Made by a program: the position numbers and the translations under genes
Notes under the pieces: generated by a model
Seen by the model: the letters and a program-made list of their open reading frames with translations, nothing else
Database searches by the model: none
What the model was told of the DNA's origin: nothing
DNA from: Rubricoccus marinus
GTDB lineage: Bacteria > Bacteroidota > Rhodothermia > Rhodothermales > Rubricoccaceae
DNA length: 64,000 bases
Direction: 5' to 3'
Assembly (NCBI RefSeq): GCF_002257665.1
Contig: NZ_MQWB01000001.1
Location: 2,642,370 to 2,706,369 of the forward strand
Shown here: piece after piece, positions 1 through 64,000 of the stretch
Position numbering within the stretch: position 1 is the stretch's first letter
Layout of the letters: each line of letters starts with the position of its first letter

Positions 1-1
1 C

Positions 2-2881
2 CGGCTTCTGGCGTCCTGCGGCGAAGTGGGCTGCCCGCTCGTGCTGCCGCCGGGGACCCGGTTGAGCGTGCTCGTAGTGATGCCCGGCACGCCGCCAGAG
101 GTGGAGGTCCGCCTAAGCGCCGAGCTCGGCGCGCTGGTGTGGCGCGAGGGCGAGGCGACAGCCTTCGAGGCTCGGCTCTCCGAGGCCGTGCAGGAGGCGA
201 TTCCCGACGCCGTGGTCCGCGCGTTCGTCGAGGGCACGGTGCCCACGGACGACCGGACGCTGCGGCCTCTGGCGTCGCTCGCGATCGCGGCGCCCGTCCC
301 GCCGGCAACGCTTCCGCCGGGCGCGGCCCCGCTCGTGCGCCGCATCGGCGCGCCGCACGTGCCAGAGGCCGGGTTGGAAGGCCGGCACCTCGCGCTGTGG
401 CCCAGCCACGGCTGGTACTACGAGAACAGCCTGGACCGCTGGGAGTGGCAGCGCGCCCGCGTGTTCACGACCGTCGAGGACCTCCTCCCCTTCGCGTTTA
501 TCCAGCGCCACCTCGCGCCGATGCTGGAGCGGGCCGGCGCGAACGTGCTCATACCACGCGAGCGCGATCCGCAGCCCAACCAGGCCATCGTGGACAACGA
601 CGGCCGCGCCGACGGCCGCTACGCCGAGCGCGGCCGCTGGCGCCGCGCCGGCGACGGCTTCGCGCACCGACCGCCCTATCGCGGCACGACGAACCCGTTC
701 ACGCTGGGCACGGCGCGCTCGGTCCAGGCCTCTGGCGAGGCCAACGCCGAAGCCGTCTGGGTGCCCGAAATCCCCGAGACAGGCGACTACGCCGTCTACG
801 TTTCCTACAAGCAGGAGGACGGCAACGTCGAGGACGCGCGCTACGCCGTCCGCCACGCGGGCGGGACCACGCGCTTCGCCGTCAACCAGACGATGGGCGG
901 CGGCACGTGGGTCTACCTCGGCACGTTCACCTTCGCCAGAGGCGCCGATGCCGGCGCCGCGAGCGTTGTCCTCACCAACGCCAGCGCAACGCCCGGCCGG
1001 ACGGTCTCCGCGGACGCGGTCCGCTTTGGCGGCGGCATGGGCGAGGTGGAGCGCGGGGGCAGCACCTCCGGCCGGCCCCGCTGGGTAGAGGGCGCCCGCT
1101 ACTACGAGCAGTTCGCCGGCTTCCCGGACTCCACGGTCTACGCCGTCTCCGGCGAGAACGACTACAAGGACGACTACCAGAGCCGCGGCGAGTGGGTCAA
1201 CCACCTCCGAGGCGCGCCCTATGGCCCCACTGGCGACCGCGACGCCAGAGGCCTCGGCATCCCCGTCGACCTCTCGCTCGCGTTCCACACCGACGCCGGG
1301 CGCACGACCGACGGCAGCGTGATCGGCACGCTGCTGATCTACAACACGAAGGGTATGGACACGACCACGGTCTTCCCCGATGGCCGCTCGCGCCGCGCCA
1401 ACCGACGCCTGGCCGAGCTCTCGCGCGAGGACATCGTGGACGACCTCCGCGCGAACTGGAAAACGGACTGGACCTTCCGCGACTACTGGAACCGGCCCTA
1501 CTCCGAGGCCACGCGCCCCAACGTGCCCGCGCTCCTGCTAGAGCTCCTCTCGCACCACAACCCGACCGACATGCGGTACGCGCTGGACCCGCGCTTCCGC
1601 CACGACGCCTCTCGCGCGATCTACAAGTCCATCGGGCGCTTTCTCGCCGAGCAAAACGGCACCCGCTTCGTGCCGCAGCCTCTGGCGCCGACGCACCTCG
1701 TCGCCACGTTCTCCGGCGGCAACGTGGTCGTGAGCTGGATGCCGCAGGTGGACCCGTTGGAGCCTCTGGCGCGGCCCACCCAGTACGTCCTCTACCGGCG
1801 CGAGGACCGGCGCGACGGTGACGCCAGCGGCTGGGACGGGGGCACGCTCGTCAACGGTACGGATGTGACCATCGCGCCGCCCGCACGAGGGCGCGTCCTG
1901 AGCGTCCGCGTGGCGGCCGTCAACAGTGGCGGCGAGAGCGAGCCCAGCGAAGCACTGGCCGTCGGCATCGGACGCGACGACGCCGCGCCGATCCTCGTCG
2001 TGAACGGGTTCGACCGGACCGCCGCCCCGGCCTTCGTCTCCGAAGGCGACTGGATCGGCTTCGACCGAGACCTCGACGAGGGCGTCGCGGACGGCTTCGA
2101 CGTGAACACCGTCGGCGATCAGTACGAGTTCGACACGACGGTCCCGTGGGTGGACGACGACCAGCCCGGCCACGGCGGCTCGGACGCCGACCTGGAAACG
2201 CTCGTCCTCGCGGGCAACACCCGCGATTTCGTGGCCGTGCACGGCCGCGCGCTCCTCGCCAGCGGCCGCTCCTTCGTGAGCGCCAGCGACGAGGCGGTCA
2301 TGGACGGGCTCGTGCCTCTGGCGGCGTTCCCCGTCGTGGACCTCGTGATGGGCGAGGAGAAGACGACGCCCCACCCCGACTCCGGCCGCGCGCCGGACTT
2401 CGCCGTTTGGCCCGCCGCGCTCCGCGACGCGCTCACGACGTACGCCAGAGGCGGGGGCCGCATCTTCGCCTCTGGCGCCTACCTCGGCAGCGACGCCGCC
2501 GAGGACGCCGACGCCCAGGTCTTCCTCTCTGAGATCCTCGGCGTCCGCTGGCGGACCGGCTACGCGGCCGTGACCGGCGCCGTCGAAAGCGTGAGTCCGG
2601 CTCTGCTGCCTCTCGGCAGCGAACTCGCGTACAACGTCGACAACCGCCGCGACGTCTACCGCGTGGAGGCGCCCGACGGCCTGGTGCCCGCCGGTCCGCG
2701 CGGAACCGTCGCGCTGCGCTATTCGGAGAACTCGATCTCGGCGGGCGTGGTCGCTCCGGGCGCCGTCACGCTGGGCTTCCCCTTCGAGGCGATCCCGGAC
2801 GCCGACGCGCGCCAGAGGCTGATGGCGGCGATTCTCCGCGCGCTGGAAAGCGGCGCCGGCCGCCCCGGAGCCGACCGGTAG
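2..2881 (+). CDS. Golvesin C-terminal-like / amidase-like exported protein (5' partial)
   Basis: The frame is open to the window edge, so the true start lies upstream. The first in-window codons read L-A-S-C, a possible lipobox, which would make this a lipoprotein. An N-acetylmuramoyl-amidase-like scaffold is suggested by the SHGWYYE segment (about nt 405-425) and the ELLSHHN segment (about nt 1540-1560). It is interrupted by a golvesin C-terminal-like beta domain (about nt 740-1035). A fibronectin-III-like segment follows (about nt 1675-1970), then a C-terminal domain of unknown role. This resembles Bacteroidota proteins annotated as golvesin-domain proteins or xanthan lyase. Envelope glycan or peptidoglycan processing is inferred, not shown. 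The gene carries about ten copies of the iterated motif. Confidence 0.7.
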   Translation, partial: RLLASCGEVGCPLVLPPGTRLSVLVVMPGTPPEVEVRLSAELGALVWREGEATAFEARLSEAVQEAIPDAVVRAFVEGTVPTDDRTLRPLASLAIAAPVPPATLPPGAAPLVRRIGAPHVPEAGLEGRHLALWPSHGWYYENSLDRWEWQRARVFTTVEDLLPFAFIQRHLAPMLERAGANVLIPRERDPQPNQAIVDNDGRADGRYAERGRWRRAGDGFAHRPPYRGTTNPFTLGTARSVQASGEANAEAVWVPEIPETGDYAVYVSYKQEDGNVEDARYAVRHAGGTTRFAVNQTMGGGTWVYLGTFTFARGADAGAASVVLTNASATPGRTVSADAVRFGGGMGEVERGGSTSGRPRWVEGARYYEQFAGFPDSTVYAVSGENDYKDDYQSRGEWVNHLRGAPYGPTGDRDARGLGIPVDLSLAFHTDAGRTTDGSVIGTLLIYNTKGMDTTTVFPDGRSRRANRRLAELSREDIVDDLRANWKTDWTFRDYWNRPYSEATRPNVPALLLELLSHHNPTDMRYALDPRFRHDASRAIYKSIGRFLAEQNGTRFVPQPLAPTHLVATFSGGNVVVSWMPQVDPLEPLARPTQYVLYRREDRRDGDASGWDGGTLVNGTDVTIAPPARGRVLSVRVAAVNSGGESEPSEALAVGIGRDDAAPILVVNGFDRTAAPAFVSEGDWIGFDRDLDEGVADGFDVNTVGDQYEFDTTVPWVDDDQPGHGGSDADLETLVLAGNTRDFVAVHGRALLASGRSFVSASDEAVMDGLVPLAAFPVVDLVMGEEKTTPHPDSGRAPDFAVWPAALRDALTTYARGGGRIFASGAYLGSDAAEDADAQVFLSEILGVRWRTGYAAVTGAVESVSPALLPLGSELAYNVDNRRDVYRVEAPDGLVPAGPRGTVALRYSENSISAGVVAPGAVTLGFPFEAIPDADARQRLMAAILRALESGAGRPGADR

Positions 2882-2899
2882 GCCTCTGGCGCCAGAGTC

Positions 2900-3181
2900 T
2901 CACATCTCCCCCATGCGTACGAGTGCCTCTTTGATCTGGTGGATGCCCCAGACCAGAGCGATCAGCCCTAGCGGAGCCAGTGCACCCAGGGTCTCGAAGC
3001 GGGTTTCGTTCGCGAGCTCATCCTCCTCGTCCGGCGCGTCCAGAAGAGCCTGCCGGTTCCCAGCCCGTCCTCCCGAGTAGCGCTCAGACTCCCAGATTAG
3101 ATGGAGGAGGCGGACCGATATGTACACGACCGGTACCCCGACGGCACTCAAGCCAAGGCCGAACTGAAGAACGGGGTGCAT
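2900..3181 (-). CDS. Small two-helix membrane protein, unknown function
   Basis: This short protein (about 93 aa) begins at the ATG of MHPVLQFGLGLSAVG. Longer in-frame starts exist up to 3226 but add a non-hydrophobic leader, so the internal ATG is preferred. A hydrophobic segment lies near the N terminus (LGLSAVGVPVVYISVRLL) and another near the C terminus (LGALAPLGLIALVWGI). They are separated by an acidic linker of about 40 residues containing DAPDEEDE. No family is recognised. It lies between the golvesin-type gene (convergent, 18 bp gap) and another minus-strand membrane protein, and it contains no copy of the iterated motif, unusual for this window. Confidence 0.55.
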   Translation of the reverse strand: MHPVLQFGLGLSAVGVPVVYISVRLLHLIWESERYSGGRAGNRQALLDAPDEEDELANETRFETLGALAPLGLIALVWGIHQIKEALVRMGEM

Positions 3182-3240
3182 GGAACATGGGACGCTCGTC
3201 TCGAAAGGTAGTAGCCCGCAACGCACTCACTATCTGCGCC

Positions 3241-3260
3241 GGCCTCTGGCGCCAGAGGCC
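3241..3260. repeat. Head-to-head motif pair, 20-bp perfect palindrome
   Basis: Two copies of the iterated motif meet to form GGCCTCTGGCGCCAGAGGCC. It sits 3 bp beyond the stop of the minus-strand gene ending at 3264. In RNA it would fold into a strong hairpin. No T-run follows, so terminator activity is only inferred. Confidence 0.75.
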
Positions 3261-3263
3261 CGG

Positions 3264-4100
3264 TTAGGACCTCGCCCGGTTTGGACCTCTGGCGCCGCCG
3301 GATGCGGGCGCCGCCTCCAGCGGCGCGTCTAGAAGTGATGCGTCCAGGAGCGAGTTGGCAGAAGTCTGACCCTCCTGGTCGACCTGCGCGGGCGAGGTGT
3401 CCGTGAGGTGCTGCGCGATGCGGTCGGCGAGAGACTCCGTCTCCCCGATCATGCGCTTCCGGCGCGAGCGGACGTACCCCGTGAGCCAGGAGCCGCCTCC
3501 GATCACGCCGAGAGCGGTCACCAGCACGACGGCCGCGATCCCCGCCGCGTCGCCCATCCCGAGGACTTCGGCGACGAACGCGCCGAGCAGCATCGCGACG
3601 GGAAACGAGAACACCGCGGCGATCGCGTGCGCGATCACGCGCTCGTTGTCCGTCCCCGCATCCTCTTTCTGAACGCGGAGCAGCGTCCGGTCCTCCCGAG
3701 GACTGAGCGTGACGGTCGTCCGCACGCCAGAGGCCGCGCTGTGCGTCCACTCTTCCGCCTCACCAAACGAAGAGGTCTCCTTTTCCCACCACGACGAACT
3801 GGTCCCGAACTCGCGCCGCAGCGAGGCCACGGTGTCCTCCCACGCGCCCTGCGCCATCGGCCCCTCTATCCAGCGCTCCGCGACCGCGATCCGCGACGAC
3901 GCCCGCACGCCTCTGGCGTCGACCTCCGCCGCGGCGGCGCGCACCGAGGCGACGTCCAGGCCCGCCTCTCGCGCCGCGTGCTCCACCTCCGCCAGGGTCA
4001 GTCCGGCAACGGGCTCCCGCGAGTGCGCGGCCTGCTCGCGCTCGGCCGCGCGCGCAAAGATGGCCGCGACTTCGGCTTCGGAATACGTGCGGTCAGGCAT
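3264..4100 (-). CDS. Hypothetical protein with C-terminal two-TM domain
   Basis: A 278-residue protein starting at MPDRTYSEAEVAAIF. The reading frame extends far upstream, but that part is antisense overlap with the acetyltransferase gene, so the start at 4100 is chosen. The N-terminal 70 residues are a helical, Glu/Ala-rich segment (TYSEAEVAAIFARAAEREQ). A central region with beta-strand character follows, then two hydrophobic helices (about residues 175-225). The last 50 residues are low complexity and end in motif-encoded ASGGARG. This layout is seen in uncharacterised membrane proteins of Bacteroidota, Gemmatimonadota and similar groups; no biochemical role is known to me. It probably follows the GNAT gene in the same direction (80 bp gap). 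Confidence 0.6.
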   Translation of the reverse strand: MPDRTYSEAEVAAIFARAAEREQAAHSREPVAGLTLAEVEHAAREAGLDVASVRAAAAEVDARGVRASSRIAVAERWIEGPMAQGAWEDTVASLRREFGTSSSWWEKETSSFGEAEEWTHSAASGVRTTVTLSPREDRTLLRVQKEDAGTDNERVIAHAIAAVFSFPVAMLLGAFVAEVLGMGDAAGIAAVVLVTALGVIGGGSWLTGYVRSRRKRMIGETESLADRIAQHLTDTSPAQVDQEGQTSANSLLDASLLDAPLEAAPASGGARGPNRARS

Positions 4101-4180
4101 CGGGAGCGGTGAGGTGGGAGCGGCGGCAGAGTACGCCCTCACGCACCCCTGGGATGCGCCTGCGCCTCTGGCGGCCGCAC

Positions 4181-5149
4181 CTAGAGCCGCTTCTCGAAAC
4201 GGTGGAACACGCGCGAGACGTGCGCCCCGGCGTAGTGCGCGTAAAAGCCGACCGGCGCCACCCACGGGATCGTGGCCGAAGCCAGCCCCTGCGCCGCGAG
4301 GTCGCGCAGGCAGCGCCGGCAGAGGACGCCCCCGATGCCCAGCCCGCGCGCCTCTGGCGCCGTGCCCATCGGCCCAAACCAGCCCGTGCCGACGTTGTTG
4401 GCGTCGTACCCCGAGAAGCCGAGCAGCGCGTCGCCGCGCCACGCGAGGTGGAGCGAGACCGGACGTTGGTCGAACGTGCCCGCGATCTCCGGCTTCCACG
4501 CGGGCCAGTGCACGTCCAGAAACGCCATCACCGCGCCCCGCTCGTCCTCTCGGGCGCGGCGGACCTCCACGCCAGAGGCCAGCAGCGCGGCCTCCTTTTC
4601 GGCCGTGTTCCAGCTCTCCGCGCCTAGGTCCACGTGCATGTTGACCGCCTCGCCGACCGACTCGTAGCCGTGCTTTTGCACGAACAGCCATCCCGGCGTG
4701 TACCGCAGGTCGATCCCAGGGATCAGGTAGTTGGGCGAGCACTCGGCGACGCGGACCGTCTCGGCGCCACGCGCCTTAAGCCCGGCCTCCACCGCTTCCA
4801 GAAGCCGCCCGCCGATGCCCTCGCGCCGGGCCTCTGGCACCACGCAGATCATCTTGACCGTCCCACGCGTCTCGTTCGGCGCCCCCCACAGTGCCCCCAG
4901 CGCAAAGCCGAGGAGGAGACTGGGGACCGGGGACTGGGGACTGGCAAGACCGCCACCAGAGGCTTCCAACTCGGAACCCGGAACTCGGAACCCGGAACCT
5001 CCCTCGACAACGAGCGCCGGCCCTGCATTGGGCTCCCCCCACACCTTTTCGCGCAAGAGGCCGGGCGTGAGCAGGTCGTAGGGCGCGCTCCGGTTCCAGA
5101 GCGCGAGCAGCGCCGGGGCGTCGGACTCGCGGAGCGGACGAAGGGTCAT
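4181..5149 (-). CDS. Tandem-domain GNAT N-acetyltransferase
   Basis: A 322-residue protein starting at MTLRPLRESDAPALLALWN. Two GNAT domains are visible. The N-terminal one has the acetyl-CoA loop ARREGIGGRLLEA, the C-terminal one ARGLGIGGVLCRR, both fitting the R/Q-x-x-G-x-G/A signature. The substrate cannot be told. An insertion of about 30 residues between strands of the N-terminal domain (GFRVPGSELEASGG then SPQSPVPSLLLG) is encoded by short tandem repeats at 4918-4999 and keeps the frame. The region upstream of the start is a repeat-rich spacer. The domain assignment is secure; acetylation of a small amine or protein N-terminus is family inference. Confidence 0.85.
   Translation of the reverse strand: MTLRPLRESDAPALLALWNRSAPYDLLTPGLLREKVWGEPNAGPALVVEGGSGFRVPGSELEASGGGLASPQSPVPSLLLGFALGALWGAPNETRGTVKMICVVPEARREGIGGRLLEAVEAGLKARGAETVRVAECSPNYLIPGIDLRYTPGWLFVQKHGYESVGEAVNMHVDLGAESWNTAEKEAALLASGVEVRRAREDERGAVMAFLDVHWPAWKPEIAGTFDQRPVSLHLAWRGDALLGFSGYDANNVGTGWFGPMGTAPEARGLGIGGVLCRRCLRDLAAQGLASATIPWVAPVGFYAHYAGAHVSRVFHRFEKRL
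4918..4999. repeat. Short tandem repeats inside the acetyltransferase gene
   Basis: Two neighbouring tracts: 4918-4944 iterates a GGGGACTGG-like unit, and 4969-4999 has about two copies of a 14-bp unit GGAACCCGGAACTC. Together with the segment between them they add about 30 codons in frame to the GNAT N-terminal domain. The composition looks like intergenic dispersed-repeat DNA inside a gene. Confidence 0.7.
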
Positions 5150-5208
5150 CGGCCGCTGGCGCCAGAGGCGGCGGCATCGCAACCGAACACGTTCTCCCCT
5201 ACAGCGTC

Positions 5209-5228
5209 ATTCCCGCGCAGGCGGGAAT
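5209..5228 (+). repeat. dRS3-like palindrome, copy 1
   Basis: ATTCCCGCGCAGGCGGGAAT fits the ATTCCC-N8-GGGAAT consensus of neisserial dRS3 exactly. The flanks (GTC before, CCAG after) match copies 2 and 3 in inverted orientation, so conservation goes beyond the 20-bp core. Confidence 0.75.
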
Positions 5229-5357
5229 CCAGCGTACCGGAGGATCTCTCAAGCTGGCCGCCGGAGCAGAGGACGCGCGCCAGAGACGGTTCCACTCTCG
5301 CACGCCTCTCCCTGCTAGCTCGTGCCTTGCACAAGCCTCTGGCGCTCATCACCCTGG

Positions 5358-5377
5358 ATTCCCGCGTACGCGGGAAT
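5358..5377 (-). repeat. dRS3-like palindrome, copy 2
   Basis: ATTCCCGCGTACGCGGGAAT, in inverted orientation to copy 1 (CCTGG before, GACAG after). With copy 1 it bounds a 170-bp stretch without a gene. Confidence 0.75.
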
Positions 5378-5450
5378 GACAGCGTAGACAAGACAGGTCC
5401 CAGCAGGGAGAGACGAGAACAGACGAGAGACCGCACCATCGCGCCAGAGG

Positions 5451-7703
5451 CTAGGCCACGGCGGGCTCGGGCTCCTTCTTGCCGAACGTCGGGTCGATCT
5501 TGATCCGCGCGGCGACGAGGAAGCTCGGGATGGTCGCGATAAGGACCCAGGTAAAGAAGTTCTGGTAGCCGATGAGGTCCTCGAGCCAGCCGGAGAACAT
5601 GCCCGGGATCATCATGCCGAGCGCCATAAAGCCCGTCGCGATGGCGTAGTGCGCCGTCTTGCTGGTGCCTCTGGCGATGTAGATCAGCACCATCAGGAAG
5701 GCCGCGAAGCCGAAGCCGTAGCCGAACTGCTCCAGCGCGATGGCGAGGTTGACCCAGAGCAGGCTTTCGGGCCGCGCGATGGCGAGCACGAGGTAGACCG
5801 CGTTGGGCACGTTGATCGCCGCCACCATGGGCCAGAGCCACTTGCCGATGCCGTCGCGCGAGATCAGCCACCCGCCGAGGATGCCGCCGACCGTGAGGCA
5901 CGCCACGCCGACGGTCCCGTAGGTGAGCCCGACCTGCCCGGTCGTGAGCGCGAGGCCGCCGGCCTCCACGGGGTCCACGAGGAACGGGATGACGAGCTTG
6001 ACCACCTGCCCCTCGGCAAAGCGGTAGAGCAGCACAAACGCCACGGCGATGCCGATCTCCGGCTTCTCGAAAAATGTCGTGATGGCGTTCGCCAGAGGCG
6101 AGCCCGAGAACGGGAGCGCGCGGAACATGCGGCCCCACGGCCCGGTCGTGCGCGGCGCCACGATGCCGGCGATCATCATCGGGACGATGAGGATGGCGAG
6201 CAGGATCACGAACAGCGCGAGGAAGACGAGGTACTGCCCCACGCCAGAGGCGCCGCCCGCGCCTACGGCGCTGGGCACGTCGGCCGCCGGACGTGGGAGC
6301 GCGAAGAAGTGCCACGCCGTCAGCGCGAGAAAGACGCCCGCGATGGCGAAAAAGGTGATGGACCACGCGAGCGGGATGTTGCCACTCGTGGCGCGGAAGG
6401 TGGCGGCGGTCGGCTCGTCCAGGTTCTTGTCGAGCTGCACGACCGCCGCAAACGGCCGGTCCCAGTTCTCGGACGTGAACACGAACCGCTCGCCCTCGAT
6501 CAACTTCAGGCTCTCGTCGCCGTCGCTGTGCGTGAGCGTGACCGCGACCTCCTCGCCCTCTGGCGGCGGCCCCGAGAGCCGGAACGGCACGATGCCGACG
6601 TTGCCGGCGGTCGCTGAGACCTCGGCCGGGTCCTCGCCAAAGGCCGCCGAGATGCCGCGGCCCAGCGGGCCGGAGACGTAGCGCCCCCACAGAGAGGGCT
6701 CCTCCTCGGCCTCTGGCGCGCCGACTTCTGTCTCCCCTTCCGGCCCTTCGGCCGCGATGGCGTCGGTCGCGTCCGCAGCCGCGATCCCGCCCAGGCTATC
6801 GGACGGCGCCAGGCCGCCCGCACCGAGCGAGTCAGCGGTGGCGAGCGACGAATCCGCCAGCGGCCGGGCCTCTGGCGCGAGGGGCTGCACGTCGCCGCCG
6901 TAGAAGCCGTTGGCCTCGTTCTGCGCCTTCGCGGCGTCGATGAGCGCCGTGACCTCCTCGGCGGAGCGCGTCGCCAGAGGCACCTCGGGCGTCTCGGCGC
7001 CGAGGAGAACCGTGAGGTCCTCGCGCGCGGCGCCGGCGGGAGCCGTGAGTTCGGTCGCGCCCGACGGGAGCGCGTCCAGCCCAATGAGATCGGTACCGGC
7101 GGTGGCCGCGATGGCCGAAACCTGGACGGTCACGGGCTCCAGGCCGGTCGAGGCTTCCAGGCTGCCCGCGAGCAGCGGCACGAGCCCCTGGACGCCGAAG
7201 ATGGCCGCGCGGTACGCCGTGCTTCGCCAGCCGACCCACCACGCCTGATCGCCTTCGTCGAGCGCGAGCATGTAGAACCCGTCCGCCGAGATGTCGTGCG
7301 TGGCCGATGAGAACGCCAGAAGCCAGAAAAACGCCATCGTGCCCTGCACGAAGCCCGACGCGGGGATCATCAGCGCCACGCCCGCCAGCCCGCCGCCGAT
7401 GAGCACCTGCATCGCAAGGATCCAGAGCCGCTTCGTCTTGATCATCTCGACGAGCGGGCTCCAGAACGGCTTGATCACCCACGGCAGGTAGAGCCAGCTC
7501 GTGAACAGCGCGATCTCCGTGTTGCTCAGCCCCAGCCGCTTGAACAGCAGGACCGAGAGCACGGCCACCACCATGTACGGCACGCCCTCAGCGAAGTACA
7601 GCGAGGGCACCCACGCCAGAGGCGGACGCCGCTTCCCGTCGACGGGTGCGGTGGGGTCGCCAGAGGCGAGGGGCGCAGCGGGAGGGGTCGAAGCGTCAGC
7701 CAT
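5451..7703 (-). CDS. AmpG-like MFS transporter with large extramembrane insert
   Basis: A 750-residue permease. The N-terminal half has the AmpG-type start (LYFAEGVPYMVVAVLSVLLFKRLGLS cut short here: YFAEGVPYMVV at about residues 36-46) and helices to about residue 180. A soluble insert of about 260 residues follows (181-440). The insert is rich in Ala, Ser, Asp and Glu, carries several motif-encoded tripeptides (PLA, PEA) and ends in a more ordered beta-like part. The remaining helices run from 441 to the end and close with KKEPEPAVA. AmpG transports muropeptides in proteobacteria; the substrate here is unknown. Typical AmpG-like proteins are 420-500 aa, so the insert explains the extra length. 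It stands alone, with the MscS gene 107 bp upstream in the same direction. Confidence 0.8.
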   Translation of the reverse strand: MADASTPPAAPLASGDPTAPVDGKRRPPLAWVPSLYFAEGVPYMVVAVLSVLLFKRLGLSNTEIALFTSWLYLPWVIKPFWSPLVEMIKTKRLWILAMQVLIGGGLAGVALMIPASGFVQGTMAFFWLLAFSSATHDISADGFYMLALDEGDQAWWVGWRSTAYRAAIFGVQGLVPLLAGSLEASTGLEPVTVQVSAIAATAGTDLIGLDALPSGATELTAPAGAAREDLTVLLGAETPEVPLATRSAEEVTALIDAAKAQNEANGFYGGDVQPLAPEARPLADSSLATADSLGAGGLAPSDSLGGIAAADATDAIAAEGPEGETEVGAPEAEEEPSLWGRYVSGPLGRGISAAFGEDPAEVSATAGNVGIVPFRLSGPPPEGEEVAVTLTHSDGDESLKLIEGERFVFTSENWDRPFAAVVQLDKNLDEPTAATFRATSGNIPLAWSITFFAIAGVFLALTAWHFFALPRPAADVPSAVGAGGASGVGQYLVFLALFVILLAILIVPMMIAGIVAPRTTGPWGRMFRALPFSGSPLANAITTFFEKPEIGIAVAFVLLYRFAEGQVVKLVIPFLVDPVEAGGLALTTGQVGLTYGTVGVACLTVGGILGGWLISRDGIGKWLWPMVAAINVPNAVYLVLAIARPESLLWVNLAIALEQFGYGFGFAAFLMVLIYIARGTSKTAHYAIATGFMALGMMIPGMFSGWLEDLIGYQNFFTWVLIATIPSFLVAARIKIDPTFGKKEPEPAVA

Positions 7704-7809
7704 GTGCAGGGGTGGAGGGGCGCGGGGATGCTACGACAGCCGACCCTCGGCGGCGCGGCGTAACTCCGCCGCACGTTGCCAAGCGGCCTCTGGCGCGAGT
7801 GGCTACGGG

Positions 7810-9666
7810 CTACAGCCCCGTCTCTGACGGACTGCCGGGCGCCGCGGGCCGTGTGGGGGCGCCGTCGCCAGAGGCCTCGGTCGGTCCCATGCCAGCGCGG
7901 AGCAGCGCGGCGTCGGGGACCGTGGAGGGCGCGTCGCGGCGAGCGTGGTAGGTGGGCGAGAGGATCTCGACGCCGGCCTCGGCAAAGGCGTCCTGGATGC
8001 GGCGGTGCATCTCGGAGTAGAGCCGCGCCATGCGCGTCACCTCGTGGGTGTAGGCGTTGAGTTCGTAGGCGACCGAGAAGTCACCCAGCGAGGTCTGGAG
8101 CACGAAGGGTGCCGGGTCTGAGAGGAGTCCGTCCGTGCCTCTGGCGGCACCGAGAAGGAGGTCGTGGACCTGAGGCCACGGCACGTCGTAGCCGATGGTG
8201 ATCGAGGTATGGAGAATGACGCCCTCTCCCTCGCGGCTCATGCGGGAGTAGTTGACGATGTGGTTGCCCAGAACGCTCGCATTGGGAACGGCCACGTCCT
8301 CGTTCTTGGGCGTGCGGATGCGCGTGACGAGAAACGTCTTCTCCACCACGTCGCCAAACGTGTCCCCCACTTTGACGCGGTCTCCGATGCGGAAGGCGCG
8401 GGTGTAGGTGAGGACGACGCCCGCGACGACGTTCGCGATGGCCGTCGAGGAGCCCAGCGAAAAGAGGATGCCCAGAAAGACCGTCAGCCCCTGGAACACC
8501 TTGCTCTCCGCGATGGGCGTGTACGGGTAGATGAGCATGATGGACAGGATCACCAGCAGGAACTTGGCAATCTTGCGTGTCGGCTCGGCCAACTCGTCGT
8601 GGAAGCCCGTCACGTGCGCCTCGCCGCTCTCCACCTGCCGGAACAGGTAGTCCGAGACGCCGATCACCCACCGCATGACCACGACGATGACCGCGATGGC
8701 GAGCACGTTCGGCGCGCCTTCGATGATGAGCGCGCCGAGCTGCCGGAGCGGCGAGAGCGCGTACTGCAGGAGTTGCTCGCTCCACTCCTGTGTCCACGGA
8801 AAGAGCCCGAAAACCGTCGTGAGCAGGAAGTAGAGCAGCACCAGCAGCACGCTCAGCCGCGCCACCTTGGCCACGGAGCGCCCGAACTGCGAGACCTGGT
8901 TGCGCCCGATCACCTCGACGGAGCCGATCCGGATGGGCCGCACGAGGTAGCCTCTTGCGACCGCCGTGCGCCGGTCCAGCCACGCGTAGACGTAGCCCAG
9001 CCCCCGCAAGAGGAGCAGGAACACCGCCAGAAGCCCCAGCGAGATCAGCGCGCTCCGGACGAACCCGCGGACGGTCGCCTGCTCGCGGTATTGCACCACG
9101 GCGCGCTCGATCTCCTCGGCGTAGGCCGCCGCCACCTCCTGGCGCGTCATGCCGCGCCCCGCCGCGTCCTCGTCCGTAACCGACATCAGGATGAGCTCCC
9201 CGATCTCGATAACCGTCAGCTCGTTTCCGTCCACGACGCGCATCGTCGTCGGGTCGAGGTCCCGGTTGCGCGCGAAGGACTCCAGCCGCAGCGAGAGCCG
9301 TTCGGCGCGGGCCTCTGGCGTGAAGTCCCCCAGCGAGCCCCAGATGCGAAACAGCTCGCTCCCGAACAACGTGACCGGAACGCTCTCCGCCACGATCGAC
9401 GACGAGAGAACGGTTGTCGTATCGCCTAACGAGGCGACGGCGGCGGAGTCGAGGTCCGTGCGGGCCGAGTCCGAGAGGACGAGGACGAGCGTATCGCCCT
9501 GCACGAACCGGGCGCCCGCGAGCGTGTCCGCAATCACCGTGCTGTCGGCACTCGCGAGCGAGTCCGCGGCCTGGCCTCTGGCGCCAGAGGCGGCGAGCAG
9601 GAGGGCCAGGAGCAGACCGAACCGCGGGAAACCGCGTGCGAGCACGGACGAGAGGCAGAGCGGCAT
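7810..9666 (-). CDS. MscS-family mechanosensitive ion channel
   Basis: A 618-residue protein with a signal peptide (LLLALLLAASGARGQ, where the motif pair encodes ASGARG). A periplasmic region of about 170 residues follows, then several helices. The MscS core comprises the pore helix region (GLTVFLGILFSLGSSTAIANVVAG) and the beta domain (AFRIGDRVKVGDTFGDVVEK), then the alpha/beta C-terminal domain (HTSITIGYDVPW). Only fragments of these segments are quoted. The last 30 residues are low-complexity and motif-derived. It probably relieves hypo-osmotic pressure at the inner membrane; gating by other signals is possible given the long N-terminal domain. Confidence 0.9.
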   Translation of the reverse strand: MPLCLSSVLARGFPRFGLLLALLLAASGARGQAADSLASADSTVIADTLAGARFVQGDTLVLVLSDSARTDLDSAAVASLGDTTTVLSSSIVAESVPVTLFGSELFRIWGSLGDFTPEARAERLSLRLESFARNRDLDPTTMRVVDGNELTVIEIGELILMSVTDEDAAGRGMTRQEVAAAYAEEIERAVVQYREQATVRGFVRSALISLGLLAVFLLLLRGLGYVYAWLDRRTAVARGYLVRPIRIGSVEVIGRNQVSQFGRSVAKVARLSVLLVLLYFLLTTVFGLFPWTQEWSEQLLQYALSPLRQLGALIIEGAPNVLAIAVIVVVMRWVIGVSDYLFRQVESGEAHVTGFHDELAEPTRKIAKFLLVILSIMLIYPYTPIAESKVFQGLTVFLGILFSLGSSTAIANVVAGVVLTYTRAFRIGDRVKVGDTFGDVVEKTFLVTRIRTPKNEDVAVPNASVLGNHIVNYSRMSREGEGVILHTSITIGYDVPWPQVHDLLLGAARGTDGLLSDPAPFVLQTSLGDFSVAYELNAYTHEVTRMARLYSEMHRRIQDAFAEAGVEILSPTYHARRDAPSTVPDAALLRAGMGPTEASGDGAPTRPAAPGSPSETGL

Positions 9667-9740
9667 GGACGCGGCGCCGGAAGACAGAGGAGCAATATCC
9701 GGCCCCGCGCAGATCGGCGGCGGCCTGGAGCGCCAGAGGC

Positions 9741-11255
9741 TTACAGGCTGAGCGTGCGCGCCTCGCCCTCGTTTCCAGCGCGGTCTACGGCGGAGACGAC
9801 GACCGTTTCAGGCATCGCGCCCGAGGCGTCCGCGCGCAGCGTGTGCGTCAGGCGCCAGCCGGGCAGCAGGACCGTTGTCCAGTCGGCGCCGCGCTTTTCG
9901 TGGATCACCCAGCGGCGGACGGGCTCGCCCGCGGCGGTCATCCGCAGCCACTGCGCGCCGTTCGAGGACTCCACGCGAACGCCCGGCACCTCTGGCGCCT
10001 CGTCATCGAGCCACGGCGAGGCGGGGACGAGAGCGGGCTCGGCCCAGGGGCCTCTGGCGAGGCGGTCGCCGAGGTCGCCGTGCTCGGGCATGAGCGCCTT
10101 CATGGAGAAGTGGATGGTGCCATCGGCGACGCGGTTGGACTCCACGAGATCGATCTGATCGAGGATCTCCTTGGCCTTCCACGTGCCCACGCCCGGGAGT
10201 AAGCGGCTGTCGTAGAGGCCCGGCCACAGGTGACGGTCGGCGGTGTTCTGCTCCGCCCACCAGCCGAGCAGCGCGGGGAAGCTCTGGCCGCGGCTGTCGA
10301 TGCTCCAGTAGAGCTGCGGCGCGAGGTAGTCCAGCCAGCCTTCCTGCTGCCACTTCCGCGCGTCGGCGTAGATCTCGGCGTACTGGTCGAAGCCGGTCAC
10401 GCTCGCGGGGTTGCCGGGCCGCCAGATGCCGAACGGGCTGATGCCCACCTTGACGTGACGCTTGGCGGCCTTGACCTCGCGGTATAGCCGGTCCACGAAG
10501 GTGTCCACGTTGTTGCGGCGCCAGTCGTCGCGGGAGCGCGTCTCGCCAGAGGCCTGGGCGCGGGCGTAGGACTCGGCGTCGGGGAACTGCACGCGGCGGC
10601 CGTCCGCGTTCTCGGGGTACGGGTAGAAGTAGTCGTCCAGGTGCACGCCGTCGATGTCGTAGCGGTTGACGACGTCGAGGATGACGGCCAGCGAATGGTC
10701 GGTCGCCTCCGGCTCGCCGGGGTCGATCCACTGGTAGCGGCCGTAGGAGCGCACCAGGTCAGGCCTCTGGCGCGAGATGTGGGTCGGGTGCTGCGGGCGG
10801 TTCTGCGTCGGGTGGCTCGCGCGATAGGGGTTGAACCACGCGTGGAGCTCCATCCCGCGCTGGTGCGCGAGGTCGATGGCGGTCTGCAGCGGGTCCCACA
10901 TCGGCGAGGGCGCGCGGCCCTGCTCGCCGGTGAGGTACTCGCTCCACGGCTCCAGGTCGGAGGGGTAGAGCGCGTCCGCCATCGGGCGCACCTGGAAGAT
11001 GATGGCGTTCATGCCGATGGCCTGCGCGCGGTCCATGATGGCGCGGAGCTCGCGCTTCTGCTCCATCACCGGCAGGTCGCGCCGCGAGGGCCAGTCGATG
11101 TTGTCGACAGTGGCGATCCACGCCGCGCGGAAGTCGCGCGCCACCTCGGGCACGTCTGCGGGAGCGGGCGTCCCGGCCTCTGGCGCCAGAGGCTGAGCCC
11201 CGGCGGAAGCGCCGAGCGTAAACAGGAGGGCGAGAAAGGAGAGGCGGAACGTCAT
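9741..11255 (-). CDS. GHL10 family glycoside hydrolase (YngK/DUF187-like)
   Basis: A 504-residue exported protein. The signal peptide (MTFRLSFLALLFTLGASAGAQ) runs straight into PLAPEAGTP, encoded by a head-to-head motif pair. The GHL10 TIM-barrel core starts at RAAWIATVDNIDWPS and includes FQVRPMADALYPS, HAWFNPYR and DGVHLDDYFYPYP, with an Asp-Asp pair in a typical catalytic position. Residues after about 395 form an Ig/FN3-like C-terminal domain (PGVRVESSNGAQWLR onward). Family members act on cell-surface or exopolysaccharide glycans; the exact substrate is not established. A gap of 172 bp separates it from divergent rnz. Confidence 0.88.
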   Translation of the reverse strand: MTFRLSFLALLFTLGASAGAQPLAPEAGTPAPADVPEVARDFRAAWIATVDNIDWPSRRDLPVMEQKRELRAIMDRAQAIGMNAIIFQVRPMADALYPSDLEPWSEYLTGEQGRAPSPMWDPLQTAIDLAHQRGMELHAWFNPYRASHPTQNRPQHPTHISRQRPDLVRSYGRYQWIDPGEPEATDHSLAVILDVVNRYDIDGVHLDDYFYPYPENADGRRVQFPDAESYARAQASGETRSRDDWRRNNVDTFVDRLYREVKAAKRHVKVGISPFGIWRPGNPASVTGFDQYAEIYADARKWQQEGWLDYLAPQLYWSIDSRGQSFPALLGWWAEQNTADRHLWPGLYDSRLLPGVGTWKAKEILDQIDLVESNRVADGTIHFSMKALMPEHGDLGDRLARGPWAEPALVPASPWLDDEAPEVPGVRVESSNGAQWLRMTAAGEPVRRWVIHEKRGADWTTVLLPGWRLTHTLRADASGAMPETVVVSAVDRAGNEGEARTLSL

Positions 11256-11427
11256 GTCGGTGTAGAAGCGGACCGGAGGCTACGGACGCGAACGCCCCAC
11301 GCGCTAGGCTCGGTGTGGCGAATCGGAAGGAACCGGACCGCGAGCAGGCCTCGCCACGCGCCTCGCCGATGTTGACGCGGACCCGCAGCGCCAGAGGCGG
11401 GTTTGCACCGCGCCCTTCTCCCCCGCC

Positions 11428-12363
11428 ATGTCTGTTCCCACCGAAGTCACGCCGCTCGGCGTCGGCGGCGCCATCCCCGCTCGCGGGCGCCACCTCTCGG
11501 GCCTCACGCTCCGCCGCGAAGGCCGCATGGTGCTCTTCGACTGCGGCGAGGGCACCCAGCTCCAACTGCTCCGCGCCGGGCTCCTCGGCGACCGGCTAGA
11601 GGCCGTGTTCGTCACGCACCTCCACGGCGATCACCTCTTCGGCCTTCCCGGCCTCATCAGCACGCTCGGATTGCAGGACCGAGAGAAGCCTCTGGCGATC
11701 GTCGGCCCCGAGGGCATCCGGGACTTTCTGGGCGCCGTGCCCGGCATCACCTTTGGTGAAGGCCCGTACCGGCTGGACATCACCGAACTGCCCGAGGATA
11801 CCCAGCACGAGGTCGTCTACCAGACCGACGCGTTCCGCGTGGAGGCGCGGCCTCTGGCGCACCGCGTGCCCTGCTTCGGCTACCGCTACGAGGAGACCGC
11901 CCGCGCCGGCCGCTTCGACGCCGATGCCGCCCGAGCCGCTGGCGTCACGCCCGGCCCCGATTTCAAGACCCTCGCCAGAGGCGGGACCGTCCTCGTAGAC
12001 GGCCGCGAGGTCACGCCAGAGGCCATCGTCGGCCCCGAGCGGCCCGGCACGGCCGTCGCCTACTGCCTGGACACGGCGCCGTGCGACGGCGGCCGCGCGC
12101 TCGCCTCTGGCGCCGGTCTCCTCATCCACGACGCCACGTTTGGTGACGGCGAGGCGGCGCGCGCGGGCGAGACCGGTCACTCCACCGCCCGCCAGGCCGC
12201 CGAGGTGGCCCGCGACGCGGGCGCCAGAGGCTTGCTCCTCACGCACTTCTCGGCGCGGTACTCGGAGACGCAGCCGCTGGTCGCGCAGGCGCGTGAGGTG
12301 TTCGAGTCCGCCGCCGCCGCCGAGGAGCTTGTTTCTGTCCGAGTCTTTCCGTTGGAGGCATAG
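11428..12363 (+). CDS. rnz: Ribonuclease Z
   Basis: A 311-residue metallo-beta-lactamase-fold nuclease that trims tRNA 3' ends. The zinc-binding THLHGDH motif lies at residues 63-69, preceded by the FDCGEGTQLQL loop that is diagnostic of tRNase Z. Late metal ligands are in HDATFGD and GHST, and the C-terminal LLLTHFSARY is also typical. Length is normal for the short bacterial form. This tRNA has no encoded CCA at the one tRNA in the window, which fits a need for RNase Z processing. Six or more motif copies lie in the gene, mostly read as PLA, ARG, PEA and ASG in loops. Confidence 0.95.
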   Translation: MSVPTEVTPLGVGGAIPARGRHLSGLTLRREGRMVLFDCGEGTQLQLLRAGLLGDRLEAVFVTHLHGDHLFGLPGLISTLGLQDREKPLAIVGPEGIRDFLGAVPGITFGEGPYRLDITELPEDTQHEVVYQTDAFRVEARPLAHRVPCFGYRYEETARAGRFDADAARAAGVTPGPDFKTLARGGTVLVDGREVTPEAIVGPERPGTAVAYCLDTAPCDGGRALASGAGLLIHDATFGDGEAARAGETGHSTARQAAEVARDAGARGLLLTHFSARYSETQPLVAQAREVFESAAAAEELVSVRVFPLEA

Positions 12364-12501
12364 GCCTGTAGTGTCGCGAGCGGCACACCAGATGATGTCC
12401 TTCGCCCATCCAGGGCGTACCAATGCGCTTTCCGCGCTGGCCTCTGGCGAAAACGGCGTGCGTGGGAGCGCCGACGCACGGGCGGGCGTAGCCTCTGGCG
12501 A

Positions 12502-14367
12502 ATGGCCGAACCGAAGACCCGCCTCCCTGTCGACCGCACGCTGATCCGCAAGCTCGGCGCGGTGCTGTGGCCCTACCGCTGGTGGGTGGGGCTGGCGCTC
12601 ATCCTCACGTTTGGGGCCGCGTTTCTGGGGCCGCTGCGGCCACGGCTGATCCAGGTCGCGATCGACGGATACATCACCGAGGGCGACGCGCCGGGCTTGT
12701 TCCGGATCGTGGGCTGGCTGGCGCTGATCCTGGCGGGCGAGGGTCTGTTCGCGTTTACGCGCGGCTACCTCACGCAGTGGATCGGGCAGAAAACGCTGTA
12801 CGACCTGCGCGTCCGCGTTTTTCGGCACATCGAGCGCCAGAGGCTGGGCTTTTTCGACAAGACGCCCATTGGCACGCTGATCACGCGCGCCACGAGCGAT
12901 GTGGAGGCGCTGGGCGACTTCCTCTCGAACGCGCTCGTGACGGTGTTGGGCGATCTCGCGCGGCTCGTGTTCATCATGGCGTTCATGTTGTCGCTGAACG
13001 TCGAGTTGGGCCTCGTCGCGCTGCTCTCGCTGCCGGTGATGATCTTTGCGACGGAGTTCTTTCGGCGCAAAATGCGCGTGGCGTTCCGCGAAACGCGCAA
13101 ACAGGTGGCGCGTCTCAACGCGTTCGTACAAGAGCACGTGAGCGGCATGAGCGTGGTCCAGATCTTCGGCCGCGAGCCTGAAGAGCAGCGCCGTTTCGAG
13201 GCCATCAACGCCGACCACCGCGACGCGCACATCAAGACGATCTGGTGGTTCGCGCTGTTTTACCCCGTCGTAGACCTCATCGCGAGCGCGGCGCTGGGAC
13301 TCGTGCTGTGGTACGGCGGAACGGAGGCCATGCGCGAGGCGCTGACCGTCGGCACGTTGATCGCGTTTATCCAGTACGTGCGGATGTTCTTCGAGCCCGT
13401 CCGCAACCTATCGGACCAGCTCACCACGCTCCAAAGCGCCCTCGCGGCGTCCGAGCGCATTTTCGGACTGCTGGACGACGACCAGTCCGTCGAGGAGTCC
13501 GAGACGCCCACACACCTCCCCGGCGGCCGCGCCAGGGGCCGCATCACATTCGAGGACGTGTGGTTCGCGTATGAACGCCTTCCGGCTGAGGAGGGCGAGA
13601 GTAAAGAGGGAGCCGATGCCTCCCTCAACGGAGCCTCTGGCGCCAGAGGCGTCGCCACCCAATCCCCAGATTGGAACTGGGTGCTCAAGGGCGTCTCCTT
13701 CGACGCCGAGCCCGGCTCCACGCTCGCACTCGTCGGGCACACCGGCTCGGGCAAGACGACAGTCCTCTCGCTCCTCTTGCGGTTCTACGAGCCGCAGCGT
13801 GGCCGCATCCTCGTGGACGGCATCGACGTGCGCGAACTGCCTCTGGCGGAGTTGCGGCGGCAGGTCGGCCTCGTGCTCCAAGACGTGTTCCTCTTCTCCG
13901 GCACGATCGCGGAGAACATCACGCTTGGCGACCCCGACGTGCCACGACAGAGGCTCCGCGAGGCGGCGGCGGCTGTCGGCGCGGACCACTTTATCGAGCG
14001 GCTGCCTCTGGCGTACGACCAGGAAGTCGGCGAGCGTGGCGCGAGCCTCTCGCTGGGGCAACGGCAGCTTCTCGCGTTCGTGCGCTCGCTCGTGTACAAT
14101 CCCGCCGTGCTCGTGCTGGACGAGGCGACATCAAGCGTGGACACGGAGACCGAAGAGGCCGTGCAGAGCGCGCTGGACACGCTCATGGACGGCCGCACCG
14201 CCGTCGCCGTCGCGCACCGGCTCTCCACCGTGCAGCACGCCGATCAGATCCTCGTGCTCCATCGCGGCGAGGTCCGCGAGCGCGGCACGCACCAGACGCT
14301 TCTGGCGCAAGGCGGGCTCTACCGGCGGCTCTACGAGTTGCAGTACGCCGAGCAGGAGGCGGCGTAG
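12502..14367 (+). CDS. ABC exporter, fused permease and ATPase (MdlB/MsbA type)
   Basis: A 621-residue half-transporter. Six helices span about residues 1-310 (PYRWWVGLALILTFGAAFLG at the start). The ATPase has Walker A GHTGSGKTT (412-420), signature LSLGQRQ, and Walker B VLVLDEATSS. A linker of about 30 residues between the EDVWFAYE strand and NWVLKGVSF is unusually long and includes ASGARG from a head-to-head motif pair at 13633. This looks like motif insertion at a tolerant surface site. It likely exports lipid, peptide or drug as a homodimer. The start ATG overlaps a motif copy (GCCTCTGGCGAATGG). Confidence 0.92.
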   Translation: MAEPKTRLPVDRTLIRKLGAVLWPYRWWVGLALILTFGAAFLGPLRPRLIQVAIDGYITEGDAPGLFRIVGWLALILAGEGLFAFTRGYLTQWIGQKTLYDLRVRVFRHIERQRLGFFDKTPIGTLITRATSDVEALGDFLSNALVTVLGDLARLVFIMAFMLSLNVELGLVALLSLPVMIFATEFFRRKMRVAFRETRKQVARLNAFVQEHVSGMSVVQIFGREPEEQRRFEAINADHRDAHIKTIWWFALFYPVVDLIASAALGLVLWYGGTEAMREALTVGTLIAFIQYVRMFFEPVRNLSDQLTTLQSALAASERIFGLLDDDQSVEESETPTHLPGGRARGRITFEDVWFAYERLPAEEGESKEGADASLNGASGARGVATQSPDWNWVLKGVSFDAEPGSTLALVGHTGSGKTTVLSLLLRFYEPQRGRILVDGIDVRELPLAELRRQVGLVLQDVFLFSGTIAENITLGDPDVPRQRLREAAAAVGADHFIERLPLAYDQEVGERGASLSLGQRQLLAFVRSLVYNPAVLVLDEATSSVDTETEEAVQSALDTLMDGRTAVAVAHRLSTVQHADQILVLHRGEVRERGTHQTLLAQGGLYRRLYELQYAEQEAA

Positions 14368-14391
14368 AAAGCGGCGGGTTACCGGCGAACA

Positions 14392-14415
14392 CGGGCCTCT
14401 GGCGCCAGAGGCCCG
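14392..14415. repeat. 24-bp perfect palindrome between convergent genes
   Basis: A head-to-head motif pair extended by CGGG/CCCG on both sides. It sits between the ABC exporter stop and the trxB stop, where it could act as a bidirectional hairpin terminator. No T-run is seen on either side. Confidence 0.75.
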
Positions 14416-14453
14416 CCCTTCTACCAGCGATTGCTGCTCCCTAGTGGCCTGCT

Positions 14454-15590
14454 TTACGCCTCGACGACCTCGCCAGAGGCGGAGCCCTCGGCGGGCGCAG
14501 CGTGGTACTCCGTCTCGGTCTGCGTGTCCTCGATCACGTCCTGCTCGGCGAGCCACCTCTCCGCGTCGATCGCGGCCATACAGCCGGTTCCGGCGGCCGT
14601 GACGGCCTGGCGGTACACGTGGTCCTGGGCGTCGCCGCACACGAACACGCCGGGGACCTCGGTGTAGGTGGAGTCTGGCTTGGTCTGGATGTAGCCCGCC
14701 TCGTCCATTTCCAGCATGCCCTTGAACAGGTCCGTGTTGGGCTTATGGCCGATCGCGACGAAGAAGCCCGTCACGGGGAGCTCGCGCGTCTCGCCAGAGG
14801 CGGTGTCCTGGAGCACAGCGCCCGTTACGGCGTTCTCGCCCAGAATGTCGATCACGACGGTGTTCCAGTGGACCGTCACCTTCGGGTTGTTCAGCACGCG
14901 GTCCTGCATGATCTGGCTCGCGCGGAACTCGTCGCGGCGGTGGATCACGTGGACCTCGCTCGCGAAGCGCGTCAGGAAAAGCGCCTCCTCCATCGCCGTG
15001 TCTCCACCGCCGACGATGGCGATGGCCTCGTTGCGGAAGAACGCGCCGTCGCACGTCGCGCAGGCACTCACGCCGCGGCCGAGCAGGCGCTTCTCGTTTT
15101 CTAGCCCGAGGTACTTCGCGCTCGCACCTGTCGCCACGATGATCGCATCCGCCAGAAGCGGCGTCTCCTCATCGACCACCAAGCGGTGCGGGACGAGCGC
15201 GGCCTCTCCGTCGCCAGAGGCGGCGTCCGAGCGAGCGTCGGAGAGCTGATCTGCCCCGCCGCGCGCCTCTGGCGCGAGGTCGACGTGCGTCACGGACCCA
15301 TAGCGGAGCTCGGCGCCAAAGCGCGTGGCCTGCTTCTCGAAGTCCTGCATCATCTCTGGGCCCATGATGCCGTCCGGGTAGCCAGGGAAGTTCTCCACGT
15401 CGGTCGTCGTGGTGAGCTGCCCGCCCGGCTCCAGGCCCTGGAGCACGAGCGGCGCGAGGTTGGCGCGAGCGGCGTACAGCGCAGCCGTGAGGCCCGCCGG
15501 CCCACTGCCGAGGATGACGACGGCGTGGCGCTCGGCGGCACTCCAGTCGAGGCCTTCAGGGAACGGGGTGGATACGGGTGCTGCAGACAT
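14454..15590 (-). CDS. trxB: Thioredoxin-disulfide reductase
   Basis: A 378-residue flavoenzyme that passes electrons from NADPH to thioredoxin. The FAD-binding motif is [15 protein letters not shown] (about residues 28-42), the redox pair CATC at 177-180, the NADPH motif [10 protein letters not shown] and the C-terminal FAD motif FVCGDAQD. A disordered insertion of about 30 residues near residue 108 ([21 protein letters not shown]) is largely built from iterated-motif tripeptides and is absent from ordinary TrxB of about 310-320 aa. The C terminus ([11 protein letters not shown]) also carries motif-encoded sequence. It lies 124 bp downstream of trxA in the same direction, a natural partner. 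Confidence 0.96.
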
Positions 15591-15675
15591 GTCAGATCGG
15601 AAAACGGGGGGCTCAGAATACGCGCGAGGGCGCCGGGTGACGGCGCCCTCGCGGAGACTCGGGGTCTAGAGTGCG

Positions 15676-15693
15676 GCCTCTGGCGCCAGAGGC
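15676..15693. repeat. Head-to-head motif pair between trxA and trxB
   Basis: GCCTCTGGCGCCAGAGGC, 22 bp beyond the trxA stop (minus strand). It could attenuate or end trxA transcription before trxB. Confidence 0.7.
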
Positions 15694-15714
15694 GCTGGGC
15701 CGCAACGCCGGCGG

Positions 15715-16044
15715 CTAGGCTGCCTGGCCAACGAGGCTGTCGAGCTTGTCGGCGAGGGTCTTCTTCGGCACGACGCCAACCATCTGGTCGACGGGCTTGC
15801 CGTCCTTGAAGAACAGCAGGCTCGGGATGGAGCGGATGCTGAACTGCTGGGCCACGAGCGGGTTGTTGTCGACGTCCAGCTTGACCACCTTGGCGCGGCC
15901 GTCATACTCGGTCGCGAGCTCTTCGATGGTCGGCGCGATGGTCCGGCACGGGCCGCACCACGTCGCCCAGAAGTCCACGAGGACGGGCTGGTCGCTATTG
16001 AGAACGTCGGATTCGAAGGTGGCGTCGGTGACTGCGTGGGCCAT
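15715..16044 (-). CDS. trxA: Thioredoxin
   Basis: A 109-residue classical thioredoxin with WCGPC at 29-33, the cis-proline loop IRSIPSLLFF and the conserved Asp of VDFWATWC. It reduces protein disulfides in the cytoplasm, with TrxB encoded just downstream supplying electrons. No signal peptide. The gene body carries no copy of the iterated motif, plausible for a small protein with little tolerant surface. The divergent histidine kinase gene starts about 170 bp away. Confidence 0.96.
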   Translation of the reverse strand: MAHAVTDATFESDVLNSDQPVLVDFWATWCGPCRTIAPTIEELATEYDGRAKVVKLDVDNNPLVAQQFSIRSIPSLLFFKDGKPVDQMVGVVPKKTLADKLDSLVGQAA

Positions 16045-16211
16045 GGTCTGGGGTAGTCAGTGGTACAAGTGGGCGTAAGACGACGGGGAGGCGCTCCTGA
16101 GTTCCGAGGAGGCGGTGAAGCTACCGCGCAGCACCTAGCGCGGCCCACCCACACGCTTGGCCGCGGGGCACTTATGACCGGGAGCAGAAGCGCCGATACC
16201 TCCCCGCGACG

Positions 16212-18272
16212 ATGAACGCTCTCCCCTCCTCACCCGCCCGCGTCTCTCCGATGCGTCGTTCCATCAGCGCCTTGCTGGGGCTCTTGTTCGCGTGGCCTGC
16301 CCTCGCGCAAGAGGCCCCCGCCCCCTCCGGCTCCCCCTGGGACGCGCCCGCGCTGTCCATGGAGGAGGCCCTCACCGACGCGGACGACAACGGCATCCCG
16401 GACAAGCTGGGGACCGAGATGGTCGTGTCTGGCCGCGTGTCCGCAGGGACCGGCCTGATCCGCTCCGACCGGACGGAGATCTACTTCCAGAGCAGCAGCG
16501 GCGGTATGAGGCTCATCCTCCCACCCGACGCGCCACAGGTGCTCACCGGTGACAGCCTCTCGGCCTCTGGCGTGCTCACCTTCGAGGCCGGGATGGCGCA
16601 GATGATCGCCCCCGCGTTCCGCGTCGCCAACGTTCCGGGAATGGAGCCGGAGCACGTGGACCTCGGCGAACTCAGCGAGCCGCTCAAGGCCTACGAGGGG
16701 CGGCTCGTCGAGATCGAAGGCGACGTGGTGCAGGTCGAGACCGTCGAGAACGGCCAGATGCTGGCGCTCCTGAGCGGCAAGACGCTGGTGCAGGTCTTCG
16801 CCTACGAGCGCCGCTCCGGAGAGCCCATCGACCTGACCCGGTTTGAAGTCGGCCAGAAAGTCCGCGTGCGTGGCATCGCGTCCCAGTTCGACAGCCAGCC
16901 CCCGTACTCCGGCGGCTACGTCCTCCACCCGCGCGCCTCTGGCGACATCCGTACCGCCGGCATCCCGCCGTCCGTCCTGATCTGGGGCATCGCCGGCACG
17001 CTCGGGCTTCTGGCGCTCGCGCTCGTGGGCATGCACTTTATGCGCCGCGAAGTGCGCCGCCGCGCCACGCTCCTGCGCGAGTCCGAAACGCGCTACGCCT
17101 ACCTCTTCGACGCCGCTGGCGACGTCGTTCTCGTGTTCGAGATGGACGAGAGCAGCGAGGTCGTCGAGGCCAACAAGGCCGCGCAGATGGCCTTCGGCCT
17201 GGACGAAGAGGGCCGCAAGGGGCCCCGCTCTATCGGCCTGCTGGACATCGCCGCCGACCAGGACTCCACCGCGCGTCACATCTCCAGCGCCCGCCGCCTG
17301 GGCCACGCCCTGGACGTGATGGAGCTCGTCACGCTGACGGGCCCGATGCCCTACGAAGTCAGCACGCGGCGCCTCGCGCTTCCCACCGGAGACCTCTTCG
17401 TCTCCGTTGCGCGCGACGTGGCCGCACGCCGCGCCTACGAGCTTGGCCTGCTGGAAGCGATGCAGGAGGCAGAGAACGCCCGCGAGGAGGCCGAACAGGC
17501 CGCGAGCCTCAAGAGCGCCATTCTGGCCAACATGAGCCACGAGATCCGGACGCCGCTGACCGCCATCATCGGCTTTGCCGACGTGCTGGCAGAGGAAGTG
17601 CCGCCCGAGCTCCGCGAGCACGCCGAAACGATCCAGGCCGGCGGCGCCCGCCTGCTCGAAACGCTGAACTCCGTGCTCGACCTCGCGCGGCTCGACTCGG
17701 AAAACCACGAGCTCAACCCCGAGCCGCTCGACGCCGTTGCGGCCGTGCGGCAGTCCGCGGGACTCCTGGCGCCTCTGGCGCACCAGAAGGGCCTCGCGCT
17801 CCACCTCGAAGCCGACACGCCGAGCGTGCACATCCGGCAGTCCGCCAGCGGCCTGGACCGGATCGTGACCAACCTCGTCGGAAACGCCATCAAGTTCACT
17901 GAAAAGGGAGAGGTCCGCGTCTCGGTCCACTCGGCCGACACGTACTTCGCCATCCGCGTGCGCGACACGGGCGTCGGCATCGAGGACTCGTTCCTCGAAG
18001 ACCTCTTCGAGCCCTTTAAGCAGGAGTCGCAAGGCCACGCGCGGAGCCACGAGGGCACCGGCCTGGGCCTCGCCATCACCAAGCGGTTGGCCGAGCGCAT
18101 GGGCGGGGAAATCCGCGTCTGGAGCCGCAAAAGCCAGGGCAGCCTTTTCGAGGTCTCGATCCCGCGTCTGGCCCCCGGCGTCAACGGCAACACGATCGCG
18201 CAGGCCGACCCGTACGCGCCAGAGGCCTCTGGCGACGGCATGCCCGCCGCCTGGCCCACACAACCGGTGTAA
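16212..18272 (+). CDS. Membrane sensor histidine kinase with OB-fold sensor and PAS
   Basis: The protein is 686 aa from the first ATG; the ATG at 16251 (MRRSISALLGLLFAW) gives a cleaner signal peptide and may be the true start. The exported part starts with a calcium-loop-like DADDNGIPDKLG. Two OB-fold-like beta domains follow (VVSGRVSAG onward and VEIEGDVVQVE onward). One helix lies near residues 256-280, then a PAS domain. HisKA has the phosphoacceptor His443 in ANMSHEIRTPLT. The HATPase has NLVGNAIKF, DTGVGIED and GTGLGLAI. No receiver domain is attached and no response regulator is adjacent, so the partner is unknown. The next gene is a paralogue two bases downstream. Confidence 0.9.
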   Translation: MNALPSSPARVSPMRRSISALLGLLFAWPALAQEAPAPSGSPWDAPALSMEEALTDADDNGIPDKLGTEMVVSGRVSAGTGLIRSDRTEIYFQSSSGGMRLILPPDAPQVLTGDSLSASGVLTFEAGMAQMIAPAFRVANVPGMEPEHVDLGELSEPLKAYEGRLVEIEGDVVQVETVENGQMLALLSGKTLVQVFAYERRSGEPIDLTRFEVGQKVRVRGIASQFDSQPPYSGGYVLHPRASGDIRTAGIPPSVLIWGIAGTLGLLALALVGMHFMRREVRRRATLLRESETRYAYLFDAAGDVVLVFEMDESSEVVEANKAAQMAFGLDEEGRKGPRSIGLLDIAADQDSTARHISSARRLGHALDVMELVTLTGPMPYEVSTRRLALPTGDLFVSVARDVAARRAYELGLLEAMQEAENAREEAEQAASLKSAILANMSHEIRTPLTAIIGFADVLAEEVPPELREHAETIQAGGARLLETLNSVLDLARLDSENHELNPEPLDAVAAVRQSAGLLAPLAHQKGLALHLEADTPSVHIRQSASGLDRIVTNLVGNAIKFTEKGEVRVSVHSADTYFAIRVRDTGVGIEDSFLEDLFEPFKQESQGHARSHEGTGLGLAITKRLAERMGGEIRVWSRKSQGSLFEVSIPRLAPGVNGNTIAQADPYAPEASGDGMPAAWPTQPV

Positions 18273-18274
18273 CC

Positions 18275-20227
18275 ATGCGTCTGGCCTTTTGCCTCGCGCT
18301 GCTCCTCGGTGCGTTCCTGCCTACGGCCGCGCACGCGCAGACGGTCGTCCCGCAAGAGGCGCTCCCGGGCATCCTCGTGGATGCGGACGGGGACCGCGCG
18401 CCGGACCGCATCGGCGAGACCGTGCGCATCGCGGGCCGCGCCGTGCTGGACGCCGGCGCGCTGGGCGACCCGGGCACGACCGCGCTCGCCTCTGGCGGCC
18501 GCGGCATCTGGATCCGCTCCGCTACCGCCGGCTCTGTCAAGGCCGGCGACAGCCTGCACGTGGAGGGCACCCTGGGCATCAACCACGGTATCGCCACGCT
18601 CGACCGTGCGGCGGTAGAGATCGTGGAGGCCTCACGGGCGCACCCGCGGATCAACCCCGTGATCACCGGCGACCTCGAAGCGTACGAGAGCCGCCTTGTC
18701 CGCGTGGAAGGCAACGTCACGAGCGTCAGCACGACGGCCAACGGCGGGCAGGCGATGATGCTCACGCTGACGGACAACACCCTGGTCACGGTGTTCGCCT
18801 ACGGCAGCCACCCGGAAGGCCTGGACTTCGACGCGTACGACGTCGGGGACCGGCTGATCGTGACGGGCTTGGCGGGGCAGTACGACAACGCGCCACCCTA
18901 CAACGACGCGTACCAGATCTACCCTCGCACGGTGGAGGACATCGCCAGAGGCGACGCGACCTCGCGGATGTACCAGTGGCTGGCCGCTGGCGCCATCCTG
19001 CTCCTCCTCGGCGCGATCGCCTGGGCGACCGTTCTACGCAAGGAGGTCAACAACCGCGTGGCCGACCTGCGCCGCTCGGAGTCCTACCACCGCGCCCTCG
19101 TGCGGAGCGCCTCCGACGCCGTGTTCGTGTACAACCTCGAAGGCCAGGGCTTCGAGGTGAACCCGGCCGCGCGCGCCGCCTTCGGGCTCGGCCCGTCGGA
19201 CGCCATCCCCTCGCTTCTGGACGTGGTGGACCCGGACCACCGCGACCGCGCCCAAGCGCACTTGGACGCGCTTCGAGATAAGGGCTCGGACCGCTGCGAC
19301 CTCGCGCTCCGCGCCAGAGGCACAGAACGCGACGCCTCTGGCGTGGCACGGATCTACGAGTTCGAGTCACACGTGCTGGACGTCGGCTCCGAGCAGCGCG
19401 TGCTCTCGCTCGCGCGGGACGTGGGGGCCCGCCGCGCCTACGAGGCCGAGTTGCTGCAGGCTCGCCGCGAGGCGGAGGAGATGGTGCGCCTCAAGAGCGC
19501 GTTCCTCGCCAGCATGAGCCACGAGATCCGCACGCCGCTGACGGCCGTGATCGGCTTCGCCGAAATCCTGCATGACGAGGTGGGCCCCGAGCAAAAGGAT
19601 CTCGCCGAGATCATCGAGCAAGGCGGCCGCCGGTTGCTTCGCACGCTGAACTCCGTCCTGGACCTCGCGCGGTTGGATTCCGGCGCCGAGGACCTCACGC
19701 CTCGGCCGATGGACCTCGTGGAGCACATCCGAGAGTCCGTGCTCCTCGTTCGCTCCCTCGCCGAGCAGAAAGGGCTGAACCTGACATTCTCCAGCCCCGT
19801 CGAGAGCCTCCCCGCGATGGCCGACGCAGGCGCGCTGGATCGCATCGTGACCAACCTTGTGGGGAACGCGGTCAAGTTCACCGAGAGCGGCGAGATCCGC
19901 GTGGCGCTGGACACCTCTGGCGAGGACGCCATCCTCACCATCTCGGACTCCGGGATCGGCATCGACAAGGCGTTCCTTCCGGACCTCTTCAGCGAGTTCC
20001 GCCAGGAGTCCGAAGGCCACGGCCGCAGCCACGAGGGCACCGGCCTCGGCCTCGCCATCACCGACCGCCTCGTGACGATGATGAACGGCACGATCCAGGT
20101 CGAGAGTGAGAAGGGCGTCGGCACGACGTTCACGATCTGCCTCCCGCGCGTCCCCGCGGATTACGCCTCTGGCGACGGCGCGTTCACGCCAGAGGCGGCC
20201 CGTCTCATGGACGGCCTCCGGGTCTGA
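18275..20227 (+). CDS. Paralogous OB-fold/PAS sensor histidine kinase
   Basis: A 650-residue kinase starting 2 bp after the previous stop, so the two are almost certainly co-transcribed and translationally coupled. It has a signal peptide (MRLAFCLALLLGAFLPTAAHA), a DADGDRAPDRIG loop, tandem OB-like beta domains, one helix near residues 230-250 and a PAS domain. HisKA has phosphoacceptor His416 (SMSHEIRTPLT) and the HATPase has NLVGNAVKF, DSGIGIDK and GTGLGLAI. The order of domains equals that of the upstream gene, which shows tandem duplication. Similar sensors could heterodimerise. The ligand of the OB-like region is unknown. Confidence 0.9.
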   Translation: MRLAFCLALLLGAFLPTAAHAQTVVPQEALPGILVDADGDRAPDRIGETVRIAGRAVLDAGALGDPGTTALASGGRGIWIRSATAGSVKAGDSLHVEGTLGINHGIATLDRAAVEIVEASRAHPRINPVITGDLEAYESRLVRVEGNVTSVSTTANGGQAMMLTLTDNTLVTVFAYGSHPEGLDFDAYDVGDRLIVTGLAGQYDNAPPYNDAYQIYPRTVEDIARGDATSRMYQWLAAGAILLLLGAIAWATVLRKEVNNRVADLRRSESYHRALVRSASDAVFVYNLEGQGFEVNPAARAAFGLGPSDAIPSLLDVVDPDHRDRAQAHLDALRDKGSDRCDLALRARGTERDASGVARIYEFESHVLDVGSEQRVLSLARDVGARRAYEAELLQARREAEEMVRLKSAFLASMSHEIRTPLTAVIGFAEILHDEVGPEQKDLAEIIEQGGRRLLRTLNSVLDLARLDSGAEDLTPRPMDLVEHIRESVLLVRSLAEQKGLNLTFSSPVESLPAMADAGALDRIVTNLVGNAVKFTESGEIRVALDTSGEDAILTISDSGIGIDKAFLPDLFSEFRQESEGHGRSHEGTGLGLAITDRLVTMMNGTIQVESEKGVGTTFTICLPRVPADYASGDGAFTPEAARLMDGLRV

Positions 20228-20413
20228 GCTAGCGGGGGCGCTCCCCTCTTTCTCAGCAAGGGCAGCGAGAGCCGCAATCACGCACGCCCCAGGCCTCGCC
20301 CTCTCGTTCGACCGAGTGCGGAGGTCCGGGGCGTACGTCACATTATTCCCAGCCTGCAGTGCCCAAGCGGTACGCCAGAGGCTCCGTGCGAGGGGAGGCC
20401 AGAGAGAAGCGAC

Positions 20414-20875
20414 CTAGCGGTCCCACCAGATCCTACCCGTAAGGGATGACGCGGGGATGTTGCTCCCGTTGCGCGTGTACTCCGTGTCCGGGTAATCCAG
20501 GCGGCGGATGAACTCGGGGAGGTCGCTGTTCGCCGGCAGGGTGAACCCCGCGTACTGGTAGTCAAACCGGCGGGCGTCCACCCACGCTTCAGGATTGAGG
20601 AACATGATCTTGTACTTCTCGCGGACGATGTCTTCCCGGGAGAGCGCGCCGGCCCCGACGCCAACGGAGGTGTCCGAGATGTAGGCCTCCGCGTCGTCTG
20701 AGCTGACGCCCAGCTTCGCCATGTGAGAACGAATAGCCTCCAGATAGGCCTCGTAGGCACGGCCGGACTGCCCTCCACGGAGTGCGGCCTCCGCCTCGAT
20801 CATCTTCAACTCCGAGTAGGTACCCAGCCACTCAATGACGAACGCGGGCTGCGCTTTCTCCACGTCGTGCAACAA
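20414..20875 (-). pseudogene. C-terminal remnant of a SusD/RagB-type lipoprotein
   Basis: The stretch from WLGTYSELKMIEAEAALRGG to NPEAWVDARRFDY and FIRRLDYPDTEYTRN matches the C-terminal part of SusD-like nutrient-binding lipoproteins (the SusD-like_2 type). Only about 150 residues remain, against about 450-550 in intact members. There is no signal peptide or lipobox, and upstream in-frame sequence loses similarity near 20860. The best available start is a TTG. No SusC-type TonB receptor lies nearby, although functional SusD genes are paired with one. The body has no copy of the iterated motif. A decayed or truncated transferred gene is the likeliest reading; a short expressed protein cannot be excluded. 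Confidence 0.65.
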
Positions 20876-21013
20876 CCCCTGAAGCCTCTGGCGCGGCGGG
20901 ACTCCTATGCCACGGCCTATCAGGCCTCTCCGCCAGCTATAGCCAAAGAGACCCGTAGACGATCTGACTCCCGTCCCGCCATCTGCGCTCAGCGAGAACG
21001 CAGATGGTAAAGC

Positions 21014-21031
21014 GCCTCTGGCGCCAGAGGC
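21014..21031. repeat. Head-to-head motif pair after purL
   Basis: GCCTCTGGCGCCAGAGGC, 7 bp beyond the purL stop (minus strand); a hairpin at the transcript 3' end. Confidence 0.7.
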
Positions 21032-21037
21032 CTTTGC

Positions 21038-23377
<2,340 letters not shown>

Positions 23378-23423
23378 CGGGCGTGCGGAGGGGCTCGGGA
23401 GGCGCGAGCCCCAAGCTACCGGA

Positions 23424-23441
23424 GCCTCTGGCGCCAGAGGC
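23424..23441. repeat. Head-to-head motif pair upstream of purL
   Basis: GCCTCTGGCGCCAGAGGC in the 149-bp divergent region between purL and the zinc-ribbon gene. Confidence 0.7.
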
Positions 23442-23477
23442 GTGAATCAGCGCAGCAACACGAGGCTCGGCGCGCGG

Positions 23478-23495
23478 CGCCAGAGGCCTCTGGCG
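23478..23495. repeat. Tail-to-tail motif pair
   Basis: CGCCAGAGGCCTCTGGCG in the same divergent region, 36 bp from the head-to-head pair and 31 bp before the zinc-ribbon gene start. Confidence 0.7.
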
Positions 23496-23526
23496 GTATC
23501 GTGTGGGCGGCCGTCCTCTCTAAACC

Positions 23527-24330
23527 ATGGTTGCCACTCGAATCGATTTTGGTGCACTCGCCCCTGCTGACCCGGAGCGAGAGCAGCAGGTTGACGCCGC
23601 TAGAGGCTACCTCGCCATGCTGTGGAAGAATGGTTCGTCTTCTCAGACCCAGATGTTTTCCGTGGAGCAGGGCCGGTTACTCGCGTACGTGGAGTTGTCT
23701 CGCGAAGAGGCTGTTGACAAGCAGTACGCCTCCGAATGGCTCCTAAACGAATTGGAGTCTGTACAAGAAGCGTTCGGAGCCGTGCCAAGCTGGAAGATCC
23801 TAGATGACGAGCCGGAGCGATTCTCAGAGGCAAATTGGGAAGGCGCAGGCGCTCTCATTCTGTTCACGACAGCGCTCGACACCGGATCGCCACTGCGCCG
23901 CGGAGACGACGGCGATAGCGTTGCAGTCTTTCGCCTACCTGTAGATCAGCAGGCACGGCAAGATCTCCAGCACTGGAGAGCCGAGTACAGCGCGATAGAC
24001 GACGTCTGGCTTGGATGCGGTGACCTGGAAATACCGAGCTACAAACAGTTGGTCCAGCCTACTAGCTCTCTGATCGATGCAGGCCGAACCCTCGCCCGCA
24101 CGGTTGAAGGCGAGACAACGCTCCCGACCTACGTCTACCTCATGCGGTATTGGGGGCGGCGATCTGAGGAAGAAGGCCGACTGTGCCCGTCATGCGGACA
24201 GGAGTGGTTTGTGGGAGAGTCTGACGAGACCTGGCTCGGCTCGTTTGCCTTTCGATGCGATCTATGCAGGCTGATATCTGATCTACCTAGCACAACCGAA
24301 GACGAGCGCCACGCCCGTCTCGGCGAGTAA
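23527..24330 (+). CDS. Zn-ribbon protein, DUF2310-like
   Basis: A 267-residue cytoplasmic protein. The C-terminal zinc ribbon is formed by CPSCG and, after about 24 residues, CDLCR. The preceding LPTYVYLMRYWGRRSEEEGRLC and the body of the protein recall DUF2310 (Zn-ribbon-containing, possibly nucleic-acid-binding) proteins; I make this call from memory of that family. The gene is visibly lower in GC than its neighbours and holds no copy of the iterated motif over 800 bp, while both flanks hold several. That suggests recent acquisition. It is monocistronic. Confidence 0.6.
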   Translation: MVATRIDFGALAPADPEREQQVDAARGYLAMLWKNGSSSQTQMFSVEQGRLLAYVELSREEAVDKQYASEWLLNELESVQEAFGAVPSWKILDDEPERFSEANWEGAGALILFTTALDTGSPLRRGDDGDSVAVFRLPVDQQARQDLQHWRAEYSAIDDVWLGCGDLEIPSYKQLVQPTSSLIDAGRTLARTVEGETTLPTYVYLMRYWGRRSEEEGRLCPSCGQEWFVGESDETWLGSFAFRCDLCRLISDLPSTTEDERHARLGE

Positions 24331-24349
24331 CGGCCGCCGAGGTAGCCCC

Positions 24350-24367
24350 CGCCAGAGGCCTCTGGCG
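24350..24367. repeat. Tail-to-tail motif pair after the zinc-ribbon gene
   Basis: CGCCAGAGGCCTCTGGCG, 20 bp beyond the stop. With 23478-23495 it brackets the motif-free gene with an identical 18-bp palindrome on each side. Confidence 0.75.
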
Positions 24368-24453
24368 CCTACGGCTCCCTCTCCCACCGACGGTTCATCC
24401 CGCGCCAGGGGCTGTTGGCACAAAACGTGCGCTCAGATGCGGCCTCGTTCGTG

Positions 24454-24461
24454 TACGTTCG
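24454..24461 (+). promoter_or_regulatory. Candidate -7 promoter box TACGTTCG
   Basis: Resembles the Bacteroidota -7 consensus TAnnTTTG and lies 31 bp before the ATG. Similar boxes precede the next three genes. No clear -33 element. Confidence 0.35.
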
Positions 24462-24484
24462 GGCGCTCTTTCCCCACGAGGTCT

Positions 24485-26179
24485 ATGCGCATTGTCACTC
24501 GTCTCCTGTTCCTGCTGCCTCTGGCGTGGGCCGCGTCGCCAGAGGCGGCGGCGCAGTTCGCGAACCCAGCGGACCCGTGCCCGGTCGGCACCGCCGAGGT
24601 GCGACTCCGCGGCGCCGAGGTGGAGGCCGCGCTGTTCACCAACGGAAACCTCTTCTTCGGCAACCAGACCACCAACGGCGACGGGTACCTCGTGCCGCTC
24701 GGACAGACCGGACCGCGCGGGTTCGCTCTTTCCCCCAATTTTGCAGCCAACCTCTGGGTCGGCGGAATCGTTGGCGGCGAGGTTCGGAGCGCGGGGTCGC
24801 GCTACACCAACTTCGAGATGCGCCCTGGACTCACAGGCCCTAATGGCGTCCCACCGACGCCAGAGGCCTGCGCCGAGGCCGACCGCATCTGGGTCGTCTC
24901 GCGGCAGGACGTGGTGGACTACCTCGCAGGCGGCGCGCCCACAGCGGACCTCGCGGAATGGCCGGTCGCCCTCGGCGCACCCGTCCTCGATGGTGACGGC
25001 ATCGAGGGCAACTACGACCTAGCCTCTGGCGACCAACCCGCCATCCGCGGCGACGTCATGGCCTTCTGGGCTATGACAGACACGGTGGCGGAGCGCTTCG
25101 CCTTTTCCGGAGAGCAAGAGTTCCCTCTCGGCATTGACGTGACTGTGGAGGCCTTCGCGTTCCGCCAGAGCCTCTTCGGGCAGCACACCTTCTACCGGTT
25201 CACGCTCACCAACCGCAACGCCGTGCCCATCGACAGCGCGTACGTGGGGCTGTTCAACGATTACGATCTCGGCGACGCAGGTGACGACTTCCTCGGCACG
25301 GACGCTGACACGCAGATGCTGTTCGTGTACAACTCCCAACCCAACGACGACGCGTACGGCGTCCCCCCAGCCTTCGGGACCGTGGTCGCCAGCGGCCCGG
25401 TGGGGTTGCCGAACGGGCGCGACGACGACGGAGACGGAGAAGCCGATGAGGACGGCGAGCGGATCGGTTTGACGGCTACCTCCTTCTTCTACGGAGGCAC
25501 TTCGGCCTCAACGACGGGAGATCCGGTCCGGAACCTCCAGTACTACCGATACCTCAAGGGGCTGTGGGCGGACGGCTCTCCGAAGCGCGCCAACGGCAGC
25601 GGGTACCAGCAAGCCACGCGCTTCCCGATCACGCCGTTCGCCTTCCCCGCCGATCCCGTCACGGAAAGCTACTGGAGCGAGGTCAACGTTGACGGCACCG
25701 GGACGCGGAACCCGTCAGGGGACCGCCGCGGCGTGGCCAGCACCGGCCCGTTCCGGCTCGCCCCTGGCGCCTCGGAGTCTGTCATGTTCGCCTACGCCTT
25801 CGGGCAGGGCGAGGACCGGTTCTCCTCCGTCCGCGTGCTCCGTGGGCAGGCTCGCGGCGTGCTCGCCGCCCAGGCCTCTGGCGCGTTCGAGCCCGAGCGC
25901 ATCGGCGTGATCCCGCCGCCGCTCCCGCTGTCGGTGGGTCGCCCGCGCCCGAACCCGTTCTCCGGCTCCACCACCGTCGAGGTCCGCGGCGCCGCGCCAG
26001 AGGCCCGGCTCACCGTCGCGGTCTACGACGTGCTCGGCCGGCTCGTCCGCGCGCCAGAGGCCGTCGAGGGCGCCCGCGGCAGCGTCGAGGTCGGCGCGGG
26101 GCTGGCCGCTGGCGTGTACGTCGTGCGCGTGGAAGGGGCAGGGTTCGGCGAGACGTTTACCATCGTCAAAACGAGGTAG
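24485..26179 (+). CDS. T9SS type A sorting domain protein, family 1 copy A
   Basis: A 564-residue exported protein. The ATG at MRIVTRLLFLLPLAWA starts a good signal peptide ending AAAQ; an upstream in-frame start at 24437 would bury it. After the signal comes a DPCPVGTAEVRLRGAEVEA segment with ALFTNGNLFFGNQTTNGDGY, shared with the paralogue at 28034. The last 80 residues form a T9SS type A sorting domain (RPRPNPFSGSTTVEV, VYDVLGRLVR, AAGVYVVRVEG). It is thus probably sent across the outer membrane and anchored on or released from the surface. An Asp-rich stretch (DDDGDGEADEDGERIG) may bind calcium. Function unknown. Confidence 0.85.
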   Translation: MRIVTRLLFLLPLAWAASPEAAAQFANPADPCPVGTAEVRLRGAEVEAALFTNGNLFFGNQTTNGDGYLVPLGQTGPRGFALSPNFAANLWVGGIVGGEVRSAGSRYTNFEMRPGLTGPNGVPPTPEACAEADRIWVVSRQDVVDYLAGGAPTADLAEWPVALGAPVLDGDGIEGNYDLASGDQPAIRGDVMAFWAMTDTVAERFAFSGEQEFPLGIDVTVEAFAFRQSLFGQHTFYRFTLTNRNAVPIDSAYVGLFNDYDLGDAGDDFLGTDADTQMLFVYNSQPNDDAYGVPPAFGTVVASGPVGLPNGRDDDGDGEADEDGERIGLTATSFFYGGTSASTTGDPVRNLQYYRYLKGLWADGSPKRANGSGYQQATRFPITPFAFPADPVTESYWSEVNVDGTGTRNPSGDRRGVASTGPFRLAPGASESVMFAYAFGQGEDRFSSVRVLRGQARGVLAAQASGAFEPERIGVIPPPLPLSVGRPRPNPFSGSTTVEVRGAAPEARLTVAVYDVLGRLVRAPEAVEGARGSVEVGAGLAAGVYVVRVEGAGFGETFTIVKTR

Positions 26180-26184
26180 ACGGG

Positions 26185-26206
26185 GCGCCTCTGGCGCCAG
26201 AGGCGC
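26185..26206. repeat. 22-bp palindrome from head-to-head motif pair
   Basis: A motif pair extended by GC on both sides, 6 bp after the stop of the T9SS protein gene; a strong potential hairpin at the transcript end. Confidence 0.75.
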
Positions 26207-26268
26207 AGGGCCGGGCTCGCGGGGCAGATCCTCGCGGGCTTTGAATAGACGCGCACTCAGAACCGGCC

Positions 26269-26276
26269 TAGGTTCG
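26269..26276 (+). promoter_or_regulatory. Candidate -7 promoter box TAGGTTCG
   Basis: 65 bp before the ATG at 26334. A TTTG at 26240 lies 25 bp upstream, somewhat farther than the usual Bacteroidota -33/-7 spacing. Confidence 0.35.
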
Positions 26277-26333
26277 TGCTCCGCACGGCCCACACGCGTG
26301 GCCGCGCTCCGCCCCCTTTCCGCACCCCGCTCC

Positions 26334-27842
26334 ATGCTGCGTCTCCCCTTTCTCGCGCTCGCGCTAACCCTGGCCTCTGGCGCCTTCGCGCAGGGCACCT
26401 GCACCGACGGCAGCGCCAGCTTTGGCGGCACCTCCTACTCGTGCAACGGCGTGGACGTGGCGGCCGTGATCCCCGTCGGCACCACCAGCCCGTTCCGGTC
26501 GGGCGCGCTCAACGACATCTGGGGCTGGACCGACCCGCAGGACGACAAGGAGTACGCGCTCGTCGGCACCCGCAGCGGCGTCGTCTTCGTGGACGTGAGC
26601 ACGCCCGCTTCTCCACGTGTGCTCGGCAAGCTCCAGACCTCGGTCCCGAACGGCTTCGCGGCCTGGCGCGATGTCAAGACGTACGGCAACTACGCCGTCG
26701 TCGTCGCCGAGGTGGGCGGGCACGGGATGCAGGTCTTCGACCTCACGCGGCTCCGCGGCCTCTCCGAGGACTCCAACCGGGACCTCGAGGAGGACGCGCT
26801 GTACGTCGGCATCGGCAACGCGCACAACATCGTCGTGGACGAGGCCAGCGGCTTCGCCTACGCTGTGGGCGCGCGCAACGTGCCAACGTGCGGCGGCACG
26901 GGCCTCCACATGATCGACATCCGCCAGCCTCTGGCGCCGACGTACGCCGGCTGCTTTGACGAGGACGGCTACACCCACGACGCGCAGTGCGTGGTCTACG
27001 ACGGCCCGGACACCGACCACACGGGCAAGCAGATCTGCCTCGCGAGCAACGAGGACACGCTGACGATCGTGGACGTGACGGACAAGTCGAGCCCGATCCA
27101 GATCGCACGCGGCTTCTACCCCAACCCCAGCTACACGCACCAGGGCTGGTTCACCGAGGACAAGAAGTACTTCATCGTCAACGACGAGTTGGACAACTCC
27201 GACGGCGGCACGCGGACGTTCGTCTTCGACGTCTCCGACCTCGACAACCCGGACTTCACCTTCCGCTACGACTCGCCTCTGGCGGTGACGGACCACAACC
27301 TGTACGTGCGGGGCAACTTCGTCTACCAGAGCAACTACGAGGGCGGTCTCCGCATTCTGGACGCGGCGAGCATCGCCAGCGGCACGTTCGCCGAGGCCGG
27401 CCACTTCGACACGTACCCGCAGAGCAACAACGCGACCTTTAACGGGCAGTGGAGCAACTACCCGTACTTCGCGAGCGGGACCGTCATCGCGAGCGACATC
27501 AACAACGGGCTGTTCGTGCTCCGCCCGGAGCCCCGCTTCTTCGCCGTCGCCGAGGAGCCCGCGCCAGAGGCCGAGGCCGCCTACGCGCTCTCGCTTCCGG
27601 AGCCCAACCCGGCGTCGGAGCGCTCCACGCTCTCGCTCCGCGTGGACGCCGCGCAGCTCGTCTACGCCGCCCTCTACGACCTCACGGGTCGCCGCGTGGC
27701 GACGCTCCTGGACCGCGCCGTCGCCTCTGGCGAGACGGTGGCGTTGGAGGTGAACGGCTCGGCTCTGCCGGCGGGCGTCTACGTCGTCCGCGTGGCGGGC
27801 GAGACGTTTGAGGCCTCGGAGCGCGTCTCCATCGTGCGGTAG
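26334..27842 (+). CDS. Choice-of-anchor B protein with T9SS type A sorting domain
   Basis: A 502-residue protein starting at MLRLPFLALALTLASGAFAQ (signal peptide; motif-encoded ASG). The body is a beta-propeller-like choice-of-anchor B domain (DIWGWTDPQDDKEYALVGT, GVVFVDVSTPASPRVLG, NAHNIVVDEASGFAYAVG, THQGWFTEDKKYFIVNDE). The C terminus is a T9SS type A sorting domain (LSLPEPNPASERSTLSLRV, LYDLTGRRVATLL, PAGVYVVRVAG). It is predicted to be on or outside the cell surface. Cysteines in CTDGSASF, YSCNGVD and VPTCGG may form disulfides. It is bracketed by two paralogous T9SS proteins. Confidence 0.88.
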   Translation: MLRLPFLALALTLASGAFAQGTCTDGSASFGGTSYSCNGVDVAAVIPVGTTSPFRSGALNDIWGWTDPQDDKEYALVGTRSGVVFVDVSTPASPRVLGKLQTSVPNGFAAWRDVKTYGNYAVVVAEVGGHGMQVFDLTRLRGLSEDSNRDLEEDALYVGIGNAHNIVVDEASGFAYAVGARNVPTCGGTGLHMIDIRQPLAPTYAGCFDEDGYTHDAQCVVYDGPDTDHTGKQICLASNEDTLTIVDVTDKSSPIQIARGFYPNPSYTHQGWFTEDKKYFIVNDELDNSDGGTRTFVFDVSDLDNPDFTFRYDSPLAVTDHNLYVRGNFVYQSNYEGGLRILDAASIASGTFAEAGHFDTYPQSNNATFNGQWSNYPYFASGTVIASDINNGLFVLRPEPRFFAVAEEPAPEAEAAYALSLPEPNPASERSTLSLRVDAAQLVYAALYDLTGRRVATLLDRAVASGETVALEVNGSALPAGVYVVRVAGETFEASERVSIVR

Positions 27843-27864
27843 CTCCCGCCCGTCCTCTCTGCCC

Positions 27865-27901
27865 ACGCGGGCCTCTGGCGCCAGAGGCCCGCGTTTGTTT
27901 T
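27865..27901 (+). terminator. Intrinsic terminator built around a motif pair
   Basis: A perfect 30-bp inverted repeat (27865-27894) whose centre is the head-to-head motif pair. It is followed directly by TTTGTTTT. A 15-bp stem plus U-rich tail, 22 bp after the stop of the choice-of-anchor B gene, fits a Rho-independent terminator. It is the clearest case of the iterated motif serving transcription termination. Confidence 0.85.
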
Positions 27902-28000
27902 GGGGCCGTGGTGGAGCGCGCTCGCCGTTCGCAGAGTGCCATTGGCGCTCCCAATGGAACAGTCCGCGCCCTTCTCACACCTCGATCCGGCGCAGCACTT

Positions 28001-28008
28001 TACGTTGC
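28001..28008 (+). promoter_or_regulatory. Candidate -7 promoter box TACGTTGC
   Basis: 33 bp before the ATG at 28034. Same TA(C/G)GTT core and similar spacing as the boxes at 24454 and 29711. Confidence 0.3.
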
Positions 28009-28033
28009 TCTATCCCTCGCCTTCCCTCTGCTG

Positions 28034-29680
28034 ATGCGTCTTGCCACTTTTATCGCTGCTCTCGCCTTGACCGCCGCCCCTGCCGCGGCACAATTCGGAG
28101 CCCCGAGCGATCCCTGCCCGGAGGGCACAGGCGAGGCCACCCTGTTAGGCACGAACGTCCAGGCGTCGCTGTTCACCAACGGCAACCTCTTCTTTGGCAA
28201 CACGACGACGAACGGCGACGGCTACGTTGTACCTCTGGCGGGTTCGGGAGCCAACAACTCTCCGTTGTTCGCCGCCAACCTCTGGCTCGGCGGGCGTGTG
28301 GGCGGCGAGATCCGCACGGCGGGAGCGCGGTTCGGCAACTTCCACCTCCGCCCTGGACGGACGGGTGCTGACGGCACACCGCCTGCGCCAGAGGCCTGCG
28401 CCGAGGCGGACCGCATCGCTGTGATTTCCACGATGGAGCCGCGCGACTCTCAGACAGAGGCCGTCCGGGCGTGGCCGGCAGACCTTGGAGCACCCGTCAT
28501 TGACGGGGACGGGATCCCGGGCAACTACGACGTGGACGCCGGCGACCGCCCGGCCATCCGGGGCGACGTGATGGCGTTCTGGGCCATGACCGATACCGCA
28601 ACCGACCGCGCTCCAAGTGGCGACCCCTTGTCTCCAGAGTTTCCGCTGGGCGTCGATGTGACGGTCGAGGCGTTTACCCTTCGCCAGTTGCCCACGACCA
28701 CGTTCTACCGGTTCACGCTCACCAACCGCAACAGCGTCGCCATCGAGGACGCCGCGCTCGGCATCTTCTTCGATTGGGACCTGGGAGACGCCAGCGACGA
28801 CTACGTCGGCACCGATACGACGCTCCAGATGAGCTACGTCTACAATGCGTCTGAGACAGACACTGTGTATGGCATTCCCCCGGCCGCTGGCGCGGTCGTC
28901 CTCGAGGGGCTCGCGGGCGTAGACGACGAGCGCCAGAAGCTCACCGCATCCCCCATCATCTTTAAGTCCGGCGGCTTCGACACCTACGGCGTTCCCCTGA
29001 CGCCAGCGGCCTACTACAACAGACTCCTTGGTCTCTTCGGAGACGGATCCCCGACGTACGAATATGCCTTTGGGTACGCGGGGCTGACGCCCTCGCCCAT
29101 TCCCGCCGGGACTCCCACAACGCGGTTCGGCTTCACCGGTGACCCCGTTGCTGGGGAGTTCTGGAGCGAGGAGAACTGGACAGGAAGCGGCGAGAGCAGC
29201 CCCAGTGGCGATCGCCGAGACCTCGCGGCCACAGGCCCCGTTCGGCTGGAGCCCGGGGAGTCCGCGCACGCCACGTATGCCATCGTGTTCGCGCAGGGCT
29301 CGGACCGGTTGGATTCCATCACACGGCTCAGGGCGCAAGCCCAGGTCGTCGGTAGGGCGGCGAGCGCTGGCGGTTTCCCGTTGCAGGCGTTCGAGAACTT
29401 CCTTCAGGCACCTCCGCCCCCCTCCCCCGTTCTCACGCTCACACGTCCGCGCCCAAACCCATTCTCTGAGTCGGCCACGGTGCGGATGACGGGCGCCTCT
29501 GGCGCCAGAGCGTCCGTGAGCGTCTACGATGTGCTCGGCCGCCGCCTCTCGCGCGTGGACGTGGAGGGCGCGCCAGAGGCCGAGGTCGAGGTCGGCGCGG
29601 GCCTGCCCTCGGGCGTGTACATCGTGCGTGTGGAAGGGCTGGGATTCGGCGAGACGTTCACCATCGTCAAAGCGAAATAG
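28034..29680 (+). CDS. T9SS type A sorting domain protein, family 1 copy B
   Basis: A 548-residue paralogue of the protein starting at 24485. The ATG at MRLATFIAALALTAAPAAAQ begins the signal peptide. Shared landmarks are DPCPEGTGEATLLGTNVQA, LFTNGNLFFGNTTTNGDGY, AANLWLGGRVGGEIRTAGAR, GDVMAFWAMTDT and FYRFTLTNRNSV. The C-terminal sorting domain is RPRPNPFSESATVRM, VYDVLGRRLSRV and GVYIVRVEGLGFGETFTIV. It carries fewer motif copies than copy A and a slightly lower GC, so the two copies have different histories. Surface or secreted role; function unknown. Confidence 0.85.
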   Translation: MRLATFIAALALTAAPAAAQFGAPSDPCPEGTGEATLLGTNVQASLFTNGNLFFGNTTTNGDGYVVPLAGSGANNSPLFAANLWLGGRVGGEIRTAGARFGNFHLRPGRTGADGTPPAPEACAEADRIAVISTMEPRDSQTEAVRAWPADLGAPVIDGDGIPGNYDVDAGDRPAIRGDVMAFWAMTDTATDRAPSGDPLSPEFPLGVDVTVEAFTLRQLPTTTFYRFTLTNRNSVAIEDAALGIFFDWDLGDASDDYVGTDTTLQMSYVYNASETDTVYGIPPAAGAVVLEGLAGVDDERQKLTASPIIFKSGGFDTYGVPLTPAAYYNRLLGLFGDGSPTYEYAFGYAGLTPSPIPAGTPTTRFGFTGDPVAGEFWSEENWTGSGESSPSGDRRDLAATGPVRLEPGESAHATYAIVFAQGSDRLDSITRLRAQAQVVGRAASAGGFPLQAFENFLQAPPPPSPVLTLTRPRPNPFSESATVRMTGASGARASVSVYDVLGRRLSRVDVEGAPEAEVEVGAGLPSGVYIVRVEGLGFGETFTIVKAK

Positions 29681-29710
29681 GAGGCCTGTGATACCGGAGG
29701 CAAATGCGCG

Positions 29711-29718
29711 TAGGTTCG
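29711..29718 (+). promoter_or_regulatory. Candidate -7 promoter box TAGGTTCG
   Basis: 30 bp before the GTG start at 29741; identical in sequence to the box at 26269. Confidence 0.35.
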
Positions 29719-29740
29719 CCGGCCGATTCCTCCCGCCTCC

Positions 29741-31291
29741 GTGCTCCGATCTGCCGCCCTCTTCTGTGTCTTTCTCGCTACCGCCTCGGCCTCTGGCGCG
29801 CAAACGGTGGCGCCGCTCGGCGAGCGCATCGGCGCCACGCTGGAGGCGTCGGAGCGGGACTACTTCGGCCTGTTTCCGGCCCTTCGCGCACCGCTGCCGT
29901 GGGACTTCGTTGCCCAGACGGACTCCGTTTTTGTGCGCAGCGAGGGGCGCACCCTCCGCGGCATTCCTCGCGAGGACGTCGAGCGGCTGAGGCGCCTTAT
30001 CGACACCTTTGAGGACTACGCCTCGATCCCGCAAAACCCGAACTGGGTAGCCAACCGGGCTTTCGTCGAGTACATCGATGCCAAAACCCCGATCCCAACC
30101 GGGGCGGCCTCTCGGATCGTCCGCGTGCAGACCGCGGAAGGGAGCTATTCCGGCTTCACGCTCTACACCACCGACTCCACGCTCGTGATGGCGCCAGAGG
30201 TGTTCCCCCGGGACGCCTCCCTGGCCGGAGCGTACACGCTGCCGCGTTCGAGCGTGCTCGCGCTAGACCGCGAGCGTTCGTACGCGTGGCAGACGTGGGG
30301 GCCGGTCCTCGGCATCGGGGTCGGGGCCGCGATTGGGGCCGCTCTGCCCCTCAGCATTGACCGGCGCGCGGCAGGCGCGTTTGGAGCGCTGGCCGGCATC
30401 ACGATGGGAAGCATCACCTCCGAGCTCGCCAGCGGCGGCTTGGTAGAAGTGGATCCCACCGCCATCGACGGCCTCGCGTTGTACAACGGACCGCGCCCGC
30501 CCGAACTCCCCACGGCCTCTGGCGCCATCGCCCGCGCGACCGGGCCGCGACCGGCGCCCGTCCCCAAGCGCGAGCGCCCGCGTTCGTTCGAGTGGGTAAG
30601 CGCAGGTGTCCACGGCGCGGTCGCCACAACCGACGCGCCCCAGGCTCCTATCACCACGTTTATCGCGCGGTCGCTCACGCGGAACAACGGGTTCCGAACG
30701 CTGCTGATGGAGCAGACGCGCGAGACTCTGGACGTGCCCTACCGGCTGGACGCCAGCATCCGCCCTATCAAGTGGCTACGCGTCGGAGCGTTCGTGGGGG
30801 CCTTCACCACCGGCGGGGATGTGTCGCCTCTGTTGGAGGAAGAGCAAGTCACGCGCACGGTTGGTTCCGTCCGGCCCTACGCCGAGGGCATCCTTCCCCT
30901 GATCCGGTGGGGAAACCGGCGCGTGGAGATCTCCGGCGGCGGAGGACGGCAGAGCTACAACGTGCGTGTCACACAGCGCGCGCCAGACACCGTCGAGGTG
31001 GGCACCGAGATCGGGCAGGCATCGCCCTTTCCCCTGCTCCGCGCAGAGCAGACAGCTTTCGAGGAAGGCAGCGCATGGTTCTACAACGCCGGCGTAGAGG
31101 TGTACACATCGCGGTTCTCCTCGCTGTTCGTACGCCACACGTGGTACCCGTTGCCGACGCTGGAGCAGGAGACCTTCGAGAACATCTACCGCCCTATCCG
31201 GCCCAACCGTCCCATTCTGCGCATCGTGGACGCCCACAGCGTGGACTTTAGCTACCGCGAAGTGACGGTCGGATCGCGCTTCCACTTCTGA
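29741..31291 (+). CDS. Exported protein, probable outer-membrane beta-barrel C-terminal half
   Basis: A 516-residue protein from a GTG start (signal peptide LRSAALFCVFLATASASGAQ). The middle holds a glycine-rich hydrophobic pair (GPVLGIGVGAAIGAALPLS and AFGALAGITMGSITSEL), like a glycine-zipper segment. The C-terminal 200 residues alternate polar and hydrophobic residues and end in SRFHF, with the terminal Phe typical of outer-membrane barrels. No family is recognised. The 3' end overlaps the convergent glycosyltransferase gene by 40 bp. Few motif copies (about three). Confidence 0.65.
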   Translation: MLRSAALFCVFLATASASGAQTVAPLGERIGATLEASERDYFGLFPALRAPLPWDFVAQTDSVFVRSEGRTLRGIPREDVERLRRLIDTFEDYASIPQNPNWVANRAFVEYIDAKTPIPTGAASRIVRVQTAEGSYSGFTLYTTDSTLVMAPEVFPRDASLAGAYTLPRSSVLALDRERSYAWQTWGPVLGIGVGAAIGAALPLSIDRRAAGAFGALAGITMGSITSELASGGLVEVDPTAIDGLALYNGPRPPELPTASGAIARATGPRPAPVPKRERPRSFEWVSAGVHGAVATTDAPQAPITTFIARSLTRNNGFRTLLMEQTRETLDVPYRLDASIRPIKWLRVGAFVGAFTTGGDVSPLLEEEQVTRTVGSVRPYAEGILPLIRWGNRRVEISGGGGRQSYNVRVTQRAPDTVEVGTEIGQASPFPLLRAEQTAFEEGSAWFYNAGVEVYTSRFSSLFVRHTWYPLPTLEQETFENIYRPIRPNRPILRIVDAHSVDFSYREVTVGSRFHF

Positions 31292-32457
31292 GCCTCTGAC
31301 GCCAGAGGCCGCAGCGTGGGTACGGCCGTGCGACCGTCGCCGTCGCCAGAGGACTGCGGCAGCGGCGGCAGCCCGGCGGCGCGCTCGATGGCGGCCACGG
31401 CGCGGGGGCCGGAGCGGCGTACCCACTCACGGAACGGCTCGGGGTCGGCGTGGTGCGTGGGGAGGTACTCCACGAACGCGTCGAGGCCTCTGGCGAGCGT
31501 CGGTGCCGCCACGCCGACGCCAAGTGCGAGGGCGTCCCGGGCGTTGCAGCGCTGCTCGTAGTGCCCCGGCGTGGGGACCATGCACACCGGCTTGCCCATC
31601 CACATCGCCTCGCTGACCGACTCGAAGCCGGCGGTGCAGACGACGCCTCTGGCGCGGGCCATGTGCGCGAGAAACGCCTCGCCGTCCAACGCATGGAAAG
31701 CCAGCGCGCGGCTTTGCCGGTGCGGGCGAGCGGCGGAAAAGCAGTGGATGGGCACGGCCGGATGGCGGTCGCTCCACGCTGCGAGATCGCCCGCCATCGC
31801 GGGGTCCATGAGGTAGACCAGCAGCGAGCCATCGTCGCCAGAGGCGTCCAGGCGCATGACCTGCGGGCGGAGCAGCGGCCCGATCACCGCCGTGCCCGCC
31901 GGGGCCTCTGGCGCGTCGTAGAACGAGAGCGCGAGGCGCGCGGCGGCGGCGGTGCCCACGAACCGCGCGTACGCACGCATCGCCGCGCGCTGGAACGGCT
32001 GCCCGGGCGCGAAGGGGTACGCCGGGTGCTCGAACATGAACTGGTGTCCCACGGCCACGACGGGCGCTTCGGGCGAGCGCCAGAGGCCGTGGAACGCCGT
32101 CAGGCCGTCAAAGAACGACACCACCACGTCTGGCTCGTGCCGGTCTAGAATGGCGCTCATCGCGTCGAGGCTCGCCGAGGTCTCGCGCCACGCGCCGACG
32201 GCGTGGAGGCCGGTGGCGAGCAGACGGACGCGCCCGTTCTCTCCCGCCACGAACGTCGGCGCCGCCAGAGGCGTGACGGGCGCGCCGAGCGCCTCGCGGA
32301 ACAACGCAGGCGGCCTCTGGCGCGGGCCCACGCCCACGAGCGCGCCCAGGACGCGGTGCCCGGCGCGGCGCAAGAGCGGCGCAAGCGCGAGGGCCTGCGT
32401 CATGTGGCCCCGGCCGTCGCCTTGCACGGCGAAAAGGATGCGGAGGGATCGGTTCAT
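31252..32457 (-). CDS. Glycosyltransferase, MurG/MJ1255-like GT-B fold
   Basis: A 401-residue protein starting at MNRSLRILFAVQGDGRGHMTQ, whose GDGRGHMTQALAL loop is typical of the MJ1255/MurG-like GT-B group. The C-terminal nucleotide-sugar site shows CTAGFESVSEAMWMGKPVCMVP followed by GHYEQRCNA (quoted in part). The start overlaps the stop of the upstream phosphoesterase gene by 4 bp (ATGA), so the two are coupled. The last 35 residues are motif-rich and reach 40 bp into the convergent gene, which may be an extension after loss of an earlier stop. Substrate unknown; a surface glycolipid is plausible given the partner. Confidence 0.82.
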   Translation of the reverse strand: MNRSLRILFAVQGDGRGHMTQALALAPLLRRAGHRVLGALVGVGPRQRPPALFREALGAPVTPLAAPTFVAGENGRVRLLATGLHAVGAWRETSASLDAMSAILDRHEPDVVVSFFDGLTAFHGLWRSPEAPVVAVGHQFMFEHPAYPFAPGQPFQRAAMRAYARFVGTAAAARLALSFYDAPEAPAGTAVIGPLLRPQVMRLDASGDDGSLLVYLMDPAMAGDLAAWSDRHPAVPIHCFSAARPHRQSRALAFHALDGEAFLAHMARARGVVCTAGFESVSEAMWMGKPVCMVPTPGHYEQRCNARDALALGVGVAAPTLARGLDAFVEYLPTHHADPEPFREWVRRSGPRAVAAIERAAGLPPLPQSSGDGDGRTAVPTLRPLASEAQKWKRDPTVTSR

Positions 32458-33257
32458 GCTGCCAGGACGGGTAGCGCGTTGGCGTGCCCGTCTCCACGGG
32501 CCAGGGCCGCCGCCGGTTCGCCCCACCGGATGAGTTCGAGCGTGCCGTCGTGCATCTCGGCCAGCGCCGTGCAGCTTTCCACCCAGTCACCGCAGTTGGC
32601 GTAGAGCACCTCGCCCCGGCCGCTGGCGAACGCGCGGAGCTCGGGCCGGTGGATGTGCCCGCACACGATGCCGTCCACGCCAGAGGCCATCGCGCGACGC
32701 GCCACGGCGCCCTCGAACTCCGCCATGTACTGCACGGCGTGCTTGGTGCGCCCCTTGAGGTACGCCGCGAGCGACCAGTACGGGTAGCCCAGCCTCTGGC
32801 GCACCGCCGCGACGACGGTGTTGGCCCGCAGCGCGGCTTCGTAGGCCCGCGCGCCGAGCTTGGAGAGCCACGGCGCGAAGCGGACCGCGCCGTCGAACTC
32901 GTCGCCGTGGAGCACGAGGAGCCGGCGCCCGTCGGCGGTCTCGTGGATGAGGTCCCGGCGCACCTCGATCCCGCCGAACGAGAGCCCTACGAACTGGCGT
33001 GCCGCGCCGTCGTGGTTGCCGGGGACGTAGACCATCTCGGCGCCGGCGCGGACCTTACGGAGCAGCTTCTGAATCACATCGTTGTGCGCCTGCGGCCAGT
33101 GCCAGCCTCTGGCGAGTGCCCAGCCGTCCAGGATGTCCCCGACGAGGATCCAACGGTCAGCATCGTAGTGACGGAGGAAGTCCAGGACGCGCTCGGCCTG
33201 CGCGCCTTTCATGCCTAGGTGGAGATCGGAGAGGAACAGCGTGCGAACGTGTGGCAC
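32454..33257 (-). CDS. LpxH-like metallophosphoesterase (UDP-2,3-diacylglucosamine diphosphatase type)
   Basis: About 268 residues from a GTG at 33257 (VPHVRTLFLSDLHLG). The frame is open farther upstream, but that region holds spacer motifs. All calcineurin-type metal motifs are present: SDLHLG, VGDILDGW, PGNHDG, LHGDEFD and GHIHRPE. HGDEFD and the following WLSKLGARAYE region resemble the LpxH2/YbbF-type family, also seen in Bacteroidota lipid metabolism. It likely removes a phosphate or UMP group in lipid A or glycolipid synthesis; the exact substrate is not certain. It overlaps the glycosyltransferase start by 4 bp. Confidence 0.82.
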   Translation of the reverse strand: MPHVRTLFLSDLHLGMKGAQAERVLDFLRHYDADRWILVGDILDGWALARGWHWPQAHNDVIQKLLRKVRAGAEMVYVPGNHDGAARQFVGLSFGGIEVRRDLIHETADGRRLLVLHGDEFDGAVRFAPWLSKLGARAYEAALRANTVVAAVRQRLGYPYWSLAAYLKGRTKHAVQYMAEFEGAVARRAMASGVDGIVCGHIHRPELRAFASGRGEVLYANCGDWVESCTALAEMHDGTLELIRWGEPAAALARGDGHANALPVLAA

Positions 33258-33453
33258 CGGAAGCAGCAAGAAGGAGCCCAAACTTCCGCCGCGTGCATGA
33301 CGAAGCGATAGCCTCAGCGTGACCAAGCCGTTACCGCTCGCCTCTGGCGCGAACGACGCGCGCGCCGTTTCGCCAGAGGCCCCGCGTTCCAGCGTTTCCA
33401 CCCGCCGGCGCCAGAGGCGTGCGAGATTGCGCGCCCACACGCCCCGCCGCCCC

Positions 33454-34002
33454 ATGCTCGACGACGCCCGCACGCTTCTCCACGCCTGGACCGAGACCGA
33501 CTCCCTCCGCCGCCACGCCGAGTCCGTCTCCGCCTCGATGGGCGGCATGGCCCGCCGCATGGGCGCCGACGAGGAGCTCTGGCGCACCGCCGGGCTCCTC
33601 CACGATATGGACTACGAGCGGCACCCGACGCCAGAGGAGCACCCGTATATCGGCGTGAAAGAGCTGGAGCGGTTGGGCTACCCGGAGGAGATGCGGACGG
33701 CCATCCTGGGCCACGCGGACTACACCGGCGTCGCCCGCGAGACCGACATGGCGAAGGCGCTCTTCGCCGTCGACGAGCTCTCGGGCTTTGTCGTTGCCGT
33801 GGCGTTTGTGCGGCCCGACCGGCTGGACGGAATGACGCCGCGCTCGGTCAAAAAGAAGCTCAAAGACAAGCGATTCGCCGCAGCCGTGAGCCGCGAGGAC
33901 ATCCGCCAGGGCGCCGAGGAGGTCGGCATGGAGCTGGACGAGGTGATCGCCCTCGTCATCGATTCACTCCAGCGTGAAGCCGATTCGCTCGATCTCGCGT
34001 AG
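33454..34002 (+). CDS. HD-domain phosphohydrolase
   Basis: A 182-residue cytoplasmic protein starting at MLDDARTLLHAWTETDSLRRH. Upstream in-frame sequence to 33319 is motif-rich spacer and is not included. HD metal motifs: SLRRHAESV for the first His, LLHDMDYERHP for the HD pair, and a later ILGHADY His. YIGVKELERLGYPEEM fits the HDIG-like hydrolase layout. It probably hydrolyses a nucleotide or phosphate ester; the substrate is unknown. The DUF445 gene follows 29 bp later in the same direction, probably as an operon. Confidence 0.85.
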   Translation: MLDDARTLLHAWTETDSLRRHAESVSASMGGMARRMGADEELWRTAGLLHDMDYERHPTPEEHPYIGVKELERLGYPEEMRTAILGHADYTGVARETDMAKALFAVDELSGFVVAVAFVRPDRLDGMTPRSVKKKLKDKRFAAAVSREDIRQGAEEVGMELDEVIALVIDSLQREADSLDLA

Positions 34003-34031
34003 GAGCCCCCACCCCGCCCCCCGCCCGCCTC

Positions 34032-35570
34032 GTGTCCGACCGCCCCTCCGATCGCTCCTCCGGCCGCCCACCTGCCTCTGGCGGCGACCGCCGCGCGCGC
34101 GTCACGCCCGTCCCCGGCATCTTCGGGCCCGACGAGGCCGAGCCCGCCGAGGTCCCCGCAGACGCCCTCCGCGACGCCGCGCCCCGCGCTTCGGCATGGC
34201 TGGACGAGGACGAGGCCTCTGGCGACCCCGCGCAACCCAGCGGGCCTCCGCCGACAGGCGCCACCGCTCCCCGCGCGACGCCCCCGCCAGAGGCCCAGCG
34301 CCCACCGGAGGCCTCGCGCACCCCGCAGCCGCCTCCCCCGTCCCCGCCTCTGGCGCCAGAGGCCGCCGGGCCGTTCGAGGCGACGATCGTGTCTGAGACC
34401 ATCCGGCCGACCGAGAGCGAGTTGGTGGAGCAGGCCAAGGAAGCCACGCGGGACCGCGCGCGCGAAGTCGGCAGCCTTCTGGTCACGTACGGCAAGGCGC
34501 ACCTGCCGGAGCGGAAGCCGCCGGTCCACGCGCCGCCTTCCGGGCCGCCCAAACTGGCCGGACGCCTCGGGCAGATCATCCCGGTCCTGCAGGTCATCCC
34601 CGTCCTGCTGCTGATCGTGTTCGTCCTCTCGTTCTGGTGGGACTTCCAGGACATGAGCATGATCGTGCCGGTGTTCGGCTGGTCGGTCCCGCTCGACGGC
34701 CTCTTGCGCGTGCTTTCCGTCAGCGGCCTGATCGGCTTCCTGACCAACTGGGTGGCGATCACCATGCTGTTCCAGCCGCGCGAGAAGCGGGCCATCATCC
34801 CGCAGGGGCTGATCCCGGCCCAGCGCGAGCGCGTGATCTATCGGCTGAGCGAGGCCATCTCGAAGGAGCTCATCAACGCCGACATCATCAAGCAGAAAAT
34901 CCAGGAGAGCGGCGCGATCGGGCGCTACCGCGACATGGCGCTTGGCGTCGTGCGCGGCGTGGTGGAGGACCCCGGCTTCCGCACGGACCTCCGCAGCCTC
35001 GCCAGCGGCTACGTGGGCGATGTGCTCCAGCGGCCGGATCTGAGACGCGAACTCACGCGCCTCGCTGCGCAGAAGATGGAAGAGTCCGCCGGGCAAGGTC
35101 TCGGCGGCGCCGTGCTCAAGATCTACCGCTCCGTCGCCGAGGACGATTTCCAGCGCCGCATCGACAAGGCGCTGGACGAGATCCCGGGCGCCGTCGAACC
35201 CCTCCTGGACCGCATCGACGTGGCGCTGGACGCCATTCCGCCGAAGATCGAGGCCCGCTCGGAGGACATCGAGGCGTTCGCCACGCAGGCCGTTCTCGGC
35301 TTCGTCGAAAGCCTGGACATCCGCTCGATGATCGTCGAGAAGGCCCGCGGCTTCGACGAGGGGCAACTCGAGGGCCTGCTCAAGAGCACCTCCAACGAGC
35401 AACTCAACTACATCAAGTACCTCGGCGCGATCCTGGGCGTGCTGGGCGGGCTCGTGATCTGGCAGCCCATCGGATCGCTCGTGGCGTTCTTCTCCATCGG
35501 CCTCACGCTCTGGGCGGTGGATGAAGCCCTCGTCCGCGCTCGGCGCGCCCGCGCGCCAGAGGCCAGCTAG
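34032..35570 (+). CDS. DUF445 family membrane protein
   Basis: A 512-residue protein from a GTG start. The first 170 residues are a disordered Pro/Ala/Glu-rich tail, much of it encoded by motif copies (PEASR, PLAPEA, ASGD). The DUF445 body begins with two helices (VLQVIPVLLLIVFVLSFWW and LSVSGLIGFLTNWVAITMLF), followed by the conserved QPREKRAIIPQGLIPAQRER segment and a long coiled, periplasmic or cytoplasmic region. A C-terminal helix pair closes it (YLGAILGVLGGLVIW onward). DUF445 proteins are widespread and uncharacterised. The motif-built tail is probably species-specific. Confidence 0.88.
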   Translation: MSDRPSDRSSGRPPASGGDRRARVTPVPGIFGPDEAEPAEVPADALRDAAPRASAWLDEDEASGDPAQPSGPPPTGATAPRATPPPEAQRPPEASRTPQPPPPSPPLAPEAAGPFEATIVSETIRPTESELVEQAKEATRDRAREVGSLLVTYGKAHLPERKPPVHAPPSGPPKLAGRLGQIIPVLQVIPVLLLIVFVLSFWWDFQDMSMIVPVFGWSVPLDGLLRVLSVSGLIGFLTNWVAITMLFQPREKRAIIPQGLIPAQRERVIYRLSEAISKELINADIIKQKIQESGAIGRYRDMALGVVRGVVEDPGFRTDLRSLASGYVGDVLQRPDLRRELTRLAAQKMEESAGQGLGGAVLKIYRSVAEDDFQRRIDKALDEIPGAVEPLLDRIDVALDAIPPKIEARSEDIEAFATQAVLGFVESLDIRSMIVEKARGFDEGQLEGLLKSTSNEQLNYIKYLGAILGVLGGLVIWQPIGSLVAFFSIGLTLWAVDEALVRARRARAPEAS

Positions 35571-35579
35571 ACGTGGCCG

Positions 35580-35601
35580 GGGCCTCTGGCGCCAGAGGCC
35601 C
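35580..35601. repeat. 22-bp palindrome between convergent DUF445 and serC genes
   Basis: A head-to-head motif pair with one extra G/C pair at each end. It lies 10 bp after one stop and 12 bp before the other, well placed as a shared hairpin terminator. Confidence 0.75.
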
Positions 35602-35612
35602 GGACCGTCGGC

Positions 35613-36722
35613 TCAGCCGTTCGAGGCCTCGAAGTCCCGCATAAAGCCGACGAGCGCGTCCACGGCCTCTGGCGAGACGGCGTTGTACAGCGACGCGCGC
35701 ACACCGCCCACCGTCCGGTAGCCCTTGAGCGCCAAGAGGCCGTGCGCCTTGGACTCCGAGACGAACGTGGCCTCCAAGTCCTCGCTCGGCAGGCGGAACG
35801 TGACGTTCATGAGTGAGCGGCTATCCTCGCGCGCCGTGCCGCGGTAGAAGTCCGAGGCGTCGATGGCCCCGTAGAGCGTGGCGGCCTTGGCGGCGTTCCG
35901 CGCCTTCATGCCTTCCAGCCCGCCGTTTGCCGTGATCCAGTCCATGACCTTGTCCACGATGTAGATCGCGAACACGGGCGGGGTGTGGAACAGCTTGGCA
36001 GCGTGCGTGCCGTAGTCGAGAAGCGTCGGCAGGCCCTCCATACGGGTTTGCAAGAACTCGTCGGTCACCAACACGGCCGTCACGCCAGCGGGCCCGATGT
36101 TCTTCTGCGCGCCCGCGTAGATCAGCCCATAGCGGCTCGTGTCGATGGGCCGCCCGAGAAAGTCCGAGGACGCGTCGCACACGAGCGGGCAGTCCGCCAG
36201 AGGCTCGGCGCCGAACTCGGTCCCGAAGATGGTGTTGTTGGACGTGAAGTGGAGGTAGGCGGCCTCTGGCGAGCGCGAGGTCTCGGCCTCGCTCGGGATA
36301 AACGTGTAGTCCGCGCCCGCGCTGCTGGCGGCGACGTGGACGGTCGCGCCGCGATCTCGGGCGACGATCTGCGCCTCCTTGACGGCCTTCGCGCTCCAGT
36401 TGCCGGTGTCGATGTAGTCCGCGGTCTGGCCGGGCTTGAGGAAGTTGAGCGGCACCTGGTGGAACTGCATGCTCGCGCCGCTCTGGAGGAACAGCACGTG
36501 CCATCCGTCGCCGATGCCGAGGAGCGACTTCATCTTGGCTTTCGCGCCCTCGTGCACGTCGGTGTACTGCGGGGAGCGGTGGCTGATCTCCATCACGCTC
36601 GCGCCCGCATCGCGGAAGCTCAGCAGTTCGTCACGGACCTCTTCGAGGACTTCGGTGGGGAGCGCGCCGGGGCCGGCGGAGAAGTTGTGGCCGCGCGCGA
36701 TGGCGGCTTGGGCGCTAGGCAT
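35613..36722 (-). CDS. serC: 3-phosphoserine/phosphohydroxythreonine transaminase
   Basis: A 369-residue PLP enzyme for the second step of serine synthesis. It starts at MPSAQAAIARGHNFSAGPG; the longer frame is antisense noise. HNFSAGPGALPTEVL, HRSPQYTDVH and LFLQSGASMQF are typical. The PLP-binding Lys207 is in AGAQKNIGPAG, and GYRTVGGVRASLYNA lies near the C terminus. In many Bacteroidota serC is followed directly by serA and a DUF1015 gene; here those two lie 4.6 kb farther along on the same strand, with accessory genes between. Confidence 0.96.
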   Translation of the reverse strand: MPSAQAAIARGHNFSAGPGALPTEVLEEVRDELLSFRDAGASVMEISHRSPQYTDVHEGAKAKMKSLLGIGDGWHVLFLQSGASMQFHQVPLNFLKPGQTADYIDTGNWSAKAVKEAQIVARDRGATVHVAASSAGADYTFIPSEAETSRSPEAAYLHFTSNNTIFGTEFGAEPLADCPLVCDASSDFLGRPIDTSRYGLIYAGAQKNIGPAGVTAVLVTDEFLQTRMEGLPTLLDYGTHAAKLFHTPPVFAIYIVDKVMDWITANGGLEGMKARNAAKAATLYGAIDASDFYRGTAREDSRSLMNVTFRLPSEDLEATFVSESKAHGLLALKGYRTVGGVRASLYNAVSPEAVDALVGFMRDFEASNG

Positions 36723-36784
36723 GAGCAGACGGGAGAAGGGGAATGGAACAGAAAAGGAGCGCGTGCGCCGATGGGGGCCGCGGT

Positions 36785-36802
36785 CGCCAGAGGCCTCTGG
36801 CG
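36785..36802. repeat. Tail-to-tail motif pair at the 3' end of the NTF2-like gene
   Basis: CGCCAGAGGCCTCTGGCG directly abuts the stop of the minus-strand gene ending at 36803. Confidence 0.7.
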
Positions 36803-37291
36803 CTACTCGCAGGCCTGGCGGCGGGTGTCGACAAGGCTGACGATCTGCCAGCGGCCGTCCAGGCGCGCGAGCTGCATGGAGTTGACGCCGCAGTGCGAGA
36901 AGGTGTCCCCGACGTAGAAGCGGTAGGCCATCCACGCCGTCGCGAGGCCCGCGTCCACGCGCACGTCGATCTCGCCGATGCGCTCGTCCCACGCCTCGTC
37001 GTGCGGCGTGCCGACGGCCTGCAGGAAGCGTTCGGCGTCGCCGCCGACCAGCCGGTAGCCCTCGCCGTCTTGCGCGACGGTGTTGAGGCGCATGTCGGGG
37101 TGGAACGTGGAGCGCACCATCGTGGAATCGCCGGCGCGCATGCCGTCGAACAGCGTCGCGATGGTGGCCTTGACCTGCGCCACGGGGTCCGACGTCGCAG
37201 GATCGGGCGTGGCGCCAGAGGCCTCTGGCGTCTGCGCCGACGACGCGCAGCCGGTGAGGAGGACGAAGGCGAGAAGGGCGAATGCGCGCAT
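36803..37291 (-). CDS. NTF2-like lipoprotein
   Basis: A 162-residue protein starting at MRAFALLAFVLLTGCASS with lipobox LTGC, so anchored to a membrane by lipidation. The mature part begins with a linker (QTPEASGATPDPAT) encoded by a tail-to-tail motif pair. A SnoaL/NTF2-like cone domain follows (VKATIATLFDGMRAGDSTMV, FHPDMRLNTV, TAWMAYRFYVGD, GRWQIVSLVDTRR). Family members bind small ligands or act as isomerases, but many Bacteroidota copies have no known role. The ligand is unknown. Confidence 0.8.
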   Translation of the reverse strand: MRAFALLAFVLLTGCASSAQTPEASGATPDPATSDPVAQVKATIATLFDGMRAGDSTMVRSTFHPDMRLNTVAQDGEGYRLVGGDAERFLQAVGTPHDEAWDERIGEIDVRVDAGLATAWMAYRFYVGDTFSHCGVNSMQLARLDGRWQIVSLVDTRRQACE

Positions 37292-37388
37292 AGCAGGTCG
37301 GAATGGCGCCAGGGGCGAACCCGTGGCCGCTGGCGGGATGGAACGCCTGAATATCGCGCGCCCGCGCGAACGTCGCGCCAGAGGCCCG

Positions 37389-38138
37389 CTAGGAGGCGTC
37401 GCGCTCGGCCTCGTCGAGCCGCTCGGCGGCCTCGGCGTCGTGCGACGCCGGGGCGACCTCAGGCGCCTCGCGCGGCTTGGCAGGAACGCTCGCGGCTCGC
37501 GCGGCGAGTTCCTCGGAGACGAACCGCTGCATCCGCTCCAGAGCGCGGTGCGCGAACTGGAGCTGCAGCCGCCGCCCAAAGAGCTTGAAGCCGATGCGGT
37601 AAAATGGGTTGCGGATCGTCTCCGGCTTGCTCACCGCCCGGATGCGGAAGGCGACCTCGCCCGAGTCCGTCCACTTCCACACCTCGAACCAGATCTGCCC
37701 TTTCTCGAAGTGCCCTTCCAGCGTGGTGTAGCTGTAGCCCCAGACCTGCGCCGAGCCGCGGTCGGTCTCGCGCGTTTCGTCCACGACCTCGGCCACGCGG
37801 ACGGGCAGCCAGAACCGGAACGCGAGAAACCGCGCGCGGAGCAGCATGGGCCGGCCTTCCAGATCGCCGTCGGGCTCGAAGACGCCGGTGATGAGCTTGG
37901 GGTCGGGGAACTCGTAGGCGCGCACGATGCGGCAGGCGACGGCCCAAGAGGCGCGCGGCGCCTCTGGCGCCAGAGGCGGGCCGGGCGGCTCGGCGGGGAG
38001 GTCCACCTCGTGACGGTCCACGTGCCACCCGTTGGACTCGGCGTGCTCCTCGCGGAGGTCGTCGGGGTCGAAGTTGAGCGCCATCTCGGGGATGGCCTCC
38101 AGCCTCTGGCGGTACCGAGTCCAGTCGAGACCGCTCAC
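37389..38138 (-). CDS. DUF1990-like protein 1
   Basis: A 249-residue protein with a GTG start (SGLDWTRYRQRLEAIPEMAL) that overlaps the stop of the upstream gene by 4 bp (GTGA). A beta-rich domain contains VRAYEFPDPKLITGVFE, RFWLPVRVAEVVDET, YSYTTLEGHFEKGQIWFEV and GEVAFRIRAVSKP, which resemble the DUF1990 fold. The C-terminal helix is amphipathic and ends in a charged tail. A motif pair encodes PPLAPEAPRAS in a linker. It shares its layout with the upstream gene, so the pair is probably an old duplication. Function unknown. Confidence 0.65.
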   Translation of the reverse strand: MSGLDWTRYRQRLEAIPEMALNFDPDDLREEHAESNGWHVDRHEVDLPAEPPGPPLAPEAPRASWAVACRIVRAYEFPDPKLITGVFEPDGDLEGRPMLLRARFLAFRFWLPVRVAEVVDETRETDRGSAQVWGYSYTTLEGHFEKGQIWFEVWKWTDSGEVAFRIRAVSKPETIRNPFYRIGFKLFGRRLQLQFAHRALERMQRFVSEELAARAASVPAKPREAPEVAPASHDAEAAERLDEAERDAS

Positions 38139-38887
38139 GCCTCCTCGCGCTCCGTCCGCACCTCGATCTCGCCCACGATCTCGCCGCCGCACTCGTCGGC
38201 GACGCGGGCGCAGAAGTAGGTCCACATCGCCTGTTGCATGCTTTTTGCCGTTCCCAGCCCGTCGTAGACGAGGTGGACCCACATGTCCCGGCTGCGCGCC
38301 CAGGACTCGATGGTGAACACGAGGTCGGCGCCAGAGGCGGCGTTTGGACCAGCGTCAGCGCCGTCGTCGGGGGCCGTCTCGCCAGAGGCCTCTGGCGCGG
38401 TCTCGGCGCGGAACTCGATCTGCCCAGCCTCCATGTGCCCCTCCAGGGTTGCGAGGCGGAAGCGCGTCGGCTCGGCCTCCACCACGCGGACGGGTCCGTT
38501 CCACGGCGCGTTGATGTGCACCATGAACTCGTCGCCCGCCGCCAAGACGGTTTTCGCGCCCTTGGTCTTCTCGAACCGCGCGACCTCCGGCGCCACGTAC
38601 GGCGAGAGGTCCTGCCCGATACGCTTCATCAGCGCCTCTGGCGTGTGCTCGGCGCCCGCGATGCGGACGCGGTAGGTGCGGTGAAAGCGCGGCCCCTCGC
38701 CGTCCTCGGCGTGCTGGATTTCCGGCCCTTCGGCCTCTGGCGGCGCGTCTACCGTCGGGACATCTGTCTCCTCGGAATCGACGGAGTAGCCCCAGCGTTT
38801 GTACAGCCACAGGCCGAGAGCGGCGCCCGCGGCGAGTGCGGTCGGCGTGAGAACAACGGTGGCGAGGCTGGGGCGGCGGATGGACAT
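38135..38887 (-). CDS. DUF1990-like protein 2, membrane-anchored
   Basis: A 250-residue protein starting at MSIRRPSLATVVLTPTALAAG, with one N-terminal helix (LAAGAALGLWLYKRW). After an acidic linker it has a DUF1990-like domain: TPEALMKRIGQDLSPYV, DEFMVHINAPWNGPVRVVE, RFRLATLEGHMEAGQIEFRA and DLVFTIESWARSRD. An inserted loop (ETAPEASGETAPDD and so on) is motif-derived. It is coupled to the downstream DUF1990-like gene. Function unknown. Confidence 0.65.
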   Translation of the reverse strand: MSIRRPSLATVVLTPTALAAGAALGLWLYKRWGYSVDSEETDVPTVDAPPEAEGPEIQHAEDGEGPRFHRTYRVRIAGAEHTPEALMKRIGQDLSPYVAPEVARFEKTKGAKTVLAAGDEFMVHINAPWNGPVRVVEAEPTRFRLATLEGHMEAGQIEFRAETAPEASGETAPDDGADAGPNAASGADLVFTIESWARSRDMWVHLVYDGLGTAKSMQQAMWTYFCARVADECGGEIVGEIEVRTEREEA

Positions 38888-38976
38888 GCGCGGTGTACGC
38901 CGCCAGCGGCCGTTCCGCTCCCCGGGCACGAACCCGACGCGCTGATTTGTTTGGCGCCTCTCCCTCCGCCCCTGCC

Positions 38977-39513
38977 ATGCGCCGACTGGCTCTCGCGCTC
39001 GCCCTTTTACTGGCCTCTGGCGCGCTCGCCTTCGGCGCATCTCTTGCGCCGCCGCGCACGCCAGAGGCGCGCTGGACGACGCCCGGCGGCGAGCCTGTGG
39101 AGGCAGTGGCCGGCTACCGCGTGGTGGACTACCGCGATGCAGGCGAAGGTGGCGGAGACTGGGCGCTTGTCGGACAGGGCCGCGCGGGCGGCAACGGCAC
39201 GCGGCACCTGTTCATGGTGGAGGGGCCTCTGGCGGCTCGCGTCGCGCTCAGCGTCCCCTCCGAGGCCGTCGCGTTCATGATGGACGGGGACAGCAACGAG
39301 GGCTTCGCGACGTTCCTCATAGACGGCCAGGAGGTCGGCACGTGGGACATGTACAACCGCTCCATGCAGACGCTCGTCGTGACCGATCTCCCCATGCGGC
39401 CACACACGCTGGAGGTGCGCATGACCGGGCGCAAGAGGCCCACCTCGCGAGGCGTCCACGTGTCGCTGTACGGCGGCTCGGCGCTTGTCCGCGAGGTGAT
39501 CGCGGCGCGCTGA
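38977..39513 (+). CDS. Small exported protein, unknown function
   Basis: A 178-residue protein starting at MRRLALALALLLASGALAFG (signal peptide with motif-encoded ASG). The mature protein is about 155 residues with beta-rich character (YRVVDYRDAGEGGGDWALVG, GFATFLIDGQEVGTWDMYN, TLEVRMTGRKRPTSRG). It is divergent from the DUF1990-like pair and 89 bp apart, so it may share a control region. No family is recognised. Confidence 0.6.
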   Translation: MRRLALALALLLASGALAFGASLAPPRTPEARWTTPGGEPVEAVAGYRVVDYRDAGEGGGDWALVGQGRAGGNGTRHLFMVEGPLAARVALSVPSEAVAFMMDGDSNEGFATFLIDGQEVGTWDMYNRSMQTLVVTDLPMRPHTLEVRMTGRKRPTSRGVHVSLYGGSALVREVIAAR

Positions 39514-39677
39514 TGCTCTCTATTGCCCCGCCCGAGGCGCAGGCGCCCCCCGAGGTCCACACTGGGCGAGGGCGACCACTCCTCACCACCGCGAACCCGC
39601 CTCTGGCGCAGGCCCCCTCCGATACGCCTACCGAGTGCGCGCAAGGGACAAGAGAGCCACAAGCAGGAGCGCGCGGC

Positions 39678-40367
39678 TCACGCCCACTCCTCTGGCGCCA
39701 GAGGCTCCGCGTCCCAGAGCGCCTGGCTGAGCCCCTGCTGCCCCGCGTCGATGTGCAGCGCCACCAGCGCCGTCATGACATTGGAGAGCACCCCGGAGCC
39801 GACTGCGAGCAGCCCCACGGTGACAACGGCTTCCCCGCTCGTATCCAGTCCTTCCACGCCGCCCACGATTCCTCCCAGGATCAGCCCGGCGACCCACGCC
39901 GCCCACCACAGCGCCAAAAGGTGACCTCCCGCCGGCTCGTCCAACAACGTGCCGCTGGCGCCAGAGGCGTTCACCTCCTCGATCTCCCGCATCCGCTGGT
40001 AGGGCATGAACAGGCTCACGATGGGAATAAAGAACTGCGCCACGCCCCACCCTGGCGTCGTGTCCAAGGGGTACGCGCTCATGTCCTGCGCGAGCCGGTA
40101 CGCGCCGTAAAACCAGTACATGAACGCGACCAGACCGGGCAGCGAAAGCAAAACCTCACCGGCCAACACGGCAACGGACCCCGGGTCTACCACGCCGAGG
40201 TAGCTCCCTCCGATCACGACCAGAGAGAAAACCGGGTACGGCACCTGAAGCGCTGCGGCGACGACGGCCCGGCGGTGCATTCCGGCCAGACGCTTGGGCT
40301 CCGGCGGCTCCACCCATGAGAGGTCTGCTCCCGAGAGCGCGAGATCAACGGAGGGGGCGGGCTCCAT
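39678..40367 (-). CDS. DUF4328 family membrane protein
   Basis: A 229-residue integral membrane protein. It has about five helices and the DUF4328 hallmark around FMYWFYGAYRLAQDMSAYPL and PGWGVAQFFIPIVSLFMPYQ. A loop in the middle (EVNASGASGTLLDEP) and the C terminus (EPLAPEEWA) are encoded by motif copies, the latter by a head-to-head pair within the last 12 codons. The family is common in actinobacteria and Bacteroidota; its role is unknown. Confidence 0.8.
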   Translation of the reverse strand: MEPAPSVDLALSGADLSWVEPPEPKRLAGMHRRAVVAAALQVPYPVFSLVVIGGSYLGVVDPGSVAVLAGEVLLSLPGLVAFMYWFYGAYRLAQDMSAYPLDTTPGWGVAQFFIPIVSLFMPYQRMREIEEVNASGASGTLLDEPAGGHLLALWWAAWVAGLILGGIVGGVEGLDTSGEAVVTVGLLAVGSGVLSNVMTALVALHIDAGQQGLSQALWDAEPLAPEEWA

Positions 40368-40431
40368 ACAGGGGCGGGGGTGGACGCGCCAAGCTAACGG
40401 TGCCCGCGGCGGAGTCTAGCGGCGGCTTCCT

Positions 40432-40449
40432 CGCCAGAGGCCTCTGGCG
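40432..40449. repeat. Tail-to-tail motif pair upstream of the DUF4328 gene
   Basis: CGCCAGAGGCCTCTGGCG, with a further single copy at 40467, in the 112-bp gap between the outer-membrane-type lipoprotein stop and the DUF4328 start. Confidence 0.7.
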
Positions 40450-40479
40450 CTAGAGCGCGAATCAACGCCAGAGGGCTAG

Positions 40480-41310
40480 CTACAGCCGGAACTGTCCGCG
40501 TACATACACCCCTCCACGGGCGACAAGCGTGGCCGAGCCGTCAATCTCTGTCTCCGGCGGTGGCAGTGAGAGAGGAGCGGACGAGACAGCCGAGACCATC
40601 AGCTTTGCACGACGTGTCAGCGGAATCCCGAACCCGAGGATCGTGTCGAGCTCGTGCGTAACGAACTGGCCTGCGTCCAGAACCTCGTCCTCTCGTATCA
40701 CACGCACATCCGCGTAGCGAGATCGCACGAGTCGGGCGCCCAGGTGGAATGAGGTCTCCCCCTCTCTCGGCACCGAGGCCAAGCCCAGTTCGGCTGTCGA
40801 AAACGACGCTGTCCCCTCCACTCTGAACGGATACGCCACGCAGTTCAGCGAGAACCCAAAGCACGACTCCCCATCATCGATCTCGAACACCGTTCCTGCG
40901 CTCACGGCGCGGCGGCCCAGCCCCAACGCACCGGTGACCGAGAGTCTTGGCGAAAGCAATAGTGCGCCCGCAAGACCGACTTCGGCCTCCCATGTGCGCG
41001 CATATCCGCTCGGCTTGCGCCGCCCGTTCTCCTCTGTGGAATCGCCCACGGCCAACGATCCTCTGGCGTAGACCCCTACACTCTGGACCGGCGACCACAT
41101 CACAGTCCCGTTCCCCACCAGCACGATAGGATCGAAGATCGAGAGGCGTGCGCCCGCGTCGAGAGAGACGCCGGGCTCATGTACCGCAGGCACCAGCGGC
41201 AACGCGTGACGCACCACAGCCGGGTGCGTGCAGCCGACCAGCGCGGCGCTCACCACCAGAACGGCTCCTCGCGTCCATGCCGCCAGAGGCCATCGGCGGG
41301 TCAGCGTCAC
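40480..41310 (-). CDS. Outer-membrane-type lipoprotein
   Basis: A 276-residue protein from a GTG start (VTLTRRWPLAAWTRGAVLVV) that overlaps the serA stop by 4 bp (GTGA). The lipobox is LVGC. The mature part alternates short hydrophobic and polar strands (VGNGTVMWSPVQSVGVYARG, SVTGALGLGRRA, TSFHLGARLVRSRY) and ends in VRGQFRL, like a small outer-membrane barrel. Two cysteines in SCFGFSLNCV could form a disulfide. It is low in motif copies. Coupling to serA is odd for such a protein and suggests readthrough insertion behind serA. Confidence 0.6.
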   Translation of the reverse strand: MTLTRRWPLAAWTRGAVLVVSAALVGCTHPAVVRHALPLVPAVHEPGVSLDAGARLSIFDPIVLVGNGTVMWSPVQSVGVYARGSLAVGDSTEENGRRKPSGYARTWEAEVGLAGALLLSPRLSVTGALGLGRRAVSAGTVFEIDDGESCFGFSLNCVAYPFRVEGTASFSTAELGLASVPREGETSFHLGARLVRSRYADVRVIREDEVLDAGQFVTHELDTILGFGIPLTRRAKLMVSAVSSAPLSLPPPETEIDGSATLVARGGVYVRGQFRL

Positions 41311-42512
41311 AGCGCGAGGGCCTTTGCCGCGATCACGTGCTCCACGTCGCGGATGCGGTCCAGCGTGGCGGCGTCCGGCTCCCCGTCGAAGCGGATGCGA
41401 GCGCAAGCAGCCTCGGCGCCGGCGAAGATGAGGTTCTCCATCTCCTGAACGTTCCAGCCGGCTTCTCGCGCCACCTCCAGTACGCCCGCGAGCACGCCCA
41501 CGCGGTCCAGGTGGCGGACCGTAAGCAGGTGCGTGGCCGGCGTCTGGTCCGCGAGGTTGACGCCGTTCTCGACGCGGCCCGTCTCGGCGTACGTCAGCAC
41601 CACGCGTGCCGCCTCCTGCCCGATGGCTTCGGTTGCCTCGTCCGTGCTCGCGCCGACGTGGTGCGTGATGTAAACGCTCGGGTGGTCCTGCAGGGCGTAA
41701 TCCCAGTCCTCTGTCTGCTTGTCCTGAGGCTCGTTCGCAGGCACGTCGGTCGCGAAGCGGAGTCCCTTCTCGTCCAGGCCTCTGGCGACGGCCGTCTCAT
41801 CCACCACGTCGGCGCGCGAGGTGTTGAGCAGGAAGGCGCCCTCGCGCATGGCGTCCACGAACGCGTCGTCCACCAAGTGGCGCGTGTCCGGCGTGGAGGC
41901 GACGTGGACGCTCACCACGTCCGCCTGCCGGGCCACATCGAGCGGCGTCGCCGCGTGGTGGACGCCGAGATCGGCGGCGCCAGAGGCCGTCAGCGACCGG
42001 CTCCATGCCACGACGGGCATGCCGAACGCCTTGGCGCGCGTCACCATCTCGTGCCCGATGCTGCCCATGCCGATAAGGCCCAACGTGCGGCCCTGCACGC
42101 CCCTGGCGCCTGCGAACTCCTTCTTGTTCCACGTGCCGCCACGCGCCTCGGCGACGTTATCCGGGATGCGCCGGTCCAGCGCGAGGATCAACCCCCACGC
42201 CAGTTCGGCGACGGCCGCGGCGTTCTTGCCCGGGCAGTTGGCGACAAAGATGCCGCGGCGGCTCGCGCCGTCCACGCTGATCGTGTCCACGCCCGCTCCT
42301 GCGCGCACCACGAGTTCGAGGTTCGGGCTCGCGTCCAGCGCCTCTGGCGTCACCTTCGTGCTGCGCACGATGAGCACCTCGGGCGAGTGCTCGGCAAGAG
42401 CCGCGGTGAGGGCGTCGTCTTTGAGCGAGGGCTCAGAGATGAGGGTGTGGCCCGCCATCCGCAGCCGCTCCTGGGCAGCGGGGCTAAACGAGTCGGCAAC
42501 GAGAATGGTCAT
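41307..42512 (-). CDS. serA: D-3-phosphoglycerate dehydrogenase
   Basis: A 401-residue NAD-dependent enzyme for the first step of serine synthesis. The substrate and NAD domains show VRAGAGVDTISV, NCPGKNAAAVAELAWGLIL, GLIGMGSIGHEMV and LLNTSRADVVDE. The catalytic His is in ITHHVGASTDEA. An ACT domain closes the protein (LLTVRHLDRVGVLAGVLEVA), so feedback by serine is possible by analogy. It is followed by a coupled lipoprotein gene and preceded by DUF1015 (93 bp), in line with the conserved serA-DUF1015 neighbourhood. Confidence 0.95.
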   Translation of the reverse strand: MTILVADSFSPAAQERLRMAGHTLISEPSLKDDALTAALAEHSPEVLIVRSTKVTPEALDASPNLELVVRAGAGVDTISVDGASRRGIFVANCPGKNAAAVAELAWGLILALDRRIPDNVAEARGGTWNKKEFAGARGVQGRTLGLIGMGSIGHEMVTRAKAFGMPVVAWSRSLTASGAADLGVHHAATPLDVARQADVVSVHVASTPDTRHLVDDAFVDAMREGAFLLNTSRADVVDETAVARGLDEKGLRFATDVPANEPQDKQTEDWDYALQDHPSVYITHHVGASTDEATEAIGQEAARVVLTYAETGRVENGVNLADQTPATHLLTVRHLDRVGVLAGVLEVAREAGWNVQEMENLIFAGAEAACARIRFDGEPDAATLDRIRDVEHVIAAKALAL

Positions 42513-42605
42513 GAACGGGAAAGAGGGAGAGGAGAGGCAAGGTGGGAAAGGGACGCGGCGGGACGCGGTTTCCCCATCCCGCCAGACTCCTTCCCGGATC
42601 CCTCT

Positions 42606-43808
42606 CTAAAAGCGGTGCACGAGCAGGCCGCTACGGAGCTTGGGCTCGAACCACGTGGACTTGGGCGGCATGAGTTCGCCTTCGTCCGAGACATCGAGCA
42701 GGTCCTCCGGGCTCGTCGGGTACATCGCGAAGGCCACGTCGCACTCGTCTGAATCCACGAGGCGCTCCAACTCTTCCGTGCCGCGGATGCCGCCGATGAA
42801 CTGGATGTTCTCGTCGGTCCGGGGGTCGGTGATGTGCAGCAGCGGCTCCAGCACGTGCTCGCCGAGGCGCGCCACGTCGAGCGTGTCGGCGATGCCGTCG
42901 CGCGTCGTCTCCGGGAGCGTCATCCACAGCCAGCCGAACTCCACGCCGAGGTACACCCCGACAACGCCGGGCTCCTCCGGCTCCGCCAGAGGCGTCTCGA
43001 CGAGCTCGCCGGTGCGGGCTTCGAGCTGCTGCAGAAACTTCCGCGCGCCGGCCGGTAGGTCCTTGATGGCGCGGTTGTAGGACAGGATCTCCATGTCCTC
43101 CATCGGGAAGAGGACCGCGAGGAAGTGCTGCGCGCCCTCGGCGCCGCTCTCCTTGGCCGCGCGAGAGGCCGCAGCCGAGCGGTGGTGTCCGTCGGCGACG
43201 TAGAGGTTGTCGACCTCGGCAAAGGCGTCCACGACGGCGCCCGGGTCCTTCATCTTCCAGATGGTGTGCTGCACGTAGTCCTTGGCGCGGAAGTCGAAAA
43301 GTGGCTCGCCCTCCATCGCCTGCGCCACGGCGTCGTCGATGTCCTCGTGCGCGCGGTAGGTCAGCATGACCGGCTCGGCGTGGGCCTCTTGCGTCAGGAT
43401 GTGGCGCAAGCGGTCGTCCTCCTTATCGGGGCGCGTGAGCTCGTGCTTGAGGATGACGTCGTCGTCGTACTCCTGAGCGGAGACGAGGCCCATGATGCCG
43501 ACCTGCGCGCGCCCGTTCATTTCCAAGCGATACACGTAGAGCGACGGCTCGGCCTCCTGCACGAAGTCGTCGCTGGAGGCGAGGCGGTCCAGCGCGGCGC
43601 GGCCCGCGGCGTAGACCTCGTCGGCGTGTTCGTCCGTGCCGGGAGGCAGGTCGATCTCGGGACGGATGACGTGGAGGAACGAGAGGTCGTTTCCGGCTGC
43701 GAGCTCTCGGGCTTCGGCAGACGAGATGACATCGTAGGGGACGGAGGCGACGCGCTCGGCGGCCTCTGGCGTGGGACGGAGGGCGCGAAACGGGCGGACG
43801 GTGGCCAT
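42606..43808 (-). CDS. DUF1015 family protein
   Basis: A 400-residue cytoplasmic protein starting at MATVRPFRALRPTPEAAERV. The DUF1015 signature is VPYDVISSAEARELAAGN, FLHVIRPEID, YVADGHHRSAAA and LFPMEDMEILSYNRAIKDL (cut to fit). The ADGHHR element resembles a catalytic or ligand motif. The family (SerC-like-locus protein) is usually next to serine-pathway genes in Bacteroidota, as here with serA 93 bp downstream, but its enzymatic role is unproven. Confidence 0.92.
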   Translation of the reverse strand: MATVRPFRALRPTPEAAERVASVPYDVISSAEARELAAGNDLSFLHVIRPEIDLPPGTDEHADEVYAAGRAALDRLASSDDFVQEAEPSLYVYRLEMNGRAQVGIMGLVSAQEYDDDVILKHELTRPDKEDDRLRHILTQEAHAEPVMLTYRAHEDIDDAVAQAMEGEPLFDFRAKDYVQHTIWKMKDPGAVVDAFAEVDNLYVADGHHRSAAASRAAKESGAEGAQHFLAVLFPMEDMEILSYNRAIKDLPAGARKFLQQLEARTGELVETPLAEPEEPGVVGVYLGVEFGWLWMTLPETTRDGIADTLDVARLGEHVLEPLLHITDPRTDENIQFIGGIRGTEELERLVDSDECDVAFAMYPTSPEDLLDVSDEGELMPPKSTWFEPKLRSGLLVHRF

Positions 43809-43962
43809 AGGAGCGGGCAAAGCGCGCGATGCGCGGGGATGTAGCGGTGAATCTAGCCCCCGAAAGGCTTCCTCTCCACTTTCGCGCCACACCGTCTTCA
43901 CCGCGAGACCACATCTAGTGGTTGACGGTCCCATCTGAGACCCGTACCTTGGGGCTCCACAC

Positions 43963-44034
43963 TGCGGGGTGGAGAAGTGGTATCTCGTCGGGCTCATAAC
44001 CCGAAGATCGTCAGTTCGAATCTGGCCCCCGCTA
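43963..44034 (+). tRNA. tRNA-fMet (CAT)
   Basis: A 72-nt cloverleaf: acceptor TGCGGGG/CCCCGCT, D stem GAG/CTC, anticodon stem TCGGG/CCCGA with loop CTCATAA, variable AGATC, T stem GTCAG/CTGGC with loop TTCGAAT, discriminator A. The three G-C pairs closing the anticodon stem mark an initiator. Base 1 and base 72 (T and T) do not pair, another initiator trait, although most bacteria have C and A there. CCA is not encoded. Confidence 0.92.
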
Positions 44035-44057
44035 CTACGCTCTACGGAGCGTCCGAC

Positions 44058-44086
44058 GCCGACCCTCCCCAGGGTCGGCGTTTTTC
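44058..44086 (+). terminator. Intrinsic terminator after tRNA-fMet
   Basis: A 10-bp perfect stem CGCCGACCCT / AGGGTCGGCG with a CCCC loop, followed by TTTTT. It lies 24 bp beyond the tRNA. It contains no iterated motif. Confidence 0.9.
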
Positions 44087-44174
44087 GTGTCCGCCATCGG
44101 CAGAACGGAGCCGTACCGGTGAAGGGGGCACGAACTCAACGGGCTAGATAGACTCGATCCAGACAAGGCCCCTA

Positions 44175-44193
44175 GTTTGGACTCAGTCTAAAC
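44175..44193. promoter_or_regulatory. 19-bp palindromic operator candidate before the porin operon
   Basis: GTTTGGACTCAGTCTAAAC has 9-bp arms with one mismatch around a central C, 2 bp before the GTG start. Its size and symmetry fit metalloregulators of the DtxR/IdeR or Fur type. TAGTTTGG at 44173 overlaps it and could be the -7 box, so binding would block transcription. The genes it controls look iron-related. Confidence 0.6.
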
Positions 44194-44195
44194 AA

Positions 44196-45431
44196 GTGCC
44201 TGTGCTCACCCCTCCCCGCTCCTGGCTTCTTGCCCTTCTGCTGGTCTCATCCGCGGCGATGGCCCAGAGCCCCCCGGCAGACAGTGCTGCGACCCCGTTC
44301 TCCATCCGCGGCTACGGCGTCATCAACTACGCCGCCTACGACTGGGAGACCGACCCGGCGCGACGCGCCGCCATCGACGTGGAGCGGTTGGTGCTCTACC
44401 CCACCCTGCAGTTGGCCGAGCGCGTGGCGCTCCGCGCAGAGTTCGAGATCGAGCACGCCGGGACGGGGGCGGCGCTGGAGTTCGACGTGTTCGAGGAGTT
44501 CGGCGAGTTTGAGCAGGAGATCGAGAAAGGCGGCGAGGTGGTGCTGGAGCAGCTCCACGTGGAGTTCGCGCTGCGACCGGCCTTCGGCGTCCGCGTGGGC
44601 AAGGTGAAGCTGCCCATCGGGCTCGCGGCCGTCAACGACGAGCCCAACGAGTACTACACCACGACGCGCGGCGAGGCCGAGGCGACGATCATCCCCAGCA
44701 ACTGGTACGAGACCGGCGTGCAGGCGTACGGATCGCTCGGGCGCGCGGCCTACGTCGTCTCGCTCGTGAGCGGCCTCGACGCCAGCGGCTTCAGCTCGGC
44801 GAACTGGGTGCAGCGCGGCGGGCAGAGCCGGTTCGAGACCGTCAACGCCGACGACCTCGCGCTCCATGCGCGTCTGGACTGGGCGCCGGCCTCTGGCGTG
44901 CGCGTGGGCGCCAGCGGCTACGTGGGCGACAGCGCCGGCAACCGCCCGCGCCCCGACCTGGACGTCTCCGCGGTCGTGGCGATCGGGAGCGTGCACGGCG
45001 AGGTGCAGCGCGGCGCGCTCACGCTCCGCGGCGCGGCGCTCTACGGCCGCCTCGGCAACGCGGGCGCCGTCTCGCAGGCCAACCGCAACCTCCCCAACGC
45101 GCTCGGCGTGCGCCGCACACCCGTCGCGAGCGCGGCCTACGGCGTGGGCGTGGAGGCGGGGCTGGACCTCACCCAGGTCGTCCCCGCGCTCCGGGCCTCT
45201 GGCGACCGCTTGGACGTGTTCGCGCGCGCCGACGCCTACGACAGCATGGCCGAGGTGACCGGGGCGGTCTTCGACAACCCGCGCTGGCAGCGCACGGCCT
45301 ACACCGCCGGCCTCAACTGGCGGCCCGTGGAGCCCGTCGTGTTCAAAGCGCACCTCAGCCGCCGCGTGCTCGGCACAGGCGCCGACCGGATCGAGGACAC
45401 CGCCTCGCTCGGCCTCGGCTTCGAGTTCTAA
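44196..45431 (+). CDS. Phosphate-selective-porin-like outer-membrane protein (iron operon)
   Basis: A 411-residue protein from a GTG start with signal peptide SWLLALLLVSSAAMAQ. The rest is beta-strand rich: FSIRGYGVINYAAYDWE, RLVLYPTLQLAERVALRAEF, VRVGKVKLPIGLAAVNDEPN, SRRVLGTGADRIEDTASLGL, ending in GFEF. It resembles porin O/P-type proteins and fits a barrel opening the outer membrane. It is the first gene of an apparent operon with the imelysin and di-heme genes (78 and 68 bp gaps). The 5' half has no motif copies until 44889. Metal or anion permeation is inferred from context. Confidence 0.8.
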   Translation: MPVLTPPRSWLLALLLVSSAAMAQSPPADSAATPFSIRGYGVINYAAYDWETDPARRAAIDVERLVLYPTLQLAERVALRAEFEIEHAGTGAALEFDVFEEFGEFEQEIEKGGEVVLEQLHVEFALRPAFGVRVGKVKLPIGLAAVNDEPNEYYTTTRGEAEATIIPSNWYETGVQAYGSLGRAAYVVSLVSGLDASGFSSANWVQRGGQSRFETVNADDLALHARLDWAPASGVRVGASGYVGDSAGNRPRPDLDVSAVVAIGSVHGEVQRGALTLRGAALYGRLGNAGAVSQANRNLPNALGVRRTPVASAAYGVGVEAGLDLTQVVPALRASGDRLDVFARADAYDSMAEVTGAVFDNPRWQRTAYTAGLNWRPVEPVVFKAHLSRRVLGTGADRIEDTASLGLGFEF

Positions 45432-45473
45432 ACCCACACCTCCTTCGGCCTCCAGAGGCCGGCCTCCGTTTCC

Positions 45474-45493
45474 GGCCTCTGGCGCCAGAGGCC
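45474..45493. repeat. Head-to-head motif pair between porin and imelysin genes
   Basis: A 20-bp palindrome, 42 bp after the porin stop and 16 bp before the imelysin start. It may lower downstream expression without ending the operon. Confidence 0.65.
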
Positions 45494-45509
45494 TCCCCAC
45501 CTTTTTACG

Positions 45510-46553
45510 ATGACCCGCTTTCTCCTCCTCTCCGCCCTCGCGCTGACTCTCGCCGCCTGCGACACCGGCGGCGGGGTCGGCACCGACGACGTCGAGGCGC
45601 GCCCGGCCCTCGAAAACGTCGCCGACAACGTGATCACGGCGACCTACGGCGACCTCGCCGCCGAGGCGGCCGACCTGGTGGTCGCCGTCAACGACCTCGA
45701 CGCAGACCGCTCCGACGCGCGCCTCGCCCTCGCGCAACAGGCGTGGCGCGACGCGCGGGCGCCCTGGGAGCTGTCCGAAGGCTTCCTCTTCGGCCCCGTC
45801 GATACGGAGGGCCTGGACCCCTCGCTGGACAGCTGGCCCGTGAACCAGACCGACCTGGACGCCGTGCTGGCCTCTGGCGCGAGCCTCACCCCCTCCTACG
45901 TGGCGGGCCTGGAGGCCACGCTGCGTGGCTTCCACACCATCGAGTACCTGCTGTTCGGCGAGGACGGCGACAAGCGCGCGGCCGACTTCACGGACCGGGA
46001 GGTGCAGTACCTCGCCTCCGCGACGGCCGTCCTGCGCGACGACGCGGCCCGCCTCGTGACCCTCTGGATGCCATCCGGCGGCAATTATGCCGCCGAGATC
46101 AAAAACGCGGGCCTGAGCGGCAGCCTCTACGTGAGCCAGAACGCCGCCGTGCAGGAGCTCATCGGCGGGCTCATCACCATCACCGACGAGGTGGGCGCGG
46201 GCAAGCTCGGCGGCCCCTACGGCGACCGCTCGACGGCCGAGGAGGAGTCGCGCTTTAGCGGCAACTCCATCGCCGACTTCAGCAACAACATCCGCAGCGT
46301 CCAGAACGTGTACCTCGGCGCCTACGACGGGCGCAGCGGCGCCGGCCTGACGGACCTCGTGTCCGCGCGCGACGAGGCGCTCGACGCCCGCGTGCAGGCG
46401 GAGATCACGGCCGCTATCAACGCCATCGAGGCCATCCCGGCGCCGTTCTCGACGGCCATCTTCGAGAGCCGCCCCACGGTGCAGGCCGCCATCGACGCCG
46501 TGCTCGCGCTCCGCGCCACGCTCGAAGGCCCCGTCACCGCCGCGCTCCGCTAG
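45510..46553 (+). CDS. Imelysin-family lipoprotein (IrpA-like)
   Basis: A 347-residue lipoprotein (MTRFLLLSALALTLAACDTG, lipobox LAAC). The imelysin GxHxxE motif is G140-F-H142-T-I-E145 in RGFHTIEYLLFG, and the second half holds SVQNVYLGAYDG, typical for the two-bundle family (M75 peptidase-like, without proven protease activity). Imelysins such as IrpA are periplasmic and iron-regulated. Next to a porin and a di-heme protein this fits the known imelysin-DUF1111 neighbourhood. A role in iron capture or handling is inferred. Confidence 0.9.
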   Translation: MTRFLLLSALALTLAACDTGGGVGTDDVEARPALENVADNVITATYGDLAAEAADLVVAVNDLDADRSDARLALAQQAWRDARAPWELSEGFLFGPVDTEGLDPSLDSWPVNQTDLDAVLASGASLTPSYVAGLEATLRGFHTIEYLLFGEDGDKRAADFTDREVQYLASATAVLRDDAARLVTLWMPSGGNYAAEIKNAGLSGSLYVSQNAAVQELIGGLITITDEVGAGKLGGPYGDRSTAEEESRFSGNSIADFSNNIRSVQNVYLGAYDGRSGAGLTDLVSARDEALDARVQAEITAAINAIEAIPAPFSTAIFESRPTVQAAIDAVLALRATLEGPVTAALR

Positions 46554-46568
46554 CCCGCCCGACGGCCC

Positions 46569-46614
46569 CGCCAGAGGCCTCTGGCGTCCCCCCACAGCCT
46601 CTGGCGCCAGAGGC
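46569..46614. repeat. Adjacent tail-to-tail and head-to-head motif pairs
   Basis: Four motif copies in 46 bp: the tail pair at 46569-46586 and the head pair at 46597-46614. They are the densest cluster in the window and sit between the imelysin and di-heme genes, only 7 bp before the next ATG. Confidence 0.75.
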
Positions 46615-46621
46615 GCCCGCC

Positions 46622-47911
46622 ATGCGCGTCCTCGCTCTCCTCGCCCTCGCCGTCTCGCTCGCCGCGTGCGACTCCGCCGCGCCCTCGGGCGGCGCCGAGC
46701 CCCTGGCGGGAGGCGCGACGACGGTCTTCGACGCCAGCGGCAACGGGTTCTCGACGCCGGCGCCCAACCTCTCGGCGGGGGACCTGGCGCTCCACCTCGT
46801 GGGCGACGCCGAGTTCGAGGCCACGTTCGTGACCGCGCCCGCGCCGGTCAACGGTGGGCTGGGGCCGGTCTTCAACAACACGTCCTGCATCGCGTGCCAC
46901 GCGCGCGACGGCCGTAGCCGCGAGTCCCTGCTGCTGCGCGTGAGCCAGCGCGGGCGCGACCTCAACGGCGGGCCTCTGGCGGCGGATGGGTTCGGCCTCC
47001 AGGTGCAGGACCGCGCGATCCTCGGCCACCAGCCGGAAGGCACCGTGCAGGTGGCGTGGACCGAGCGCCGAGAGGTGCTGAGCGACGGGACGGTGGTGAG
47101 CCTCCGCGAGCCGGCGTACACCATCGGCCGGCCGCTGCACGCCCTCCCCTCCGAGGTCTCGCCGCGCTTTTCGCGCCCGGTCTTCGGCCTCGGCCTGCTC
47201 GAAGCCGTGCGCGAGAGCGACCTCTACGCACTCGCGCGGGCGCAAGAGGCCGGCGGCGAGGTGTCGGGCCGCCCCAACGTCGTCTGGGACCCCATCGAGG
47301 GGCGCATGCGGGTGGGGCGCTTCGGGTGGAAGGCGAACCAGCCCAGCCTGATTTCCCAGACCGTGACGGCGTACAGCGAGGACATGGGCGTGTCGTCGCC
47401 GTGGGCGCTGTCGGCCTCTGGCGAGGCCGAGATCGACCGCGAGACCGTGGAGGCGGTGACGTTCTACACCCAAACGCTGGGCGTGCCCGCGCGCCGCGGC
47501 GTGCTCGACCCGATGGTGGTGCGCGGCGAGAGGCTCTTCGCGAGCGTGGGCTGCGCGTCCTGCCACGCCCCGGAGCTCCGCACGGGATCCCAGACGGGCG
47601 TGGCGGCGGTCTCCAACCAGACGATCCGGCCCTACACCGACCTCCTCCTGCACGACATGGGGCCCGCGCTCGCCGACGGACGCCCGGACTTCGGCGCCAG
47701 CGGCAGCGAGTGGCGCACGCCGCCGCTGTGGGGCCTTGGCCTGACGCGCGTCGTCAACGGCGCCGAGGAGCTGATGCACGACGGCCGCGCCAGAGGCGTC
47801 GTAGAGGCCGTGATGTGGCACGGCGGCGAGGCCGAGGCCGCGCGCGAACGGTTCCGCGCGCTCTCGCGCGAGGAGCGCGACGCCCTCCTGGCGTTCCTGC
47901 GCTCGCTCTAG
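46622..47911 (+). CDS. Di-heme oxidoreductase-like protein (DUF1111/thiol oxidoreductase family)
   Basis: A 429-residue lipoprotein (MRVLALLALAVSLAACDSA, lipobox LAAC). Two c-type heme sites are seen: CIACH at 89-93 and CASCH at 311-315. Other landmarks are NGGLGPVFNNTSCIACHARDG (quoted in part), FSRPVFGLGLLEAV, RFGWKANQPSL and TPPLWGLGLTRVVNG. DUF1111 proteins often partner imelysins in iron-uptake loci, where they may change the redox state of iron. Heme attachment in the periplasm requires a cytochrome c maturation system encoded elsewhere. Confidence 0.9.
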   Translation: MRVLALLALAVSLAACDSAAPSGGAEPLAGGATTVFDASGNGFSTPAPNLSAGDLALHLVGDAEFEATFVTAPAPVNGGLGPVFNNTSCIACHARDGRSRESLLLRVSQRGRDLNGGPLAADGFGLQVQDRAILGHQPEGTVQVAWTERREVLSDGTVVSLREPAYTIGRPLHALPSEVSPRFSRPVFGLGLLEAVRESDLYALARAQEAGGEVSGRPNVVWDPIEGRMRVGRFGWKANQPSLISQTVTAYSEDMGVSSPWALSASGEAEIDRETVEAVTFYTQTLGVPARRGVLDPMVVRGERLFASVGCASCHAPELRTGSQTGVAAVSNQTIRPYTDLLLHDMGPALADGRPDFGASGSEWRTPPLWGLGLTRVVNGAEELMHDGRARGVVEAVMWHGGEAEAARERFRALSREERDALLAFLRSL

Positions 47912-48098
47912 GCCCGCAGCGCGCGCGGCACCGCCTCTGGCGAGGCCGCACCACGCGGGCCGCTCTGTGACGTTTTCGAGGCGCGGCGTTCGGCTGCGCT
48001 CTCGGCCTGGTAATCGCGTAGCCTCCGGCGCCCGAAACCCCCGTTCGGCCTGCCGGCGGTAGCGTCGCGGCCGGCCTCTGGCGCCTCCCCCGCCCCCG

Positions 48099-49865
48099 AT
48101 GCTCACCGCCCTCACCTGGCAGGCGTGGCTCACGCTCGCCGTCGTCCTCGGCCTCGTCGTCGCGCTCGTGCGCGACGTGGCGCGGCCCGAGCTCCTCCTC
48201 TTCGCCAGCCTCGCGCCGCTGCTCGCGCTCGGCGTGCTCTCGCCAGAGGACGCCTTCGCGGGGTTCTCCAACTCGGCGCCTCTGGCGGTCGGCGCGCTGT
48301 TCATCGTCGCCGCGGGCGTGCAGGCGACGGGCGCGCTCGCGTTCACGGACCGCCTCCTGTTCCGCCGCGGCGCCGGGCTCGCCGCGACGACGACGCAGAT
48401 GATGGTGACGACGGCCGCGCTCTCGGCCTTTCTCAACAACACGCCGCTTGTCGCGATGCTGATGCCGCGCGTGCAGGCGTGGTGCGAGCGCGCGGGCGTC
48501 TCGCCGTCCAAGATGATGATCCCGCTCTCGTACGCCGCCATCGTGGGCGGCATGACGACGCTGATCGGCACGAGCACCAACCTTCTCGTCTCGGGACTGA
48601 TGGAGGACGCCGGTCTTCCGGGGCTCGGCCTGTTCGGCCTCACGGCGGTCGGCGCGCCAGCGGCCCTCGCCGTCATCGCTTACTTCGGCCTGATCGGCCA
48701 CCGCTGGCTGCCAGACCGCGGGCTGGACGGCGACGACGCGATGGTCCCGGCCGACTGCCTGTTCGAGGTCCGCGTCCCCGCCGGATCGCCTCTGGCGGGC
48801 GCGACCGTCGAGGACGCGGAGCTGCGGTCGCTCGGCGACGCGTTCCTCGTCCACATCAGCAGCGGGGATCAGACCGTCCCCGCCTCGCCAGAGGCCGTCT
48901 TGCGCGAGGGCGACGTGCTGCTGTTCACCGGCGACCTCGCCGCAATGGACCGGCTCCTGGCGCGGCTCGGCGTTGAACGTGCGGTGGACGCCGTGGAGCC
49001 TAGCGGGTTGCCCGTGTACGAGGCCGTCGTGGCGGCCGGGTCGCCTCTGGCGGGCGCAACGCTGCGAGAGGCGCGCTTCCGCGAGGAGTACGGCGGCGTC
49101 GTGCTCGGCGTGCGCCGCCGCGAGGCCGCACTCGACGGGCCTCTAGGCCGCACGCCGCTGCAAGAAGGCGACCTGCTGCTCGTGGAGGCGCCAGAGGCCT
49201 TTGCCGAGCGGTGGGGCCGCGACCGCGGCACGTTCTACGTCGTTGCGCCCGTGCGCGCCGCGCGGACCGTCGCCCGGCCCGCTCAGGCCGCGGCGTCGCT
49301 CGCCATTCTTGTCGGCGTGATCGGCGTCTCCGCCATTTTCGACGTCTCCATCGTCACGACGGCGTTTCTCGGCGCCGTCGCCACGATCGCGACCGGCTGC
49401 CTGTCGTGGACCGAGGCGCGGCGCTCGGTGGACCTCCCCGTCCTCCTCGTCATCGTGGCCGCGCTGGGTCTGGGAAAGGCCATCGAGCAGACCGGGCTGG
49501 CCGCCGCCCTCGCCTCTGGCGTCGCCGGCCCCGCATCCGCGCTCGGACCCATCGCCGTGATCGCCGCGGCCTACCTCGTGACAAGTCTGCTGACCGAGGT
49601 CATCACCAACAATGCCGCCGCCGCGCTCATGGTGGGCGTGGGTCTGGAGGCCTCGGCGGCGACCGGCGCCCCGCCAGAGGCCTTTGCGGTTGCGGTCGCG
49701 ATTGCGGCCTCGGCGAGCTTTCTCACGCCCGTCGGCTACCAGACCAACATGATGGTGATGGCGGCCGGGCGGTACCGGTTCTCGGACTACCTCCAGAGCG
49801 GCGCGGCCGTCAACGTGATCGTGGCGGTGACGGCGCTCGCGATGATCTGGATCGTGTGGCTGTAG
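48099..49865 (+). CDS. SLC13-family permease with TrkA-C domains
   Basis: A 588-residue inner-membrane protein. It begins with LTALTWQAWLTLAVVLGLVV and has the SLC13/DASS repeats SAFLNNTPLVAMLMP and IGTSTNLLVSGLMED; the second repeat shows EVITNNAAAALM and PVGYQTNMMVMAAG. Two RCK-C/TrkA-C domains lie between (about residues 215-385: LFEVRVPAGSPLAGATVEDA and PVYEAVVAAGSPLAGATLRE). The NT-type sodium-binding hairpins suggest Na+-coupled uptake of an anion such as sulfate, dicarboxylate or tellurite-like oxyanion. The ion is not certain. The PLAGAT loops are motif-encoded in both TrkA-C copies. Confidence 0.9.
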   Translation: MLTALTWQAWLTLAVVLGLVVALVRDVARPELLLFASLAPLLALGVLSPEDAFAGFSNSAPLAVGALFIVAAGVQATGALAFTDRLLFRRGAGLAATTTQMMVTTAALSAFLNNTPLVAMLMPRVQAWCERAGVSPSKMMIPLSYAAIVGGMTTLIGTSTNLLVSGLMEDAGLPGLGLFGLTAVGAPAALAVIAYFGLIGHRWLPDRGLDGDDAMVPADCLFEVRVPAGSPLAGATVEDAELRSLGDAFLVHISSGDQTVPASPEAVLREGDVLLFTGDLAAMDRLLARLGVERAVDAVEPSGLPVYEAVVAAGSPLAGATLREARFREEYGGVVLGVRRREAALDGPLGRTPLQEGDLLLVEAPEAFAERWGRDRGTFYVVAPVRAARTVARPAQAAASLAILVGVIGVSAIFDVSIVTTAFLGAVATIATGCLSWTEARRSVDLPVLLVIVAALGLGKAIEQTGLAAALASGVAGPASALGPIAVIAAAYLVTSLLTEVITNNAAAALMVGVGLEASAATGAPPEAFAVAVAIAASASFLTPVGYQTNMMVMAAGRYRFSDYLQSGAAVNVIVAVTALAMIWIVWL

Positions 49866-49950
49866 CCGGCCTCTGGCGCTAGAGGCGTCTCTGTTTTGAG
49901 AAGGCCCGGGCGTGAAGGCGGCGGGGCGGCGGGTTCCGCCTCCCCCTCCG

Positions 49951-49958
49951 TATTTTTG
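49951..49958 (+). promoter_or_regulatory. Candidate -7 promoter box TATTTTTG before the copper locus
   Basis: An exact match to the Bacteroidota -7 consensus TAnnTTTG, 4 bp before the GTG at 49963. If used, transcription would start at or near the start codon, giving a leaderless mRNA. No -33 box is evident. Confidence 0.4.
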
Positions 49959-49962
49959 GCCC

Positions 49963-50352
49963 GTGACCCGGCTCCGCTCCGCGCTCCAGTTCGTCCTTGT
50001 TCTCGCCCTCGTGGCGAGCACGCAGGGGCTGCTCCTGGCGCAGAGCTCGTGGCTCGTCAACCAGGAGTGGATCGCGGAGGTGCTCTGCGAAAACCCCGAG
50101 ACGGACTGCGACGGCAAGTGCCAGCTCATGGACCGGATGGAGAAGATGGGCCACGGCGAGCACTCGCACGACGAGCCCGCCACGCTTCTCGAACTGGCCC
50201 TCTCGGTGAGGGCCTCGGTCACGGAACGCACAGCGGCTCCGGCCCCGCCCAGCGCGGACGCCAGAGGCCCCGTTGCGCGAGATGTCCACGATTCCGGGAG
50301 GGAGGCCTCCCTGGGCGTTTTCCACCCCCCGCGGACGGAGACGACGGCGTAG
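49963..50352 (+). CDS. Small Cys-motif membrane protein of the copper locus
   Basis: A 129-residue protein from a GTG start (VTRLRSALQFVLVLALVAST). One N-terminal helix or signal is followed by WIAEVLCENPETDCDGKCQL, a three-Cys element (C-x7-C-x3-C). A similar LC...C.GKC.L element is known to me from small Bacteroidota proteins that sit beside metal TonB receptors. A His patch (GHGEHSHDE) follows. Cys and His together fit binding of Cu or another soft metal in the periplasm. It is first in a run of five same-strand genes. An upstream in-frame GTG at 49912 would add a proline-rich leader and is not used. Confidence 0.65.
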   Translation: MTRLRSALQFVLVLALVASTQGLLLAQSSWLVNQEWIAEVLCENPETDCDGKCQLMDRMEKMGHGEHSHDEPATLLELALSVRASVTERTAAPAPPSADARGPVARDVHDSGREASLGVFHPPRTETTA

Positions 50353-50546
50353 CTGCCCTCGCCCTGGAGGCGAGGCGACGGCTCACGCCGCCCCATCGGA
50401 TACGGCCGCACCGCTCGGCGCCCCGCCTCTGGCGCACGGCGCCGGATGCCGCGTGTGGCCGCGCTTCCGCATCGCTCTTGCCTCCGGCGTCGCCAGAGGC
50501 CGTCTCCCCTTTGCAGGCGCCCGGCGTCTGCACGCTCTCCGTACGC

Positions 50547-51419
50547 ATGAACCTCCGCACGCTTGCGCCCACCGGCGCTCTTCTCCTCGGCCTCGCCGCC
50601 CTCCCCCTCACGGGCTGCGACTCCACCGACACTTCCGACCAGCCCGCCACGCTCCGCCTCGACGTGGAGCCCATGACCGGCTCCGACGCCTTCCAGGCCG
50701 CTCAGCCATTTACCGTCAACGGCATGACGGCTGAGCTCGACATCGCGCAGATGTACCTCTCCGGCATCACGCTTCTCCACGAGGACGGCCGCGAGATTAT
50801 GCTCATGGCCGACGAGCCGATTACCGTCCGCGCGCAGGACGAGAACCAGACCGAGATCCAGCACACCGTCGAGAAGCGCTACGTCCTCGTGGACGCGGAC
50901 GCGGGCAACACGCTCACGTCCCTCGGCGAGGTGCCCTCTGGCCGCTACACCGGCGTTCGTTTCCTTCTCGGCGTAGAGGGGCTGGACAACCGGATCGCGC
51001 CAGAGGATCTGCCGGCCGATCACCCGCTCGCGCCCCAGACGCAGACGATGCACTGGAACTGGAACGCGGGCTACGTCTTCCTCCGATTCGATGGCCTGCT
51101 GGACATCGACGGCGACGGCACGGTCGACGCTTCGACCGGAACGCCTCGCGACCCGGCGTCCGGCCAGTGGCGGATGCATGTCGGTGGCGCGGCCAACGCG
51201 CAGACCGTCACGCTCAACCAGAGCTTTGAACTGGAGGGCGGCGAGATGCAGGATCTCCACGTGCAGGTGGACCTGAACCGCATCGTGCAGGGCCTCGACT
51301 TCTCTGACGCCTCCAAGCGCTGGTGCATGACGGGCGGCTGCCAGGACGTGGTGGACGCCGCCAAGGCCAACGTCCAGGCGGCCTTCAGCATCCACGGCGT
51401 GCACGGCCACGGCATGTAA
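50547..51419 (+). CDS. MbnP-like copper-binding lipoprotein
   Basis: A 290-residue lipoprotein starting at MNLRTLAPTGALLLGLAALP, lipobox LTGC. The MbnP family core is seen in FTVNGMTAELDIAQMYLSG, EVPSGRYTGVRFLLGVEGLDN, TMHWNWNAGYVFLRFDG and RVDLNRIVQGL-like sequence near the end. In characterised MbnP, a Trp converted to kynurenine by the di-heme partner MbnH takes part in Cu(I) binding. Trp170, Trp172, Trp208 and Trp259 are candidates here, the last next to Cys260 (WCMTGGC). The C terminus HGVHGHGM is rich in metal ligands. The mbnH-like gene starts 4 bp after the stop. Confidence 0.85.
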   Translation: MNLRTLAPTGALLLGLAALPLTGCDSTDTSDQPATLRLDVEPMTGSDAFQAAQPFTVNGMTAELDIAQMYLSGITLLHEDGREIMLMADEPITVRAQDENQTEIQHTVEKRYVLVDADAGNTLTSLGEVPSGRYTGVRFLLGVEGLDNRIAPEDLPADHPLAPQTQTMHWNWNAGYVFLRFDGLLDIDGDGTVDASTGTPRDPASGQWRMHVGGAANAQTVTLNQSFELEGGEMQDLHVQVDLNRIVQGLDFSDASKRWCMTGGCQDVVDAAKANVQAAFSIHGVHGHGM

Positions 51420-51423
51420 TCCC

Positions 51424-52443
51424 ATGCTGGCCCGCCTCTGGCGCGGCCCGTTTCTGCTGGCGGCCGTTCTCGCGATGGCCGCCAGCGGGTGTGACAGTTC
51501 CAGTCCCGAGCGCCCCGCGCTCGTGACGGTTCCGGTGCCACAGGGCTTCGCGCCCCTCCCTGTCCCCCCTCAGAACCCGCTCTACGCCGACCGCGTGGCG
51601 CTGGGCGAGAGGCTGTTTTTCGATCCCGTGCTCTCGCGGGACCGGACGGTCTCGTGCGGCTCCTGCCACCTGCCGGAGCTGTCGTTTTCGGATGGTCGCC
51701 AGAGGAGCGTCGGCGTCGGCGGGGCCACAGGCCTTCGCAACGCGCCCTCGCTGCTCAACGTGGCCTATCGCAAGAGCCTGTTCTGGGACGGCGGCGCGCT
51801 GTTCCTCGAAAGCCAGGCGCTCGTCCCGCTCGAAGACCCGCACGAGATGGACCTCGCGCCAGAGGCCGCATTGGAGCGGCTGCGCGAGCACCCGGAGTAC
51901 CCCGTCCTTTTCGAGCGCGCCTTCGACGGCGACGGCCCGAGCGTCCAGACGCTGACCTACGCCCTCGCGGCGTACCAGCGCACGCTCGTGAGCGCGCCTG
52001 TGGCCTTCGACCGCTACCGAGCGGGCGATACCTCCGCCCTCTCGCCAGAGGCCCGCGACGGCCTCGCGTTGTTCCAAACGCACTGCTCCGCCTGCCACGC
52101 GGGCGCGCAGCTCACGACGGACGGCTTCGAGAACAACGGCACGTCCGTCACCGACGACGACCCCGGCCGCGAGCGCATCACGTTCGCCTCTGGCGACCGC
52201 GGCACGTTCCGCGTGCCCAGCCTCCGCGCCGTGGCGCGGACGGCGCCCTACTTCCACGACGGACGGTTCCAGACCCTGGAAGCCGTCGTGGCCCATTACG
52301 ACGAGGGAGGCGACGGCACGCCGGGACAGAGCCCGCGCGTCCGCCCGCTCCGCCTGTCCTCTGGCGAGAAGGCCGCCCTCGTGGCCTTTCTCCAGACCCT
52401 CGACGACCGTCCCGCTGCGGTCGACCGATCCCCGACCCGATGA
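51424..52443 (+). CDS. MbnH/MauG-type di-heme cytochrome c peroxidase family protein
   Basis: A 339-residue lipoprotein (SGC lipobox-like site in LAMAASGCDSS). Two heme c sites: CGSCH at 78-82 and CSACH at 221-225. The CcpA/MauG family pattern continues with LGERLFFDPVLSRD, GLRNAPSLLNVAYRKSLFWD, and TAPYFHDGRFQTLEAVVAHY. Genes of this family directly behind mbnP encode MbnH, which oxidises a Trp of MbnP. The 4-bp gap to the mbnP-like gene supports that role. An ordinary cytochrome c peroxidase cannot be excluded from sequence alone. Confidence 0.88.
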   Translation: MLARLWRGPFLLAAVLAMAASGCDSSSPERPALVTVPVPQGFAPLPVPPQNPLYADRVALGERLFFDPVLSRDRTVSCGSCHLPELSFSDGRQRSVGVGGATGLRNAPSLLNVAYRKSLFWDGGALFLESQALVPLEDPHEMDLAPEAALERLREHPEYPVLFERAFDGDGPSVQTLTYALAAYQRTLVSAPVAFDRYRAGDTSALSPEARDGLALFQTHCSACHAGAQLTTDGFENNGTSVTDDDPGRERITFASGDRGTFRVPSLRAVARTAPYFHDGRFQTLEAVVAHYDEGGDGTPGQSPRVRPLRLSSGEKAALVAFLQTLDDRPAAVDRSPTR

Positions 52444-52691
52444 GACGACACCGCCCCCACACCGCGCCGCCCCTGCCCGACGCCTCTGGCGCCAGAGGCT
52501 CGGTCCTGCCTCCGGCGGAGGCAAAAGAGCGTCGGCGTTCGTCGTCAGCGCCGATCCCTCCGACAGCGCCCCCTGTACACTCCACGAACGCGCTGGACGG
52601 GCGCGATGGTCGAGGCGGGCTCCCTCCCTGCGATTCTGAAGCGAGCGGCTTCCACCGACGCTCAACACCCTGGATTCCCGCCTTCGCGGGA
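52444..52691. other. 248-bp spacer with repeats inside the copper locus
   Basis: It holds a head-to-head motif pair (52482-52499), a GC-rich hairpin CCTCCGGCGGAGG (52508-52520) and a dRS3-like palindrome at its end. No gene is seen. It separates the mbnH-like gene from the YtkA-like gene, so a separate promoter for the last two genes is possible. Confidence 0.6.
52482..52499. repeat. Head-to-head motif pair after the mbnH-like gene
   Basis: GCCTCTGGCGCCAGAGGC, 38 bp after the stop codon. Confidence 0.7.
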
Positions 52692-52693
52692 AT
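52674..52693 (-). repeat. dRS3-like palindrome, copy 3
   Basis: ATTCCCGCCTTCGCGGGAAT with the same flanks (CCTGG before, GACGAG after) and orientation as copy 2 at 5358. Its last bases overlap a possible ATG of the next gene, so the repeat lies directly at a gene start. Confidence 0.75.
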
Positions 52694-52700
52694 GACGAGA

Positions 52701-53597
52701 ATGGGGCTGAAGAGCCAGAAACCGGAGATCTCCGCGAGCACCGTACACCCAGTACGCGGAAGCCTCCTCCGGGGCGCGGGTTCCGCTCGCGCACTCGCGA
52801 CGTGTCTGCTGATTCTCGTCGCCGGGTGCGTCCCGGACGGGCTGGAGGACTTCGACTTCCAGGGCCTGCAGCCGCCCCCACCGCCTGACGAACTAACCGG
52901 CGACGCCCTCGTCGGCACAGCCTCTGGCGGTGGTCTGGACGTGGAGCTCTACGCCGCCAGAGGCGGCGCGCACCTGGGCTACGTGCGGCTCGGCCTCCGC
53001 GTCGCGCGCTCCGGCGAAGCGGTCCGCGACGCGCGCATCGTGATTTCGGCCACGCCAGAGGCGGGACCCGCCTCTGGCGTCGCGCTGCCGGTGGAGAACC
53101 CCGCGACGGCCGCAGACGCCGACGGCTTCTTCCGCGGCGCCGCGTTTCTCCTCACGCCCGACACGACGGCCCGCGACTTCACCATTCGCGCGAGCGTCGA
53201 GACGCTGGACGGGGCCTCTGGCGAGGTGACGTTCGCCGTCGAGGCGCGCAACGACCTGTGGATGCAGAAGGACGGCGACCTGCTCGTTTCGTGGATCGAC
53301 CCGCTGCGGCCCGTCGTGGGCAACAACCTGTTCACGGTCGCGGCGCTCCGCTGGACGGGATCGGCCTTCGTGCCTGCCGACGGGCTCGGCGCCGACCTCT
53401 ATCCCTACATGGACATGGGCGGCGGCGACGGCCACTCGACGCCGCACAGCGCGCCAGAGGCCCTCGGCGATGGGCGCTACTCGTGGGACGTGGACTTCAT
53501 CATGTCGGGCGGATGGGAAATGACCGTCACCCTCACCCCGCCCGGCGAGAGCGACGCGACCGCCCGGTTCGTGGGCTACACCGTGTACGACCAATGA
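52701..53597 (+). CDS. YtkA/FixH-like lipoprotein of the copper locus
   Basis: About 298 residues from ATG 52701; an in-frame ATG at 52692 inside the repeat adds three residues. The lipobox is LVAGC (about residue 41), preceded by an unusual repeat-derived leader, so the native start may have been replaced. The mature protein has two beta domains. The second shows ADLYPYMDMGGGDGHSTPHS and WDVDFIMSGGWEMTVTLTPP, a YtkA-like layout with Met/His residues suited to copper. The stop overlaps the receptor ATG by 4 bp (ATGA). A periplasmic metal-carrier role is inferred from family and context. Confidence 0.72.
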   Translation: MGLKSQKPEISASTVHPVRGSLLRGAGSARALATCLLILVAGCVPDGLEDFDFQGLQPPPPPDELTGDALVGTASGGGLDVELYAARGGAHLGYVRLGLRVARSGEAVRDARIVISATPEAGPASGVALPVENPATAADADGFFRGAAFLLTPDTTARDFTIRASVETLDGASGEVTFAVEARNDLWMQKDGDLLVSWIDPLRPVVGNNLFTVAALRWTGSAFVPADGLGADLYPYMDMGGGDGHSTPHSAPEALGDGRYSWDVDFIMSGGWEMTVTLTPPGESDATARFVGYTVYDQ

Positions 53598-55819
53598 CCC
53601 GCCTCCTCCCTCTCCTCGCGCTCCTCCTGCTCGCCTCTGGCGCCTCCGCGCAAGAGGTCACCGGCCGCGTGCTGGACTCCGAGACCGACGCCCCCATTCC
53701 CGGCGCGACGGTCCGCGTGGACGGCACCGCCAGAGGCGCCGCTGCCGACGCGGACGGCCGCTTCCGCCTCGCGCTCCAACGCGGCGACACCATTCTCCTC
53801 GTCACCGCCATCGGCTACGCGCCCGAGCGCGTGCACGTCCACGGAACGCAGCCTCTGGCGATCCGCCTCGCGCCAGAGGCCACGCAGTTCGACGGCGTGA
53901 CGGTTGAGGGCGAGCACACGGTCGCGGGCGCCCCCTCGGCGCCGACGCGGACGCCAGGGACGACCGAGGACCTCCTCGGCCGGCTGCCCGGGGTGAACAT
54001 GATCCAGCGCGCCAACTTCGCCTCCGAGCCCGTCGTGCGCGGCTACCAGGGCGGGCAGATCAGCCTCACCATCGACGGGATGCCGGTCTACGGCGCGTGC
54101 GTGGACAAGATGGACCCGGCCTCCAGCTACGTCGAGCCCGAGAACCTGCGCGCCGTCTCGGTCTCGAAGGGAGCCTCGGATCTCGCCAGCGGCTCCCAGA
54201 TCGGCGGGTCGGTGGACCTCGCGACGCAGCGCCCTACGTTCGGCGCGCCTCTGGCGATGCAGGCCGAGAGCGGCGTCGAGTCCAACGGCATGGCGCGACG
54301 CGTGCGTGGTGCCGCGAGCGGCAGCATCGGGCCTCTGGCGCTGAGGGTCAGCGGCTCCTACCGCGGCTCTGGCGACTACGCGCCGGGCGGCGGCGAGACG
54401 ATCGAGACCTCGGGCTACGAGAAGCGCAACCTCGCCGCGGCGGCCTCGCTGCGCCTCGGCCGCGCCCACCAGCTCACGGCGCAGCTTATCACAGACGACG
54501 CGTGGCTCATTGGCTACCCGGCGCTGCTCATGGACGCCGTGCTCGCGCAGGCGCGCATCGGAAGCCTCGGATACGAAGGCAGCGCCCCGGGCCTCCACCA
54601 CCTCGAGGCCAAGCTCTACGCCAACCGCGTGGATCACTACATGGACGACCGCAACCGGAACGTGCTCGCGCGCGAGGTGATGCGCGGGATGTACATGCCG
54701 ATGGGCGGCTACACCGAGGTGGTCGGCGCGCAGGCCGAGGGCATGACGGTGTTCGGCGCGACGGGCCTGACGCTCACGGCCGACGCCCACCGCCTCCGCC
54801 AGTTCGGCGACATGACGATGTACAGCCTTTACCCCGGAATCCGGGACATGGTGCTGCTCAACGTCGGCGACGTGACGGCGCTCAACGGCTCGCTCACGCT
54901 CAAAGCCGAGCGGCCTCTGGCGGACCGCCTCACGGTCTCGGCCTCGGCTCGCGTGGACGGGACCGCGCGCGATGTGAGTCTGGAGGCCATGCGCCAGCTC
55001 TTCGAGCGCCGCACCGGCTCGTCGGACGTGGCGCGCCAGAGGCTCGTGCCGAGCGTGAACGCGATGGCGAGCTATTCGCTCACGCTCCAAACGCACCTCC
55101 GCCTCACGCTCGCGGACGCGGGCCGCCTGCCGACCGTCGTGGAGCAGTACGGCCACTACGTCTACAACTACGTGGACGGCTACTTCTACACCGGCGACCC
55201 GGACCTGAAAACGGAGCGGAGCCGCCAGATCGAACTCGGCGTCGCGCACGCAGGCTCGCGCATCGCGCTAGAGGCCTCAGCCTACGCGCATCAATTGTCC
55301 AACATCGTCGTGGGCCTGGCCGACCGCGACGTGGTGGCGGGCCTCGCCGGCTCCACCTACCGCTTCCGGCTCTACGACAACGTGGACAGCGGCTGGATGG
55401 CGGGCGGCGAGATCAGCGCACTCGCGCCGCTGGGCGGCGGCCTCGAAGCCGTCGCGAGCGTGTCCGCGGCCTACGGCCAGAACACGACGCTCGACGAGCC
55501 TCTGCCGATGATTCCGCCCGTCGGCGGCGTCCTCGCGCTGCGCTACGACCGACGCCCGCTCTTTGCCGAGGTCGAGACGCGATGGGCGCTCGCCCAGAAC
55601 CGCGTCTCGCGCTTCACCTACGGCGAGCGCGCCACGGACGGCTTCGCCGTTTTCGCCCTCCGTACAGGATGGCGGCCCGCCTCTGGCGCCCTGAGTAGCC
55701 TCCGTCTCCAGGCGGGCGTCGAGAACGTGCTGGACACCTTCTACCAGGAGCACCTCGCGATCTCGGACCTCGCCGCCAGAGGCCGCAGCGCGTACCTCAC
55801 GGTGGGCGTCGACCTGTAG
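53594..55819 (+). CDS. TonB-dependent receptor, probable copper receptor (OprC/NosA-like)
   Basis: A 741-residue outer-membrane protein: signal peptide (MTRLLPLLALLLLASGASAQ), CarboxypepD_reg-like domain (about 21-95), plug with LLGRLPGVNMIQRANFASEP and a 22-strand barrel ending in LTVGVDL. Key residues are Cys169-x3-Met173 in GACVDKMDPASSY and His348-x-Met350 in DHYMDDRN. OprC of Pseudomonas binds copper through a CxxxM plus HxM set in equivalent context (MDP after the Cys, MDN-like after the His). A further Met cluster (RGMYMPMGG) lies nearby. The gene is coupled to the YtkA-like gene. Copper uptake is well supported by motif plus operon; specificity is not proven. Confidence 0.88.
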   Translation: MTRLLPLLALLLLASGASAQEVTGRVLDSETDAPIPGATVRVDGTARGAAADADGRFRLALQRGDTILLVTAIGYAPERVHVHGTQPLAIRLAPEATQFDGVTVEGEHTVAGAPSAPTRTPGTTEDLLGRLPGVNMIQRANFASEPVVRGYQGGQISLTIDGMPVYGACVDKMDPASSYVEPENLRAVSVSKGASDLASGSQIGGSVDLATQRPTFGAPLAMQAESGVESNGMARRVRGAASGSIGPLALRVSGSYRGSGDYAPGGGETIETSGYEKRNLAAAASLRLGRAHQLTAQLITDDAWLIGYPALLMDAVLAQARIGSLGYEGSAPGLHHLEAKLYANRVDHYMDDRNRNVLAREVMRGMYMPMGGYTEVVGAQAEGMTVFGATGLTLTADAHRLRQFGDMTMYSLYPGIRDMVLLNVGDVTALNGSLTLKAERPLADRLTVSASARVDGTARDVSLEAMRQLFERRTGSSDVARQRLVPSVNAMASYSLTLQTHLRLTLADAGRLPTVVEQYGHYVYNYVDGYFYTGDPDLKTERSRQIELGVAHAGSRIALEASAYAHQLSNIVVGLADRDVVAGLAGSTYRFRLYDNVDSGWMAGGEISALAPLGGGLEAVASVSAAYGQNTTLDEPLPMIPPVGGVLALRYDRRPLFAEVETRWALAQNRVSRFTYGERATDGFAVFALRTGWRPASGALSSLRLQAGVENVLDTFYQEHLAISDLAARGRSAYLTVGVDL

Positions 55820-55837
55820 CCTCTGGCGCGCTGGGTG

Positions 55838-56011
55838 GGCACCCCCCCGCCGCTGTCGCGGCAGCCCCCCTCACGGTGCGAGGGGGGCTTGTCGTATCGG
55901 GGAGCTTCGTGCCCGTCCGAGGCTTTGATTTCTCCCGGGCCTTCCGCATTCCCGTCCCCCCTTGCTCTGCGAGGGGGGACAGCCGGAGCGCAGCGACGGC
56001 AGGGGGGTGCC
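55838..56011. repeat. Inverted-repeat element next to the DUF559 gene
   Basis: Imperfect inverted arms at about 55838-55888 and 55953-56011 start and end with GGCACCCCCC / GGGGGGTGCC. Each arm holds its own hairpin: GCCCCCCTC / GAGGGGGGC on the left and GTCCCCCCT / AGGGGGGAC on the right. The element is 174 bp, has no ORF of note, and lies 24 bp from the DUF559 stop. Confidence 0.75.
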
Positions 56012-56034
56012 GAGGCCTGACCGCCAGAGGCGCC

Positions 56035-56424
56035 TTATGTCTTTCGCAATTCGCCAGAGACCTCTGGCGCCTCCGCTACCGCCCGCCGGATCGCCGCGAG
56101 CACATCGTCCGGCTGCTCGAACACCGTCCGGTTCTCGAAGCGGAGCACGCGGATCCCGTGCGTCTCACCGAGCCACCGTGTCCGCGCGTCGTCGTAGTCC
56201 TGTGCCTCTGGGGAGTCGTGAGCGGCGCCGTCCAGTTCCACTGCGAGGCGGACCTCAGGGCAGTAGAAGTCCAGCACGTACCGCCCGACGCCGTGCTGGC
56301 GCCGGAACCGCACGCCCAGCGCCTTGTTGCGCAACCCCGTCCACAGCGCCCGCTCGGCAGGTGTCGCCTCGCGGCGGAGGTGCTGCCGAATGGGCTTCTG
56401 AGCCTTGCGGTTGAACCGTCGCAT
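56035..56424 (-). CDS. DUF559 family endonuclease-like protein
   Basis: A 129-residue protein with the Vsr/restriction-like fold of DUF559: REATPAERALWTGLRNKALG, VRFRRQHGVGRYVLDFYCPE and VRLAVELDGAAHDSPEAQ. The last two contain the Asp and Glu of a PD-(D/E)xK-type site (DFYCPEVRLAVELDG, with D, E and the following region). The C terminus reads IRVLRFENRTVFEQPDDVL, also typical. Length and motifs are complete. The role is unknown; single DUF559 genes occur among repeats in many genomes. Note the inverted-repeat element beyond its stop. Confidence 0.9.
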   Translation of the reverse strand: MRRFNRKAQKPIRQHLRREATPAERALWTGLRNKALGVRFRRQHGVGRYVLDFYCPEVRLAVELDGAAHDSPEAQDYDDARTRWLGETHGIRVLRFENRTVFEQPDDVLAAIRRAVAEAPEVSGELRKT

Positions 56425-56484
56425 CCCGCAGGGTACGGCGGCCGTCGCCTCTAGCCTCTGGCGCCGGAGCCCCCTGGCGCCGAG

Positions 56485-57393
56485 CTACGCCGATCCGCCC
56501 GCCGACGCCAGAGGCTTCGCGACCGTCACGTGGAAGCACGGCTGGCGCACCTCGCGGAGCGTGAGCAGCACGCCCTCGTTCTCCAACTCAATCAGCGCGC
56601 GGCCCAGTTCGGCCTCCAGGATGCCCGCGTACTCATGCGCCATGCGGTCGGCCCAGGCGCGCTCCATCGCGTCCAGCTCGCGCGAGAGGTGGCCTCTGGC
56701 GAGAACCGAGACCGAGTCCGGGAGCACCGGCCGCGCCAGAGGCTGAGCGGGCGTGTAGCGGTAGCGGTAGCGGCGGTAAGCGATGTCGAACGTGGTCCCA
56801 AACTGGTGGCTGGAGGTGCCGCTGGCGGCGTTCGAGTTCCTCTGGCGCAGCTCCGCCTGGTACTCGGCGCTCCGGTGCGCGGACGAGACCACGAAGCGGT
56901 ACGCGGGCAGACCGGCCTCGGCCAGACGGGACTGGAAGCGCACGCCGATGGAGTCCAGCGCCGCGAGGGCGTCCGGCGTGAGGTGCCCGCGCCGGGCCAC
57001 GTAGTACGGGTTCTCGAACGCGAGCCACTCCAGGTCTTCCCTCGCCTCGGCCTCTGGCGCCTCGGGATCGATGCCCAGGCGGCGGGCGGTGGAGACGTGG
57101 CTGCGGTTGAGCGAGCGGCGCAAGAGGCGCGTCTCGCGGCCCGTCAGCGAGTCGATCGCAGCAAAGGCCGACTCGCGTTCGGCGAGCGTCGCGGCAAAGT
57201 CGGCGCGGGCGTCCACGAGCGCTTCGCGGTCGGCGTCGCTCATCAGCGCCTCTGGCGAGAGCGCGGACGCGAGCGAGTCGCCAGAGGCGCCGATCCAGCC
57301 GACTCCGGCGAGGACGAGCGAAAGCGTGAGGATCCATCCAGCGATGGAGCGGGCGGGATGGCGTCGGTGGGGATCGGCGGGTCGGGTCGGCAC
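56485..57393 (-). CDS. DUF5715 protein, peptidase M15-like
   Basis: A 302-residue protein with one N-terminal signal-anchor (SIAGWILTLSLVLAGVGW) and an exported domain. The C-terminal half shows RFVVSSAHRSAEYQAELRQRN, GTSSHQFGTTFDIAYRRY and CFHVTVA, which supply the His/Asp/His pattern of D-Ala-D-Ala carboxypeptidases of the M15 type. The middle contains EWLAFENPYYVARRGHLTPD. A peptidoglycan trimming or binding role is inferred; zinc binding by His, Asp and His is plausible. It is divergent from psd. Confidence 0.8.
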   Translation of the reverse strand: MPTRPADPHRRHPARSIAGWILTLSLVLAGVGWIGASGDSLASALSPEALMSDADREALVDARADFAATLAERESAFAAIDSLTGRETRLLRRSLNRSHVSTARRLGIDPEAPEAEAREDLEWLAFENPYYVARRGHLTPDALAALDSIGVRFQSRLAEAGLPAYRFVVSSAHRSAEYQAELRQRNSNAASGTSSHQFGTTFDIAYRRYRYRYTPAQPLARPVLPDSVSVLARGHLSRELDAMERAWADRMAHEYAGILEAELGRALIELENEGVLLTLREVRQPCFHVTVAKPLASAGGSA

Positions 57394-57554
57394 GGTGTGG
57401 GGAGGCGTTTCTTCCCTAACGTGTGCGGGCTATGTATTCGCGCCCTCGTGGCCTGTTTTTCGCGCCTCATGGGCACGCCCTCTCCGGCGCCAGAGGCACC
57501 TCGCGAGAACCCCCGGCGGGCTCGGCGGTAGGCCTGGCCCCTCTCCCCCGCCCC

Positions 57555-58379
57555 ATGAGCGCGTTCGTCCGGCTTCAGAAGATCCTCCCCCAGCACGGCC
57601 TCTCGCGCGCGATCGGCCGCCTTGCCGCATCCGAGGCCCCGTGGGTGCGCGGCCCGCTGATCCGCGCCTTTGCCAAGGCCTACGACGTGGACATGGCGCA
57701 GGCCGAGCGGCCGGACCTCGCGGACTACCGCTCGTTCAACGACTTCTTCAGCCGCGCCCTCACGCCCGACGCGCGCCCCATCGACCCCGCGCCAGAGGCC
57801 ATCGTCAGCCCTGCCGATGGGGCGGTCAGCCAGACCGGCACCATCCGGGAGGGGAAGCTTCTCCAAGCCAAGGGCATCCAGTATTCCTTCCGCGCCCTTG
57901 CCGACGTATGCGCGTGGCCGTCTTTCGAGGGCGGCGCCTTTGCCACGGTCTACCTCTCCCCCAGCGACTACCACCGCGTGCACCTGCCTCTGGCGGGCCG
58001 CCTGGTGCGGACGGTCGCGATCCCGGGCAAGCTGTTCTCCGTCAACGCCACGACCGAGGCGGGCGTCCAGGGCCTGTTCGCGGTCAACGAGCGGCTGGTG
58101 ATGGAGTTCGAAACCGAGCACGGCCGGATGCTCGTCATCATGGTGGGCGCGATGGTGGTCGCGAGCATCGAGACGGTTTGGGACGGCCCGGCCTCGCCCT
58201 ACCGCCAGAGGCAGATCACCGAGCACGACCTCGCGTTCGAGACCGGCGCCGAGATCGGGCGTTTCCTGCTCGGCAGCAGCGTCGTCCTCGCGTTCGAGAA
58301 GGACCGCGCGATCCTGGACCCGGCGCTGGCCGCGGGCACCGTTCTCCGCATGGGCGAGCGCATCGGCACGGGCGCGTAA
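57555..58379 (+). CDS. psd: Phosphatidylserine decarboxylase
   Basis: A 274-residue proenzyme starting at MSAFVRLQKILPQHGLSRAI. The upstream in-frame extension to 57423 is spacer. Autocleavage for the pyruvoyl cofactor is expected between G240 and S241 of FLLGSSVVLAF (LGSS in place of the commoner LGST). FNDFFSRALTPDARPID, VSPADGAVSQTGTI, YLSPSDYHRVHLPLAGRL and GAMVVASIETVW are family landmarks. It converts phosphatidylserine to phosphatidylethanolamine at the inner membrane. Confidence 0.95.
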   Translation: MSAFVRLQKILPQHGLSRAIGRLAASEAPWVRGPLIRAFAKAYDVDMAQAERPDLADYRSFNDFFSRALTPDARPIDPAPEAIVSPADGAVSQTGTIREGKLLQAKGIQYSFRALADVCAWPSFEGGAFATVYLSPSDYHRVHLPLAGRLVRTVAIPGKLFSVNATTEAGVQGLFAVNERLVMEFETEHGRMLVIMVGAMVVASIETVWDGPASPYRQRQITEHDLAFETGAEIGRFLLGSSVVLAFEKDRAILDPALAAGTVLRMGERIGTGA

Positions 58380-58469
58380 GGGCCTCTGGCGCCACCTCTA
58401 CGCGGTTCTGCCCAAGAGCGCACAGATCGGCCCGGAGCGCCCCGGTATCTTTGACGCCCACCCGAGTTC

Positions 58470-59474
58470 ATGACTGTGCGAGTCACCATCCGCGACGTTG
58501 CCCGCCAGGCGGGCGTTTCCATCTCCACCGTTTCGCGCGTCCTCAACGACACGTGCGCGGTCAACGAAGAGAAGCGCCGCCTCGTCATCGACGCCGCCGA
58601 AACGCTCGGGTACACGCCCAACCCGGCCGCCAGGAGCCTCCTGAGCAAGCAGACCGGAGGGCTCGGCGTTTTGCTCCCGTTCATGAGCGGGGAGTTCTTC
58701 TCCGAGCTCCTCAACGGCCTGGACGAAGCGGCTCAGGAAAACGACCTCTTCCTCCTCGTCTCCACCTCGCACCGCCGGCCAGCCGAGTTCCAGAAAGCCA
58801 TGCAGGCGCTGGACAAACGGGTAGACGGCCTCATCGTGATGGCGCCGGAGCTCGACGCCAGCGGCACCGCCTCCATCCTCAAAACGGAGACGCCGGTCGT
58901 GCTCATCAACACCTATGCCGAGGGCGTCACGGCCGACGTGTTCAACTTCGACAACTTCGAGGGAGCTCGGGCGCTCACCCGCCATCTCCTCGACGTGGGC
59001 CATCGGCGGATCGCCCTGATCCAGGGACCGCTCCACTCGGGCGACGCCCGCCAGCGTGCCGACGGCTACCGCGCCGCGATGGCCGGGGCCGGCGCCGAGC
59101 CTCTGGCGGTGGCCGGCGGGTACACCCGAGAGGCCGGGGCCGAGGCCGCGCAGGCCCTCGCCGGGCTGGACCCTCTGCCCACAGCGGTGATCGCCGCCAA
59201 CGACTACTGCGCGATGGGCGTCATCAGCGCCTTGCGTGACCTGGGGATTTCGATCCCGGACAAGATTGCCGTCGCGGGCTTCGATGGGCTCGCCAGCGCG
59301 CAGTACACCTTCCCGCCGCTCACGACCGTCCGCGTGCCCATCGCCGAGATCGGCGCGCGTGCCGTCTACCGCCTCGTGGAACGGCTCCGCGGAGACGCGT
59401 CTCCGCTTCAGCAACACACCGTCCCGGTCGAGGTCATCGTGCGGGAGTCCACGGCGCGGCTGAGCCCCGCCTAA
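58470..59474 (+). CDS. LacI-family transcriptional regulator
   Basis: A 334-residue repressor. The N-terminal HTH (VTIRDVARQAGVSISTVSRV) and hinge helix (NPAARSLLSKQTGGLGVLL) are followed by a periplasmic-binding-like effector domain (LDKRVDGLIVMAPELDAS, HRRIALIQGP, AVIAANDYCAMGVISALRDLG, VAGFDGLASAQY; fragments quoted). The sugar effector is unknown. Two LacI-like operators lie 158-199 bp downstream, before the T9SS gene at 59690, the likely target. The gene has only one motif copy, in contrast to its surroundings. Confidence 0.93.
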   Translation: MTVRVTIRDVARQAGVSISTVSRVLNDTCAVNEEKRRLVIDAAETLGYTPNPAARSLLSKQTGGLGVLLPFMSGEFFSELLNGLDEAAQENDLFLLVSTSHRRPAEFQKAMQALDKRVDGLIVMAPELDASGTASILKTETPVVLINTYAEGVTADVFNFDNFEGARALTRHLLDVGHRRIALIQGPLHSGDARQRADGYRAAMAGAGAEPLAVAGGYTREAGAEAAQALAGLDPLPTAVIAANDYCAMGVISALRDLGISIPDKIAVAGFDGLASAQYTFPPLTTVRVPIAEIGARAVYRLVERLRGDASPLQQHTVPVEVIVRESTARLSPA

Positions 59475-59478
59475 CCCG

Positions 59479-59498
59479 GGCCTCTGGCGCCAGAGGCC
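59479..59498. repeat. 20-bp head-to-head motif pair after lacI-type gene
   Basis: GGCCTCTGGCGCCAGAGGCC, 5 bp after the stop. Confidence 0.75.
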
Positions 59499-59631
59499 GC
59501 CGGCCACGTCTTTCTGTGGTCCTGTTTGCGCAGGTCTCGGAACCTGATTCTGCCGTCCGGCCGTAGGAGCCTTATCGGCGCGACAGGTAGCGGCTACCCG
59601 GAAAACCTCGCCATGCGCCTCGCATTGCCTT

Positions 59632-59645
59632 TGAAAAGGTTTTCA
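59632..59645. promoter_or_regulatory. LacI-type operator candidate 1
   Basis: TGAAAAGGTTTTCA: 6-bp perfect inverted arms around GG, matching the TGnAAn..nTTnCA layout. It lies 45 bp before the T9SS gene start. Confidence 0.6.
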
Positions 59646-59658
59646 GCCGTCGTACCAT

Positions 59659-59672
59659 TGGAAGCGCTTCCC
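59659..59672. promoter_or_regulatory. LacI-type operator candidate 2
   Basis: TGGAAGCGCTTCCC: fits TGnAAnCGnTTnCA at 13 of 14 positions and contains a 12-bp perfect palindrome. It lies 18 bp before the ATG at 59690 and 14 bp after operator 1. Confidence 0.72.
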
Positions 59673-59689
59673 ACCCATCCCTCCCTGCT

Positions 59690-60706
59690 ATGACTCTTCA
59701 GCTACTCTCCTCTACCACCGCTCGCGCCAGAGGACTCGTGGGCCTCATCGCGCTGGCCTGCATGGTCCTGGCCCCTTCGGCCAGCGCCCAGGTGTCCTTT
59801 GACGACTTCGAGACGGTGAACGGCGACGGCGTGCCGGTCTACTCGTTCGGCTTCTCCGGCGCCGGCGCCGGCTCCGGCTTCGGCCCCACGCCGGGCTTCG
59901 ACGGCAACACCGCGCTGAACATCGGCATCAACCCCGGCGCGGGCGGCGGCTTCGCCGGCGTCGGCAGCGGCGTCGGCGGGCCCGGCGGCCCGGCCGCGTT
60001 CACGCCCGTGGACGCCAGCGGCCAGGAGTACTTCACGTTCTACTTCCGCCCGACCTCGGTCCGCGCCACCGACACCCCGCTGCTGATGGAGATCTACCTC
60101 CAGGAGGACCCCGACGGCGACGGGTTCGACGACGCCGCGACGGGCGACGGCGAGGACCAGTTCCGGGCGAACTACCGCGTGACGGTGCCCGCCGGCGCGC
60201 CGGAGTGGCAGCTCGTCGCGATCCCGCTGGCCTCGTTCACGGACTTCAACCCCACCGACGGCCGCCCCGTCGGCGACAACGACGGGTTCGACTTCGCCGC
60301 CGTCGGCAACGTGGTGTTCGCCTTCGGGAACCTCCAGGCGAACCCCGACGCGAACCCCCCGCAGGACTTCGCGCTCTCCTTCGACGACATCGCCTTCGCT
60401 GGGGAAGCCATGTTCTCGACATCGATCGGCGAGACCCCGTCCACGTTTACGACGGCACCATCCGCGTTCCCCAACCCCGCCTCTGGCGCGGTGACGGTCA
60501 CGTTCGATCTCGCCGAAGCCTCCGACGTCACGGTTGACGTGGTGGACCTCCTCGGACGCACCGTTGCAACGCTCGCCAAGGGGCCACAGGCCGCTGGCGA
60601 AGTGCGCCTCGGCGTTCAGACCGCCGCGTTCGCGCCGGGCTTGTACATCGTCCGCGTACAGACCGAGACGGGCGTCGCATCGACGCGCCTGACGGTCACG
60701 CGCTAA
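59690..60706 (+). CDS. T9SS type A sorting domain protein with CBM-like domain
   Basis: A 338-residue exported protein. The signal peptide (GLVGLIALACMVLAPSASAQ) is followed by a glycine-rich jelly-roll-like domain (VSFDDFETVNGDGVP, FTFYFRPTSVRATDTPLLME, WQLVAIPLASFTDFNP) that resembles carbohydrate-binding modules of the CBM11 kind. The C-terminal sorting domain has PSAFPNPASGAVTVTFDL, VVDLLGRTVATLA and FAPGLYIVRVQT. A LacI-type regulator lies upstream and two operators precede the start, so sugar-dependent expression is likely. It is a likely surface glycan-binding protein; no catalytic domain is seen. Confidence 0.85.
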   Translation: MTLQLLSSTTARARGLVGLIALACMVLAPSASAQVSFDDFETVNGDGVPVYSFGFSGAGAGSGFGPTPGFDGNTALNIGINPGAGGGFAGVGSGVGGPGGPAAFTPVDASGQEYFTFYFRPTSVRATDTPLLMEIYLQEDPDGDGFDDAATGDGEDQFRANYRVTVPAGAPEWQLVAIPLASFTDFNPTDGRPVGDNDGFDFAAVGNVVFAFGNLQANPDANPPQDFALSFDDIAFAGEAMFSTSIGETPSTFTTAPSAFPNPASGAVTVTFDLAEASDVTVDVVDLLGRTVATLAKGPQAAGEVRLGVQTAAFAPGLYIVRVQTETGVASTRLTVTR

Positions 60707-60712
60707 CCCCAC

Positions 60713-60753
60713 CGCCGCACGGCTCGTCCTTCTACGAGAGGGGCCGTGCGGCG
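60713..60753 (+). terminator. Hairpin terminator after the T9SS gene
   Basis: An 11-bp perfect stem CGCCGCACGGC / GCCGTGCGGCG with a 19-nt loop (which can form a further TCGT/ACGA pairing), starting 7 bp after the stop. The following sequence CTGTCTATTT is only moderately T-rich. Confidence 0.6.
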
Positions 60754-60767
60754 CTGTCTATTTGCAC

Positions 60768-62972
60768 ATGGCGACCTCCGTCCCTCACCCGATGCGCGCA
60801 GCCTCCTCTCGCGACGACTCCGCCTCTGGCGGGCGGGCCCGGTGGGCGGTGGCCGTCGTGCTGCTGACCCTGGCCGCGCTCCCCACGAGCGCCCAGCCCT
60901 TCGCCTCTGGCGATGCCGACCCGCTCGGCGTCAGGCCAGAGGCGTTTTTGATCGCGGCTGATTCCACAGCCAGCGACACCCTGTACACGTCCGCCGACCG
61001 CATCGGCGTCCGTGCCCTGCGCCCCGCCTCGCGCCTTTCCGGCGCCACGCGCCCCACGCCAGAGGCGGACTCGGCATGGACGGCGCTCCTCCGCGACGCG
61101 GAGACTGAGCCTCTGGCGCCTGCCGCCGACACGACGGAAAACGTCCGCAAGCGGTCGATCGATCTCAACGTGTTCGGCTACTACCGTCTGTTCCTCTACG
61201 GGCGGAACATCACCGAGCCGTATCCCAACCTCGCGCCGTTTGAGCGCGCATACGGCGTGGGCGACGGCTACCGCGAGCCCATGCTCGCGCTCACCATCGC
61301 GGGTCGGCCCAACGGGCGGTCGGCGTTTGGAACCGAGCTGTTCATCTTCAACCCGTACGACGGGAGCGAGGACTTCAGCACCAACACGATCTCGCTCAAC
61401 CTCGGGATCAACTTCTACGGCAACTTCCGGACCGAAGCGGGCAACTTCGGCGTCCGCGCCGGCGGCATCCACTGGTACAACCTCAGCCCTTTCACGATCG
61501 GCGTAAACCAGACGCTGGACCGCTACTCCATCTTCGATCGCACGCCATGGGAGGGCGTAACCGGCAAGCAGAAGTACGAGGGGTACTTCCTCACCGGGCA
61601 GGCCAACCCCGGCGACGAGCGGTTCGACTTCCAGGCGTTTCAGGGCCTCATCCTCAACGGCGCCCAGCTCCCCGGCGACTTCGCGTTCGACGCGTTCTGG
61701 GGCAAGACCCAACCCAATGGCGGGCTGCCTGGGGCGGTCACGGACCCCAACGCCAACGTTCCCGGACAGGGCGACGTACCGGACTACCAGGGCTTTGCGG
61801 GCGAGTCCCGCGTGCTCCCCAGCTTTATCACGGGTGGCCGGCTGCAGCGCTCGTTCGGCGCCAACAGCGTCGCGCTCAACTCCATCTACAGCTACCGCAC
61901 GCTGGACAGCCTGACCACGGACCGCCGGCAGTACCAGGTCCACACCACCTCGTTCAACGCGAACGCGGGGCCGGTCAACGTGAGCGGCGAACTGGGCGCG
62001 AGCCTGTTCGAGAGCCCCACCTACGATTCCAAGTGGGGCGAGGCGCTCATGGTCCGCGCGCGCACGCCAGAGGCCCTCACGCGCCTCCCGCTCGACGTGC
62101 AGGTGTACCAGATCGGGCGCAACTTCTTTAACGAGAACAGCGAGATCTCGACGACCAACAACCCGCAACTACGGACGGACCCGAGGTGCGAGGTCGTGGC
62201 GGGCTCCGGGGCCGCTGGCGGCGGCATCACGCAGGTCAACCAGTTGGAGCACAACCGCCGCGGCGTCAACGTCAATACGGAGTGGGGCGCCGGTCCGGCA
62301 CAGTTCAAGGTCGGCTGGGGCATCGCGCACGAGCTCGCGCCCACGACCACGACGCTGACCTACGTGCACCGCATCAACGGTCTTGCGGTCTCACGCATCT
62401 ACAACCCCTTCCCCGCCGACGCCGTCTGCGCCACTCGGTTCGGGCCGCTGGCGCGGAAGTACTCCGTCTTCCGCGGCGCCATCGAGCGGGCGCAGACGAC
62501 CGACGTGGAGCCGGTGACCGGCCTCGCGCAAAACCGGAAGTACTACCACGCGGTCGATTTTCAGGGCAAGGCCCGCGCGCGCGTTCTCGACCGCTCGCTG
62601 TACTTCTTCTACCTCGGCAGCTTCGGCTCGGCCAACCGGACCGCCCGCGCCGTCCCCACGGACGACGACACCTACATCTTCGCCCAGTACCACGAGTTCG
62701 ACCTCTACTACGAGCTCACGCCGGGCTTCCTCCTCGCGGGCTACCTCGGGCTCGAGAACATCCGGGGCGGCCAGTTCACCGAGCTCGACCCCACCAGCGG
62801 CAACCCGCGCGATCAGCGCGGCCGCGGCATCGGCCTCGGCTTTGACTGGACGCTCGCGCGCAACGCGGGCCTCTACCTCCGCCACCGGTGGATGGACTTC
62901 GAGGACCGCTCCTTTGCGGAAGACACCTACGAGGGACAGGAGACCACGCTCGAACTCAAGATCTTCTTCTAG
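60768..62972 (+). CDS. Large outer-membrane beta-barrel-type protein
   Basis: About 734 residues from ATG 60768; a TTG at 60762 and an ATG at 60792 are alternatives. A hydrophobic signal (WAVAVVLLTLAALPTSAQ) follows a short charged leader. About 120 residues of low-complexity, motif-rich linker come next, then a long beta-strand region (VFGYYRLFLYGRNITEPYP, GNFRTEAGNFGVRAGGIHWY, DFQAFQGLILNGAQLPGDFA, LYLRHRWMDFEDRS) ending in LELKIFF, like an outer-membrane barrel. No family name can be given. There are no motif copies in 61110-62060 or 62075-62970. The next gene follows 13 bp later, probably an operon. Confidence 0.7.
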   Translation: MATSVPHPMRAASSRDDSASGGRARWAVAVVLLTLAALPTSAQPFASGDADPLGVRPEAFLIAADSTASDTLYTSADRIGVRALRPASRLSGATRPTPEADSAWTALLRDAETEPLAPAADTTENVRKRSIDLNVFGYYRLFLYGRNITEPYPNLAPFERAYGVGDGYREPMLALTIAGRPNGRSAFGTELFIFNPYDGSEDFSTNTISLNLGINFYGNFRTEAGNFGVRAGGIHWYNLSPFTIGVNQTLDRYSIFDRTPWEGVTGKQKYEGYFLTGQANPGDERFDFQAFQGLILNGAQLPGDFAFDAFWGKTQPNGGLPGAVTDPNANVPGQGDVPDYQGFAGESRVLPSFITGGRLQRSFGANSVALNSIYSYRTLDSLTTDRRQYQVHTTSFNANAGPVNVSGELGASLFESPTYDSKWGEALMVRARTPEALTRLPLDVQVYQIGRNFFNENSEISTTNNPQLRTDPRCEVVAGSGAAGGGITQVNQLEHNRRGVNVNTEWGAGPAQFKVGWGIAHELAPTTTTLTYVHRINGLAVSRIYNPFPADAVCATRFGPLARKYSVFRGAIERAQTTDVEPVTGLAQNRKYYHAVDFQGKARARVLDRSLYFFYLGSFGSANRTARAVPTDDDTYIFAQYHEFDLYYELTPGFLLAGYLGLENIRGGQFTELDPTSGNPRDQRGRGIGLGFDWTLARNAGLYLRHRWMDFEDRSFAEDTYEGQETTLELKIFF

Positions 62973-62985
62973 CCGCCAGAGGCCC

Positions 62986-64000
62986 ATGCGATTCACTTCA
63001 CGGCTCGGTCGCCTTCTTTCGCCTCTGGCGATGGCATCGGCGTTCCTTCTTCCTCTGGCGCCCTCGGCGCTTGCTCAACAGGGCGGCGCGCCGGACCCGC
63101 AAGAGGACGGCCCCGGCCTCCGCTTCAACGGGCTCGGCCGGAGCATCATCCAGCAGTCCGATCTCGGTGGGACCATCACCGACACCGACACGTCGACGGT
63201 GGAGACGCTCGCCGACGGCAACTTCGTGCTGGACCTCGCGGTCAACGCGCAGCCCAACCGCTCCACCGAGGTGCAGGGCACCATCCGGCTCCGGAACGAG
63301 TTCGGCGGCTTCTTCGGCGCAGGCGCCACGGTGGAGATCCGCGAGCTGTGGGCGCGGGGCGTGATCGCGGACCGCGTGCGGTACCGCGTGGGCGACATGA
63401 ACCTCGCGCTCACGCCGTACACCCTGTTCCTTCCCGATGAGGACGGCGTCATCAACGAGCCCGAGGTGTTCGAGCCGCAGCGCGAGATCATCGACTACGA
63501 GGAGTTCTACACCGGCAACAATGAGCGGCGCCTGCAGGGCGGAACGGTGGACTTCGGCCTCGCTTTCGCGCAGGGCATCGAAGAGGTGGACACGCGGCTG
63601 TTTATCGCCCGCCTCCGCGCGACGGACTTCGCGGCGACCCCGACGCGCCTGATCGGCGGCGGGCGCCTCGGCGCGACCTCCGCCGCCTTCGGGCCTCTGG
63701 CGTCGCGCGCAAAGGTCGGCGGCAACCTCTCGTACGTCTGGGATGACCTCGAATCCGGCAACGCGAACGCCGGGATCCGCAACTCGGTCTTCTCCTTTGA
63801 CGGCGACCTGACGCTGGTCCGGCGTCCCGGCTACTCCGTCCACGTGGTCGGCGAGGCCGGAGGCTCTTACGTGGACCGCCGCCGGTTCTTCGAGAGCCCA
63901 AACGCAGGCGGCACGGACTCCACGCAAACGCTTCTCGACGAGTCCGACTCCTTTTTCGAGGTCGGCCTCGCGGCCGACTTCGGCGCCAGAGGCCTGGACG
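62986..64000 (+). CDS. Outer-membrane-type protein, 3' partial
   Basis: The frame is open to the window end (338 codons). It starts at MRFTSRLGRLLSPLAMASAF; the signal peptide itself is encoded by two motif copies (PLA twice) and is cut after LAPSALAQ. The mature part has strand-like repeats: FNGLGRSIIQQSDLGGTITDT, NFVLDLAVNAQPNRSTEVQG, VEIRELWARGVIADRVRYRV and LTLVRRPGYSVHVVGEAGGS (each shortened). It is probably a barrel or cell-surface protein in one operon with the preceding gene. The type cannot be settled without the missing end. Confidence 0.65.
   Translation, partial: MRFTSRLGRLLSPLAMASAFLLPLAPSALAQQGGAPDPQEDGPGLRFNGLGRSIIQQSDLGGTITDTDTSTVETLADGNFVLDLAVNAQPNRSTEVQGTIRLRNEFGGFFGAGATVEIRELWARGVIADRVRYRVGDMNLALTPYTLFLPDEDGVINEPEVFEPQREIIDYEEFYTGNNERRLQGGTVDFGLAFAQGIEEVDTRLFIARLRATDFAATPTRLIGGGRLGATSAAFGPLASRAKVGGNLSYVWDDLESGNANAGIRNSVFSFDGDLTLVRRPGYSVHVVGEAGGSYVDRRRFFESPNAGGTDSTQTLLDESDSFFEVGLAADFGARGLD

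Follow-up and report, generated by a model that had tools for sequence, protein, structure and literature searches.

A putative copper-sensing arrest leader heads an MbnP/MbnH and OprC-like copper-uptake operon in Rubricoccus marinus

The window analysed here, i.e., the whole stretch of 64,000 nucleotides of Rubricoccus marinus DNA (GCF_002257665.1, contig NZ_MQWB01000001.1, positions 2,642,370 to 2,706,369), carries at 49963-55819 five ORFs that an earlier note had read as a copper-uptake locus. ORF calling returned all five on the + strand, with the following features.

49963..50352, + strand: small Cys protein, GTG start, 129 aa; proposed copper-sensing arrest uORF
50086..50121, + strand: codons of C42...CDGKC53, the proposed Cu(I)-sensing motif (family-invariant Cys, codons checked)
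50326..50331, + strand: codons of Pro122-Pro123, where arrest is proposed, 6 residues short of the C-terminus
50353..50546, + strand: spacer from leader to MbnP, 194 nt, C richer than G; a weak pointer to a Rho site
50547..51419, + strand: MbnP-family lipoprotein (PF20243, 107.5 bits, 1e-30, cut-off 27)
51054-51056, + strand: predicted kynurenine W170 in MbnP, first Trp of WxW
51424..52443, + strand: MbnH-like di-heme lipoprotein, bCcP/MauG superfamily, with CGSCH and CSACH
52669..52696, + strand: REP-like palindrome between the MbnH gene and the YtkA-like gene
52701..53597, + strand: YtkA-like lipoprotein, DLYPYMDMGGGDGHSTP...DFIMSGGWEMTV; start at 52701 or 52692
53594..55819, + strand: OprC-like TonB-dependent receptor, with C169/M173 (54098-54112) and H348/M350 (54635-54643)

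The MbnP stop ends at 51419 and the MbnH ATG follows at 51424, five bases on, while the receptor ATG (53594) overlaps the stop codon of the YtkA-like gene (ending at 53597); for the latter gene the only ATG codons in the stretch searched were those at 52692 and 52701, within or beside the REP-like repeat. The closest relatives were found in Rubrivirga and other Rhodothermales, and the gene order MbnP-MbnH-YtkA-TBDT was kept in at least 10 related genomes. The co-occurrence of the four genes is therefore not due to chance, and they constitute a conserved four-gene operon of Rhodothermales.

The receptor is OprC-like both by sequence and by fold. It matched the TonB plug and barrel models of Pfam above their cut-offs (44.5 and 86.9 bits), its nearest solved structure was OprC (E 5e-32), and the first 28 PDB matches of a fold search were all OprC. 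The motifs C169-x3-M173 and H348-x-M350, pointed out from the sequence at the outset, aligned exactly with C143/M147/H323/M325 of OprC from Pseudomonas aeruginosa (PMC8610252), and the Met-rich extracellular stretch aligned as well; the codons of the four residues were checked. All four ligand residues were conserved in every ortholog with those regions sequenced, as was the Met-rich VMRGMYMPM stretch among orthologs. The window receptor differs from OprC in being only about 20% identical, in having an N-terminal CarboxypepD_reg-like domain and in scoring 150.6 bits against the TIGR01778 equivalog, below the cut-off of 472.45 and yet its best NCBIfam match. In the AlphaFold model (pTM 0.66) the barrel fitted OprC, but the plug, with pLDDT mostly below 50, was too poor for metal-site distances.

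MbnP scored 60.1 bits against the TIGR04052 (MbnP_like_WxW) equivalog, below the cut-off of 140, and the MbnH-like protein, with two CxxCH motifs, reached 180.5 bits against CCP_MauG (cut-off 25.6) and 230.7 bits against TIGR04039, under its cut-off of 362.85. Each of these NCBIfam models, like TIGR01778 for the receptor, ranked first or close to first for its protein. CGSCH and CSACH were invariant, and the gene adjoins that of MbnP. A profile alignment placed W170-N-W172 of MbnP on the WNW of PDB 7l6g. In MbnP, the first Trp of WxW is reportedly the one turned into kynurenine, a change needed for Cu(I) binding. W170, like H211, was invariant in 20 homologs. Out of the four tryptophans initially listed as candidates (W170, W172, W208 and W259), W170 was the one retained throughout (20/20); W172 was invariant within the operon type alone, and neither W208 nor W259 was conserved. 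The locus resembles that of methanobactin producers (PDB 7l6g; TIGR04052/TIGR04039; PMC3621798) in its adjoining MbnP-like and di-heme genes and in WxW, and differs from it in that both proteins fall under the equivalog cut-offs and in the lack of methanobactin genes from the genome. The earlier note had likewise seen none, and an MbnB-family search (PF05114) of the genome, 97.7% complete, gave 0 matches, so that a methanobactin system was rejected. A link to nitrous oxide reductase was sought too, but that search gave no match either here or in any control genome and carries no weight.

The YtkA-like lipoprotein matched PF13115 with 28.2 bits (cut-off 25.9) and carries a conserved Met/His signature, DLYPYMDMGGGDGHSTP...FIMSGGW(D/E)MTV. 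In Balneolaceae loci without MbnP/MbnH its gene was still paired with a TBDT, and both observations support the suggestion that it is a genuine partner. Copper in ionic form would be imported by the receptor through CxxxM/HxM and passed on in the periplasm by the YtkA-like lipoprotein, and MbnH may oxidise W170 of MbnP to kynurenine, allowing MbnP to bind Cu(I).

A copper-uptake locus with an OprC-like receptor and with MbnP/MbnH carrying the WxW Trp is supported; a copper route outside methanotrophs is less novel than the note implied. Pairs of MbnP and MbnH far outside methanobactin producers, some of them close to TBDTs, have been on record since 2013 (PMC3621798), and a 2022 paper described operons headed by a CruR homolog that contain OprC-type TBDTs together with MbnPH-like genes (PMC9426467). 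The uptake genes are of known type, and the new content of the locus is its leader, probably a novel variant among copper uORFs.

This small Cys protein is made up of an N-terminal hydrophobic segment, the motif C42-x6-C49-D-G-K-C53 and a C-terminal FHPP-R. With a dN/dS of about 0.27 (0.26-0.27) against two relatives, the ORF evolves as a protein. No model in Pfam or NCBIfam matched it or its family. Within the phylum, a profile built from seven homologs picked up members in 68 of 198 genomes, and an N-terminal profile in 112 of 296 sampled genomes (searches covered a single sample of genomes per rank). The mean column identity of 48 aligned members was 23%, and only C42, C49, G51, C53, P122 and P123 were invariant; the residues at the Pro-Pro were HPP, RPP or others, FHPP in the window ORF. 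Among 52 members preselected for terminal PP, 63-72 residues (mean 66.6, sd 2.0) separated the Cys motif from Pro-Pro. Since the first family profile had taken in the C-terminus, we repeated the Pro-Pro test using a profile restricted to the N-terminal/Cys half, low-scoring matches included. PP lay in the last 11 residues of 67/70 ORFs, 37 of the 40 low-scoring ones among them, at a spacing of 62-73 after the Cys motif; two of the three remaining ORFs carried PP slightly further from the end. Terminal PP occurred in 0/189 neighbouring proteins encoded at these loci.

Members of the family stand at the head of operons for MbnP or a TonB receptor. In 44 cases with downstream genes assigned by simple ORF calling, the gene next to the leader coded for MbnP 17 times, for a TonB-plug protein 15 times and for YtkA twice. 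The phylum sample held 67 MbnP genes, of which 23 were preceded by a same-strand member no more than 1.5 kb away, for an expectation of about 0.0002 per gene. Nine sister operons without the leader family had another small Cys/His ORF directly upstream, ending in RGPP or RAPP (RDPP in one case). Seven out of ten aligned rows of these ORFs matched DUF2946 at E 0.1, one of them beating the Pfam cut-off, and their Cys-to-PP spacing was constant at 48-50 residues. Balneolaceae showed a third Cys-rich head type, ending in RPPRV, RPPMV or RPPRG. Profile comparison detected no homology between the leader family and the DUF2946-like heads (hhalign probability 1%), and the window ORF and its family gave no Pfam match, which speaks against their membership of DUF2946 (PF11162). 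Given these heads in the same position and the lack of a profile-level relation for the DUF2946-like set, one operon slot is occupied by unrelated or very distant leaders of common architecture.

CruR, a DUF2946 protein, is a demonstrated copper-sensing uORF heading a TBDT operon, in which copper at CXXC lifts the arrest, whereupon Rho ends transcription ahead of the receptor gene (PMC9426467); arrest of translation by its RAPP has been shown in vitro (PMC12992588). The window locus resembles CruR-BfrG (CrtA) of Bordetella pertussis (PMC9426467, PMC12914433) in having a small exported-type Cys protein with C-terminal PP at the head of a copper TBDT operon, with a fixed Cys-to-PP spacing in both and a spacer of 162 nt there against 194 nt here. 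The Cys motif, the C-terminal PP, the fixed spacing and the position ahead of copper genes are all present in the leader, but the RAPP/RGPP typical of CruR-type uORFs is replaced by FHPP. No homology to CruR was detectable, and the two also differ in the three-Cys CX6-CxGKC versus CXXC, in HPP versus RAPP and in a spacing near 66 versus 45 residues. Moreover, the window receptor is of the OprC type with CxxxM/HxM, whereas CrtA lacks conserved Cys or Met.

We consider it likely, by analogy, that the window operon serves copper uptake under the control of its own copper-sensing arrest leader, working as CruR does although homology is undetectable. When copper is scarce, a ribosome translating the small Cys protein would arrest at the Pro-Pro near the C-terminus and thereby keep the downstream MbnP-MbnH-YtkA-TBDT genes expressed, while Cu(I) binding to the nascent CX6-CxGKC motif would relieve the arrest and lower operon expression. 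Lying about 66 residues upstream of Pro-Pro, the motif would probably be placed just beyond the ribosome tunnel. We infer this order of events, with low copper switching the operon on and copper switching it off, from the presence in the leader family of parts corresponding to those of CruR; arrest at HPP in this context is likewise presumed, the motif proven elsewhere being RAPP. With somewhat less confidence, we favour the leader as founder of a copper-sensing ribosome-arrest class of Bacteroidota/Rhodothermota, distinguished by a CxGxC-type sensor of three Cys and by an (F)HPP arrest motif at the C-terminus. The class would bear no detectable relation to DUF2946/CruR and would be exchangeable with DUF2946-type leaders heading the same MbnPH/OprC operon.

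The drop in expression would probably be brought about by Rho, terminating transcription within the 194-nt spacer in the manner known from Bordetella CruR. This step is weakly supported, less so than any other in the scheme, because the C over G excess in the spacer (C-G = +0.12) continues into the MbnP gene and is small in spacers across the leader family; base skew as a marker of a Rho site is thus unspecific. The median spacer in the family is 126 nt, and spacers of 35-50 nt in some relatives count against a CruR-like reading.

The small Cys protein had earlier been proposed as an undescribed copper partner, and a genuine periplasmic or membrane-anchored copper chaperone, acting as structural partner of MbnP and the receptor, would agree with its hydrophobic N-terminal segment, its Cys motif, its purifying selection and its position next to copper genes. 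It is not obvious, however, what a chaperone would gain from a Pro-Pro at its extreme C-terminus, kept at a constant spacing from the Cys motif while the middle of the protein diverges, and in orthologous operons the slot is held by other small proteins with arrest motifs. We therefore regard a chaperone as unlikely: the architecture, the position and the fact that sister operons have DUF2946-like RGPP/RAPP ORFs in its place suggest that "partner" is probably the wrong kind of role and that the protein is a regulatory leader.

The sign of the copper control is uncertain because CutF of Rhodobacter capsulatus, another DUF2946 uORF, acts in the direction opposite to CruR, copper prolonging its stalling (PMC9973294). 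As described there, CutF shares with the window ORF the leader position, the Cys motif and the Pro-rich C-terminus, but governs a multicopper oxidase for detoxification and is copper-activated through a stem-loop. If the window leader worked in the same way, copper would prolong stalling at the Pro-rich end, opening mRNA structure over the next start and switching the genes on. The 194-nt spacer is indeed strongly folded (z -1.8), and CutF-like proteins also have a signal sequence, a Cys motif and C-terminal PP, with many Bacteroidota in the published list of such proteins. The downstream genes are, however, uptake genes, expected to be repressed by copper, and the folding of the MbnP start region was ordinary (z -0.9), which speaks against an RNA switch hiding the MbnP start. 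We consider such copper activation quite improbable.

YtkA-like domains and di-heme peroxidases are found in several contexts, which could point to another metal, or to protection from copper excess, in place of the import of scarce copper, but with all four OprC copper ligands conserved, MbnP WxW present and an operon devoid of efflux or oxidase detoxification genes in a Pfam scan, this is very unlikely.

Coming back to the proposed copper-relieved arrest leader, a literature search found no description or test of the HPP/CxGKC family, with the proviso that the CutF-like list of PMC9973294 may already include it under another name. In a 2025 survey of RAPP/RGPP uORFs the copper-related ones were absent from Bacteroidota (PMC12992588), and a different arrest motif, if confirmed, would account for this absence. 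A family without Pfam or NCBIfam model would then gain a function as built-in copper gauge of uptake operons. Two leader families with no detectable relation but one architecture in the same slot would offer a side-by-side test of the rules of metal sensing by nascent chains, and the window operon is a simple system for asking what role MbnP/MbnH play outside methanotrophs.

As a separate observation on the leader family, several genomes contained two of its ORFs, each heading one of successive blocks.

At two loci in other genomes, L087 and L088, the head position is taken by a small Cys protein with a C-terminal Pro-Pro from the leader family, and the genes behind it include a cytochrome oxidase subunit I-like ORF (503-505 aa, identified by eye), which suggests that copper control by this family may extend past uptake. 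In Balneolaceae yet another small Cys/His-rich ORF, of a third type (CEITFCSCE...CTCHH...), stands at the head of the YtkA-TBDT pairs; it ends in RPPRV, RPPMV or RPPRG, and none of the three scanned has a Pfam family:

L052, 8557-8997, third-type head ORF
L053, 8506-8946, third-type head ORF
L055, 8611-9078, third-type head ORF
L056, 8552-9031, third-type head ORF

Just upstream of the copper locus lies a second metal-type cluster (44196-47911), where a lipoprotein is likewise paired with a di-heme partner, here imelysin with DHOR, and which a transporter gene separates from the copper locus:

44196-45431, porin-like gene
45510-46553, imelysin lipoprotein gene
46622-47911, DHOR di-heme protein gene
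48099-49865, SLC13/CitMHS-type transporter with TrkA_C domains

A REP-like palindrome, CCTGGATTCCCGCCTTCGCGGGAATGAC (52669-52696), with further window copies at 5206-5233 and 5353-5380, separates the MbnH gene from the YtkA-like gene; for the latter, every ATG start that was found lies within or beside the palindrome at 52669-52696. Throughout the 64-kb window, genes and spacers alike carry the 10-mer GCCTCTGGCG/CGCCAGAGGC (240 copies vs. 0.58 expected; e.g., at 49869, 50259, 50425, 50491, and 52482), frequently as abutting inverted pairs (GCCTCTGGCGCCAGAGGC), in a manner reminiscent of HIP1 of cyanobacteria.
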